A stretch of 64,000 bases of DNA from the NCBI GenBank assembly GCA_025890175.1, contig JANPYM010000007.1:1616209-1680208 (forward strand), read 5' to 3'. A model generated the notes under the pieces. The model made no database searches, was not told where the DNA came from, and saw nothing but the letters and a program-made list of their open reading frames with translations. How positions within the stretch are numbered: position 1 is the stretch's first letter; each line of letters begins with the position of its first letter. Position numbers and translations under genes: made by a program. Source of the stretch: Ciborinia camelliae. Its lineage: Eukaryota; Ascomycota; Leotiomycetes; Helotiales; Sclerotiniaceae. This document shows positions 1-64,000 of this stretch, in pieces.

Positions 1-306
1 TCCAACGCCCCATTCCCATATCTTTATGCCCATCTGGAAAGCATATTTTAATAAGTATCTGAGTGTTGATTCCAGACACCACCAATGTGACCAACACTGC
101 CAATCCCTGCATCGAAGGAAACTATATCATGATCATGAAATCCCAAACTCAAAGACCCGCATGCCAAAAATCGTCCAAACAAGAAGACAAATCAAACACC
201 AACTATTTTTACTTCATAGCCATAATTAGATATGTCTCTGTGAGTGCTTGCCTCGCTGTCAATCCAGTCAAGTCAGTTTTCTCTTTCTTTCCTTCACCCC
301 ATAACT
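1..306. other. intergenic, no gene seen
   Basis: Short open frames only, with no recognisable domain or intron structure. I see nothing functional here. Confidence 0.4.
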
Positions 307-744
307 TCACATCTGGGTTTTGGGATCAAACGTACGTGTTTTCTCACTCGAATGCGTAGGCGTCAAAGACGTGGTCTTGTTCTGGTTCGACTTGCCTTCT
401 TCCCTCTTCAAATTTTCCTTATAAGAAAACTTGGTTTTAAGGGTACTGAGGGGATGCTTAAGAAGGGAGATGGTAGAGGTTGTGGAATAGAGAGATGAGG
501 TGTCATTCGCTGGAGTATATGTAGTGGTAGTGTCCATCGAGTCTTTGGCGGATGAAGATGTGGCTGTGTAGGACTTGGAGGTGGAGTAGGAGACGGGTGT
601 CGCTTTGGGGGATTTTGGAGAGGCGGGGTGGAATAGGGTAGGAGGTTTTTCGTTGGGGAAACCTGGGGTGGTCAGAGGGGGTTGAGGGATGAAGGGGGGA
701 GAAGACATACGAGAATGTGGGTAAGCTGGGAATCCGGCAGGCAT
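307..744 (-). CDS. hypothetical Pro/Ser/Thr-rich small protein
   Basis: A single uninterrupted frame of 145 residues starting with MPAGFPAYPHSR. The first half is rich in proline and serine, the middle is Ser/Thr/Tyr-rich, and the C-terminal third is basic (KTKFSYKENLKREEGK). There is no signal peptide, membrane segment or known domain, so it looks intrinsically disordered. Amino-acid use is less monotonous than in the microsatellite-derived frames nearby, which is the main reason to keep it. No neighbour lies closer than about 5 kb. I do not recognise a family; it could be a lineage-specific protein or a chance frame. Confidence 0.35.
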   Translation of the reverse strand: MPAGFPAYPHSRMSSPPFIPQPPLTTPGFPNEKPPTLFHPASPKSPKATPVSYSTSKSYTATSSSAKDSMDTTTTYTPANDTSSLYSTTSTISLLKHPLSTLKTKFSYKENLKREEGKSNQNKTTSLTPTHSSEKTRTFDPKTQM

Positions 745-3700
745 TTTTAGGAATGTGGTGTGGTTAATGTTTGAGATGGTGTTGATGAGAGACTGTAGAC
801 TGGCAAGATTGATTTTGATGTAGAGTTCAATGATACGAGTAGGTTTGTATCTTGTATCTTGTATCTGAGTGATGATGATGATGATGATGAGAATAAGAAA
901 GCCTTCATAATCGAGGCATCATTCCTCTATATATATATCCCAACCTATCCCATACCAACCCATTCACATCCAACAAACCCAAACAAAACAAAACAGTCAT
1001 AGCAGGTAATCCAACCCCGTCCGCCATATGCAAGCTCCGCCCGCTAAGCCAGCAAATATCAAATTTCACAGGCAGCATTCTCTCGGGGAGAAAACTTTTT
1101 CTTACCTTGGACCCTATGGTACCATGCATATAAAAAAATTAGTACGCCGCGTAAACGCCTGGTGCATGTCAGATCCCCAAAACGTTCTCATGGCTCCTCT
1201 CTAAATGGTGTAAGGCTGAGGGGCCCGGAGTTCGCTTATCCCCACATCTTTCAACTCCGTTACACAGCTTCGATGCATGCCCAGGTGGGCTTAAGCCACC
1301 GTGGGTCGTTGGGATAAGATGAGTAAAATTTGCGGGCGCGAGGCCGGATGACTCAGGTTTGGATGGTTATTCCGATGAGGTGGATGGGTAGGTAGTACTC
1401 GGAGAGTTGTTTGGGGGATCTGAGATACAGCAAGGTTAGGGAGGGCTTTGTGGTAAGATTACGATATGGATAGGATGGAAACTGCGTCATCGGTGATCAG
1501 ATGCTATGCTACACTATGCTATGTTTAAGCTCGAGGCTCAAACCGGCCAGCGGTCTTGCTTGCAAGTCTATCTAAATGGCTTGGTTCTAGAACCGCGATA
1601 TGGGGTTGTAAATCCTTATTCGACGATACGGCATACTCATCTGCTTTTCTATCAGATATCAGCAGTATGCGTTTCAAACACAGTCAGCAGAAACGCACTC
1701 ACTGACGCAGCGACAACTAACCTTTCGACAATCGGTATATGCAGGTACCATACTACCTAAATACGTATCAGTAGGTACTAATGATACACGAAACCTATTG
1801 CGAACTGCCGGTTTTCAATATGCAGTGTTTCTTGGCTAAGGGTCTGCTGCCTAATAAGTTCTAATCTACTAGTAGGTAAGGTCTCACCTCGTGGTACCGC
1901 TGTCATTACACCTAGGTAGAAGGGAGAGCAACATCATGATTTACAATCATGATTGCACAATCACTTTATTGAATGTCAAACCATAAACCATACCATCCAT
2001 CCCAGCACCCTGAGAAGAAAAATTTCTCAAACAGTGAAAAAATCCTACACCGTGTTGTATCTGATTCTCATTGCCAACCAACTCCGTGCCTCATCACTAC
2101 CTCCCTCCCTGCCGGCACCTACGAGTACTCCGTACTCCGCACCAACAATACCACCACCTAAAATATTTTCTCGATGAATTCCGAAAACTTATGCCGTTAT
2201 GAGAATCCTGGTAACTGAACCGATTGGTCGGAATACTTACCTCGTATGGTATCTAGGATGGATGATTTCCAAAGTTGATATATCATCATGACACAATCCC
2301 AATCCCAATCCCATTGTGAAATAGAAGGGGGGGAATGGTGCGATATTGTAAGACTCATCATGCTCTGGAAAAAGAATCTAGACTCTAGAATCTAGAATCT
2401 AGAATTTCATTAATATAATTGACCACTTAGAGTACCTAATCATACGTTGTTCAAAAATCTTACGCCGCTCCTCCACAGGGCAAGGTAAAAACTCTACGGA
2501 GTAAGCGGAAGAAAAAGAGTCATCCATTTCCAACGAATTGACCAATCAGCATGGTCAATTCGAACACCGAGCGAGGATGATGCAGCGATGAGGAAAGAGT
2601 CAACATTGTTATTAGGAGAGCATTTGAAAAGTGGTACAGGAATTGAACATTCGAAGTTCTACCCCGATGCACCGGAATAGAGTTTTAATCTATTTGTGGT
2701 TAGGAGCTCGAGAAGCATTTCGACTCATTTCGATTCATTTTGTATGTGACTAGGGTATGATAGGGGAGTCGGGTTGAAAATTGGGCACATACCTATATAC
2801 ATCTTTTGGGTCGTTAGCTCAGTGGCTTTCGAATCAATATCCTTCATTTATAGATGGGCTTTTCCCATTCTGATCCTAGGATTCGAGAGGAGACTTATTT
2901 TCATTCAGCCAGTCAATATTTTATTTCCTTTCGCGTGGTCTGATGATGGTCTGCCAACGCAGTAAGCAGTGAGGGCTTTAAGTGAGACTCGTACTACTAG
3001 TAGGTTGTGGAGGCTATATCGTGTATACTTCATTGTCTTTCTTAAAGCACTTGTTAGGGATCAATATGGCAGGTGCGACTATAGAGTAATATATATAGGT
3101 TCGTACACTTAGCGTTATCAACCCTCTTCACCTCTTCACACAACCTGGATTCCTTCTTGGTGATGCACGCAGGGGATTGGTTCTTCGGGGTTCCTGGATT
3201 TGTGATTTCAATTCGAGGTCCGGAATGCATCATATTCGATATCGCTCATGCTCACGCCTTTGCGGATCCTCCATTTTGAATCCCCTGCCAGTGCAGAAGG
3301 ATGAAAATATATTTACAGTCGACGACGTACCTTACTCTTCAACTCTCAATATGTTAGCTCCCAAGCTTCGATTCTCTCCGGTAAATCGAGCGGGCACTTT
3401 TGATGCAGTATTACTTCGATACAACACATATGCAGCACGTAGTGTGTAGTGCGTAGAGAAAGTTACCTCAGTGGAGATGACGAGGTCAAAAGAAGAGGGC
3501 CCATGACCTTCAGCGCAGGTTTCAACCCAGAGAAGAGAAAAAAGTGTCCAGACGTCAGCGCTCGAAGGCTCTGAATGCTAAGAAGGGAGACGCAAGGAAA
3601 AAAACCGTGGCATTGGGAGCGATTATACCTTATGATGTGTAGGGTGAAACCATCTTCAACTTCTGGGCACTGATCAAAATCAGAATCAAAAGAGTCATTG

Positions 3701-4589
3701 CAAGTGCAACCCGGAATATATCATATCATCACCATGCTTGAACCCCGCTACCATGGAAAAGATTTGGCACTTGCAATCTATGCACAATGCACTCCTACCT
3801 AGCTTCCAGATAGAATCAGCACCAGCAGCTCATCCGCTAAAAGCCTCTCACTCTATTAATTCATCCCAACCATTCCCAATCCGTCCCAATCCATCATCGA
3901 CACTTCCTTCCACCCACCTCACTCACCCCCGAACAAAATCTCCAAACACGCAGATATATTATACACCCTATCATATTTATTTCCCATCACTAGTGTCTAT
4001 CCCGCCACAATAGTACCGCGTACATCGTACGTCGTCGACTTACACCTCTTCCATATATTCCTCGGAAACCCTATGGATAATCTCAGGTATGCATGTTACA
4101 AACCCAAGATCCCTTTAATATGTTTATCTAACAACTCGTTATATATATATTGTATATTATATATAGTAGTCCTAAGTCAACCTCAACATCAACCACAACC
4201 ACAAACTTATCTAAACTCTAATGCACCCATTCATCATCTCCCCTCCCCTCTCCCCTCTCCCATTCTTAATCATCAATCCAAATCCTCCCTCATAAATCAT
4301 TAAAGAATCTGGGTTTATATAACAAGCTTCGCTTCCAACTTTCAAGTATTTTTCCTCCCCATTTCCAAATTACAAAATATCAATATCAATACCTATCAAC
4401 AAGAATATCAACAAGAATATCGACATTAACTTCGCATACCCACATCGCATACCTCATACGATATATCCATATCCATATCCCAGCTACATCTACCTATCCT
4501 ATCTCGTCATGAATCACTCACTCACTCGTGTCATGTCATGTCATGTCATGGAATGCTGTGGTGTGGTGTGGTGTATTCTATGGCTATTC

Positions 4590-4632
4590 TTCATCCTCAT
4601 CCTCATCCCCATCCCCATCCCCATCCACATCC
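4590..4632. repeat. CATCCT/CATCCC microsatellite
   Basis: Tandem CATCCT then CATCCC hexamers followed by CATCCA and CATCCG variants. It generates an artificial PHPHPH or IPIPIP frame. Confidence 0.8.
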
Positions 4633-4916
4633 GCATCCTAAATCTAAACCTCAACTTAAACTCCCTGGGAATCTATACCCCAGTCTCTATCTCTATCTCT
4701 TCTCATCACATTTTATTTCATCACATCTCATGGCATCACATCTCATCTAGCATTCATGATATATTCATGATATATTCAAACCCACTAACCAACCAACCAC
4801 CCATCAACCCAACCATAAACCATTCCACTTGCTTCGCTTCTCCTACCCTCCTACCCTCCCTAACCATCTCCCCCTCCCATCTCCCCCAACCCAACCCAAC
4901 CCAACCCAACCTAACC

Positions 4917-5034
4917 TCCCACTTCCACTTCCACTTCCACTTTCACTTCCACTTGCACTTTCACTTCCACTTGCACTTTCACTTCCACTTCCACTTCCAC
5001 TTTCACTTCCACTTCCACTTTCACTTCCACTTGG
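4917..5034. repeat. ACTTCC hexanucleotide minisatellite
   Basis: About 19 copies of a 6-bp unit ACTTCC, interspersed with ACTTTC and ACTTGC variants. The strand is pyrimidine-rich. It accounts for the HFHFHF and LPLPLP frames on the plus strand. Confidence 0.9.
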
Positions 5035-5047
5035 AATTATATGATGT

Positions 5048-5116
5048 ACATATACATATCATCCATATACATATCATCCATATACATATCATCCATATAC
5101 ATATCATCCATATCAT
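5048..5116. repeat. 15-bp tandem repeat, ATATACATATCATCC
   Basis: Four consecutive near-perfect copies of a 15-bp unit, followed by a CTAT tetranucleotide run near 5128-5145. Confidence 0.85.
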
Positions 5117-5713
5117 ACCATCCATACTATCTATCTATCTATCTATATATGGAGAATCGAGATGCCGAGATGATGTAATGATGAATAAATGATACCTACC
5201 TAGATCCCTAGATCCCAAAGTACTACAAGAAAAGAAATCATCTCTCGCCTCAATCCCAAGTCCCAATCCCAATCCCAATCCCAGAACACAAGCGACCATA
5301 TCACAAAAATCACAATCACATCACGCTGCAAATCCAAACAATTAAATTTAAATGTAAATCTTCATTTTTCATTTCTCATTCTTCACTTCTCGTCTTTCTT
5401 TAAAATGAAAGGTGGTGTGATTAATTACAATAGATTAAGTATCCTGAGGGTTTTCATATTTCATCCTTCAAACAGCCGTTGAAAAAATTTAATAAGACCA
5501 ACCCTTTTTTTCCTCGCCTTACTACTTTCATAAATAACGCCCAATTCCCTCCCTAGATTTAAATGGACAGAAGTATGTGAACGCCCAGTCTAATGCAAGA
5601 AAATAATCATAACCTTACTACCGCAACTGTACCCCCAGTATGCGAAGATTGGCGTTCCGATAAGAACAAAATGGTGAGAAAGTAGTTTGAAGATTGGCGA
5701 GAAAAATCAGAAA

Positions 5714-7544
5714 TTATAATCTCTTGGTGAAGGTCAATGGGCAATCATCCTGTGATTCGTGTTAGTGATGACTAAAAATCCATCGTGGGAAAATATGTAC
5801 TAACCATAGGGAAGATTGTAGCGAAAACTTTAATCTCTTCCGACTTAGGAGTTGCATGATGAACCCAATCGAGTTCCATCGAAGCCTTTCCAATCATAAG
5901 AGCAAGGTTAATTTGTGCGTATTCTTGTCCGATACAATAATGAGAACCGGTTCCGAAGACCAAATAATTCTTAGCGCCCTTTACTTCCGCGTCACCGGAG
6001 AAGTAACGCTCAGGGTCGAATTCATCAGGTCGTTCATAAACATCGGGATCGCGTAAAGCTGGCCATGTGGTTGGAATAATCATTGCTCCTATTGAGTGGT
6101 TAGCATTGCATCATGGCCTTGGTTCAGCTTGACAAACCTTTGGGAACGGTGTAGTCCGAGGTAATAGGGAATGGCTTCTTAGTGATGTATGGAACCATAA
6201 GAACCGGAGGGCGGTATCTCAATATTTCTCTAACCACGGCACGAGTATACTTCATGCTTTCCATCATATCCATATTTGGTCGAACTCGTTTATCACCACC
6301 GCGAGCAAGTAGGTTCTCCTCACGGACCCTATCTAAAACCTCCGGACGTTGAGACATAACTTGGAATAACCAGGTGGCGGCACTGCTAGTAGCGTCTTGG
6401 GAAGCAAACAAAAAGGTGAAGACGGTTTGAGCAATTTCGTAATCGGTAAAATCGCGGAGTAGAGGTGTTGGCTTTGGCATTCCTTCCGTTGAGACACCCT
6501 TCGCTTCGGCCTCTCGCCAAGCAGCGGACTCGATCTGAGACTTGATCCATCCATCCATAATGCAAGACACTTCACCACCGGCAGCCATGCGAACCTTGCT
6601 CTTGGCGGCACACTTGGAGAATTCCTCAAGGACCATGTCGGCAGCGATTTTTCCATACCAAGACTTGGTGAATGGAAGAATGATTGGGAAGTTGACCAGT
6701 TCCAAAGCAGCAGTGATGTTGTAGTAGTCGTCGGCGATCTTCTTGATAGCTTCGTCGGAGATATAGAAACCAACAAAGGTACGGCAGGAGACGGCGCACA
6801 GCAATTCTCGGAACTCGGACATGAAGGGAACGGGTTTTCCTCCAGCTTCCGCGGTAACCTTTGCGAATCTCTCCAGGTATTGATTGTAGACGTCGTCTTG
6901 TCCTGGAAGGTAGCAGTCGAGAGCTTTGCGGGTGAACAAACCATTGAGACCCTTTCGGAAATCGACGTGGGCCTTTCCATCGAGGAATACCCAGTTGGTC
7001 TCACCCAACAACTTGTGTGCGGAATCGACTACGCATGGCTTCACGTATGCAGGCGAATGGAAAACCTTTCTGGCCATATCACGAGTAGAAGCAATAACGA
7101 CGAATCTGAGGAGGGTCAGTGCCTAATTTTCGAGTGGCAGACCACCATATGAACTTACTTGTGGAAAACCGAGACGCAGCTGAGTTCACCGCTTGCCCAT
7201 TTTTCTTGATATTCGTGGAATTTAGGATTGACCGATTGTAGAAATGGGCCCATGAAGGGGGCTTTCCATGTTGGACCGATGATTGAACCTTTTTGCCAAA
7301 GATAACTGACTGCACGGTTGTCAGGGTTGCGATTGAATGGAGTGAATGGAGTGAATGATGTGAGGGGTGACTTACATTGATCGTATGCAACCAAGACGCA
7401 AAGAATTGTGAGAACAATCTGCCATGCGCTGACTTGTGCAAGTTTGGCTAGATAGCCATTTAATTGAGGATATCCAATAACCTGAGCCAGCTTTGCGTCT
7501 GCCACCGGTGAAGCGTAAGTGATGTTTTGTACGAGGCCCGCCAT
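5714..7544 (-). CDS. ERG5: sterol C-22 desaturase (cytochrome P450 61)
   Basis: ERG5/CYP61 introduces the C22-C23 double bond late in ergosterol synthesis, in the ER membrane. Five exons fit: 7544-7376, 7309-7160, 7105-6138, 6088-5805 and 5749-5714; exon 2 may run one base further to 7159, as the total needs 1608 nt. The result is 535 residues, normal for the family. A hydrophobic anchor near residues 35-55 precedes the motif FVVIASTRDMARK. The oxygen-binding helix reads FLFASQDATSSA, as in CYP61 rather than the usual AGxDT. The ExxR motif is EILR, and the heme loop FGTGSHYCIGQ places the axial cysteine near residue 481. The last exon encodes only 12 codons including the stop and restores the conserved tail DDCPLTF. 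The gene stands alone, with long non-coding flanks. Identification is from family knowledge of these motifs. Confidence 0.95.
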
Positions 7545-9030
7545 GTTTGCTCGCTATGCCGTATTCCGTATGTACCTGTACCAACCCAAAATACTCAAGC
7601 AAGCGCTTTTCCCCAAACACCAGCAGAGAAGATATTATCCAAAAGGTTGAGCAATCAAAATAACAATTGCACCAGCACCAGCACCAAATGAAGATCAATA
7701 TGCAAGTTGATCTTCTAAATATATGCAATATGACAATGACACAATGAGGTGTTGTCTTGCCAAACGATACTTTTGTTCAATGGATGTGCAAAGTCAAAAA
7801 GGATCAAGAAAAAGGGAAGAAATTAGATATGGATGGAAGGGGGGGAAGGTAAAGGACAGGAGACATTGATCTGAGAAAATCGGGAATGGATTTTTAAAGG
7901 TACTGAACTAGAGTAGGTAATCTAATCTACCTACCTACCTACCTAGGTACCTTAGCTACCTTTCCTTTTTACCTATACCCTTACCTATATCCGACCTTGC
8001 CTAGGTAGGTATCAATATCTCAAGAAGCTCGGTCCGTACCTAGGTAGATAGGTAGGGAAGGGAAGGGAAGGGAAGGGACGGGACGGAATGTGATTAGCTA
8101 ATTCCACATCAGAATAGACAGGAACCAATTAAGGTTTCCCTATCAACGAGGGATGACAGAGGGGATGATGATGAATCATGAAAGTCAAATTACCTAGGCT
8201 CAGTCGATAGGTTTAAAATGGGGTGAATACCGATCCGATAAAAGAATTTTCCAGGGTCGGGAAAAAAAAAATAATGGAAAGGAAAACTTAAATGAATCAA
8301 CAGCTGGGAGAGAAAGCTTCAACCAGAGTGGCTATGATTCGTTTATTCATTCATGATTCCATTCATTCATTTGTATTCATTCATTTCCTATCAGAACGGG
8401 CGGCAAGCGGTGGCGCCATATGTTTCGATTACTACATATTCCACTATTCCACTATGATTCAATGGTTCAGGTTGGTTGAGGAAATAACCTGGGATGACTG
8501 GAAGAGAAAGAGAGGGGATTCGGAAATGAGACATCCATCCATCCATCCTTAAAGCCGTCAATAAAAGAAGGGGGCGGGGTTACCGGTACACAAATGGAAT
8601 TTACCATATTTATACCATTATTGAAAAGAAAGGAGAAGAGAATGAGAAGAGAATATCTATGTAGGTAGGTAAGGTAGATAGTTATGACTAGGTAGTACCT
8701 CCAGCCATCTGATCTAGTACCTACCTCGGGCCTAGATACCGATCGGTCGTTTATTATATACCTACTATATATATATATATATATACTTACTTTATACTGC
8801 ATTCACCAATTTATTCATAAAACAACCCGAGCTACACAGGTGGTGCTGTTGAGTCGTTCCATCCATCCATCTATATCCAATTCACCCAATTCACACACTC
8901 TCTTCTACCGGTATCGGTATCGGTATAATTCCTATCATTCCTATCATCCATAGATTCCTATCAATCCTATCAATCCTATCATATCTCCTCTATCTCCTCC
9001 CACTCCCACTCCAAGTCTCTCGAGTACCTA

Positions 9031-9527
9031 CCTTAGTGGAGTTATGCGAAACCGGTAAATTGTGTATACAGGCTGTATACAACATGTAACGCTTCTCTTT
9101 ATGTTATTGAAGTGTAGCAAGTTATATCATATATACAGCCTGTATACATTCTATAACCGATTGCTTAAAAATATACTAAAAAATCAAAAAAATTCTGAAA
9201 ACCAGATATAATCATATCCACTTTAATTATATCCACTTTATATACTTACGAAGTTGATTTTTTTTTTTTTTTAATAATTGAAATCATACGTACTACCACT
9301 GCACTACAGGGAATATGATTTTCAAGTTTTGTTGTACGCGCGGTGTTTAATTAAAATTATAATATTAAAAAAATTTATACATTATGTAAATATTGTGTAA
9401 GAATTTACATTATATAAGAAATTATACTATGTATACAGTATATAAATCGCTTAAATCATGTAAATATCATGTAAGCCTTTTACATCCTGTAAGGGTCATG
9501 TAGTGGTTTCACAGACCTCCACTAAGG
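9031..9527. mobile_element. MITE-like element with TIRs and TA target duplication
   Basis: The left end CCTTAGTGGAGTTATGCGAA matches the reverse complement of the right end, CCTTAGTGGAGGTCTGTGAA: the first 11 bases are identical, then a few mismatches, then a shared GAAACC. A TA dinucleotide flanks both ends (9029-9030 and 9528-9529), as expected for Tc1/mariner/pogo-type insertion. The interior is very AT-rich and contains TGTATACAG/CTGTATACA palindromes and no coding capacity. Its size (497 bp) fits a non-autonomous element, possibly altered by repeat-induced point mutation. Confidence 0.7.
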
Positions 9528-10708
9528 TACCTCCAGCTATGTACGGTAATGGAGACGTCATACCGGCAGACAAGCTTTTTAAATGAAGAAAGTCAAAAAG
9601 TGTGTAAAGTCTTACCTATATAATAAAACAAATACCTAGATACCTACCTAGGTAATAATGAATCACAATGGTTGGTCACCCCCGGTCCTCGAATCCAAAA
9701 AAGTCCAATAAAGTTGTGCCTCTGAGTGGTGTTGGAGCTTTGTTACTAGTATATTGATTGTGTATAGTAATCCCAACTATCTGATTCATTCATTTCAATC
9801 TTATGGGCGACCTTTTTTTGTATGGCCCATAATTACCTAACGATTTTATTACCTACCAGTACCTAGGTAGGTGTACTTTTTACTTATCACCTCAAATGCC
9901 ATATCATCCAATGTTTACTGTACTAAAATATGAAGTCGGTCGATGATAAACTAAAAAATCACGCCAATGTCAAAATGTCAATGTCAATGTCAGTGTCAAA
10001 TAATAAACTTTAGGCTCTAGGCCATAGGGTTTAGAGTGATCGAAAACCTTCCACCCAGAGATACAGCACCTATCTAGGTACCTAGTGCCTGATAAGATTG
10101 TTCGGATGGGAAATTTGGAACCGCACCCGGGCCAATCGAGGATCAATTAATATCTTGGTGGGATCTCAGCATTGTCACGACTCACAATTGGAACTCAACT
10201 CACGCACCCTCATTATGATTATTACAGTATTGTTGTTTCTCATTCATCACGAGACAAGACCACGATTTTGATTTTTGTACGTTGATGGGATTCGAATCTG
10301 GTGAAGCACACAATTTGGCATTGCATACTAGGTAGGTGGTGGCCGGTTCCAGGTTGTACTGAAAGTCTGGTACCTATCTTCACCATGGATAGGCCCTATC
10401 CTACTATCAACACCTCACTCACCTCGGATCTCATTGAGGTCTTGGTAACCCATTTCTTAAAATTTCATCATCATTTTGATTGGATGTCTTTCATAGGTAT
10501 GAATGATAACAAATGGAGTTCAAACATTCTTCACAAAAATTCAAAATTTCCAAAAATCAAAACTTCATATCTACCTCTAGGCTGAGGCTTACCTCACCTC
10601 ACCAATCACCACTCACTGATTTCCATCTATAACAATCTTACAATAAATACAATGTTACTATACCTACCTACCTTACCTATCAATATCAATATCAATCGGC
10701 CCCAATCA

Positions 10709-10740
10709 TCCATCCATCCATCCATCCATCCATCCATCCC
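10709..10740. repeat. CATC tetranucleotide microsatellite
   Basis: Eight consecutive CATC units, followed by A-rich and ACCCAAA-type runs. Confidence 0.85.
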
Positions 10741-11142
10741 GGAAAACCCAAACCAAACCAACCAAACCTACCAACCCAAAACCCAAAACCCAAAACCAAA
10801 ATCAAAAAAAAAAATCAAAAAAAATTGACAACGGTAAAAACGGTAAAAACGGGCAACCAAACGGTCCATCCTGTCCGTCACCCCACCCGCCCGTGGACCC
10901 TTCGAACCTTAAGTTAATTATTGGGCCCATCAATCATGGTTCATCAATCATGGTTCATCAATCATGTTCATCAATCATGTTTATCAATCAGAGTTTTTCC
11001 CAAATAAACATCCGTTGATCAGCCTTAGCCCGAAAGCCCGAGCCCTTTTGACGTTTTCTTGACTTATTAGGTATTAGGTAGGTACGTGGACCTGGGTTAC
11101 CACTGCAGTGCTAGGTAGATAGGTACCCTTATTAGCTTTGCT

Positions 11143-11190
11143 TGGTTTAGGGTGGTTTAGGGTGGTTTAGGGTGGTTTAGGGTGGTTTAG
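11143..11190. repeat. 10-bp tandem repeat GGTGGTTTAG
   Basis: Five head-to-tail copies of a 10-mer that contains TTTAGGG. It resembles a telomere-like word but the unit length is 10, not 6 or 7, so it is an ordinary minisatellite. Confidence 0.8.
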
Positions 11191-12166
11191 GATGGATTAA
11201 TCAATTTTGGCACGGGAGTACGCGAGGATTGGAACCGTGCTGGACTGCTGGATTGTTGGACTGCTGCGTGGATAGGTAGGTAGATGTTGATTGTAGGTAT
11301 CATCCACGCTTTGATCAACTACCTATTATTGTTTTGTCGGGAATTCTTAATACTAGGTATTGGTTGGTAGGTTGGTAGGTTGGTAGGTAGGTTGGTAGGT
11401 AGGTAGGTAGATACTCATCAATTAATGATCTTAACTTTCCAATGATAATAATAATAATAATTCAAGGACATTATTTCTTATTTCTTATTCCATATACCTA
11501 GGTACCTACCTACTAGGTACCTATTGATAGGTAGGTATATATCGACGGGTATATATTTCAACTTCTCGCGTAGTGTTTTGTTTTGTTTTTCTTCTTCTTT
11601 TCTTCTTCCCTTTAGAACCCCTTCCTTTCCTTTCCTTTTTCTTTTCTTTCTATTCATAGGGACCTCAAGCAATCGAATCTTTAAAGGGTAGCTAGCTAGC
11701 TAGCTAGAGCACACCTGCAATCCGTTTTTTTTTTGGCTTCAACTTATCTCCCTCCCTCCCTCCCTACCTAGTCATTCATTCATTCATCCATTCATTGTTG
11801 GTCCCCAAGTACCTACTACCTACCTAGGTAGGGATTTCCTATGATATGATATGATATGATATGATATGATATATGATATCCCCCCTCCCTCCCTTACCTT
11901 ACCCGTCCTGTTCTGACCCGACTTCCCAACCCCGCCATAGTCCTGACTCCTGACTCCTGACTCCTGACACCGGGGCGAATGTGTCAACCGAGATCGAACT
12001 TCGAACTTCTTGCTATAGGTAGGTAGGTAGGTAGATGGCTGGAGGTATCTATCTAAGCTATTTCTCATACAAATTAAATTGCCTCTTCAATTGTTTATCC
12101 GCGGGAGAGTGGAAGTGTATGCAGGTGAATTCTCTATCAATTAGTATCGACGAAAGACCCCCGCCA

Positions 12167-12170
<4 letters not shown>

Positions 12171-12204
<34 letters not shown>
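12171..12204. repeat. CT dinucleotide microsatellite
   Basis: About 17 uninterrupted CT units. Confidence 0.9.
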
Positions 12205-12209
<5 letters not shown>

Positions 12210-12896
12210 CAGTAAAAACAAAAAACCATCTCACCCGTGGACATTCCAACATCCTCCCCCTTCCCGACCATATCACACCTCATCCATACACCACAAACTC
12301 CTCCTTACCTTACCTTACCTTACCTAACCTAGGTATATATAAAACATCACTTAACACCCCCCCCCCCTTCTTCCACAAGCTTCAGATCAGATCGGTGGAT
12401 TGGATTGGATTGGATTATTATACCAAGTAGTTGGGTGGGTGGGTTGGTGGGTTGGTGATCACCTGCAAGCGAATGAATCTCTATTGTTGTGTGGTTTTTT
12501 TGGTGGGGGGAAAGAGGTCTACGGTTATTAGTTAGTTGGTTACTCGATTTTCATCGTGGGTTTATTGGGGGTCCTAGATAGATCACCCTTCTCTTCCAAG
12601 GTCCGGTCGAGATCACCTACCTGCCTACCTACCTCCCTATCTATCTATCTAGATCCAACCAATCTTTTATTTGCCTCCCCGCACCACAGAGTCAGTAGCT
12701 CGGGAATGACATGGTATGATATGGCATGATATGGCATAGCATAGCTAGACTAGATTAGACTAGACTAGCCTCTAATATCCAAGATATGATCTCTCTTGAA
12801 TTTTTTTTATATGTATGTATTATAGATGTATGTATATATAACTAATCCTGATCTGAGGGATTTTCATACCTAGTATCTAGAATCTACTTTATTAAA

Positions 12897-13094
<198 letters not shown>

Positions 13095-14315
13095 TAAACT
13101 CCAGATAAACCCATCCATCCATACATTTTTAAAAGATTCATAAGTTTGCTTGCTTGTTGCTAAATACAATACCATACCCACCAATACGTATCTAAAAAAG
13201 GATGTAAAAAGAATGATATAATGTGATATGATATGATATGATATGACGTGATTATCTAGGGCAGAAGGAGGGGAGGGGGAGGAGAAATTCATGATGAAGA
13301 TCCGCAGCGGAGATTTTCCAAACTCGAATCGAATTTGTGGAATTTTGGTGGATTGGATTGGATTGGTGGATTGGGTTTTGAAAGAGAATAAGAGAGCAAG
13401 AAAGATATCGAGGATGTAGGCGAGTAGTAAGTGAGGTAAAAGCTAATTAATAGGTAGGTAGTAAAAGATGGTATAGTATGGTATTATTTCGTATTGTATT
13501 ATATGGTAAGAAGTAAGATTTCATACGACCCCAAATCTCTTCAATTATATTTATATATATATAAGTCTAAGAGCATATACTCTGTAGGTAATAACGAGAA
13601 GAAAAAAAAGTAATATAAAACCATTAGCGAGAAATAAAAAGGAGGAAAGAAATCCAATTCTCAACATCTACTTAGGTATTGATCATATAAGGCAACCCAC
13701 TTGATATCATAACCTCAACAGTAAAGTTTTAAACTCGAGGTTTACGAGTATGTAGATTTGTAAAAAGAGAAATCGTAATCGATATCTAGGAACTCGATTC
13801 TTATGATAAATCGACCTCATTGGACTGGGCTATGGATGGATTTTGTGTTAGGAAATGGGCTAGTTGTTTGGGGTGTAAGGCTTAGAAATTAGATTATGTG
13901 CGTGGGGTGATGATGGAGGTATGGTATGGTATGGTATGGAATGGAATGGAGTTGAGATTCTGTATTTTAGATTGATGTATCCATATGGTAATGTGGTTGT
14001 GGTATGGTATAATGATATATATGATGGGGAATGAGATGGGGAGTTGCGCGTTGAGTATTTGGTCTTGGACAGAAATTACGTCTTGACTACTTGGTCTTGA
14101 ATGGATTCTAGCTCTTGCAAGAAATATCTCACGAGTAACTATACTTTTAAGAATATATATTGAGTGCATTTGCAGTTTGAGGAATTGAATACTGCCCATC
14201 CATGATGCATTTCTTGAAATTCCACCTCTGGCATAATCCTCAACGAGCATTCATATCTCTTCTACCTTTCGACATCCCTTCACCATCACACACCCCCTCA
14301 TCTTCCTCCCCATAC

Positions 14316-15035
14316 TCACTTCTCCACCTCACCCCCCTTCCCACTCCACTCCCCCCAACTTCCCTGAAATTCCCCCACCTTCTCCCACCCATTAGCCCGC
14401 GCAATCTCCGCCGCAACCCGACTTCTAACCCCCGCCTTACAATAAAAAACACACTCATCCTCCTTACTCGGCCTCTCAAACCCAAATCGATCTTCAAATT
14501 CTTCTTCGCTGATACTAAATGCATCGGGGAATGTGGTGATGGGAATATTGAGTGCTGTGGGGATCCGTCCCGTTTGCTGTAATTCGAGGGGAGTGCGTAC
14601 GTCGATTATGTGGGTGCTGGGTCGGGTGGAGAGAGGGGTTGAAGAGAGCTTTTGCATCTGAGGGAGGGACGGGTTAGTTGGTTGGTTGATGGGGATTGAA
14701 TTGAATTGAGAGGGAATGAGAATGGGAAAGTGAAGAGGAAGAGGAAGAGGGAAGAGGGAAGAGGAGAGACAGACATCTTCGAATGTATATTGTTTCGATT
14801 GACCTCTTTCATTTTCCTGCGAGTAATCCCTAACCTGTCCTACTTGTCTTGCCTGTCGGTACTGGTCCCTGCCAAAAACACCTACGCTCTTCAAGCCACC
14901 ATCTCGAATCTGAGCACCGAAATTGCTACGACCACATGTTGAGAAACGCGATGTAGTATAATATCTCGCCGACGAAACTTCCATGCGCGCCCATGCTGCG
15001 CGGACTAATGTGCGAGATACTCGGGGAGTAGACAT
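14316..15035 (-). CDS. mitochondrial-type rhodanese (thiosulfate sulfurtransferase)
   Basis: Two exons, 15035-14775 and 14657-14316, give 200 residues; the 117-nt intron is in frame but its removal joins TFED to MQKL, as in single-domain rhodaneses. The N-terminal roughly 60 residues are Arg/Ser-rich with few acids (MSTPRVSRTLVRAAWARM), typical of a mitochondrial presequence. The rhodanese domain covers about residues 85-200, with HIIDVRTPLEL, GRIPTALNIPI and the active loop CKAGVRS, whose cysteine is near residue 160. Such proteins transfer sulfane sulfur, for example from thiosulfate to a thiol or cyanide. It resembles fungal single-domain Rdl-type proteins. Substrate and exact location are inferred. 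Confidence 0.85.
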   Translation of the reverse strand: MSTPRVSRTLVRAAWARMEVSSARYYTTSRFSTCGRSNFGAQIRDGGLKSVGVFGRDQYRQARQVGQVRDYSQENERGQSKQYTFEDVCLSSSLFPLPLPLHFPILIPSQFNSIPINQPTNPSLPQMQKLSSTPLSTRPSTHIIDVRTPLELQQTGRIPTALNIPITTFPDAFSISEEEFEDRFGFERPSKEDECVFYCKAGVRSRVAAEIARANGWEKVGEFQGSWGEWSGKGGEVEK

Positions 15036-15895
15036 TATTTGAAGTTTTGGCGGTGGAATTGGTGTGGTCTATTTTATATGCTGTCACTTTCCGATGCTGC
15101 TCGAGGAGAAATTGGTAATTACGAAGGCGTAGAGTCAGGGTTTGCGAATGCTTCAAATGGAAGAGCTTGGGTGGTATTTGGGAATGTTGGTGGGATGATA
15201 ATGGGATGAATAAAATATTACCCCGGATTTAGATAATTCTAGAGATCCTTGTTGATTTGATGTCATCACATGTACAAACAGCTTTTGGAAACAATAAATA
15301 TACTTTAATAAAAATATAATAAAACAAAAAGGCTATAAAGTCTTTTCGAGCAATATACAACCCAAAGCTTCATGGAAATTCTCAAGCCATAGGGAAAGAT
15401 CTAGGCCAGTCAAATATTTACCAAATAGCTCACCGGGAGTAGAAATTGAAGAAAAGCTCACCGGGAAATAAGTGTTAATGAAGCTCACCGGGAGCGACTT
15501 TGAACATCAATCTTATTACTATAATAAAATAAGGTACAACTCCCCCGAAACAAAAAAGAAACAAGTTTTGAGAGCTTCATCAGCTATACAAGATACATAA
15601 TTTCAGCGAGTATGAAAGATGTATAAGACTCTCAACAAACAAACAAATACATTGAAATATCGGCATTCAGTTGGAGAGGTTCATACACACGTCGAGCAAT
15701 CAGATGATAATGTATTAAGAGTACATGATAATGGGTATCGATCTATTTTGTTTGTATATGAAATGCGATTTACTCCTTGATAATACCCTTCCTTTCGTGT
15801 CTTAATCTGGACCAGCCTTCACTTCATCCCCCTTTACCCCTCAACCCATAAAGCCAAAAATATCCCGCAGAACATCCCATAAAACCCCCCAACTC
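15036..15895. other. intergenic, 860 bp
   Basis: Lies between the rhodanese 5' end and the 3' end of the YIPF1-like gene. It is AT-rich and contains a 12-mer, AGCTCACCGGGA, three times at 27-28 bp spacing (15427, 15455, 15482). No gene seen. Confidence 0.5.
15427..15493. repeat. three copies of AGCTCACCGGGA at 27-28 bp period
   Basis: Identical 12-mers start at 15427, 15455 and 15482. The intervening bases share little beyond A-richness. Confidence 0.7.
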
Positions 15896-16937
15896 CTAAA
15901 GTAACATCTTACTTGGATCAGCCGCCTTAGCAGGATCCTCAGGTTTCTTAGCCACCGGACTTCCATGCGCAAAAAACAACACCTTAATAGCAATCGCCAA
16001 ACCCGCATGTAGAACAACCACCATGATAAGGAGTATTTTACTCGTCTGTTTATCCGTAGCGCTAAGGACAGGATATAAGTTCCTGAGGAGGAAAGCAACG
16101 CTCAACCCAAATCCAACTCCCACAAATACCCAATTCATGATTGTAAGGGAGGACCAGGAGACCAATGCGACAGGGATCCATACGAGGTTGGAGTAGCCGT
16201 AGAGGGCAGCGCATTCGAGGAGATTGGCAGATTCACTGCCAAAATATTTGAGGGCTAGGAAGAGAAGGATAGGAATTATGAATGTGTAGCCATAGATTAG
16301 ACCTGCAGCGCCTATTGGAGAGCTCGAATTAGTACTGCGTTCAACTACTCTTCCCATCATTGCGTTGCCATCTCCACGCGCATGTAAGATAAACGAAAAA
16401 TAAATGAAAGAACCTACCACTCAACAACCCAAAATCATACGCAAATCTCCCCTCACCCCTCTCCGCTAAATATAAACTAACCGTCCCCCCCATAAATAGA
16501 ATAAAGATAACAGTGGTAGCAATCCAGAATGGACCATACAAATCCGGGTTCCCCTCCAACACATCCAAGAAATTCGCACGGGGATACAAAGCTGCCCAAC
16601 ATCGTGCTAATACGGAAGAAGTATCGACGTCGAAGAACTGGGAGTAGAAATGTAAAGACCAGAGGTATCGTTTTGAAGTGCTGGCACCACCTGAAGTAGC
16701 AGGGGCGGGAAGGCCCGGTGATGTGGGTTTATTGCGGGAAGAGGGATTGGTTTCGAAGTTGGAGTTGTGGAAGGAAAGATCTTCTTGGAGATCAGTATGA
16801 CCTAGGTCGCCCTGTGTTTGTTTGTATTAGATGCGGTTTTGGAGGTTGAGATTGAGGAGTGAGTTCTTGCAAGAAACAGGAGTTGAGCATACCTCCTCAT
16901 CCACATCGACAACAACATCATATCCAGCACCCGACAT
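15896..16937 (-). CDS. YIP1-family Golgi membrane protein (YIPF1/YIPF2 type)
   Basis: Three exons, 16937-16893, 16811-16418 and 16311-15896, give 284 residues. The start is the ATG of MSGAGYDVVVDVDEE; its 15-codon exon is followed by an 81-nt intron. The hydrophilic N-terminal region (to about residue 75) leads into the conserved SKRYLWSLHFYSQFFDVD segment. Five hydrophobic helices follow, with the family DxYGPFWI motif (here NPDLYGPFWIA) just before the first and AALYGYSNLVWIPVA between the middle ones. YIP1 proteins bind Rab GTPases and act in ER-Golgi vesicle traffic. Assignment to the YIPF1/2 branch rests on the linker SKRYLWSLHFYSQFFDVDT. The tail KKPEDPAKAADPSKMLL is hydrophilic. Confidence 0.88.
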
Positions 16938-17941
16938 TCTCGTTTTGCTGCAACTAAAAAGATTTGGATATAGTGGGAGGTGTTGCGTGCCTGTGTGGTG
17001 TTGTAGCTTGGGACAGCTTGCGAATCTGGAGATGGGCGCGCTAGTGATGCAGGTGGAATTATCCTTGTAAGACGAGGCTGATTAGATGGGACGCTAGCAA
17101 AGGGTGCATATTCTTTTGTCAATTATTCTTTCCTTTCCATTGTTTTCATGCTGTTATGTTATCAAGGAATCTTTCAATTACTGCAGGACTATTCGAATGC
17201 CTTCAATCAATTGGCTGATACACATGATGATACACAGAATATTGCTATTCTAGCCAACCTTTTGGGCTTCAGACTCTCAAAACCACCAGAATACATGCTA
17301 TCAAAAGACCTATTATATAATTAATACAACATGAAACGGTTGGAAAAGATCCAGACTTTGAATTATGAGTACCCAAAATCCGAATCATCTTTTCTACCAG
17401 CAAGCAATTCAAGACTCTACTTCGTTGGGTTGAAATCAGATCTCACATATAACGCAACTTCTTGGTACACAAGTTCATATGTATCAGATGGGGCAAACAT
17501 ATCTTGCCATCAGTTCCTCCTCTCTCCACGTACCCGGTCGCCCTGAAATGACTGTGGGCAAGAGGCGATGGCAAGGGAAATCAGTCATGATGATGGTCAT
17601 CTTTCGCCGTAAATACTTCCGAGGCACACAAAGTAGAGCGCCGGGAAGCAAGAAGTAGGAAGTCAAAGATCCGGTCAAAGCCGAGAATTGAATTCTGGAA
17701 TCGAAACAGATTAGTTCGGCCAAGTAATACAAATGCACTTCATTTCCAACTTCATATCAAAATGCGTTTATGAAGATATTTGTAATTGATGTGCTGAATA
17801 ATCGTTTCATTGCTTCATTTGCCTCATGCTATTGTTCTCAAATACAGAGCCGGCCATGCAAAGAATCCATCGATACATCGGCGCACCAATTCTCCCTTCC
17901 ACAATCTCCCTGTGAACCCAAACGCCATAAGAGCGAAACAT
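16938..17941. other. intergenic, 1 kb
   Basis: Promoter side of the YIPF1-like gene and 3' flank of the ubiquitin fusion gene. Frames of up to about 85 residues occur on both strands but show no domain or splice logic. Confidence 0.5.
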
Positions 17942-18719
<778 letters not shown>

Positions 18720-19142
18720 GATTGCTGAGGTTCTTCGTTGTCGTTGGTGTCGTGGAATCTACAAGTTTCGATGTTAACTCGAAATTCAAAATTGTGTGGA
18801 TTGTTGGAAGCGAGACCAACCCTAGCGCGTTCAGTTACATCACGTGAATGAATAATATCTATCCTCGAATTTTAGGCTATTTTTAACCATCAAGGTCCGT
18901 AGGTACCTACCTAGGCATCGCTGGTGTCAGTGAAGAATTACATTATCAATGAATGAAGAAAAAGTATTGAAGTTCGAAAGATCCTCATATTTGAGTATTT
19001 TCTCTGGGTATCTATAATAAATGCTAAACGCCGACGAACCTTTCTCTAGACCAAGATTGTACCTACCCTTTTTCAACATAGCCGAACAAGAACCATCCAT
19101 TATCCCAAAAAAATTGCTGATGTTTGACGAAATTTCCTGGGT
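18720..19142. promoter_or_regulatory. upstream region of ubiquitin-eL40 gene
   Basis: This 420-bp space between the ubiquitin-eL40 start and the RRN7 stop must hold the promoter and 5' UTR. It contains one TACCTACCTAGGCA word near 18900. No core element can be assigned with confidence. Confidence 0.4.
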
Positions 19143-21074
19143 TTACTCCTTCACAAGAGAATTCTCATTTCTCTCCTCGTACTCCTCGTCTGCGTCATTG
19201 TTTCTCTCTTCCTCCTTATGTTCCGTCTCACCCTCTTCCTGCCCCAACAAATCTTTCCTCCGCTCATTCAGCATCCATTTCTCCAATTGAATCTCCGTGG
19301 TGAAAACGCCATGTACCAACTTTTGAAGAGATGTCCCAATATTTATCGCTATATTATGGTTAGATAGATCTCCAAGAAATTCGATGAGGAGAACTCACCA
19401 GCGATCTCATAAAACGCCTTGGCACATTCAGGTAACTCCTCAATCGTCCGATATCTTCTATACAATTCGCCAGGGCGAACAACATCTTCAGATTCTTCAT
19501 CATCCATACGAGCTACCGGCTTTTGAAGAGTTAATGTTTTATGAACTTCTTTGGCCCGGTTGATGGGATCCAAATTTACTATTCCCACTGTCTCAGGTGG
19601 AATATCCGGTAGAGGGAAAAGCTCCAGGATTTGCTCAGGAACTATTCACAGTCTTAGTAAAAAAATTCTTCAAAACCCATGCCATGTCTGCTTACCTTTA
19701 CTGTCTCTGTCATCTACCCAAGTTTTATGATACCAATTCATCCAATCGTCCATCTGTGGCCCCGTCATTTTGAACACATCTGCATCTGTGATTTTGATCT
19801 CGTCTCCACGCTTTAGTCCCTCACTAGGTTCTTCGGTCATGATGCTTCGCCATTTGATCCAATTTATCTTCGCAGCTGTGGGATCCAAATTGTTTTCCGG
19901 ACAACGGATAATGTCATCGAATGGCTGACTGAGTTTTGTGGCGATGACTATAAGACTGATGAGTTGATACTCCGGATACCCCGTCGTTCCATGTAGTCGC
20001 TTATTATGGATTGGGTAGGAAAAATCATATTCGAGAACCTCGGCGAGATGGTTCACGGCCGTATAAATGTCGACTAAAAAGAGTTAGTTATAGACAGAAC
20101 TATCATGAGGAGAACATACCTGGAAGACCTAAATCTCTAATATGTTTATATAAAAGTAACTTGTGGTTCAATGGCGGAAATACCATCTCGAAATTAAATT
20201 TGTAGAAAGAAACCATATCAAGTACTGTTTGATGTAGTCTATGTCCATTTAAGACGCCGTGGATTTCAAGTGCCCTAAAATAATGACCTGGTAACCTGAC
20301 TCTCATATCTTTCGGGATCTCTTTGATCTACCGGTAGGAATTTCAGTCAGAAAGAATATCTAAAACTAGAGGCTGAACTTACTGCTCGTGTATATATAAT
20401 TTCATCCCTAGTTGCCCATTTGTATATCTCTCCTAAGCTTGTAGGCAATCTTAAAAGCAGTATTCCAAGATAACAGAATCCCAAAGTCTCAATTAACTTC
20501 GGAAGATTTTTTTTTGCTCTAGATGCCCTCTTCCTACCAACAATTGTTGAAGCCGTACTTCTATACCCCGTCCCATCCGTATCTGTGTCGTCTCCTTCCG
20601 TCGTCGACCCAAATTCTGTCCCATACTCACTTCTCTCCTCTCCCGAACCCTGCAAAACTCTTAATCTCAACTCCCACAAGTCTCTTACGACCGTCTCCAA
20701 CTCATTTGGAAATCCCTTCACTGTCACTAGCCAATGAGTCTGTTTCCAAAGAATTAATTGGTAACATTGCAAATAGAGTTGTGTTGCATCGCGACCCCCG
20801 AAAACTTTTTCCACCTGTTCTTTTTCTTCTCGCTTTTTTCGGGACTTTTTTCCTTGCTGATTCCAATCATCTTCATCTTGTTGAGTTTGTGTAAAACCCT
20901 AGGAGATGTTAGTTTTATGGCCACTTTGATTTGGGAAAGTTTACGGACAGCTTGTTCATGACCTCGTTGACAAAACTTTTTACCATCTTCAATGTAGAAT
21001 TTTGGAGCGCGACACCCTTCTTCGCTACAACTCTCCCCCCTTCGAAATTTATGGTAATCAATGGCCGATGACAT
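19143..21074 (-). CDS. RRN7: RNA polymerase I core-factor subunit Rrn7 (TAF1B homologue)
   Basis: Rrn7 is a TFIIB-like factor that brings Pol I to the rDNA promoter. Six exons, 21074-20949, 20898-20383, 20327-20120, 20073-19696, 19641-19399 and 19348-19143, give 558 residues. The N-terminus carries the zinc ribbon C16-x4-C21-x13-C35-x3-H39 (SCSEEGC ... FCQRGHEQ). It is followed by the reader/linker TQTQQDEDDWNQQGKKSRKKREE and cyclin-fold segments (LYLQCYQLILWKQTHWLV; LGFCYLGILLLRLPTSLGEIYKWA; the Pol I family YPEYQLISLIVIATKLSQPFDD). The C-terminus is very acidic. Intron 1 has a non-standard donor, GTCCGT, chosen because it alone restores the conserved QDEDDW linker; the other introns are canonical. 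Assignment rests on the ribbon plus the linker. Confidence 0.85.
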
Positions 21075-21641
21075 AATTTACACAAGTAACCGGTACTTTA
21101 AGAGTTTTGAGATTATGATGTTCAGTGTCATGTTTGATGGATTTTGTGAGTTTTGATTTCCCGAAATTTGTTTACGTTGCGATTTGCGGCGCTATAGAAG
21201 CGGATAGGTAGCCCTATCAATACCTAGCTAGGTATTCTTTTACTTTACTTACCTACGTATTACTACCTATACCAAGGGGAACTGTAATTTGTAACTTCAC
21301 AGGATTCACATGGGAGCTCAATAAATTTGAAAACGAAACAACGATTTTGATTGAGAATATGTAGTGGTAACATCCTGCATGCCCGCCTGACTACGCCAGT
21401 CGAGTTCGATCATGAACATCAAGAATGGCGTCGGCGATTACGATATTGGGAAAGTCAGAAGAGATAACCAGTGTGACCAAGGGATCGTAAATTATATCGC
21501 CGAGCGCAAAGACCATAAGAATGTAGATATCCGAAAGCATCAAATTCCTCTAAATATGAAGGATCTCCGAGCAAACAGATCTACACACTAAACAACCCAA
21601 GCTATTGCGAAAATCCAGGTTTAATATTGTTTGTAAGATAT
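21075..21641. other. intergenic, about 570 bp
   Basis: RRN7 upstream region and eIF5A 3' flank. Contains a TACCTAGCTAGGTA-type word near 21222. No gene seen. Confidence 0.45.
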
Positions 21642-22429
21642 TTAACCAGACTTTGGTGCCTCCTTTCCATCAATAGCAAGTTGCTCACCCATGGCAGTGA
21701 GGACAATGACGTCTAGAAGGAAGATAGGTCAGTAGTGTATTTAGATTTTCCTGAGCATGAAATCCTTACTAGTCTCCTTTTCGGAGTCGAAAAGTGCACG
21801 AATCTTCTGTCCAACCTCTCCGTCTGGCAACTTAACATCATCCTTAAGATCACCATTCTCAGACATCAAGGAGAGGAAATCATCATCGGTGACATCGAGC
21901 TGTAAAGATTGATTAGCGGAGGCCCCCGAAATCAAAATGTTAGCCAGGTATTCTTACCAATTGGTATTCGATACGGGAAACGTTAGGGACATCCATGTTG
22001 TGGGTGGAAGGGCAAAGTTCTTCGAGCTTCTTTCCGGTGAAGATATCGATAGCGACGAGATGGACCTTGGCGTGACCGTGCTTACCAGTCTTGGAGGTAG
22101 ACATGTCGACAATCTTGCAAGGGCGGTTCTTGATGCAGACGAAACCGTTCTTTCTCAAGGCAGAACATTGCATGGGGTAGGTGGTGGATGCACCAGCATC
22201 GGCAGAATCGAAGGTGTGCTCATGCTGTTAATAAAAAGTTGTCAGTCATCGAGTTTCATCATCTTTTTCGTCGCCGTGGATTTTTTTTCTTGATCCGACA
22301 CGACATGCGCGCAAGGTGGTTTTTGGTGGGGGGGAAGAGTTTATGTGCGGGGTGAAGTCGACACATTGAAAGAGAAGAGATAAAATGCTATCTTACTTGA
22401 GAGTCATCGACGGCGTTTTCGGCAGACAT
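21642..22429 (-). CDS. translation factor eIF5A
   Basis: eIF5A binds stalled ribosomes and promotes peptide-bond formation and termination; it needs a hypusine modification. Exons 22429-22397, 22224-21958, 21899-21770 and 21712-21642 give 166 residues. The hypusine loop [14 protein letters not shown] is intact, with the modified lysine near residue 59. The N-terminal SH3-like domain ([27 protein letters not shown]) and the C-terminal OB fold ([20 protein letters not shown], then [13 protein letters not shown]) are both complete. Exon 1 encodes only 11 residues, followed by a 172-nt intron, a common layout in highly expressed fungal genes. It is transcribed away from VPS52. Confidence 0.96.
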
Positions 22430-23520
22430 CTTGAAAGATTTGCGACGGAATTTGGATTGTTAAATAAAAATTGATCGAGGATGAGGATGAGATAGTGAGA
22501 GATTGAAAGGTGAAGAAGGAAATTCGAGGAAGAAATGGTATGTGTGGAAAGTTAGATAAGTTTGTCCCTAGTACGAGATGGGGTGGCCAGTTTTAGCGAT
22601 CATTTAGCTCCATTTTTCGCAAAAAAAAGTCATGGGTGGGGATGATTTGACCAATCAAATTAATCTATTTCAAGTTTCCATTCTTATTATGGTTATTGGA
22701 TTAAATCTAGGATTGAATGATTGAAACTGGCGAAGTGGCTGAGGTACGGTAGGTACGGTAGGTACAGTACGGTACCTATGGATCATTCAGATGTTCGAGT
22801 CAATGATATTGAGGATTATAAGGTGTGTGATTATTGATCTCTCTATACATGACATAAGTTTGAAGTGTGTGGTTATTGATATTCTTCCGTATTATTACCA
22901 ACCTTTTACCTCGGGACTTATTATTTATTACAGATTAGGTACGGTACATACACCTTCTTTTGGGCAATAATTAGGTAAGTGAGGAGAAGTGGCTGAGAAA
23001 TTGCTGCAAGTGGCTGGTACGTCGTACAGGTACCATTGACGGTTTCAACGTTATCACTATCAAATCATCAAGTGCCAATACAATCATCAGTCAACGTATC
23101 AGGTGTCTTCATCTCCAGACAATAATAAGTACCTACCTAGGTAGGTTGATGAGGATGAGAATAATTGTATTGAATTGTTTAATAAATCGAGGTATTATTC
23201 TTAATTATTAAGGTAATTGATACATCTTCATTATTTTGCTTTGACAACGTTCCCCAAAAGCTACCTGGTATAGAGCGAGTGCTGAGCATGAATGCCATTT
23301 CCGATCATTTGGTCTATCTGTTCGATATCGATAAGCTGGAACTCCATTTACTACTTTGCTTATTAGATTAATTCAACAATGAGGAGGAATACCTACCTAG
23401 TAGTATCTTAAGTACACTTGAGTACTTCACTTAAAGCATAGAATCTTTTCGACTCGACAGTTTATTCTTCTATTGGTCGAGGGTCAACAAGATTAACTGG
23501 TCTACATTTCAACCATCAGG
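22430..23520. promoter_or_regulatory. divergent promoter region, eIF5A and VPS52
   Basis: About 1.1 kb between two divergently transcribed genes. It contains GGTACGGTAGGTACGGTACC-like repeats at 22745-22782 and a TACCTACCTAGGTAGGT palindrome near 23130. No gene seen. Confidence 0.5.
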
Positions 23521-25648
23521 ATGTGGTCATTAGACCGATTATCCGCGCATCCAACCCCCTCTGCCTCTCCACCTCCCCCATTAATAAATAGGATCCCGAA
23601 TCTACCTCGCCGCCCGAGTCATCTTGTGCCATCCCCAGTTGGTGGTAGACCCCCTTTCAATCCAAGATCCTCTTCCCTATCATTAATCTCCAATGACTCG
23701 ACTACGTCCTTGCTATCATCATCACGGAGACCTAATGGTTCAAACCTCAGACAAGCCGCTACACCAGTGAATGTGCCAGATCCCTTGGAGGTTTTAGGAC
23801 GACTGTTAGACAATGGGGAAGGGTTAAAATCGCCTTCTGCGAAGAGCCAGAGAGTTACGAATGGGGCAGTTGCTCCCATAATAGAGGAAGATGATCAGGG
23901 CGAATGGGATTTCGGAGGTTTGAGTCTACAGGATATTGTGGCAGGTGAACCTTTCGATCTTGAGGATGAGCATGTATATAAATCACAAACTCTTGAAGAA
24001 TGTATGTGTCCCTATGATTATGCTTACAGTGCGCAACTACTGATTTGTTAATAGATGCGCGTGATAAAGAAAAGTTCGAAGACCTGCATCGATCGATTCG
24101 CGCCTGCGACGATGTCTTAAACTCCGTTGAAATAAATCTCACCAGTTTTCAAAATGATCTTGCTATGGTTTCTGCGGAGATTGAAACCCTACAAGCAAGA
24201 TCAACAGCATTAAGTGTACGGTTGGAAAATCGAAAAGTGATAGAGAATGGACTTGGACCTATAGTGGAGGAGATCAGTGTCTCTCCAGCCGTTGTCAAGA
24301 AGATAGTCGATGGAGCTATAGATGAAGCTTGGGTTCGAGCATTGGCGGAGGTTGAGAAACGGTCAAAGGCAATGGATGCCAAATCAAAGGAGCAACGAAA
24401 TATAAAGGGTGTCGATGATCTCAAGCCTCTTCTGGAGAATCTCATATCTAAAGTAATGTCTCCTATTTTGACACCGCCTACAACCATATTGACTTTTCTG
24501 TTTAGGCATTGGAAAGGATTCGAGACTTCCTGGTTGCTCAAGTTAAAGCTTTACGGTCACCCAATATAAATGCTCAGATTATCCAACAGCAACACTTTCT
24601 CCGTTACAAAGATCTATATGCATTCCTGCATAGACATCACCCAAAATTGGCCGAGGAGCTTGGTCAAGCATATATGAATACGATGCGATGGTACTTCCTT
24701 AACCAATTTACACGGTATTCAAAGGCATTGGAGAAGATCAAGCTCCATGTACTAGACAAACATGACGTGCTCGGAGCAGATGACGGATCTCGCAAAACCA
24801 CCCTCCTCTCTGCATCCAAACAAACAGTTCCACCACATGATGCATTCAATCTAGGTCGAAGAATCGATCTTCTCAAAACCTCCAACCAAACCGCCCTCCC
24901 CTCCTTCCTCGCCGAAGAAGACAAACAAACCCACTACATGGAATTTACCTTCCGCAACTTCAACCTCGCCCTCATCGACAACGCCTCCGCCGAATACTCC
25001 TTCTTAACCTCCTTCTTCTCCCCTTCCCTCACATACGCAACCATCTCCCGCCACTTTAACTACATCTTCGAACCGACATTTTCCCTCGGCCAATCCCTCA
25101 CTAAATCTCTCGTCCACGACTCGCACGATTGTCTCGGCCTCCTCCTTTGCGTGCGTCTAAACCAGCAATTTGCCTTTTCCCTCCAGCGCCGCAAGATTCC
25201 CGCCGTAGACCCTTATATAAATGCAACGTCCATGCTCCTCTGGCCCCGCTTCCAACTCACAATGGACACGCACTGCGAATCCGTCCGCACCCTGACCTCG
25301 GCCCTTCCTACCCGCAAACCCTCAGCCTCGGAACAAGCCAAACAATCCGCCGCTCCTCACTTCATGACCCAACGATTCGGTCAATTCTTACAGGGCATCT
25401 TGGAGCTGAGCACCGAAGCCGGCGATGATGAGCCGGTGGCCACTAGTTTGGCTAGATTGCGAAGCGAGATGGAGGCGTTTTTGACCAAGTGCGCGGGGGT
25501 TATGGCGGATCAGAGGAAGAAGGACCGTTTTTTGTTCAATAATTATTCCTTGATCTTGACGATCGTGGGGGATGTAGAGGGAAAGTTGGCGGGAGAGCAG
25601 AGGGCCTATTTTGAGCGGTTGAAGAAGGCTTTTGGGGAGGGGGTTTGA
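23521..25648 (+). CDS. VPS52: GARP complex subunit Vps52
   Basis: Vps52 is the core subunit of the GARP tether, which receives endosome-derived vesicles at the trans-Golgi. Exons 23521-24001, 24055-24452 and 24506-25648 give 673 residues, close to yeast Vps52. The first 130 residues are Pro/Ser-rich and probably disordered. A coiled-coil region follows (about residues 160-290, FEDLHRSIRACDDVLNSVEI onwards). The conserved Vps52 core includes FLRYKDLYAFLHRHHPKLAE and NTMRWYFLNQFTRYSKALEK, then LHVLDKHDVLG. Both introns (53 nt each) are canonical. The 3' half uses more C-ending codons than the 5' half, a visible but unexplained change. Confidence 0.92.
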
Positions 25649-25993
25649 TCCTTTTTCCTTTTTTTGGTGCTGGATTGGAAGCTTTTGAGCGTGTACACTT
25701 ACTTATAACCAAGGCGTATTATTTTGACCATTCTTTTGTATTTGTGCAGAAAATCAAAGAACTTTTATTATGATAGGAACAGAGCTGTGAAGAATCTACT
25801 GCACGCTGTGGAAGAACCATACTCCACACCCAACCCCATCCTACCCCGCCCCCCCCCNNNNNNNNNNCACCCAACCCCATCCTACCCCGCCCCCCCCCCA
25901 AAGCCACCTATCCCATCACCCATCCCATCTATACTCCATTCGCGATATCCCATAGCCCTTATACATAACCAGTATCCCTCCCCAACCAATATT
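25649..25993. other. convergent intergenic region with assembly gap
   Basis: Between the 3' ends of VPS52 and the TBC gene. Ten N bases lie at 25858-25867. The roughly 30 bases on each side (ACCCAACCCCATCCTACCCCG plus a C run) are the same, so the gap sits in a duplicated, C-rich sequence. Confidence 0.8.
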
Positions 25994-27374
25994 TCAATGA
26001 CCATTTAAATATCCGCTCACATACCCCCAGAGCATCCCGAATATGGACGGCCAGCGTCCTCCTCCTACATTGGACCGAGGTAACAAATAATATGAGAAAA
26101 TCCCCACCAAAACCGCAACTCCGATAGCCTTCGCAGGTCGTCTGTATTTCCACACCATCTTGAACATTTCATCGCGCTTCGCAGCCCAGTTTAATTCTTT
26201 AACATGTTGGGCGAAATATCTCTGGCCGTCTGGAAGGCTCTGTTTTGTGATTTGGTCGGACCAGCGAGCGGTTTTGAGAACGCTGGATGAGGAGATGGAT
26301 CTCCATGAGGGTAAAGTTTCGGGTGGATGATCCTGAAAGAGCTTGATAGTGCTTGATATCAAAGATTCGAGATCTAGGGGTTTGGGCAGTTTGGAAAGGA
26401 TAGAATGTAGCATTTCCGGTTCATCGGCGGGTGTTTCGAAGAGCTCTTCGGAGCGTGAAAGGACGATTTGGGCAAACATATAGACAGAAAATACAGCTTC
26501 TCGTGCCAGGAGAACATCGAAAAGTCGAGCTATATCACCATATTCTTGTATATCATGTGCGTACATTGTGAGGGTGCCAGAGAGGGCAAAGAATGGTTGG
26601 GTTTGGGAGAGGTGGGTGCAAAGAGCGGGAGAGACAGTGTTGATGATGGATGGAATCAGTCGAAGTTGTGCGAGGGCGGGAGATAGGGTTGGAAGCATGA
26701 AATCGCGGATTCGAAGCGCAGAGAGCCGGGCGACTGAGGGAGTGCGGGTGGCAGGCGGGAGAACGAGAAGGAGTACTTGGCAGATGTCGTGGTAACCCTG
26801 AAAGTAGCAAAGATAAGGGTGCCGCCGGAGAACTTCGATTATGAGGTCAGAGAGTTCTTCTTTCCTATGGCCAATCTCTTTGGAGGTCTGGTCTGTGTGA
26901 TCATTAGCCTTTGGTGCTGTGCCGCATCGTTGTCTTGCCCAATCATACCATTTGGGTAGTAGATGAAGGATCTATTGACATCCAGAGCAACCTGGTCCTC
27001 ATCCCCGTGCTTTGGCAGTTCTTTCCAACTCGTTACATCGCCCTTCGTGTCGCCATGGTCACTGTCACAACCGAGAAGGATAGGCCCTATTATTCATCAT
27101 GACATTAGTGTCGAGTCCAGAGATGTATTCAGGGAGGTTTGAGCGTACATGCTTGACGACGGACATCGTCTGAAACCAAGCCATCCTTGGACGTTGCCAA
27201 ATCTCGGATTGAATCCAAATCTTTCCATTTGCATGCCTCTAAGATTCTCACTTCCTTCTCAGTAGGTTCTCGTGGTTCCTTCAACTTGGTGGAATATGAG
27301 GGGGAGCGAGATGAGGTCCGTGAGGAATCTGCCGAGGACTTCTCTCCCTTGATGGGCTGCCCATTAGACTCCAT
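25994..27374 (-). CDS. TBC-domain Rab GTPase-activating protein, TBC1D20/Gyp8 type
   Basis: Stimulates GTP hydrolysis by an ER/Golgi Rab (Rab1/Ypt1 class in known relatives). Exons 27374-27149, 27086-26949 and 26892-25994 give 420 residues; the start is the ATG of MESNGQPIKGEKSS. The TBC domain spans about residues 70-300. The arginine finger lies in LDVNRS (R114) and the glutamine finger in YLCYFQGYHD (Q153), both intact. The motif EYGDIARLFDVLLAREAVFSVYMFAQIVLSR is typical of this branch. A hydrophobic helix near residues 370-390 (AIGVAVLVGIFSYYLLP) and a second short one make a C-terminal membrane anchor, as in TBC1D20. The 56-nt second intron is required to keep the domain in frame. Confidence 0.88.
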
Positions 27375-28705
27375 ATCGAGGATGAAAGTCAAGGGATCGA
27401 ATTCTCATGATAGCTTGTTGCAAAAGTCGGAGAAAGAAATCCGACGATAAGCCCCCAAAAAGTCATTTGTAGTGAAGTATCCCTTCCATTGTTGTCCTAT
27501 TTGATGCCTTAGCGTATAAATAGAGTAGAAGCGACCTTGATGGATTCTTCAGTCAGGGATTCCTTCAATGCATGCTAATCAAATGTCTCCAACCAAATGG
27601 AAATATGATATATCAATAAAGTCATTTTTGGAGAACAACGAACGAAACACGAAACACGTTGTCGATACATATTAGATGAGTCAGGTAGGTAGGTACTTGA
27701 CATTTGCTCATGGTTGTTTTGTTTTAATTTTTTATAAAGAAAGAAAGAAATGTCTGGAGTCTCTAGAGTAATAACTCTACTGTAGGTACTGTACATACCT
27801 ACTAGGTACCTTAGGTATGTAAGTAGGTATGACATTTCGGGCCGAAAGAGCTCAAAGCTCAAGCTCAAGCTCAATCCATGATGTACCTATAGTAGGTAGC
27901 TGGAGATAGCTGGAGATAAGGTTGATCATCATTATCATCATCATCATCACCCGCAGCCTTGTCTCGTCTCTTGCCTACCTAAGGTTATATGTTCCAATGT
28001 TCCATCCAAAAAGGCTAAAAGGCTAATAAAGGCTAATAACTACAGAAGTCACGACACTGTCACATAGGCCCACGGGGAGGTAGATATTAGTAGGTACCTA
28101 TTATTACCTATTGCATAGATATCTCATATCGCATTCTGCCATACTGATGCTTGACCAGTGACCACGGCATTCAAATCAAATTCAAGTAATAGAAAGTACC
28201 TATACCTACAGTACAGTAAACACCTCACTCACTCATTCATCCACATTCACCTGGGCACTCTTCCCATTTATCCATTACCTAGGACCTAGGTAAAAAGAGG
28301 TTTATTGATATTCCAAGGCAACTATGTACCTAAGGTACCTAGCTATCAATCCCTAATCAATCAGTCAATCACAATATTTTCTTTCCCATGATAGAAAAAA
28401 ACAATACAAAAAATACTCGACGTCAATATCATCATCAATATCAATATCAATATATCATCATCATCATCATCACCATCTTCTTCTTCCCCTTCCCCTTCAT
28501 CTTCTTCTTCATCTTGAACTCCAATTCAAACTCAAGCTCAAACTCAAACTCCAACTCAATATAAATCATTCCACTTTTTGACTCCGTACCTACTACCTAA
28601 TATACTTAATTATTAGGTTTGCATATACGAGGTACGCCGCGTCTTCCTTATTCGGATGACAAATTACAATTAAATCTGGCAATCAACCTAATTTGAATTG
28701 TCTCT
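27375..28705. promoter_or_regulatory. divergent intergenic region, 1.3 kb
   Basis: Lies between the divergent TBC gene and the Mms1_N gene. It contains several GTAGGTA/TACCTAGGTA words, an ATC/TTC trinucleotide microsatellite (about 28445-28515) and an ACTCAAACTC run (28516-28560). No gene seen. Confidence 0.5.
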
Positions 28706-31700
28706 ATGGCGCTTCCCCTGCAAACACAAGTGTTGGTTGACGGACAATGGGTTACCAGGACTATCGATCCCCATACACTGCTTCAACAACACAATCGAAT
28801 GGATGACAGAACAGCTGATCATACTATGGAAACGATACGTCCTCCAGTCCGTGGTGTTTTAACCCAAACAGTTATCCAGAGCCCTCTGGTACATTGGATC
28901 CTCCCCATTAGACTTCGAGGCCAGGAGTACAACGATGTAGCGTTTATTGGCGTAAGTAGATGTTTTGTTTTATTGTTTATCACGGTCTTGGGCTTCATCT
29001 TGGATATATTGTTATTGTTATTTTTATTGTTTTTTGCATTGTTTTTTTCGTTTTTTTTTTCATTGCTATGTCATCTATGGTATATGCAGGAAGGATTGAT
29101 TCGCCCTCATCTGCTCTCTCTCTAGTTACCTTGAGTACACATGAAAATGTTGTTGATGGCATGGTTGACCCTGAAATCGGTTTCTTTCTATTCAGCTGTC
29201 ACAGGTGGCTGCTTTCGGATTTCAAACTTATACCATGAATACCATGAAATGCCTAACGATACAAGTATTTATTTTGATTGACAGCTAACAAGCTCAGGAT
29301 ACATTTGTCGAGATTAGACGGCTGGGGGTTGGCCCTCATCTTTATGAAGTCATCCGGAAAGACGATTTCGGTTCCAGAATTCGCAATGCAAGCGTCCTGG
29401 GGTCGCTCGAGGACTATGAAAGGGAGCAAGTTCAAATCAAGGCGGAACACGAAGATGTTGATATGATTAACCCTTCAGCTTCGCCAGACGATCGGCACCT
29501 TTCCAACATACTTCTACCGCCTCAAATTCTGGTTTTACAACTTGAAGCGGATACGTCTAGTGATTCCGTATTCTTAATGCTACACCAATCGAATGACGGC
29601 TCTTGGAAGTTTATCTCCAGTAGACGACGGGTATCCAACGCGATGGATAAGCTTCAACCTGGAATGCATTTATCTATTGACCCGAGTGCAAAATATATGG
29701 CCATCGGTTGCTCTGAGAAATGTTTTACAATTCAGGCTATCAAGTCGAGAACGGAGCTGAACCGCCAATATGTCGCCGGCAATGAATTACAGTTTATCGA
29801 GTCCGAGAAGCCCATTCTATGCAAAGGTGCAATCTTGAAATTAGAGTTTCTTCATCCTTCGGCTGGATATGATGATGATATCATCTTACTTTTGATCGTG
29901 GCTTTGAATGGTAAAATAAGGATGCTACTTTATTCATGGAAAGCTGGGGATCCTTTGTCGGCCGTGAAAACCAAAAATTCTACTAAAAAAGGCTATGTCA
30001 TACCCGATATTCCCCTGCTAATCATACCGTTGCGCTTTTCAACGGCTTTTATTCTAGTATACAAATGTTCAATGGGGGTTTATAAAGACATATTGGACGG
30101 TGCACCTGAATTCATACCAATTGGTTCCTGTTTAAGGGAACCCACGGAGCTTTATCAGGGCTCAGATGCACCCTTATGGACAGCCTGGGCCAAACCAGCT
30201 CGTTTGCCTCACCATACGGCGCAACAGGACGATGTGTATCTCGCCCGAGAGGATGGATGGATCTGTCTCCTGGAGATTAACTACTACAATGAAGATCCTA
30301 ATCTTACACCTTCCCTCACCGACGTTGGGACAATGCAATGCAATATCGGACAAGCTTTTACCTGTGTAGACTATTCCCTCGACCCGAACATTCACCGTCA
30401 TGGCGATGTACTTGTTTCTGGGGGTGATGCTAGCATCGGAGGAACTTATCTGGTAAGTAGAGCTTGTTGTGTACGCACACGATCTTTCTTTCCCATGGAG
30501 CTTTGGGAACCCTGCCGAGCAAATCACTGACCATTCATCATTGTAGAATACAGCACGAGCAGAGCCAAATGTTAAAAAAGATACGCAAAATTGGTCACCG
30601 GCCATGGATCTTGTAGTGATAAAAAATAACTCGGAGTCTAACTTAGTCGTCAATACCAGGCCCCAGAGCTTCGTTCCTATACCGGATTCGATATTTGTTT
30701 GTAGCGGAAAAGGTGCACGATCATCTATAACGGAGCTAAGATATGGTATTGAAGCTATTCTTGGTATAGATCTTGAGTATCATTCCCCGATTGCTAAAGC
30801 ATGGGTTTTACCGTCAGAAGTATACTCAGGCTCGGTTGGTGGCGATGAGTGGATATTACTTTCATTCGAGGGTCAATCGGCCATCTTACAGATTTCTCTA
30901 GACCGGACGAGTTCAGAAGAACTTCACCCCAAATCTTTTCCATTTGATTGGAAGAGTCGGACTATTGTGACCGGCATCAATGGAAATCGCGCGATACAAG
31001 TAACTGAAAAATCTATTGTCATCTTGAACTCGGGTGAATCGTATGTGTTTCGTCTTCTTATATGATGACTTTGATCCTGCATGGTCTGATGGAGATGATC
31101 GACGGAACTAACAAATTTTATAGTACCAAACTTGGCGACTTGAATATGCTGGGCTTTCCTCAAGCCTCATCAATTTCAGAGTCATTCATTAACGATGCTG
31201 TTATCTGCAATGAAAGGGTATTGTTTACCACCCATTACAAAGAGCAGCGTCTACTTCGCATACTTGAACCCGTCTTTGATGATAGTGCATCGCCAGCTAC
31301 AATGCTGTATGCCCCCAAGACAATCAAAAGCTGGACTCGAGATGATCCAGAAGTAACATGTATCGCGATGTCTCACTGGGGGCTTGTTGTTGCTGGGGAG
31401 AGAAAGGATGGTGAAATTTCTTTATTATTCGTGAAGCCGGAAGGATCCCATTTGTGTGTACCTACCACCTACGAAGGATATAGCTACGATATTCTAGCAT
31501 TGGCCAGTATCGTTTTTATACCTTCGTCGACCCCCGATAACTTCACATTACTGTGTGGAACACTCACTGGTCTAGTCATTTCCTTGGACATTGTCAAAAG
31601 CGGACAGCATTTCGATATCCGCGGGTCTCGTTGTGATAGATTCGGAAGTAGTGTGGCAACATTGACAAATGGACATCAAGTAGGACAGTCGAATTTCGTG

Positions 31701-33341
31701 TTCGTCAATTGCGATGAAAAGATTTTCAAGATGACTCTAAGTATTTCAAGCACTCATGGAAAATCTAATGGAGACAGGGCAATAAGAATGAATATGAAAG
31801 CGGATCAAATTTGGCTAGTAGATGCACTAGATACTACTCTACAACAACCGAACATCAACGCCATATTGCCGCTCAAATCTGAATCATCGACTGATACCGA
31901 TCTCCTCCTGGTATCGTCCGGTCGGCTTCTATTTGCCAGAATGGGAATGAAACGGAAAACGGTACCTCGCCGCATCCACATCAGAGGGACACCATATCGA
32001 ATTATCCATTCTGAAACTCGCAATGCCTTTGTCGTTGGGGCTTCTATAAACGGTAAAAGCACACTCCACTTTGTAGACCCCAAGACTGGCGAGAATTTGT
32101 CAGACCCAAGGGACAAGAGTCGTGGAGCACAAACAAGCTTTGTGAACGGATTGGGTTTCTTTGATGACAAAATTCTTTGCATTTATGAGTGGTTGTATTC
32201 TTATGATACCCACACTTGGAACTTTCTTGTCGTCTGTACCAGTAACGGTAGAGTTCTGGTTATTGGTACTAACAGTAATTATGCTTCGGTGACACCCTCC
32301 GGCAGAGCCAAAATAAGGTTCTGGACAGTAACCCAGTTTAAGAACTTCAGCTCAGTGTATTCAGTTGTTGGAGATTCTGAAGGCTTGTACTACTGTGCGC
32401 AAAGTGGTTCCGAAGTCAAACTGTACTACACCACACTGAACAAAGAAAACAGGAAGTTTAGTGATTACCCTGTAGAAGCCAAGCTACTGTCACCGGCAAT
32501 CTCACTATCTTACGATTCTGGAAAGATATATGCTCTCACAAGACATCACTCTTTGCAGATCTTAGAAGTTATCAAAACCAATGGAGAAGTCCAGCTTCGT
32601 CATACACAAACTGATCAACTTCAACGCGAATCTCTTCACCATTTGGTCGGTAGACCAAATACCTTTGGAGCGCCCGATAGAAGCCGAATTGTTCTCGTGT
32701 CAGACAGGTCGAAATCTGTGGTTGGCTTGTGTGCCAGTTCTGGCACGAAATTCGAAACACTCGACACCATATTCGAGGCACAACTGCCAGCCTCAATACT
32801 CCGATTTCGATCCGCGAATTGTCGCCCTGTCTGGGATTCTAGTTGGAAGGATCATAGAAATGGGGATCTTGTCAACGGGGGTCGGCCCGCCCGTCTTGGT
32901 ATTGTCCACAATGATGAGATGAATTCGGAGACTTTAGGAGTTGGGATTGATGGGTCGTTATACCACTTCACCATGCTTGATATTCGAGCATGGAGATTCC
33001 TCAAATTTTTAGCCAATCTTGCAAGGAAATCGGGTCTTGTTGGACGCCCTTGGGTTGGAGGACGCCCTTGGGAGGGATGGGCCGACTTAGAGCCCGAGCA
33101 AAATTCAGAAAATATGCAAGTCGATGGGGATATTCTGAAGAGGGTTGTAGAGAACCAAAAACTCGAAGAACTCTTCAAGATTGGTCAACATCAAACTGAT
33201 GAGAATAAGAGGGAATTCAAACGTTTTTGTGAGCTTCTTGTGATGATGCATGGGGGGCAGATGGAGACGGATGATGTCCCGATTTTCTATATAGAACAGG
33301 CCTATGATGATTTGGAGGTCTTTTTGAGGCCAGCCATTTGA
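28706..33341 (+). CDS. Mms1_N / DDB1-CPSF160-like beta-propeller protein
   Basis: A 1370-residue protein from exons 28706-28951, 29298-30452, 30547-31040 and 31124-33341. The N-terminus (HWILPIRLRGQEYNDVAFIG) followed after splicing by DTFVEIRRLG, and the later segments PPQILVLQLE, VFLMLHQSNDGSWKFISSRR and HLSIDPSAKYMAIGCSEKCF, match the MMS1-type N-terminal domain of the DDB1/CPSF-A superfamily. The rest is a string of WD-like blades. Relatives are scaffolds in Cul4-type ubiquitin ligases, splicing or polyadenylation complexes; which applies here cannot be told. The first intron would be 346 nt, far longer than its neighbours, but it is the only join that keeps the family frame. Introns 2 and 3 (94 and 83 nt) are ordinary. 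Confidence 0.8.
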
Positions 33342-34123
33342 TAGCTGGATTTTCAGTGAACATTGGGGTGATTCGATTTGAAATGGGCTTAGCAAATCAT
33401 TAAGTATGGACAGGAAAGGAAGTAATCAAGGCATACTAAGCGCTTAATGCATCTTAGAAGGAAAGGGTTATGATTATGGATAATGACAATTAATGACTTT
33501 ATGATTTTTTATTTACATTTCGGTTCTAAACAGGAGACGAAATATATTTACTGCTGGTATACTTAGGTAGGTACGTAGGTATTGAAACTAAAATGCCAAA
33601 GATCTTAATAAATGAACCAGCGAATATTGGGTTGAATAGTATATTATATACCTAGGATAGCAAACAGTACAAAGAAAAAGGTCCAGAGAAAAGTAGAAAA
33701 TAATATTGTATGAAGTGAAAGAAAGAAATCCCTAGGAGGGGGGTAAAGCTCGTTTAGATCCTTGCTTAGCGTAAATCAGACACCAACAGAAAATGTCATG
33801 CCCCGCGCCTAACCTCAAAATCTTCAATTTCGGCCAAAACAACATTCACCCCCAAAGTGAATCTTGAAATTTATTCCCTTACAAATATCATTTTGGCACT
33901 CTTTCACTAGATTGTCAAACTAGCGTCTGCTCGGACCACCATTTTTCAAAGGCCCACAAGTGGATTGTTTTTGGATTCCAATTGTGTCCATTAAATCCTC
34001 GGTCTAAATAAGGTTCCCCTCTATTCTCAACAACAGAATTTCTACGACATCTCTTCACCTTCTCCTTCTCAAAATTCAAAACAAGTCACAAGTCACAACG
34101 AATACAAATACCACGATTTTAAA
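33342..34123. other. intergenic, 780 bp
   Basis: 3' flank of the Mms1_N gene and promoter/5' UTR of eIF5B. Pyrimidine-rich DNA (CATCTCTTCACCTTCTCCTT) precedes the eIF5B start. No gene seen. Confidence 0.45.
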
Positions 34124-37100
34124 ATGGCTCCAAAGAAGAAGAACAATAAGAAGCAGAATGATGACTGGGAGGCGGAGTTGGGGGAGACCGTTGAGCCTGT
34201 CACTGCGATAGAACCTAAGGCCGATGCGGCAGAGGCCGATCCAGAGGAGGAATTTCCAGCAGGAGGTCTCATGGCCAGGATGCGCAAATTGCAAAAGAAA
34301 GGCAAGAAGGCAAAGCAGACGGAAGATTTTGTTGAGGGAGAGGACCCACCAGCCGCGGATGAACAACCCCAAGACAATTTCGCAGACAAGGCTCCAATCG
34401 AAGCCTCGATAGACGACGAATTCGCCTTACCAGAGAAAAAAGGAAAGGGAAAGAATGCACAGGCCAAACCTGCAAAGAACGATGATGCAGGGAATGACGA
34501 TGTGGGCGCGGATGGAAAAATGCTTACCAAAGCTCAGAAGGAAAAGTTGAAGAAGGAGAGAGAAAAGCAGAGGAAGAAGGAACAAGTATGTTGTTATCAT
34601 GGTTCGAGGTGGTATGAGACCCTTGCTAACCTTACGTTTTGTAGGCGGCTTTGAAAAAGAAGACGGCTCCGGCTGGAAAGGCTGTTGAGGTTGAGAAGCC
34701 AGTGGAGGAAGTGAAACAAGCAGAGGCCGCACCGGCTCCCGCTGCAGGCGGTAAAGGCAAGAAGCTACCAGCTGCCCTTGCAAAGCTACAAAAACAACAA
34801 GAGGAGTTGAGAAAGAGGGAGGCCGAAAGGGCTGCCGCAATAGCTGCCGAGAAGGCTCGGATCGAAGAAGAAGAGCGCCGAGAAGCCGAAGAAGAGAAAA
34901 AGCGTGAAGAGGCTAGAGCTTTGAGAAAGCAAAAGGAAAAGGAGAAGATTGAACAGCAGAAGAGAGAGGGTACCTATCTCACCAAGGCGCAACGAGAGGA
35001 GAAGTTGCGAAACGAAATGAAGCTAAAGCAAATGATTGATGCTGGTGTAAAGATTGGAGGTGGAGAGGGAGGCGAAAAGAAGAAGGTTGTTTACGGCAAC
35101 AAGAAGAAGGGTGGAAAGAAGAACCCTGCCGAAATCAAGGCCGATGAAGAAAGGGCTCTCGCCGAAGCCGCTGAACGCGCGAAGAAGGAGGCTGAGCGAA
35201 TTGCAGCAGAAGCTGCTGCTAAGGCAGAAAGAGAAGCTGCCGAAAAAGCCGCAAAGAAAGACCAAGAGGATAGTGAGCTAGAAGACTGGGAGGCTGCAGC
35301 AGATGAGGACGAAGAGGATGTCAAGGATAGCTGGGATGCTGACTCGGATGAAGAAAAAGAGAAAAAGGCCGTCGTTACTTTACCAACCCGGGGCAAGAAG
35401 GAAGAGGAATCTGAGTCGGAATCCGATTCAGAAGACGAAGAATCGTCGGATGATGAAGAGGCCACGGCAAGACAGATGGCAGAGCTCAAACGAAAGAAGG
35501 AAGCCGCCGAAAGACGTGAGAAGGCGCACGAAGCCGCATTAGCAGCCAGATCGAAGGATAACCTGCGATCTCCCATTTGTTGTATTCTTGGACACGTCGA
35601 TACTGGTAAAACCAAGCTTTTGGACAAGATTCGTCAAACAAACGTGCAGGAAGGAGAAGCTGGAGGTATTACACAACAAATCGGTGCCACTTACTTCCCA
35701 GTAGAGGCCATCAAGAAGAAGATTGCCGTCGTAAACAGAGACGAGAGCTTCGATCTCAAGGTTCCTGGTCTTTTGGTCATTGATACTCCTGGTCACGAGT
35801 CTTTCTCGAATTTGCGTTCTCGTGGTTCGTCACTTTGTAACATCGCTATTCTTGTCGTTGATATCATGCACGGTCTCGAGCCTCAGACTTTGGAGTCGAT
35901 GAAACTTCTTCGAGACAGAAAGACACCTTTCATCGTTGCCCTCAACAAAATTGATCGTCTATATGGCTGGAAGAAGGTTGATAACAATGGATTCCAGGAG
36001 AGTTTAGCACTTCAGAACAAGGGTGTACAGAACGAATTCGCAAAGCGTCTCGCCGATACAAAGGTCGCTTTCGCCGAACAAGGATTCAACGCTGAAGTCT
36101 TCTATGAGAACAAATCCATGGCTAGAAATGTTTCTTTGGTACCAACATCGGCTCATACCGGTGAAGGTATTCCAGATATGTTGAAGTTGATTCTCCAGCT
36201 TACCCAAGAGCGCATGGTCGGCGCTTTGATGTATCTTTCCGAAGTTCAATGTACAGTCCTAGAAGTGAAGGCCATCGAAGGATTCGGCATGACTATTGAT
36301 GTCATTCTATCCAACGGTATCCTTCGAGAAGGTGACCGCATTGTGTTATGTGGTGTTGATGGAGCTATTACTACAAATATTCGAGCATTGCTAACACCAG
36401 CCGAAATGAAAGAACTTCGCCTCAAATCTGTATATGTGCACAACAAGGAGGTCAAGGCCGCTCTTGGTGTCAAGATTTCCGCTCCCGGTCTCGAGGGTGC
36501 TATTGCAGGTTCAAGATTGATGGTTGTTGGCCCTGATGATGATGAGTCGGATATTGAGGCCGAGGTTGAGTCTGATCTTGGTGCACTCTTTAACCGAGTT
36601 GAGAAGTCCGGACGTGGTGTCACTGTTCAAGCATCTACTCTTGGATCTTTGGAAGCTCTTCTAGATTTCTTGAAGGTATCCAAGATTCCTGTTGCCAATG
36701 TTGGTATTGGCCCAGTCTTTAAGAGAGATGTTATGAATTGTGGTACTATGCTTGAGAAGCAAAAAGAATTCGCAGTCATGCTCTGTTTCGATGTCAAGAT
36801 TGATAAGGAGGCTCAACTTTATGCCGACGAACAAGGCATCAAGATCTTTACTGCTGATATCATTTACCATCTTTTCGACTCTTTCACCAAGCATATGCAA
36901 ATTATTGCCGAGGCAAAGAAGGAAGCCGCTAAGCTTTTGGCTGTCTTCCCCTGCGTTCTTAGTCCCGTAGCCGTCTTCAACAAGACCGGCCCCATTGTCA
37001 TTGGTGTTGATGTTGTTGAAGGAAATCTCAGATTGCACACACCTATCGCGGCTGTCAAGCAAAACTCCGTCACTGGCACCAAGGAAATCGTCGGTATTGG

Positions 37101-37405
37101 TAGAGTGTAAGTTTTGGTCCTCTTACCGTGATATCAGGATACTAATTAAATACCATAGTACATCCATCGAACGTGACCATAAACAAATCACCATCTGCAA
37201 AAAGGGTCAACCATCTGTCGCCATCAAGATCGAAATGGGCAGTTCTCAACCGACATATGGCAGACATTTGGAAGAAAAGGATACATTGTATTCGTTGATT
37301 AGTAGACAGAGTATTGATACCTTGAAGGAGTTCTATAGAAGTGATGTTAGTAACGATGAGTGGTTACTTATCAAGAAGTTGAAGCCACTTTTCGATATTC
37401 CTTGA
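34124..37405 (+). CDS. FUN12: translation initiation factor eIF5B
   Basis: eIF5B is the GTPase that joins the 60S subunit to the initiation complex. Exons 34124-34585, 34645-37106 and 37159-37405 give 1056 residues. The first roughly 450 are highly charged Lys/Glu/Ala-rich sequence with acidic Ser-Asp-Glu stretches ([18 protein letters not shown]), characteristic of eukaryotic eIF5B. The GTPase domain has G1 GHVDTGKT (about residue 469), G3 DTPGHE (about 534) and G4 NKID (about 588). EF-Tu-like domain II, domain III and the long helix leading to domain IV follow. The end, [10 protein letters not shown], is typical. The last intron (52 nt, with branch site TACTAAT) splits codon GT|T. Confidence 0.96.
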
Positions 37406-38282
37406 GAGTGTTAATGGTAGATAGTCAGGTCAAGGTAGGGTGGGGAGTAGTGGAAGGAGTGAATTATGGAGGATTAAGGGAGTGACAAGATGATCTGGGA
37501 GGAGAAAAGACTTGTATGTATGATCCATGGGCCGCGTTGGTTTTGTCACCTGCATGCGTATTTCTTTTGCACAAGTTATCACGAACATTGGCATTGCATT
37601 GGTACCTTTGCGATTTGCTATCTTGCATATAGGAAATGGGAAAATTGAGGGGGGAATGGACAGGGAAGAAATATTCTTGTACAAAATTTGGGGGACACCG
37701 AGAGATAGGGGTATCACGATAGATGTTGATGCCTGAATGATGGATGATGATGTTCTTGATACATAATGGAAGCGCAGATGAACCAAAATGAAAATAAATG
37801 CTACTCTCTGGATATTGGATGTGCCTTTTCCAGCGATAAAACCTTTTCTTTTGATGTGCCTTTGATGAATCGTTCTTTAATAGGAGCTCTCTCAACTGAC
37901 TCGGATCTCTAGATGAATTTGCATAGGCTACAGATCGGAGATTTCTCGAATCCTTATTGAAATACTCGGCGGAGCATTCTCTATACATCATTTGGCCTTT
38001 GGTAAGTTATATTTACCTTTGCTAATTAATTAATTGATTGATTGGTTGGTTGGTTGGTTGATTCAATATAAATAATATACTAAACGGTATCAAAGATTAT
38101 TGATTTGTAAATTACAAAAAATCCCTCGCAAAAGACGTTAGCAAGATATGAATCCATCAATCTAATCTAATCTGAGAGTACTGCTTCTCACCGCTCGGCG
38201 GCAGAATTTAATTTTTGGTCAAGTTTTCAGACTGAGCTCTTGAGAGTTTACAATTTCCGCAAATATCACACTATAATTCGAA
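37406..38282. other. intergenic, 880 bp
   Basis: eIF5B 3' flank and POL5 promoter, including a GATTGGTTGGTTGGTTG run near 38037-38060. Frames on the minus strand lack any supporting feature. Confidence 0.45.
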
Positions 38283-41200
38283 ATGGGTAGCAAAAGGAAG
38301 CGTTCAGCTCAAGATGCTGCAGTTGCAGCTCCTGCTGCCAAAAAACAACAAAAAATCTCCAAGCCAACAACGAAAAAGGCCGCGGAACCCCCTGCTCCTC
38401 TCGATACCTCTCCGTTTGTCAACAACCCGAAGGGGGATGAACGGAAGCGTGAAGTCGGCCTTTACGACATGCTAGGTAGTGAGAATGATCTGGAAAGACT
38501 CGCTGCCGCCAATGCAATTGTTTCTGGGCTATTGGGCGAAGGAGGAGTCGACGAATCAACACTACAAAGACATTTGAAAAAATTGTTTCGGGGTCTTGCA
38601 AGCGGCAGAAAGGGTTCGCGGTTGGGCTTCAGTATTGTTCTTTCGGAACTCTTGACACAACTTTTCGGTGCAGCGAATCTGAGTGCGACTAAATACCCTG
38701 GATTGACTTTCGAAAATGTCTTCGAATTCTTGATCCTTGGGACAAAACCCGATGGCGACCTAAGCGGACAGGAACATAAAGACCATGCTCTTGGCATGCT
38801 ATTTGGACTACAATGCTATGTTAGGTCCAAAATACTTTTCTCAATTGATGGGAAATGGGAATTGGTTTTGGACAAGCTATTGGAATTATCGAATAAAAAG
38901 TCATGGACTCGGGAAGAATGCGGTTGGGTTATTATGGAAGCTTTAGAGCAGATGGACGAAGCCCAGGCGGAATCGACTTTGAATAAATTGTGCGATGTTG
39001 GATTGGGACTTTCGCCAGAAGGTGTGGGCATTTGGCTCAGAGCAAGAGATAAGTTCCCAAAAATGAAGTTTCCAGGCAAGCCTTGGGGGCAGAGTGGTAA
39101 CCCACTGGAGCATCTCAACTCTCTTGCAAAGGCTCTCAAAGAAAGCTCCAGCGAGGAAAGTTCAAGTAAAGGACAACAAGCCAAACAGACTGGTACATGG
39201 AATCCAAAATTGCATTTTGTTTGGGATATTGTCTTGAATCAGTATGTCAAGGCAGCTAATAGCAAGTCGAAGAATATCATGTCCGAATTTGACAAATTCT
39301 GGAAGGTTACTGTTGACGGTAAGTTGGTTCTATAGCATGGTTTGACTGTTACTAATAGTTCGCCAGAAAATCTATTTTCTGCATCTGCATCAAGGGAGCG
39401 TAAATTCTGGGGCTTTTTGGTTTTTCAAAAGATGATTCAAAACCATATATCATGTACAAAGTTGATCACTAGTATATTCAGCCACAACCTCGTCCGTTGT
39501 CTCATCAATCACGTTAAGGAGAAGGACAATTATCTAAACAAGTCCGCAGACAAGTCGCTAGAGGCTCTGACACACGCAGTTCAAGAGAACCCCGAAGCGT
39601 TAGTTGTTGTCCTCCAAGGATTGATTGATGGCAATGGTGCATACAGTTTTGACCGAGTCACGAAGACGAAGACAAAAACGGTGGAAAAACTTCTGAGCAT
39701 GGTTGATGACACCAATGGCGAAGCTGTCCTTGATGTTCTCACCTCACCAATTTTAGTCGTACCGAGCTCGGAAACCAATGACGCCGAAAAACGTCGACAA
39801 ATGTTCGGAGATTATGTTTTGACTGCAATCCGCCATGTTGATGTCGCAGAGTCGTTAGAAGAATCAAGCTGGATCAAAACTGCCGCCTTACCTCAGCTTG
39901 CCTCCTTGGCATACTCGAATAACCCAGAAGCTAAACCTCCCATTTCTGAAGCCACTCGGACATTAATTAGAAACCGATTGACATCGGCTTTTACCCATCT
40001 ATTATCCAACATGGATGGCTATCATTACCCATGCGATTTGGTGCTTTCCTGTACACCTGACGCAGTTGCTATGGATGGACTCATCACTAATGCCAAAGAT
40101 GCAGCACTCACTATATTGCAGAAGCTCATGAAGAAGGCAAAGAAAGAAAGTGGAAAGAACAAGGCAACATGCCAGACCTTGTCCCTTTTATATGCTTTGG
40201 TGATCTTTCAATTGTACAATGGCGATGTTGAAGCTGTGTCTGTTCTTGATGAATTGAAGTTATGTTACGACAACTTGATTCGACATAAATCAACAGACGA
40301 CTCGGAGGTTGAGCCTTTCGAGGTTCTGGTGGAGCTCATGTTATCTTTCCTTTCTAGACCATCCGCTCTTCTTCGAAAAGTAACCCAGCATGTGTTTACC
40401 GCTTTCATGAGTGAGATGACTGAAGGTGGGCTAAAACTCATGACGGATATACTGGAAACTAGCGAAAATATGAAAGGGCAGCAGGAAATGTTTGATGAGA
40501 ACCCAGATGATGATGACGCGATGGATATTGATGAAGAAGATGATGACGAAATGGATTCGGATGTCGAAGTCGTTGATATGAATGGCGAGGAGGGCCACTT
40601 AAATTCACATCTTGCGGAGGAAGAGGAAGAGAGCAACGACGAGGACAATGAGGAAGAATCTGAAGATGAGGAAGACGATGGAGATGATGAGGCTAACAAA
40701 GAGCTTAATGATGCATTAGCCAAGATCCTCGGCACCTCTGCACTAGACCAAGACAACGACGACGAGGATGGCGATAGCGATTCTGACATGACCGATTCAG
40801 GGATGGATGCTCTAACTCCAAAACTTGAGGAGGTTCTTGGACGAATGCAGAAGAAAGGCCCGAGCAAGAAGCAAGAACAAAAGGACGCCAAGGAAAATAT
40901 GATCAACTTCAAGAGCCGAGTTTTGGATCTTCTTGAAATTTATGCAAAGAAGCAAGCTTCGGATCCTCTGGCAGCGGAAATCTTACTACCTTTGCTGCGC
41001 TTGATTCGTACCACAAAGGCCAAACATTTGAGTGACAAGGCATTCTCGATTGTTCAGTCATTCGCGAAGTCTAGATCGAAGGCATCTTCCTCTGCTACTG
41101 AGGTGGATATTAATGTCAAGGCACACATTGCCTTGATCAAGAGTATCCACGAGGAAGTACTTAAGGACCAGTCCAAGATATTTGCCAAAGCTGCCAGTAC

Positions 41201-41402
41201 AGCTAGTTTGTCTTTGGCTTCTGGGATATACAGGGCGGACAAAAGCCAGTTTGAGAAGATTGGCAAGGTCTACTTGCACACAATGACAAAGTGCGATGTT
41301 GAAGGGGTGAAGATTCAGACTAGCTTTGTCAGTGATTGGGTCAATTGGTGGCAAAGTCACATCGCTCAAGCTGGCGCTGGAGGTGCTGCTAAAGAGGAGT
41401 AG
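38283..41402 (+). CDS. POL5: rDNA-binding nucleolar protein Pol5 (MYBBP1A family)
   Basis: Despite its historical name (DNA polymerase phi/V), the family acts in rRNA synthesis and 60S assembly in the nucleolus. Exons 38283-39318 and 39367-41402 give 1023 residues. A basic N-terminus (MGSKRKRSAQDAA, KKQQKISKPTTKK) precedes the helical-repeat body: VGLYDMLGSENDLERLAAAN, RGLASGRKGSRLGFSIVLSE, FWKVTVDENLFSASASRERK. A long acidic Asp/Glu tract covers about residues 715-820, as expected for Pol5. The 48-nt intron ends at CGCCAG rather than at the AATAG 8 nt earlier, since only the former keeps the frame. It lies in tandem with eIF5B. Confidence 0.92.
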
Positions 41403-42710
41403 GAGTGGATAGGTGGAGTAGAGTAGAGTAAACTGGACTGGACTGTGTAGATTGGAGTGTACATGTGTAAGATACCAATGAGTCAAAAATTTCAACGATA
41501 ATGGCACACGATTTCGAGACTTCCTTTCCTCCCTTGGAGATTTTGGTGCAGAGTCTTTTCCTAGGGAACTATATATATGATTTTGTGAGTTTCAGATCTG
41601 GTGATTCATTTACATTCATGTTAGGGCTGGAAATTATAACGCTAGGCCATGACATTCATGGCATTTATCTTCGGAGAGAGAGCGGGGGAGGAGAGGGGAG
41701 GGGCTGAGAGCTAAACTCTATAAGTCTTCTACTCGAAAACATGGAATGTATTTAGGTAATTATCCCGGTTGTATACCATACATCACTACCTATTTATGTA
41801 TGAGCATCAAAATGAACCGGCAAAATAAAGGAAAGTATCAAGCACTGGACCGCGGGTACTAATTTCTTTTGCTTGCCCACAGCGTCGCCAGCTTTTGTTG
41901 CTAAGCTTCTTAAATGTTCGGTTGTTTCTGTAATTTTACCTGGGTATCTATATATATAGGTACCTACGTAGTTGATTGAGGCCGAGGGTCGGGAGGGAGT
42001 TTTACTGGGTGGTTTGTTTTATCTTGTATTTTGTGTTCTCTAACATACATATTTTAAAACACCTCATTAATTATGCGAAACGGATGCTGATTGGGTTGTT
42101 TAAGTATAGGGCTCTACAAGCTGCGCAGCGAGGGAGGTCGTGAAGGGCCGTACTCAAAGCTCGTGTCTTATCTTTTACAATGGGCTGTTCTATTTTTTGA
42201 TGGTATCTGATATATGATATATGATATATGATATATTTATATCGGCTGGAGTGTTTGGCTGGGAGAAGGCCCGGGGTCTCTGGAGTGAAGGTTTGGGGAT
42301 GGGGAATGGGGAATGGGGGATGAGGAAGATGTGTTGAAGGGGGTGAATCATGTGATAAGCATTAGCTCATTATCGGCTTTTGAAGCCTGGGATAGCCTTT
42401 GAAGACGGAATTCTAGAAGAATGATAGAGTATAGAATGGGGAGCTCAATTATATTGTTTGATTATACGGAGGTGGCGTCGTCGATCTGATATAGCTTTTA
42501 CATTGGATTAGATTATCACGTGATGGTACTTCAGTTTTCGGGGTTTTGTCTTTTGGGGGGTTTGAAGTTCTTTCCCAAATATTTTTTTTAATGTTTATTG
42601 GTACCATTAGAATGAGCTCACCAATTCGCACACTTTGGATCACCAAATGAAGTCTGTGGTTAAAAGTCTTTTGCTTGTCTCTGACTGTACATCTCCCTTT
42701 CAATGCCAGC
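41403..42710. other. convergent intergenic region, 1.3 kb
   Basis: 3' flanks of POL5 and of the MFS gene. Contains a TGATATA triplicate near 42206-42235 and GGGGAATGGGGAATGG repeats. No gene seen. Confidence 0.5.
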
Positions 42711-44505
42711 CTAGCTATCTTCATGCTGTGAACTATGTTGAAACATCTTATGCCTATCCAAGAAAAGCGAAAGGATAAGTGCTAGTCCCCCTGATGTTAT
42801 GGCTACGATGTAACCCTTACTCAAACCATCGACAATGAATCCGAGAACCACCGTTTGTGATGCTTTCTCCAAGCGATTGAAAGCTTCAGATCCTACACCC
42901 GAAAGGATTGAGATTACAGCATCTCGTGGGATATCAGTGATTGTTTTGGTGATATTATCGGTTGCCTCGTTGAGAAATACGGAATTGATAATAGCAAGGA
43001 CAAATGATGGCGCGCTAAGTTGAGCAAAGGTGATGAACCCAATGGCTTTTGGAATCAGTTCTGGACGAACGAAGGATTGGGCGACCGAGAAGGGTAGCTG
43101 CAGAAAACACCCAGATCCCGCACCGACTAATATGGAGTATCCATAAATTTTTGCGCTGCTTGTTGAGACGTCTACCGTGTACAGAAGAACATTCCCAATA
43201 AGACCTAATAGGCCTCCTACAAAAAACCACGGCATGTATCGACTATGGATAGACATAATGACACCGTTGAGAACGATGGCCACAATTAGAAAGACGATGA
43301 GGGGTATCAACCTAACACCAGCCATGATCGCTGAATCATGCCTCACGAATTGAAAGTAAAGGGGGATAAAATATACAGGGACGAACATAAGAGATGAGGC
43401 GCAAGACTCCAGTACAAAGATTATGGACAGATATTTGTTTCGGAAAAATTGCAAGGGGAATGCACGCCGTTCCGGTGACGTTCCAAGACTCCAGAACTGT
43501 TGTACTAAGAAAGCGACGGCTAGCAGTGCCCCGACTACAAACAAGGCGATTATACGACCGCTATCCCATGGGTAAACAGAACCACCAAATTGAATGGCCA
43601 TCAACGTAGCAAGATAAGCGCCGGTAAGAATGATGGTTCCAATGATGTCGATTTCAACAAATCGCTCGAGAAAGGATGCCCCAGGACGAGGCTGCATTTC
43701 AGGCAGTACGAATATGTATACTGGGGCGTAAACTGCAGCAACGCAGACATTGAGATAGAAACTCCAACGCCAACCTGCCGAGGAAGATGTAAAAGCCCCG
43801 CCGATAATAGGTCCAAGGAGCATCCCACTCCCCTGAACAAAACACGAATTAGCAATCTAACACTGCATTTCAGATGAACAGTGGCAAAGACGTACCCAGA
43901 CTAGGCCCGTCAGGCCAATGTAAGTAGACCGTTCATGCTCAGCAGGTAGCATAGAGAGCAACGTTCTGCAATATGATTAGTCTCAGACTATGACCGGAAA
44001 AGACTTCGCTCACAAGGCACCAGTGTACATTCCCGTACCGCCCAGCCCACAAATCGCACGACCCACGATGAGACTAGACATGTTCGGCGCCGCGCCACAG
44101 ACAACCGATCCCACTTCGAAAATCACCACGCAGGCAATGTAGAGAACCTTGACATTGTATTGGCCATACGCCTGCCCCCTGTACACATACATATCAGCCA
44201 TGACGAGAAGTCGAATTTTCATTTGTTTGCACTGACCAGAACAGAGTGGTGCTCGCGGATAAAAGCAAGAATGCAACGGAAATCCAAGGTAATCGATCGA
44301 TTGAGTTGAATTCCGTCACGATAGCCGGTTGAACATCCGCGACAATAGTGGTATCTAGCCCAAAGAGAAAGGTCGAAGTGAGAACCGAGCTGATAACAAG
44401 TGCCCACTTGAGTCCATGTAACTGACGTCCCGGAGGATCTTGGCTAGCCAAAGCTTCCAGCTTTGGTGGCTCAATAGCTTGCTCTATACTCGGGGAATCC
44501 GTCAT
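42711..44505 (-). CDS. MFS drug/toxin exporter, 14-TM DHA2 type
   Basis: A proton-coupled exporter of the plasma membrane. Exons 44505-44237, 44178-44014, 43965-43896 and 43832-42711 give 541 residues. After a hydrophilic N-terminus, about 14 hydrophobic helices follow. The first contains the DHA2 hallmark LDTTIVADVQPAIVTEF. GRAICGLGGTGMYTGAL is the motif-C-like antiporter helix, and WRWSFYLNVCVAAVYAPVYI is the usual post-motif helix. Relatives export fungal secondary metabolites and fungicides. It sits about 4 kb from the UstYa/BBE genes across AT-rich repeat DNA, so membership of that cluster is possible but unproven. All four introns are canonical (48-63 nt). Confidence 0.9.
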
Positions 44506-46936
44506 AGCTTGACGACAATTTCGCGATAAAAAATGGTTCAGAATCCGGGGGGCAGAAAAGAAAAAGGGTCAAAAGGAAGGTTGAAATGTTTAACTATAAC
44601 ATTTCAAATGTCACATATAAATCACGCCAGTTGATCAGATCACTGCAGCGTCGTTGCATCGTGGAAGAGGTAACGATCAATGTATCGGGGCCCAGGAATA
44701 CATTTTTCCTCCCCATCTAATTACAACGGCAGTCTGATGCTTTGCACTTTGAACCACCCTTCAGATTGAGGATCCGGAAGTCCGGAACAGGGTTAACGGC
44801 CCACACACGCGCATAATACGAGACTAACCCCCGCATCAGCTCAAGCCAATATTACTTGCATCATCATCCATATCGGAAGTAATATCCCCGACCGATTTAC
44901 TATTAGCCACCCTACCAACCACTCCATCATGCCTCCGAGGCATGGCGCCCGAGTCCCGGCCATCCCCGCCCTCATCGTACGAGATATATGCAACCGGACA
45001 GGGGAGTGACGAAAATCAATGTACAATATGTCACCTAGGGTAACACTCTCCCGCCTAGGGTGGCATTCGCAACCCCGCCAAGCGGAAGCTGAACGTGACG
45101 GTGTCACTTGAAGTACAGGTACACGCTCATGTATATTGTTGGTTTGCTAGAAATAGAAGGAGATGGATTGCTTGTCTGTACCAATACCTCTAGGCTCAAA
45201 ATGTGCCGCGAATATCAATTGGTAACGGTTGGTGGCGAGGCTCTAGAATACTTCTGTATAGTGCGTCTGACGGATTGTGCCGCAGGACTACATTTATCAT
45301 GAGCCGTAAAGCTTATCGGACGATTCTTTTCTACATACCTACCTAGGTACATACACCCAAGGTTGTTCCTATAAATAAATTATAATCCGGTATTTATCTC
45401 ACTTAACCTAACGGAGGTTAAGCGCTAATAAACTCTCTAAAGTAGTTTTCTCGCGTAAACCGGCCGGGTCGACTTACTTCTAGCTTCAGGGCTTTCCAAG
45501 GTCATCTTGATAAAATTATAAAAATCCACTAATCAAGCGAGGCCATTCAAAGCTCATTCTAATAAAACCCAACTAAACCCAACTATACCCCTTTTAAAAA
45601 TCGATCATACCCCTTCAGACATGGCTGTCCAGAAGATAGCTAGCGTTAGTGGGAAGATACGGAGCTGCTATACCATACATACCATGCTTCGCATACATAT
45701 GCACAACAGTTTAACCTCAGATCGTGCCGGTACTCCGGCTTACACGGTACTTGCACGATGTAATAAGTGCCGTGTAAGCACCGTGTTGTAGTATTCAAAC
45801 GATATATTGAGAAAAACTGCTATACTGTATACCTAGATACGGTATGTATAGAAATCTATATCGTGTAGGAATTACTACACTGGGTAAGCGAATTATATCC
45901 TGTATACAACGGTCTAGGTATACTATAAGTCTACTACACCATATAGAATCGTGTAGCGGTTTCATATATCACCGCTAAGGCGGGAGTTTATTGATTCTCT
46001 AACAATAGGCAACTAAAAATGCTTGCTCCCTCCAATGTCACTTCGGCAAGGCTAAAGTCAAAGTCGTTGGTAGGATTTCGGACTGCTACCCAAAAAGAGA
46101 CTTGTGATATGAAAGGGGACTCCTAGCCCAGCTAGCTGCATTGCACACCTGCACAGCATGACCTTGAGTGTTTTCATTTGCAAAAATGAAAAGATTTCTG
46201 ATCATCATTAATCATTTATCATCCATACCCTCGTAATGATACATAGTTTTTCAGCTACAAAACCATTTGAAGTGTCTGGGTGGATATTTTTCGATGCACT
46301 GTACTGTACATTAACAGGTGGCATTCGATTCTCGAGCATAAAGAAACGAGCATATATTGAACTCTGTAATCTGGGGTCCGGGGAAATTGCCGAGGCCGGC
46401 AATTGAGTTTCATATTGTATTTCTTCTATAAGTAAATGGAATTATCATAATAATAAGTGGCTAAGGTACCTATATATAATACCGCCTTAACTAATCTTAG
46501 GTATTTAGATAGTAAAGGTTCTAGACTTTACTGAGCTACAATAACGTTATATAGATAGTAGATTATTTAAATCAAATAATATAGCTTCAAGTTACTATAA
46601 GATCTATAAGTAAATATTTGTAACTTTAAAGGGTTTAGCTACATGTATCTTCTATACAAAATATACTGAGAGGTTTAAAGTACTTATTTATCAAATGAAA
46701 TACAATAGATCTACTAATTTATATATTTAGAGCCTCATCTACGATTATTATCTAGATATTTAAATATCTAGATGTATACTCTAAGCTTAGGTTTTCTTTC
46801 TTAGACGACGATATCTAGAATATTAAAAGTTATTAAATATCATAATCGCTTTGTGTTTCTTTAAATCATAGAAAAATCTGTTTATTCTTATTTTCAACTA
46901 CTTTCGTCTTTATCAATTTTGGAACTCCCTTCATGC
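44506..46936. other. AT-rich, gene-free region with decayed repeats
   Basis: The first 500 bp probably serve as the MFS promoter. From about 45.35 kb the DNA becomes AT-rich, with TATA-type words, a 13-bp inverted repeat (45742-45779) and a right end resembling the 9-kb MITE (45953-45980). 46440-46900 is extremely AT-rich with many stops in all frames, as expected from repeat-induced point mutation. Confidence 0.55.
45953..45980. mobile_element. terminal-repeat relic related to the 9-kb MITE
   Basis: The sequence GTAGCGGTTTCATATATCACCGCTAAGG aligns with the right end of the element at 9031-9527 (TGTAGTGGTTTCACAGACCTCCACTAAGG). The matching left end was not found with confidence. Confidence 0.45.
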
Positions 46937-47928
46937 TCATCCCCGATACTCTCTTCCCTTATTGTTCTCTCCCTCTCCCTCTCCATATCTCTTCATCTGC
47001 CCCCCTCTCTCCCTCTCTCTCTCCATCTGCCTCTCGATACCCTTCCACTCCCATCGTTCTCTTCGAATTCTCTTAAACCAAACAAAAATCATCCATCCCA
47101 CAAAAACCAAGAATACCCCTACCAAAACCATGAATACCCCCATTAAGCCTGCACGAACCTGCCGTGACCATAAGCTCCATCTTCATTCCTCCATCATATC
47201 CCCCCTCAAAACCTTCATTTCTCCGAATAAATATTCTTTCGCTTCGTCAAGTACCGGTCTTTGAAGTTCGGTTATCGTTTGATTTCCCACAGGAGCGAGA
47301 AAACTCATCTCATTGCATTTATTCCATACACTAATTCTTTCCAATTGTCCTCCCCATCCCCACCATTCGTTGGACATGGCGTATAGTTCTTCATCTGAAC
47401 TCTGGTTCTGACTCTGACTTCGATTCTGATCAGGAGGATTGGATATCGGTAATCCCACCCCCAGCCCCATGATCTCCCATGCTCACTACCCCACTTCCCT
47501 AACCACCCGTCCGGTCTCAACCCCAACTGATCCAGCAGCCTCTCCACCCATTCCCCCATCTCCCTATCCCTCAACACCTCCTCACAAACACTCCATTCCC
47601 GATTGTCCATGTCAAATTTCCACAAATTACTTCCACTCCAAGTATGGCTTCGACAATCATCATCTAGAGCATATTTATTCATGTCGTACAATTTATGTCC
47701 TCGAAGTACTTCTCGCGCATCGGATAGCAATCTGACTGCCAGGGTAGCATTGGAGCGTAGTTGGGGGTGCACTTTGTTACGATGGATTTTTCGCCCTATG
47801 ATTCTGTAGTGCTGGTTGACCGTTGGGACCCAGATGAGTAAAAGGAAGAGGCGCTCGAATGAATAGAGAGATCGTCCGCTGGTGGTTCTTAACGGTGGTT
47901 CGGGTTTGTAGGGCAGTTGAAGATTGTG
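46937..47928 (-). CDS. hypothetical C-terminally membrane-anchored protein (5' end undefined)
   Basis: Three exons can be chained: open from 47928 to 47487, then 47394-47213, then 47158-46937. Removal of a 92-nt intron (donor GTGAGC) and a 54-nt intron (donor GTTTTG) keeps a single frame of about 280 residues. The body is rich in Trp, Asp and Glu (CRSHTWSGSNLWKFDMDNRE; NEWWGWGGQLERISVWNKCN). A strong hydrophobic helix, MGVFMVLVGVFLVFVGWMIF, lies after the second intron, followed by an Arg/Glu-rich tail. No ATG starts the first exon convincingly, so either an upstream exon is missed or the gene is truncated. I do not recognise the family. Confidence 0.4.
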
Positions 47929-48493
47929 TTAGAAGGAGGAGATTCATATCGGCATGTTTTGGGGGATGGACCGCGCATGATTAAGGATTTTTTTGTTAAA
48001 TAGATAATTGAATAATTGAACGCGTCGATCTAATAATTGAACGCGTCGATCTATTGTAATAATATTGCCCTTCAAAAGATGTTCAACTCAATTTAACCTA
48101 TATCAATAAACTGGAGTCTGTTTGTATTTCTTTGTGTTTAATAAACTTTCTTTAAACATTTTCCAAACATCAAAGAAGATAAATGCAAACATCTAACTAA
48201 GAATCATGAAAGAAAGTAGGATATCATACATAGCCCAGATATATTCAATCGAATCGAATCTTCATTTAGAAAATGAAAAATATTACGCTATACGCGTATA
48301 ATAAAATCCAAATAAACCCTACTATAGATATTCTGCTTAATGTATCTAGATAGTTAGATAAATGAAAATAGTAGGTAGGTATATATTGTAATTAGATACC
48401 TAGCAATCATACAAATTCGCCTAATTACATAAGTACTTTTAAGTGATACGTATCATAGTCAAGTTTCCCATCACTTGTAGAACCTCGGATCGA
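47929..48493. other. intergenic, 560 bp
   Basis: AT-rich spacer with a directly repeated AATTGAACGCGTCGATCTA (about 48014 and 48034) and the BBE gene 3' flank. No gene seen. Confidence 0.45.
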
Positions 48494-50064
48494 TCAAATA
48501 AGCGGAAACCATTGATCAAACCTGTTGCATGGATCGTATTTCTGTTTAAGTTGCTGTAATCGAGCAACATTATTACCATAGACTGTTGGAAGAGACTCAT
48601 CTCCAAAGGCGAAATTAATGTATCTGGATGACAGTGAGCATAAGTGGACCAATAGATGACTTTTGAAAGATAACTTACGTGCTGTTCTCTTTTAAACCAT
48701 CAGTTGATCGCCATAGATCTCTAACCTTGGTTCCAAATGCCTCGGCCGCTTGATCAAGACTAGGATCGGTGTATTGATTGTTGACAAGTGTGGTGAACTT
48801 GACTGTGGAACGGAAAGGGTAGGAAGAAGACGAGTCGGGGAATTTCTTGGCCGTCTCGAACGAATAGCATTCAGCAAATACAGCCGAGTTCCCCACAGCC
48901 GGATTTTTCACGTACTCGGTATACTCGTTCCATATTGCTCTCCACGTTTCTGGGACCATTTGTCCAAGTCCAGCTCCATAGGATGGTTTCCGGCCTCCCT
49001 TACCACAGTGAGGATCATTGGCATAGTTTGACTGGAGGTAAGGGTATACCTTCATGTCGGTGACGACAGGGCCGATATCGAGGATCGAAGCGAATGCCGC
49101 TTGTCCATCACTGTCTGATCCGGTATAGAATGGTGATACAATAACCGCCGGCGTATAGTCAGGGGCACCTGAGGTTCCAAAGTATAGAAAGATGGACATG
49201 GGGGCCGCGAGATATAGGTCGTTGATGGCTGCGACAATCTGTTCGATTTTGTCCTCGCTGAAGATAAGACTGCCTGTCCAGACACTGCGATTGGCCTGCG
49301 GATACGCTTTTATCGTCGCAGATGTAACGATGCCAAAATTTGGACCAGCGCCCCGTAGCGCCCACCAGAGTTCTTCATTGCTTGGATCGACTTTGATGAG
49401 TGTACCTTCGGCAGTTACTAAATCAAGGGTAACGAGGTTATCCACTCCGAGACCGTAACGTCCCATCATGTGGCCTATACCACCACCCAGAATGGCGCCA
49501 AGCACGCCCACACAGTTGCAGTTCCCAAGTGAAACTTGACATCCGTTGTCATCTGCAACTTTTATCACTTCAGATATGATACTACCACCCCCAAACGTAA
49601 TGGTGGAGTCATCATGGTTGAATTTCACTGTGTTCAGCCCTCGGAGATTGATTGTAACATCTTTTTGGCCAATTTGGAAAGTTGTAGCCCATCCGTGTGC
49701 TCCACTCTGTGCGAGAAATCTCACATCATTTTCAATGCAGTATTTAACCTGGAACCAATTGGATTATCTCATGAGCTACTGCTTTTAACAGCTGGGAGTG
49801 AAGAAACAAAATACGTACAGTTTCAAGAACATCATCTTCTGTAGCAACGTTGACAACTGTCCCTGGCATTGGCGCCTCAAAATCACTCCATCTTGGAGCA
49901 GCAGCCGAGGAATGTAAAATAGACGCGTTCTTGGACAGCAGATGCCCTAGTGCCGATTCAATGCTGACGGGTCCCTTGATGGTTTGATCTTGCATGTTTT
50001 GTGCTTTGCTAACATTGAACAAAAGTAATAAAAAGTTGAGGATTGATAGTTTTAAAAGCAACAT
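48494..50064 (-). CDS. secreted FAD-dependent oxidase, berberine-bridge (BBE-like) family
   Basis: Exons 50064-49819, 49748-48679 and 48623-48494 give 481 residues. The start chosen, MLLLKLSILNFLLLLFNVSKAQ, is a clear signal peptide; an upstream in-frame ATG would bury it. The FAD-binding PCMH fold runs from about residue 60 to 235. The candidate covalent-FAD histidine is in SGAHGW (about H100) and the candidate cysteine is in GNCNCVGVLG (C159 or C161), followed by GAILGGGIGHMMGRYGL. The BBE C-terminal segment QQLKQKYDPCNRFDQWFPL is present, so the protein is complete. Fungal members oxidise alcohols, amines or carbon frameworks in secondary metabolism. It is divergent from the UstYa-like gene at 50722, sharing about 650 bp of promoter, which suggests co-regulation. 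Confidence 0.92.
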
Positions 50065-50721
50065 GATCGAAAGTGTGATGACGTTCAATGAGCACCGGTT
50101 ATAAAGAGACGTCCATTTATTAATCGCGGAATAAGCCATCTAATTATACGCTAGTCTCATACGTACTTATGTGACTTGATAAAGCCACCCCTCCAACTGT
50201 TACTGGTGCCTTCTTTTTTCGCCATCAGCTCTTTCTGTGCCGTGAAGTATTGTATTGTATTGGAATTTGGCAGGGAACGGCCCCGGTTTTTCTCATATTG
50301 GGGCATGTGAAGGGGTACGTGTAACGTGACTAGTACATGAAGTACATGACTGCATTAGGGAATCCATGAGCATATAATAAGCCCTAAGCCCTTTGTAGTA
50401 TTTAGCTATACAATCAACAGTTCCAAAGTTATATTACTTTTATATCATTATATATACAGGCCGGGGTTGATCAACCTATGCATATACCACCGAGGTGATA
50501 CTGTACTAGGTATCAACAGATATTAACGCATGTTGTCTAGGGTTGCAGGTGCATTGCATATTGCATATTGCATATCATCTTCCGATAAATTGCGCCACAA
50601 AAGGAACCGCCTGCACCCGTGGACCTTTCAGCATTTAAATTCAGTTTGGTTCAACCCTTCATTCTAGGCATCTACTTGCTGAAAATTCGTCTAGTACATG
50701 TACATAGTACACCTGGGCAGT
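50065..50721. promoter_or_regulatory. divergent promoter between BBE oxidase and UstYa-like gene
   Basis: A 657-bp region between two divergent start codons. It includes GCATATTGCATATTGCATAT (about 50554-50575) and a run of GTACATG words. A common regulator would have to bind here, but no site can be named. Confidence 0.45.
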
Positions 50722-51689
50722 ATGGATAACATTCAGTATACTAGACTCGGCTTTATCGAGTCTGGGACTACCGAGAGCAAAAAAATCCAACACCGGGCCT
50801 CTCCACCCCTGCTTATATGCATTTGTTTACTCTTCTCCAATGTGATTTTTATATGGTTATGGCGAGAAGCTATCTCTCTTGATTGCGTGCGACCGCAATT
50901 AATCGAATGTATGCCCAAAGTTTCATTTTAGTGTGAGAAACTAGACATCTAACTGGGGTTCAAAGCACCTGGCAAAGCTGCAATTCGATATAGGAAGGTT
51001 CGCTTGATGCGAGAACTGGAAGGCAATCCTTACACTGGAGACCCAAGGCCGGATTTCGATAAAGCATGGGCAACTTTAATTGAGCGTAAGTATCCATTCA
51101 TACCATACCATACCATAATGGGATGTGGCTGAAATAGGATCAATAGCTATAGCTATGAAAATTTCAGCCGATGAACTTAGGGCCTTAAACCAAACATCTA
51201 TTCCACTCTACGACGGCTCCGGATTTCTCGCCGAAATGGCTGTCTACCATGAACTACATTGTGTGGTTAGTATTCCTTTTTATAAACCCCGCCATTGAAA
51301 ATGCTTTACTTATCTTCAATGGATGACCAGAAGCGGATCAGGCGTCATTTGCATTTAGATCGCTACTATCCGAATATGACCGCAGATGAACAGAGGCGAG
51401 AATCCATTCACATAGGTATGAAACCAATGGCTCAAGGAGATCCGGAATCCATTGCTGAAAACTTCCAATAGACCATTGCCTTGAATATTGGCGAGAATCC
51501 GCAATGTGCCGGGCTGACGTGGCACTGGCGACGTTCCAATGGGCAGAAAATAAACCATTTTCGAGGGTATGGAGCGATCATGAATGTGTTGATTGGGAAC
51601 AGTTTGATGATTGGGCTCGTACTCGGATGTTGGATGTGACTAACTATTCAATTTTGGCACCCACCGAACAGGGTGCAGATTTGCTGTAA
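50722..51689 (+). CDS. UstYa-family (DUF3328) oxidase-like protein 1
   Basis: Five exons, 50722-50908, 50966-51085, 51168-51265, 51331-51415 and 51472-51689, give 235 residues. UstYa-family proteins carry out oxidative macrocyclisation or other oxidations of fungal RiPPs. A single membrane helix (PPLLICICLLFSNVIFIWLW, about residues 28-47) anchors the protein. Both family signatures are intact: YHELHCV (about residues 129-135) and DHCLEYWRESAMC (about 164-176). The first join, LIE|SPGKAAIRY, needs the donor GTATGC, after which every exon fits the family. The start could also be eight codons upstream. It lies in the same orientation and 390 bp upstream of the precursor-peptide gene, and opposite the BBE gene. 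Confidence 0.9.
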
Positions 51690-52075
51690 GAATGCAAGTG
51701 ATGCCAAGCATGCAGTTCCTTTTCGGCGTAGCTTAGCATGGAAAAATGAGAGCAAGTACATTCTCGTCCGATCACAGGTATTACGGGTGCCGACCATTGC
51801 AGATAATTGGACATGTGATATAGGGACATTGATATAGTATACATGTATGCAACTGATAATTACCGACCTCCCTTTTCTGCATTAGACCAATTTCTTTCTG
51901 AGGATACTTAACCATCCTTCAGTCTTGGATGATACATACTCACTAGGCTCCGATAACTTAACAAGCAGAGCACTTACCGGTATGCTCATCATTCCAATTT
52001 TCAGCATCTCCTGCACTTCTGGCTGAAACAAAGCTGACTGAACTTCAGTCTATACAAAATCCCACCCAACAAACC
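51690..52075. other. spacer between UstYa-like gene 1 and precursor gene
   Basis: 386 bp holding the 3' flank of the first gene and the promoter of the precursor gene. No further gene seen. Confidence 0.45.
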
Positions 52076-52353
52076 ATGCGTATCCAATATCTTTTTGCCA
52101 TCCCCATCCTCGCAAGCTATGCAATCGCAGCAGCAATCCCCAGTACGATCCCTATTCCTCCTTTCATTTTTAAATACTTGGCACTTTGATACTGACTATT
52201 GGATCAGAAGATTTCTCAGCTAGAAGTATCGATGTAGACGAGAAGCTTGCTAACTCGTGGGGTGCTTCTGCTGGAAATTCAGCCTCCGTTGAGAGAGATG
52301 TCGATGAAGTCCTTGCAAATTCTTGGTCAGCTGCTGCCGGAAATGCTGCTTGA
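52076..52353 (+). CDS. putative RiPP precursor peptide with two internal repeats
   Basis: Exons 52076-52142 and 52208-52353 (65-nt intron, donor GTACGA, acceptor GGATCAG) give 70 residues. Residues 1-20 (MRIQYLFAIPILASYAIAAA) form a textbook signal peptide. Two repeats of 22-residue period follow: DVDEKLANSWGASAGNSA (31-48) and DVDEVLANSWSAAAGNAA (53-70), 14 of 18 positions identical. Each is preceded by a single arginine (R28 and R52) rather than the Lys-Arg kexin sites usual in dikaritin precursors. There is no cysteine and, after the signal, no tyrosine; one tryptophan per repeat sits in NSW-x-A-x-AGN. Secreted, repeated, and flanked by two UstYa-family genes, it fits the dikaritin type of fungal RiPP precursor; a small secreted protein of other function is the alternative. 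It is too short to appear in ordinary gene calls. Confidence 0.75.
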
Positions 52354-52474
52354 GTGTAGATTTATTGGAAAGCGGTGCAAGTGTGGTGCCAATCTTGGTT
52401 TGCAGCTCGAGAAATTGAGGTCATGATTGTTAATTGCGAAGATTTATGAATTATATTTAAGACTAGGTTGATAA

Positions 52475-53325
52475 TCATTGGATTTCAGTCCTATTATCAG
52501 TTCTCCATTTCTCTGCCCATTTTACCACGCTGCCATAGTCCCTGCACGTTCGCTCATTCCCCCATCCTGTCAGCAACCCATCTTCGTCCGGATACTCCAT
52601 ATTTGTATCAGAGGCACACATGAGAACTTGTCGTAAATAGTCAAAGCAATGTGCGATGTGTCCTGGTCCATCCAATGCCACCAAATCCTCGAGGAGTGGA
52701 TCGATCTTTCCATTTTCATTTCGAACTTGCGCCAGTAAGGTGTAATAGGCAACTCGCATCTCGTGCTAGATTCTCGGAATATTAGCATGTGTCTTCATTA
52801 CCAGTAGGCAAGAAGATACCGACAACGCAATGGATCTGATGAAATACGGCTATGTTTCCCACGCGTCCACTGGTAATAGGGTGACGGACAAAGCCACGAC
52901 CAACTGCAGGAGCATTTAGTATGGTGTTTACATGAATGAATGAATAACTTTCCTGGAATGATGGATCCCCATGCCTTTTCAGTTTCTTCATTCGGAGGTC
53001 GAGAAAATGAAGTGTTCAAATGCCAAACTTGAACGTTCTCGCCAATGGAAGCTAAAAAGCTATCAGTTCAGCGTTTTCGGTCCATCGACTGTGAAGAAAC
53101 TTTACGTAGGAGGTCTGCCATCTCAATTGACGGATTGGGCGAAGTCCATCTCCTACCAACCAAAAAACCCATGAACCCAGTGAGCAAAGATAGGAAAATA
53201 GTAGCCAGAGCCCACCGAATAATCCAGACCGATTTTTTACAAGAAAAATGACTCCCTTCGGGTTCCTTTGAATCTGAATCCCCCAAGGGATCGTAATCAT
53301 TTCTCTTCGAGAGCATGAAACGCAT
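52475..53325 (-). CDS. UstYa-family (DUF3328) oxidase-like protein 2
   Basis: Exons 53325-53106, 53051-52932, 52903-52824 and 52765-52475 give 236 residues, almost the size of its neighbour UstYa-like protein 1. One membrane helix lies near residues 33-57 (WIIRWALATIFLSLLTGFMGFLVG). The family blocks are NTSFSRPPNEETEKAWGSII, GRGFVRHPITSGRVGNIAVF, HQIHCV (about 135-140) and HIAHCFDYLRQVLMC (about 176-190). Joining the first two blocks needs an intron of only 28 nt (52931-52904; GTAAAC to TGCAG, with ACTAA branch). The alternative, a 79-nt intron from GTTATT to TTACCAG, keeps frame but deletes the conserved RGFVRHP block. Convergent with the precursor gene, 121 bp from its stop. Confidence 0.82.
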
Positions 53326-53916
53326 TTTTGAAAGTTCTAGAAAATTTGTGATACGTAAAATGGTAAACGACAGCTAAAGTTTCATAAAGAAGACGTGCAA
53401 TGTCTGTAGCTTTTTGGCATGAGGCTCGCGCGAGGAAGAAAAATTAAGACCTTCAAGTTTAATGCCCATGTGGATCCAGCAGGTCGCTTGTGCGAGCGTA
53501 GCTTGCAGAAAATCAGACAGGACTTGACGCATCTGAGAAAATCTTCTCTTCTACATTACGCGGATGTTTCTCAAAGTAGAAAGTAATATAACCGTTTTTG
53601 CAGACGATCCTGGTAGAATGGTTGGAAACCTTCCATGCCGAGCATGCAGATAACCCTGGTCAATGGCAATTGACCTGATTACAGTAGTACCAAAACAACC
53701 AAGAGCAGTTGAAGAACCAATAGACTAAATATATGAGCATATCGTTGTATCCAGCCGCAGTTGTACAGTGTACGAGAATCTTCATCGAAGTAGTTTAAAG
53801 AACCCATCTACTTCTTTAGCAACTCCACTTAGGCCGTGTCAGTACTCGCACTTCTTTCTCCACATACCCGTTACATACGTTGCCGTTCCCCGCCTTTCCG
53901 TAAATTTCTCCGAAAA
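53326..53916. promoter_or_regulatory. divergent region, UstYa-like 2 and receptor gene
   Basis: 590 bp between divergent starts. No gene or recognised operator seen. Confidence 0.4.
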
Positions 53917-55211
53917 ATGGCTAATGACACTCCCACTCCGGAGTTTCTTGCACAAGATATTGGTGGAGTGCTGACAACAACGGCGGCAGTTTTTATTGTT
54001 TTGCTCATAATCTTTGCTATACTTAGAGGACTGGCTCAACGTACGAAAGGGCGTGATTTTGGCCTCGAAGATCTATTTTCCTACTTTGGTTTGTTCTTCA
54101 TCCTCGGAGAATGTATTATAGCTTTAGGTGAGTCTAAAATGTTCCCGCGGGGCTCAAATTTGGCTACATACTTCCTCAGTCTAATCATGATATGACCTGT
54201 TTTATAGTGCAGGTCCCTGTCGCTGGAGTAGGGCGTCATGTTGCCTATCTTGAAATTTCTGCCCCGAAACAGCTAGCAAATGAGTACATTATCATGTATC
54301 CCATCGAAATCCTCTACATTTCGGCCTTCACATTCCCGAAACTTTCTATTCTTTGCCTTTACCTGAAGATATTCGTCACAAGAATAACAAGAAATACAAC
54401 ATATATCCTCATTGCAATTGTCATCGGTACTTGGATCGCGGAGACAACTACGGCAATCTTCCAATGCTGGCCTATCCAATATATCTGGAACAAGTCCATA
54501 GTTGGTGGCCATTGCGTTAATCAGGATGCAATGTTTCAATTCTGGAGCATTCCCAACATTGTGACAGACACAGCCATGTTAGTCTTACCGATGCCAACCA
54601 TATGGAACTTGCAAACGTCCCTAGTGCAGAAACTAGGTCTCACTTTCACCTTCCTACTAGGTAGTCTGTAAGTTGTTGTGGATTTCTCTCATCTCCATCC
54701 CCATTCATTCTTCATTTCAGCCAAGAGAGCTATAGCTGACAATATGGAACTCAGTGGCTTGGTTGCGTCCTGTGTCCGCTTTGCCATATTCACCAAAACA
54801 GCAGCGTTGAATGATGCCACTTGGGCATCTGTCGAGCTTCAAATATGGACCATTGTGGAGCCAAGCATGTATTTCCTCGCGGGCATTCTTCCAACCCTCA
54901 GGCCAGTGTTGTCCCTCTTCGTAAACAAGTTCAAAACCATCATTGGTTCGACAAAATCATATGGAATCCCCTCAACAAACGAACCCCACAGCTCTCGCAG
55001 TAAAGAAGGTCGACATGTAAATGGCGTCAAACAAAGTAAAAACTGGGCGCCACTTCCTGACGATCTTCTTACTGTTGATGGTGTGGCTCTCGTCGAGTAT
55101 AGCCAGAATGTTCAAGGTGGTACCAGCGAAGGATCGAGTATCGGGGAGAGGAAGGAAGAGCCTGGTATACGAAAAACACAAGAAGTTGTAGTGACGCGGG
55201 TCACTTTATAA
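53917..55211 (+). CDS. PTH11/SAT4-type rhodopsin-domain membrane receptor
   Basis: Exons 53917-54127, 54208-54667 and 54755-55211 give 375 residues. Seven hydrophobic helices lie between about residues 15 and 285. Family segments include FGLEDLFSYFGLFFILGE, FTFPKLSILCLYLKIF (helix after the first loop), IPNIVTDTAMLVLPMPTIWN, and LVASCVRFAIFTKTAALNDATW followed by VEPSMYFLAGILPTLRP. The C-terminal about 90 residues are a cytosolic hydrophilic tail. The second intron's acceptor AACTCAG was chosen because it makes FLLGSLGLVASCVRF, the usual helix. Ascomycetes have dozens of these; some sense surfaces or signals during infection. Its ligand is unknown, and adjacency to the RiPP genes may be accidental. 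Confidence 0.85.
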
Positions 55212-55434
55212 ACTTGTACTATGACATACTAGGATCTTGACTAGCACCAATAGCTTTGGAAATAAAGGTGTGAGGGATGGTACGATTTGGTAGATATTAA
55301 TGAAAGAAAAAGTTTGGATGCAATGTTCTTTTGCATAGATTGATAACAGTGTCACTCTTCACCATGAAAACATTCTATGGTGAATGAACTGTAAATGATC
55401 ACTACACTCTTAGGCTCTGTGTGATCTCCATATA

Positions 55435-56225
55435 CTACTTCAGAGACTCCATAGCTCGTCCAATTTGCAATTTCATCCTTACTCGCCTCATGTCTTCTCG
55501 CCACCTGCCACCGCCAGGACCCGTCTTACTGATAACCTCTCTGGAATCTGTAGATATAGTTCTCCCTGCCACTAGATTATCATCGCATATACCCAAAATG
55601 ACAAAGAGCGCAGCTGTATTTGACAGAACGAAATTTAGGAGTGAATCATCTTTGGGGCGAGGGCCAGAAACCACATCCATAAGAATCTCCGCATTCTCGG
55701 AAGGAAGCTCTCCCACGAGAGTTCGGCATATTGGATGGATTGGAGGTCCAAAGTCTGCTGGTTCTAATTAAAACTCTGCAATACGGATGATAATCTGCTT
55801 GCCAGCCCGTGGGAGTCTGCTGCTCAATGAGCCTCCAGTAAAATGTAGGTCCCGCACAACTAAGTTTCACCCGAATCTTCAGCACCGCAAACAATCAGTG
55901 CGTTCTTCACCCCAGTCATCCTAAGGGCTCGAGCGGAAATTAATCTCAAGTGTCTTTATGCCACACCCGCTGCGAGGATTCTGATTGTACCGTGTAGAAG
56001 GGTTGATTTATTATTAAATATATGATCCTGAGGCTATATAGACCATACAGTCGCAGCTGCCATATTGATCCCTAACACCGCAACCCTGGCTTCGATGAGT
56101 GAGTTCAGCAGGTGAGTAAGAGGATCGAAGATGTTAAAGATGATTTTGAATCCCAATTCTTTCTGTATCGTAGAGACATGCCTTACACCAGGGTGAAAGA
56201 TGAGCGTAAAAAGAAAACGAAAAGC
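55435..56225 (-). pseudogene. decayed anthranilate phosphoribosyltransferase (TRP4/trpD)
   Basis: Four pieces of one protein family appear in order on the minus strand, in different frames. They are FRFLFTLIFHPGVRHV with QKELGFKIIFNIFDPLTHLL and SLIEARV (56225-56060); then TGVKNALIVCGAEDSGE; then LSCAGPTFYWRLIEQ, after a one-base frame change near 55885; then PADFGPPIHPICRTLVGELP to ENAEILMDVVSGPRP and SNTAALFVILGI (55771-55435). Stop codons and an unrelated-looking insertion separate the first two. These match the C-terminal half of anthranilate phosphoribosyltransferase, the second step committed to tryptophan. The N-terminal half, including the PRPP/glycine-rich region, is not visible. It is therefore a broken copy; a functional TRP4 is presumably elsewhere. 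Confidence 0.75.
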
Positions 56226-57059
56226 TGTCATCCTCATAAAAACTGGACAAAGAACCTCAAAGTTTCTGACGCCATATTTACTGTTACGAGAGTTGATCCT
56301 GATCTTGATCGTGAAGATGCGACGTATGTGGCGAGAAATGAAATCGATGCGTGGGTTCATTATCAATTTGATGCACAAAAAACAGAGACTCCCGTACGGC
56401 CACAATTACTTGGGAAGAAACTGGAAGATGAGAAAGTGGTCCAAGTGGTGGAGGAAATCTGTGACGTTGCTGAATTACCGTTCATTTACCTTCTCAGATA
56501 ATAGGAGTATCTCAGTAGAATCTTGAGGGTCAGGGATATACCTAATGTCAGTCTGGAGTTTGATAAACAAACATTTTAGGGGATGATACCAATTGTTGAT
56601 GTAGAATCTTAGTTTCCCTGCGAGAGCTGATGCAAAATGGCGTAGACTCTGCAAATATTACCTAAAACCTCGGAAATGCGGCTTTCCAATTTGAATAATA
56701 TTGATATATTCATCGGTGACGCTTGATGAACATGGACACCTCGCAAAAGTTGTAGCAAGCCATAGGAATAAAACGCGAGCCATTAGCTCATGGAATACTT
56801 CAAACATATCATATTTTGAAGACATAAACCGAAAATAAATGCTCTAGATACTCACAACCTCTCCATCACCTCGCCATCTTTAATCTCAAGACTAAACATA
56901 CCTACATACCCAAGTAAGATAAAGCAACATGCATCATCACCAATCAAAAAAAGTACCCCGTGCCCGCTTTCCTCCCAGAATGGTCAACAACCCTCGCTTA
57001 ACCAAATACTCATTGATATATATCAAAACAAAGCAGCAACCACCATCAAACATCTCATC

Positions 57060-57226
57060 GAGTCGCCTTGGCGCAGTGGTAACGCACTGCGCTGTAACCA
57101 CCTTCGGGTGGGTGAGGTGTTTGTGTCGCGACAGTCGCTGCCCCCATTTCGAAGGGTGCAACTGCGGTAGTAATAAAATCCCATTTCGAAGGGATTTTCC
57201 CATGCGCTTAAAGGCGCATGGTTTTT
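57060..57226 (+). ncRNA. structured RNA resembling SRP RNA Alu domain
   Basis: GCGCAGTG (57071-57078) pairs perfectly with CACTGCGC (57085-57092). This is followed by TGTAAC, a CCACC-TTCG-GGTGG hairpin (57098-57111) and GTGAGG. Helix 3 hairpin, UGUAAY, helix 4 hairpin, GUGAGG is the order in the SRP (7SL) Alu domain. Downstream are two perfect hairpins, AAAATCCC/GGGATTTT (57175-57198) and CCATGCGC/GCGCATGG (57200-57221), then TTTTT, a possible Pol III stop. An SRP S domain (helix 8 internal loop) was not recognised. This may be a diverged SRP RNA or a 7SL-derived short element; a tRNA is excluded because the first stem cannot form a cloverleaf. Confidence 0.45.
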
Positions 57227-57299
57227 GCCATTTTGTTTGTTTGTTAGTTTGATTTTTTTTTGCTCGTCTTTTGTTTGGTGGGTGGGGAGAAGGGGCATA

Positions 57300-57793
57300 A
57301 TGAGTGGTGATGGTGGATGGATGGAATATTCACTCGCAGTCTCCACTATCTATGAAGAGAGAGACTCGAAGGCCTTGATGGCTTTTGATTATTTTGAAGA
57401 CCGAAGAAATGTCTGGATGCTATTGGTTACTAAAGTAAGCATTTTGGGTTCCTCGTACAATCATTAATCTATCACTTTGTTTAGTTTCTTGTGCGACCAA
57501 TTTTACTCCTTATGTTTGTTGATAGTTTTGAGTCGCATTTAGAAATTTCAAAACCACTGCCCCCAACTTCATTGCATAGCTCTCCAGCTTTTCCAACTTT
57601 CAATAATCAATCTTTGAATTCCCATTTTAACACCCCCGTTGATGCCGCTCATAGTTTACCTAACTCGAAATATCACTATCCCTTCGTAATTCATCGACAA
57701 AAAAGTGGAGTAAGAATATGGTCAATTTTTGCTTTGCCCCTTGACCAACTTCAAACTTCAAACTTCAAGCAAGGGAATAGCAAGAAAAAATGA
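57300..57793 (+). CDS. hypothetical protein, two exons (weak)
   Basis: Exons 57300-57434 and 57485-57793 with a canonical 50-nt intron (GTAAGC to TTTAG) give 147 residues. The join creates a hydrophobic stretch, MLLVTKFLVRPILLLMFV, spanning about residues 40-57, followed by a Pro/Ser-rich tail. No family is recognised. The clean intron is the main support; the gene could equally be a chance model. It begins about 75 bp after the SRP-like RNA. Confidence 0.3.
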
Positions 57794-59633
57794 ACATTCC
57801 CAATACTCAAAATACAAACGCTGCAGAAATTTGAAAATATCCATTTAAAAATTCTAACCTTTTATTACTATTTTTCTCCTTCCAGTCAAGTAGAGTGTGG
57901 GGATGAAGATGCACTGTTTGAGAAGAGGGATTGTTTTCTTCGTCTTCATCTTCATTTCCATTTACACTAAGTAGGTACCCATAGAAACTTCTCGTCGGGT
58001 GTAGGAATAAGAACTGGTATCATCAATCGCAATCATATCATGGTCTTTCCACTGTAATCAGTGATGCCATAGAAATCCTTTCCCTCAATAGTCTCTTATC
58101 GTTTGGTATTCATGCAACTATTGTCGGCTATAGCCTTCGTATACATATACTTATATTGAACATATTGCTTTCAAGTTCGTCATGGACTTTTGAGAAATGT
58201 CTTACCCAGACGACAAGAATCCTCGTAGTCGATATGTGGGACGCGGCATGCTTCGTCGATATAAGTGTTTGTGATGACTTCGAGTAACAGATGCATGGCA
58301 GTAAAAATGATTGGCATCTGTTGTGTCGAATTTATCGAATTTCAAAGACTGTCTAGGGAATCAACAGACGCCTTTAGGGCGTGATCCTGCCATGGTGATT
58401 GATTTGGGTTGGAAATTGAAAATATAAGTGTGAAAAGTCTGAAAAACTAATAGAATAGAGCCTGAAAATCTCATTTTGGCTTTTCAATATTCCTCTATGA
58501 TGAAGAGGAAGATCATGATTACTTATATTCTAGAAATAATTATTTCTAGCCTGTACTTGCAAAACTTGAGCAGTTCATAATATCAGACGCCGCTTTTCAG
58601 GTAGCTCGCTCTTCCCTCATGTTGCAACCGATAATGTCATGAATGTCCAACTATTGTGTTGATTTCATACTGATTTGAGTGTGTCTGGCAGGTACAGCAG
58701 TGTTCTTCTTATGCTATTAGGTGGAAAATCTCCCATTTATATCACCAAAACCATGTCTTAGCCTTGTACCCCAGACTCTTGTTGAATTCTTGACCACAAA
58801 TAAAAAAATCACCAGCCAGCCAGAACTACTCTTCCCAGAGTATCAGAATCTGCTGATAGCTAACTGCAACCTATCTGTGAACGCAAATAGAAAAAAAAGG
58901 GAATTGATATCCAGTTAGTTCGCTCCCATCTTGACAGCAAATAGTTGAGGAATACTTTTTCTCGCTGCCGTTAAGAACCGCGTAGCACACAAGTTTTCAA
59001 ACCCAATAAAGAGGCAGAAATGGCGTGAGCTGGCGTAGGCAGTACTCAAAGCTCTTTTCGATGGAGAACACATTTAAAACCAATTCTCGACATGCACAAG
59101 GAGCTACTTGTCCTCCCTGGAAACATGAATTTAGAGGTTGGAGGTATGGAATAATGAACGAGTAACCATGAATCAATAAATTCACAAGGTGCAAAATTCC
59201 TCAGTACTCGAGCTCAATAAGCTGACTTGATTTTCGATGGCTGAATACCTCTCATACAATATTGTGAGGTAACCATATCCCGCATATCACAGCTCGATAA
59301 CCTTTCCCCGACAAATAGGTATCCATTGTAGTAACGAGTGTCAACATTTCGAATGAAGAAGTCAAGAAGTCAGCGGGATGCTCGACTTAGATCTTGTCAT
59401 GATTCGAAGCACACGAGAACCGAATGCGGGTTTCTGGGGTTCTGCCGTGTTAGGATATGCGTCGATGACTCGGAAACACATTCGCATTGTTCAATAATAC
59501 ATTCAATGCTATATCCTAGATGAATCCCCGACTTTCTTGTAGATAAAAATTCTCAGATAAACTGGCAATAATCATCTCGGACTCTCGGACTTTTCATCTA
59601 AAGGAGATGCGTAGAAGTCTTCAATGCGAAGGT
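57794..59633. other. gene-free region
   Basis: About 1.8 kb without a credible gene. It contains scattered short frames and an inverted AGAAATAATTATTTCT (58530-58548). Otherwise nothing stands out. Confidence 0.5.
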
Positions 59634-60142
59634 TTAGGAAGTGAGTCGTATGCGTTCGACAGAGACGATTAAAGGGTACTCAGGTACGCCTAAACTTTCT
59701 CTACCACTACAACTTGACAAAAAGAAGTTTTGAAGGAACTTGAACTGAGATGTTCTTTCCCAATCCAAAGCTACCTCCGTTTGATTGCAGGGAGAGGTGC
59801 TATTCACGTGATACGCAATAGGCGCTAGGTAGTGATTGTAAGTTTTCTTTTTCCTTCGGCGATAAGCAACCTGGAAACATTTCATCATTTCATCATTTCA
59901 TGAACCTCATTAATTTTCTTACCACCACTACAATATACAATAATAAGGTTGGTACATACATCTTCGAAGCTCAAACACTCTCGATCATCTTCCAGACTTT
60001 CATATTCACAGTACTCACATCCAAAAATTCCCATATCTATCTTGAGCAGCTGAGCTCTACAGTTCGTTAAGATAAGATGGCGATAGAGATGGCGATGGCG
60101 ATGGCATCCACTGCATCCTCGATCCATACCATTATTATCCAT
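59634..60142 (-). CDS. hypothetical protein, two exons (very weak)
   Basis: Exons 60142-59960 and 59870-59634 joined by an 89-nt GT-AG intron (GTATGT to TTCCAG) would give 139 residues. The N-terminal HRHRHLYRH derives from a GGCGAT repeat. There is no domain, and I am not convinced it is real. Confidence 0.18.
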
Positions 60143-61515
60143 ACCGCCCTTTCCACGGCCGGAAGAACATTATTGGCGCGAATCAAATTGTTGATAAAGA
60201 TCAAATTGCAAAAATCGCCTCTCCGCTAGTTATGAGAAACTTTATTTTTATGGACCCGTCAGAAAATCGAACCCATAAAGCTTGATTTGGTACCTGAATG
60301 CGTTCAATTGATTGATAATTTCTAATTTTTTACAGCGAATCCACTCTTATCTCTCTAATCAGGACGGGATGACTCGGGGACTCGGAACTCAGGACGGGAC
60401 ACAGAACACTATTCTTATTGAAGAAGGTGCTCGTGTTCAGTCTTCAGTCTTCAGCCTTCACGTCATTTTCTAATCCGACTCAATTTCGGGGCTGGGCTGA
60501 AAGTGGAATAATATTAGACGGACTTCTCCCTCAACGTGGAAAATTCCGATGGTAATCATCGTTCTAACTCCTGAAGGATCACTTCAGTCTACAAGTCTAT
60601 GATACTGAACCATGACTGAACCATGATTGAATCAATCTAGATTCAAGATTCAAGATTCAATTGAATGGATTCTCAGGCTCGTCTCGTCTACAGTAATCAC
60701 CAAGTGATGATCATCTTGGCAAATACTTGTTGCATCTTTCCGTTTTTCCGCGTGGAAGGCCCCAAAGCTTGTGTTGACGACAGACAATAATAAGCTCGTA
60801 CTAGTCCACAGAAATAAGTGAGCACGAACTCGCGAATCACAAATGTGTGATTTGTATTGTGCGGAAAACATTATGTGACAATCTGTTCATCTCTATAAGC
60901 ACTACTCCGTACATTAGACTATAGTCTTATGAAGGTATTCCGATCCTGAGTCAATGATGTCGACTTCCTTTGAGTTTATAGGCTGTAGCCTGTATGTGTG
61001 TGTACCAGGGGTATAGCGAAGGCTATATGTTGTTCTACCTACCTTCATCTTCTTGACAATGACAATCTGAGGACGGTCTGTTTTATTATAACCACCTTCC
61101 TCTTCTATCGAGCTTCTCCAATTTTGATATGTATGTCTTTAGTTTTTCCTCATATCGAACTGCATTTGATAGGAACAATGTGGAGGACTATTAGATTATC
61201 CGAGGATGGACGGTTTCATCAGGTAATAGATACAATAATGTGGATTATTGATTTCGATTTCATCCAGTGATGATGCTTCTTTATACTTCCAAGGTTATTT
61301 TCGATGGGGGCGTTTGTGAGTCTCCACGTCTCCACCCTCGTTAAACGGCATCCAAGATCCAGGACCTCGGTGAGGCACGGATATATCCATGTGCTGCAGA
61401 GCCATGCGAGGAATCCACCCCAGAAGCAACAATATCATTCACATTTATCTATATCTTTGACTCCCACAATGTTACCTCTCGTCAGCTTCAGTTCGTTTCC
61501 TATCAAATTTCAATC
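60143..61515. other. gene-free region upstream of amino-acid permease
   Basis: 1.4 kb with no credible gene; the last few hundred bases should hold the promoter and 5' UTR of the permease (pyrimidine-rich near 61430-61510). Confidence 0.45.
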
Positions 61516-63386
61516 ATGGCCAACAATTTAGGAAATCTTGCCCTCGATGGCGGCGACCCTCGCATTGATAATGTGGGAGAGGTGGGAGTACCAACCCCCG
61601 TTCGTCGCAAGATGCATGACCCAAATGTTCCTTTCGAAGAATACTTGCACTATGCAAAGATTCAACGTGAGCAAGAAATGAACGGACTTGGCCCAGAAGA
61701 ACGAGAGAGGATGTACCAGGAATATCTTGCCGGAGTAGACAATGTTGCCGGAAAGGAAATTGAGGACGAGAAAAAAGCTCTCCCAGAAACTGGGGATGAA
61801 AAGACAGAGCCCCAGCCAATCGTTGAATCAAAACCTAGCTCTATCAACAAAGGGCAAGCTGTTTCTCATGTCGGAGCTGCCGAATGGGAAACCGCATCTC
61901 GAGCTGCCAGGAACGCTACATGGGGAGCTGTGTAAGTTGAATGCTTGAATCACACTATGGTATCATCTGACAGTTAAACAGTGTATACCTTATCACCACC
62001 GATATCTTAGGTCCATCAAATGCGCCATACTCCGTTTCACAATTCGGATATATTGGAGGTGTAATGATGTATTTCTTCATGGGTATCATGGCTTTCTTCG
62101 CGGGATGGCAAATTTGGCGCATGTTCTTGAAGCTCGACAGTGATAGATACCCCATGAGAACATTTGGTGACTTGGGATTCAGAATGTAAGAAAATATCTC
62201 CTATAACCAATCATAATCGTGCACAGCTGACTCTTACAGTTTTGGGACTTACGCCCGCCACGGCATCAATCTACTGCAAAGTATCCAACTTTTGTTCAAC
62301 GTTGGTGTTATTGTCATCGGCAATGGTCAAGGTCTTTCCCAGATGTCCAAAGCCAAGCTCTGCTTTTCCATCTGTATCTTGGTTTGGGTCCTCGCGGGCA
62401 TGATCCTCGGTCAGATTCGCTCTCTGCAAAAGTTCGGCCATCTAGCCAATTTCGCCATTTGGTTGAACGTCCTCGTTATCCTCATGACCATGGGTGTTGC
62501 TGCACACAGTCCCCCCAACTATGCCGCCGCGCTCGCCTCATTTGGTACTCCAAAAGGGCCCATTACCCATACTGTTTGGATCCCTGCCGGCTCAACTTTC
62601 GATTCCCAAGTAAGTTCTGCGATGCAAATCGTCTATGCTTACGGTGGCGCCATGTTATACTGTGAATTCATGGCCGAAATGAAGCGACCCCTCGACTTCA
62701 TCAAGGCCCAATTCATAGCCGAAATGTTCATCTTCGTCTGCTACCTCATCTTCGGTTGTGTTCTCTACTCCCAACAAGGTCAATTTACCTACAACCCCGC
62801 CAACCAAGGTCTCTCTCCCTACGCCTGGCAAACAGTCACCAACGCGCTCTCCCTCGTCTCCGGTCTTATTGCCGCCGTTTTATACGGTAATATCGGTATC
62901 AAAGTCATCTACCAAAATATCATCGAAGATCTTTTCAACGGCCCCGAACTCACCACCAAAAAAGGAAAACTCATCTGGATCGGCATTGTCCCATTATACT
63001 GGGCTTTTGCCTTTGTCCTCGGATCCGCCGTCCCTCAATTCACCAATATCTCCTCGCTCGTCGCCGCCGTCTGCATCATGCAATTTACATATACCTTTCC
63101 CACACTTCTATACTTCGGTATGACCATCAAAGAAGACGCCATGCACCCGGACGAAATTTTCGATCCCGTGACAGGCACCATCAACCGTGTCGATACCTGG
63201 AGGGATCTGAGCAGATGGAAGAGAGGTCTTGCACCACGCTGGTGGTTGAAGGTCTTCTGTTTCTTGTTTTTCCTGGCTAGTGCGACGACGGCCGTTCTCG
63301 GTATGTACACGAGTATTAAGAGTATTATTGCGGATTTTGCATTGGGATCCACCACGAGTTTTGGTTGTGCAAGTCCGTCGGTTTAA
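61516..63386 (+). CDS. amino-acid permease, AAAP family (mtr-like)
   Basis: Exons 61516-61931, 61982-62185 and 62240-63386 give 588 residues. A hydrophilic cytosolic N-terminus of about 135 residues (VRRKMHDPNVPFEEYLHYAK; EREREMYQEY-like acidic helix; poly-Glu/Lys linker) precedes about 11 membrane helices. The first helix region is LITTDILGPSNAPYSV, a conserved substrate-site segment of neutral amino-acid transporters of the Neurospora mtr type, followed by FGDLGFRIFGTYARHGINLL. Both introns are 50-54 nt and canonical. Likely role: proton-driven uptake of neutral or aromatic amino acids at the plasma membrane. Substrate is inferred. Confidence 0.88.
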
Positions 63387-64000
63387 GTTTGGATGGGTGG
63401 GAATGGGATGGCATGGGATGGGTGGATGGATGGATGGATGCTCCTGCGGGAGGGACGGGGTGGATTGCTATGGGATGATGATGATAATGATTGGGTTAAT
63501 GATATGGGGCATGAACATATGAATGAAGGAATGGAGATATGTAGCATATTGAATGGAAGTTAATGTAAATATTCGACTCTGAATTCGATACCACGATGCA
63601 ACTTTCACAAATGCGACAGATGCTATGAGAAGGTCGTACTCCATAAGATGGCTTTGTTTAAGAGTATGCCAATATCACCGCCTTAACTCGAGCCGAGAAT
63701 CTGAGGGTTATCCGGCGTATATCCGCCCTTTTATCCGATTCGATATTCGAATCTATACCAGGCACTGAAAAGTAAGCCGGATTGTAACATCGGATGCATA
63801 CAAACTCGAGAATCTATTCTTGCACTTTTTGGATATCCGTGTTACACATTCGATCTTTAATGAAGATCTATTATGCCTTTGAGCCGCTAATGCTTTTATG
63901 ATGCTACTTGCTTCAATCAATGCTATTAAGTCGTTAATGCCGTTATGCTGCCAATGCTGTTATACCCGACATGCCTATCATGTCTGTTGTGTTCGCCCGC
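63387..64000. other. 3' flank and AT-rich decayed DNA
   Basis: GGGATGG/GGATGGAT repeats follow the permease stop. From about 63690 the sequence has recurring TTATCCG/ATATCCG words and then GCTAATGC/GTTAATGC/CAATGC variants, suggestive of an old repeat. No gene seen. Confidence 0.45.

What the first reader, a model, noticed from the sequence alone, without database searches (positions are those of the whole stretch)
48494..53325. Putative fungal RiPP (dikaritin-type) gene cluster
Seen: a signal-peptide BBE oxidase, a UstYa-family protein, a 70-residue repeated secreted peptide, and a second UstYa-family protein lie within 4.9 kb, with spacers of 657, 386 and 121 bp. Established: UstYa/DUF3328 proteins oxidise and cyclise ribosomal peptides in ustiloxin, phomopsin, cyclochlorotine and asperipin pathways, usually as pairs beside a repeated precursor. 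Inference: this locus makes an undescribed peptide. A BBE-type flavoenzyme as a third oxidant would be a distinctive feature. The MFS exporter at 42.7-44.5 kb and the receptor at 53.9 kb may belong.
Basis: partly seen in the sequence, partly recalled or inferred. Interest (0 to 1): 0.88.

Follow-up and report, generated by a model that had tools for sequence, protein, structure and literature searches.

The report
Fungal modified-peptide cluster with flavin oxidase
A camellia-blight fungus carries a small gene cluster that probably makes a short chemically modified peptide, and it pairs the usual peptide-modifying enzymes with an unexpected flavin oxidase, although one of its genes may be damaged.

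Summary
At 48494-53325 lie a BBE-type flavo-oxidase, a UstYa-family protein (U1, PF11807 1.8e-48), a 70-aa secreted two-repeat peptide and a second UstYa-family gene (U2), with the stated spacers. The organism is Ciborinia camelliae by the peptide's only database match. The two repeats differ mainly by silent changes (pS 0.78, pN 0.16), so the peptide itself appears to be under selection. BBE and U1 have relatives with consecutive locus tags and one contig length in Hypoxylon sp. FL1857; searched back, that BBE hits the window BBE best and that U1 relative matches the window U1 exons at 50-56%. I read this as a real UstYa-type RiPP locus with a BBE partner. Against a textbook dikaritin: two copies only, no dibasic Kex2 site, no Tyr, no detected precursor homologue. 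U2 lacks a GT donor where its exon 2/3 intron should start, so it may be impaired. The receptor is tied to this cluster by adjacency alone. In passing: 11 of 31 UstYa loci in this genome have a fungal-rhodopsin-domain gene within 5 kb, against 0.83 expected.

The parts
48494..50064 (-). BBE-type FAD oxidase, 481 aa in my model with an N-terminal signal-like segment (NCBI model 458 aa, without it); exons 50064-49819, 49748-48679, 48623-48494; His100 and Cys159 at the two usual flavin-attachment positions
   Evidence: Spliced model; Pfam FAD_binding_4 8.8e-23 and BBE 1e-8; NHQ30_006152; residues counted over the 120 listed relatives
50722..51689 (+). U1, UstYa/DUF3328 protein, 235 aa, 5 exons, motifs HELHC and HIDHC
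   Evidence: PF11807 1.8e-48; 53 relatives, best 57%; motif residues kept in 49-52 of 53
52076..52142 (+). Precursor exon 1: signal-peptide-like segment
   Evidence: the model equals NHQ30_006153 over all 70 aa; signal judged by eye, no SignalP
52208..52353 (+). Precursor exon 2: two imperfect repeats, DVDEKLANSWGASAGN and DVDEVLANSWSAAAGN, period 22 aa
   Evidence: 0 of 20000 shuffles reach the score; pS 0.775, pN 0.164, Fisher 7.7e-5
52475..53325 (-). U2, second UstYa/DUF3328 gene; motifs HQIHC and HIAHC on separate exons; no GT at the usual place of the exon 2/3 donor (about 52907-52953)
   Evidence: (last exon PF11807 1.4e-13; exon with the first motif 0.016)
53917..55211 (+). Fungal-rhodopsin-domain protein (PF20684); neighbour, membership in the cluster not established
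   Evidence: 2e-56; no specific kinship to the rhodopsin genes of the other UstYa loci or of the Hypoxylon cluster

Best explanation
A small UstYa-type RiPP locus of Ciborinia camelliae. Shown by sequence: a 70-aa precursor with a signal-like start and two constrained copies of DVDE-x-LANSW-x-A-x-AGN, flanked by two UstYa-family genes and, beyond U1, a BBE-type flavo-oxidase. Inferred: the precursor enters the ER; the UstYa protein(s) oxidatively cross-link side chains in each copy, Trp of NSW being the only aromatic; the BBE enzyme adds a further oxidation, in the same compartment if its upstream start is the true one; and the copies are released after single Arg residues (SAR, VER) or by another protease, because there is no dibasic Kex2 site. 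U2 may be poorly spliced in this isolate, so the pathway may run on U1 alone or be failing.
For: UstYa, BBE and FAD_binding_4 domains. Precursor annotated identically by others. Repeats beyond chance and differing mostly by silent changes. The same scan finds repeat candidates, picked by eye, at 13 of the 20 other UstYa loci fetched, 12 of these with a signal-like start. On back-search the BBE relative hits the window BBE at 363 bits against 124 for the next, and the U1 relative hits the window U1 exons at 50-56% against 26-44% elsewhere.
Against: No expression or product data. No homologue of the precursor found among 5.8 billion proteins (that search needs shared 5-residue words). No dibasic site and only two copies. 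U2 splice-site problem. BBE has 74-82% relatives in Botryotinia, Botrytis and Lachnellula, yet none of these genera is named among the U1 hits, so the BBE may have a life of its own; missing gene models could also explain this. The annotated start of the BBE in C. camelliae, and of three of its closest relatives, lacks a signal-like stretch. In one search the single best match was a stretch of C27 (91.9 bits), ahead of any one window exon (81.5). Six of the nine species in both lists do not share a contig length, though only 120 of 1468 BBE hits were listed. No other UstYa locus in this genome has a FAD4 gene within 10 kb.
Confidence: 0.72

Rival explanations
1. The cluster is decaying: it once made a cross-linked peptide, but U2 is no longer spliced properly and the precursor has lost copies and its Kex2 sites.
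For: U2 lacks the GT donor present in two paralogues; two copies and no dibasic site, where 9 of 13 other candidates in the genome have two or more dibasic pairs; no precursor homologue found.
Against: U1, BBE and precursor have open, canonically spliced models, and the repeats are conserved at the protein level. Three other candidates in the genome also lack dibasic pairs (L023, L032, L042). An assembly error at the junction is not excluded.
Confidence: 0.25
2. The 70-aa protein is an ordinary small secreted protein or unmodified signalling peptide that happens to lie between two UstYa genes.
For: No Kex2 sites; no Tyr in the repeat; no relatives found.
Against: Position between two UstYa genes; UstYa loci of this genome commonly have repeat candidates beside them; KEPs annotated as mating factors or pheromones almost never have DUF3328 neighbours (PMC7329392, abstract).
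Confidence: 0.12
3. The BBE is a neighbour with an unrelated role (for example sugar or alcohol oxidation) and only the UstYa-precursor-UstYa part is the pathway.
For: Close BBE relatives (74-82%) in fungi without a named U1 relative; annotated BBE start lacks a signal; BBE is divergent from U1 with a 657-bp spacer; 1 of 31 UstYa loci has FAD4 within 5 kb, this one.
Against: Consecutive tags of the two relatives in Hypoxylon and shared contig lengths in two more species; the window BBE is by far the best match of the Hypoxylon BBE in this genome.
Confidence: 0.25

Closest known systems
Ustiloxin/phomopsin/asperipin (dikaritin) clusters
   Same: Secreted precursor with repeated stretch beside UstYa/DUF3328 genes; a flavin enzyme as such is not new there, the ustiloxin B cluster having two flavin-containing monooxygenases (PMC6941272 passage)
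   Different: Two copies, no dibasic Kex2 site, no Tyr in the repeat; the flavin enzyme is a BBE-type oxidase. The tyrosinase, peptidase and methyltransferase genes of those clusters were not sought over the whole window
Kex2-processed repeat proteins (KEPs) of PMC7329392
   Same: Signal-like start, repeats, DUF3328 neighbours
   Different: KEPs need at least 3 repeats of at least 8 aa between KR/KK/RK/RR; here 2 repeats and none of these pairs, so that survey's rule would not list it
Epichloecyclin (gig) cluster
   Same: Multi-copy secreted precursor with a UstYa-like gene
   Different: That cluster holds its own kexB and its precursor has kexin sites (PMC7317419 and PMC8982410, passages)
BBE-like flavoprotein oxidases (6-hydroxy-D-nicotine oxidase, EncM and others)
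   Same: FAD_binding_4 plus BBE domains; PDB sequence matches 2.4e-27 and 1.4e-25
   Different: Only distant in sequence; the words RiPP, ribosomal and UstYa do not occur in the BBE review PMC11375781 (term search)

Membership tests
UstYa/DUF3328 (PF11807), U1 | Pfam match over cut-off and two HxxHC motifs | tested here: met
   165.7 bits vs 25; motif residues kept in 49-52 of 53 relatives
UstYa/DUF3328 (PF11807), U2 | Pfam match and two HxxHC motifs in one readable protein | tested here: inconclusive
   Last exon 51.7 bits vs 25, first-motif exon 15.5 bits; both motifs present; exon 2/3 donor not GT; tested in pieces only
Dikaritin-type RiPP | Secreted precursor with repeated core beside UstYa genes | tested here: met
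   secretion by eye only
Dikaritin-type RiPP | Cores released by Kex2 (at dibasic sites) | tested here: not met
   No KR/KK/RK/RR in the repeat stretch; Kex2 step from PMC9233826 passages, dibasic sites from PMC7329392
Dikaritin-type RiPP | Side-chain macrocycle in the product, through Tyr in ustiloxins, phomopsins and asperipin (Phe in victorin) | not testable with these tools
   No Tyr or Phe in the repeat, Trp instead; product unknown; feature from PMC9233826
KEP (PMC7329392) | At least 3 repeats of at least 8 aa between dibasic sites | tested here: not met
   Definition; two repeats, no dibasic pair
BBE-like oxidase | FAD_binding_4 and BBE domains over cut-off | tested here: met
   81 bits vs 26.4 and 35.5 vs 20.6
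BBE-like oxidase, bicovalent | His and Cys at the flavin attachment positions (motif positions recalled) | tested here: met
   His100, Cys159; His in 63 of 120 listed relatives (Asn in 39), Cys in 118 of 120; attachment itself not shown
Rhodopsin-domain protein specific to this cluster | 53.9-kb receptor is the counterpart of the one fused to the Hypoxylon BBE model | tested here: not met
   25% identity; best counterpart in this genome is C10:440992 with 101.6 bits, window receptor 13th with 40.1

The most novel reading that the evidence does not exclude
A UstYa-BBE peptide pathway shared by Leotiomycetes and Sordariomycetes (perhaps also Aspergillus), in which a secreted covalent flavoprotein further oxidises a Trp-containing, UstYa-modified ribosomal peptide that is released without dibasic Kex2 sites, and so is missed by Kex2-based genome mining.
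Probability: 0.3. Interest if true: 0.7.

Novelty: new variant of a known kind. Interest (0 to 1): 0.5.

Why it matters
If right, it adds the BBE oxidase class to the enzymes that tailor fungal UstYa peptides and shows that repeat precursors without Kex2 dibasic sites occur beside UstYa genes (4 of the 14 candidates compared in this genome). Such precursors fall outside the Kex2-repeat rule of PMC7329392. The clustering of rhodopsin-domain genes beside UstYa loci gives a testable lead on how these peptides are sensed, exported or tolerated.

Tried and rejected
Precursor homologues: none found besides itself, none elsewhere in the genome, so synteny by precursor could not be tested. UstYa in the PDB: no sequence match up to E 1. 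AlphaFold model of a U1 relative (P0002 with 30 others, 31 of the 53 hits): mean pLDDT 67.8, and the best Foldseek match has E 1.3; not used. Receptor as cluster member: considered because of the BBE-rhodopsin gene models P0120, P0132, P0138 and P0162, then not supported. MFS as control family: only 9 of 432 candidates scored, not usable. Composition and tRNA scans showed nothing of use. Comparison genomes of other fungi are not held, so shared contig lengths and locus tags stand in for synteny. The third protein search went to the BBE, so U2 relatives in other fungi were not sought. From the repeat scan I dropped by eye the rows of L021, L022, L041 and the + strand of L032, low-complexity rows and opposite-strand readings of the same DNA.

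Literature: no paper on a BBE enzyme in a UstYa cluster turned up in the one search with those words, and none on rhodopsin-domain genes beside UstYa genes; other searches had other words. Of all these I saw listings and the start of abstracts. Term searches inside papers: PMC7329392, PMC12048977, PMC7099791, PMC11375781. PMC8982410 has a BBE-like gene in an Epichloe cluster, but one with an NRPS-like gene, not the UstYa one (passages). PMC7329392: abstract and outline, sections 7 and 13 read in full; of PMC9233826, PMC6941272 and PMC7317419 only passages. PMC6514808, a review, was listed but not opened.

Full report
What is there. The window lies in a 46.2-Mb genome of 27 contigs. The precursor's only match in a 5.8-billion-protein collection is NHQ30_006153 of Ciborinia camelliae, 100% over 70 aa, so the organism is taken to be that fungus (Leotiomycetes, Sclerotiniaceae), the cause of camellia flower blight (abstract start in a listing). 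The four genes have the stated order, strands and spacers. BBE: 481 aa, FAD_binding_4 and BBE domains. U1: 235 aa, PF11807 at 1.8e-48. Precursor: 70 aa, no Pfam family. U2: PF11807 on its last exon at 1.4e-13.

The precursor. It begins with a signal-like hydrophobic stretch (by eye), an intron follows, and exon 2 carries two copies of DVDE-x-LANSW-x-A-x-AGN-x-A at a 22-residue period. In 20000 shuffles of the 48-residue mature part none reached the observed self-similarity (10; maximum 6). Over 18 aligned codons 6 are identical, 8 differ silently and 4 change the residue. By a Nei-Gojobori count pS is 0.775 and pN 0.164, Fisher p 7.7e-5 on rounded-down counts. This is what selection on the peptide would leave. 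The repeat has no KR, KK, RK or RR and no Tyr. It therefore fails the Kex2-repeat definition of PMC7329392 (section 13), and release after single Arg is a guess.

Comparison inside the genome. PF11807 gives 58 matches, which I merged at 10 kb into 31 loci. I fetched 20 of the other 30 loci. From a repeat scan of stop-free stretches of 35-600 aa (score 8 or more) I picked by eye repeat candidates at 13 of these 20; 12 of the 13 have a signal-like start, and for L026 none was seen. Dropped rows are named under Tried and rejected. Dibasic pairs: two or more in 9 of 13, one in L019, none in L023, L032 and L042. L042 also has two copies at a 22-residue period. So the window precursor belongs to a minority type present several times in this fungus. 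In the whole 64-kb window the scan returned only the precursor and two simple repeats.

BBE and U1 belong together. U1 has 53 relatives with a patchy spread, best 57% in Hymenoscyphus fraxineus, then Aspergillus, Trichoderma, Xylariales and others. The BBE has 1468, of which 120 were listed. Hypoxylon sp. FL1857 (Sordariomycetes) has F5Y13DRAFT_182154 (U1 relative) and F5Y13DRAFT_182153 (BBE relative), both with contig length 401589. The length shown is that of the longest contig of a protein cluster, so identity of contigs is inferred. Searched back, the Hypoxylon BBE matches the window BBE at 363 bits, the next at 124. The Hypoxylon U1 relative matches the window U1 exons at 50-56% and other loci at 26-44%, though one paralogue with a longer open stretch gives the highest single match, 91.9 against 81.5 bits. 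Against this, the closest BBE relatives (74-82%, Botryotinia, Botrytis, Lachnellula) have no named counterpart in the U1 list; U1 itself seems missing from the C. camelliae annotation, so absence there is weak evidence. The annotated BBE starts 23 residues inside my model, without the signal-like stretch, and three of its closest relatives also start without one; the BBE relatives of the Daldinia and Aspergillus pairs do begin with one. BBE His100 is His in 63 and Asn in 39 of 120 relatives; Cys159 is kept in 118 of 120. Of the pair-linked relatives P0088 has the His, P0120 and P0097 have Asn and Ser, so double flavin attachment is not a fixed feature.

U2. Its motifs HQIHC and HIAHC are intact, on different exons. 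At the exon 2/3 junction two paralogues (L015, L041) have a GT one base after the homologous point and a third (L018) reads on without an intron; the window has no GT there. By my reading of the frames, the only in-phase GT nearby would leave an intron of 28 bases. U2 is therefore suspect: an unusual splice, an assembly error or a damaged gene.

The receptor and the passing observation. PF20684 gives 148 matches, merged to 106 genes. Of 31 UstYa loci, 11 (this one included) have such a gene within 5 kb, against a mean of 0.83 in 20000 rotations, reached once. Controls at 5 kb: p450 beside UstYa 5 of 31 (0.68 expected; 15 rotations reach it), FAD4 beside UstYa 1 of 31 (0.33; 5653), PF20684 beside p450 11 of 86 (2.12; 7), PF20684 beside FAD4 6 of 41 (0.98; 20). 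So PF20684 is enriched beside metabolic genes in general and most strongly beside UstYa. Limits: match lists are lower bounds (150 of 189 PF20684 and 92 of 234 p450 candidates scored), contig lengths beyond ten known ones were approximated, and this locus, which drew attention to the pattern, is counted. The window receptor itself has no special kinship to the others: its best paralogues are not among the UstYa-linked ones, and the rhodopsin part of the Hypoxylon gene model matches C10:440992 best, the window receptor thirteenth. Of the UstYa-linked ones compared, only that C10 gene (L027) stands out, 34-35% identical to the four Xylariales ones; the fragments of L034, L041 and L042 reach 23-31%, no clearer than the window receptor at 24-26%. 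The claim that the receptor at 53.9 kb belongs to this cluster thus rests on adjacency alone.

How it most likely works. The precursor is secreted into the ER; one or two UstYa oxidases modify side chains in the NSW-containing repeat; the BBE oxidase acts in the same compartment if its signal-like start is used; a protease frees the pieces. All steps are inferred from sequence and from the known roles of UstYa (PMC9233826 passages; PMC7329392 section 7) and of BBE enzymes (PMC11375781 passages). Without transcripts and a product, I put 0.72 on a UstYa-type RiPP locus as described and less on each detail.

Noticed in passing
genome-wide (G000), e.g. C10:440875, C12:421988, C21:1768825, C2:1862392, window 53917-55211: Fungal-rhodopsin-domain (PF20684) genes lie within 5 kb of 11 of 31 UstYa loci (0.83 expected by rotation); the C10 one is the best match in this genome of the rhodopsin part joined to the BBE gene model of Hypoxylon FL1857.
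   Followed up: partly
L042 4019-4180 (C12:425018-425179): Another two-copy, 22-residue-period, non-dibasic candidate precursor beside a UstYa gene and a rhodopsin-domain gene.
   Followed up: partly
L031, L024, L026, L015, L016, L017, L020, L027, L043: Repeat candidates with two or more dibasic pairs beside UstYa genes: this fungus seems to have about a dozen candidate peptide loci.
   Followed up: partly
L024/L025 (C9:10011-26710): UstYa matches, a KR-repeat candidate precursor and a BBE gene about 12 kb away, a possible second UstYa-BBE neighbourhood.
   Followed up: no
P0120, P0132, P0138, P0162: Gene models of 737-796 aa that join a PF20684 domain to a BBE oxidase in four Xylaria or Hypoxylon species; wrong joins of neighbours or real fusions.
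   Followed up: partly
window 50722-51689: U1 seems to be absent from the NCBI annotation, between NHQ30_006152 and NHQ30_006153.
   Followed up: partly
window 12874-13140 and 4323-5189: Simple-repeat reading frames (GE and HF repeats) seen in the repeat scan; no gene was sought there.
   Followed up: no
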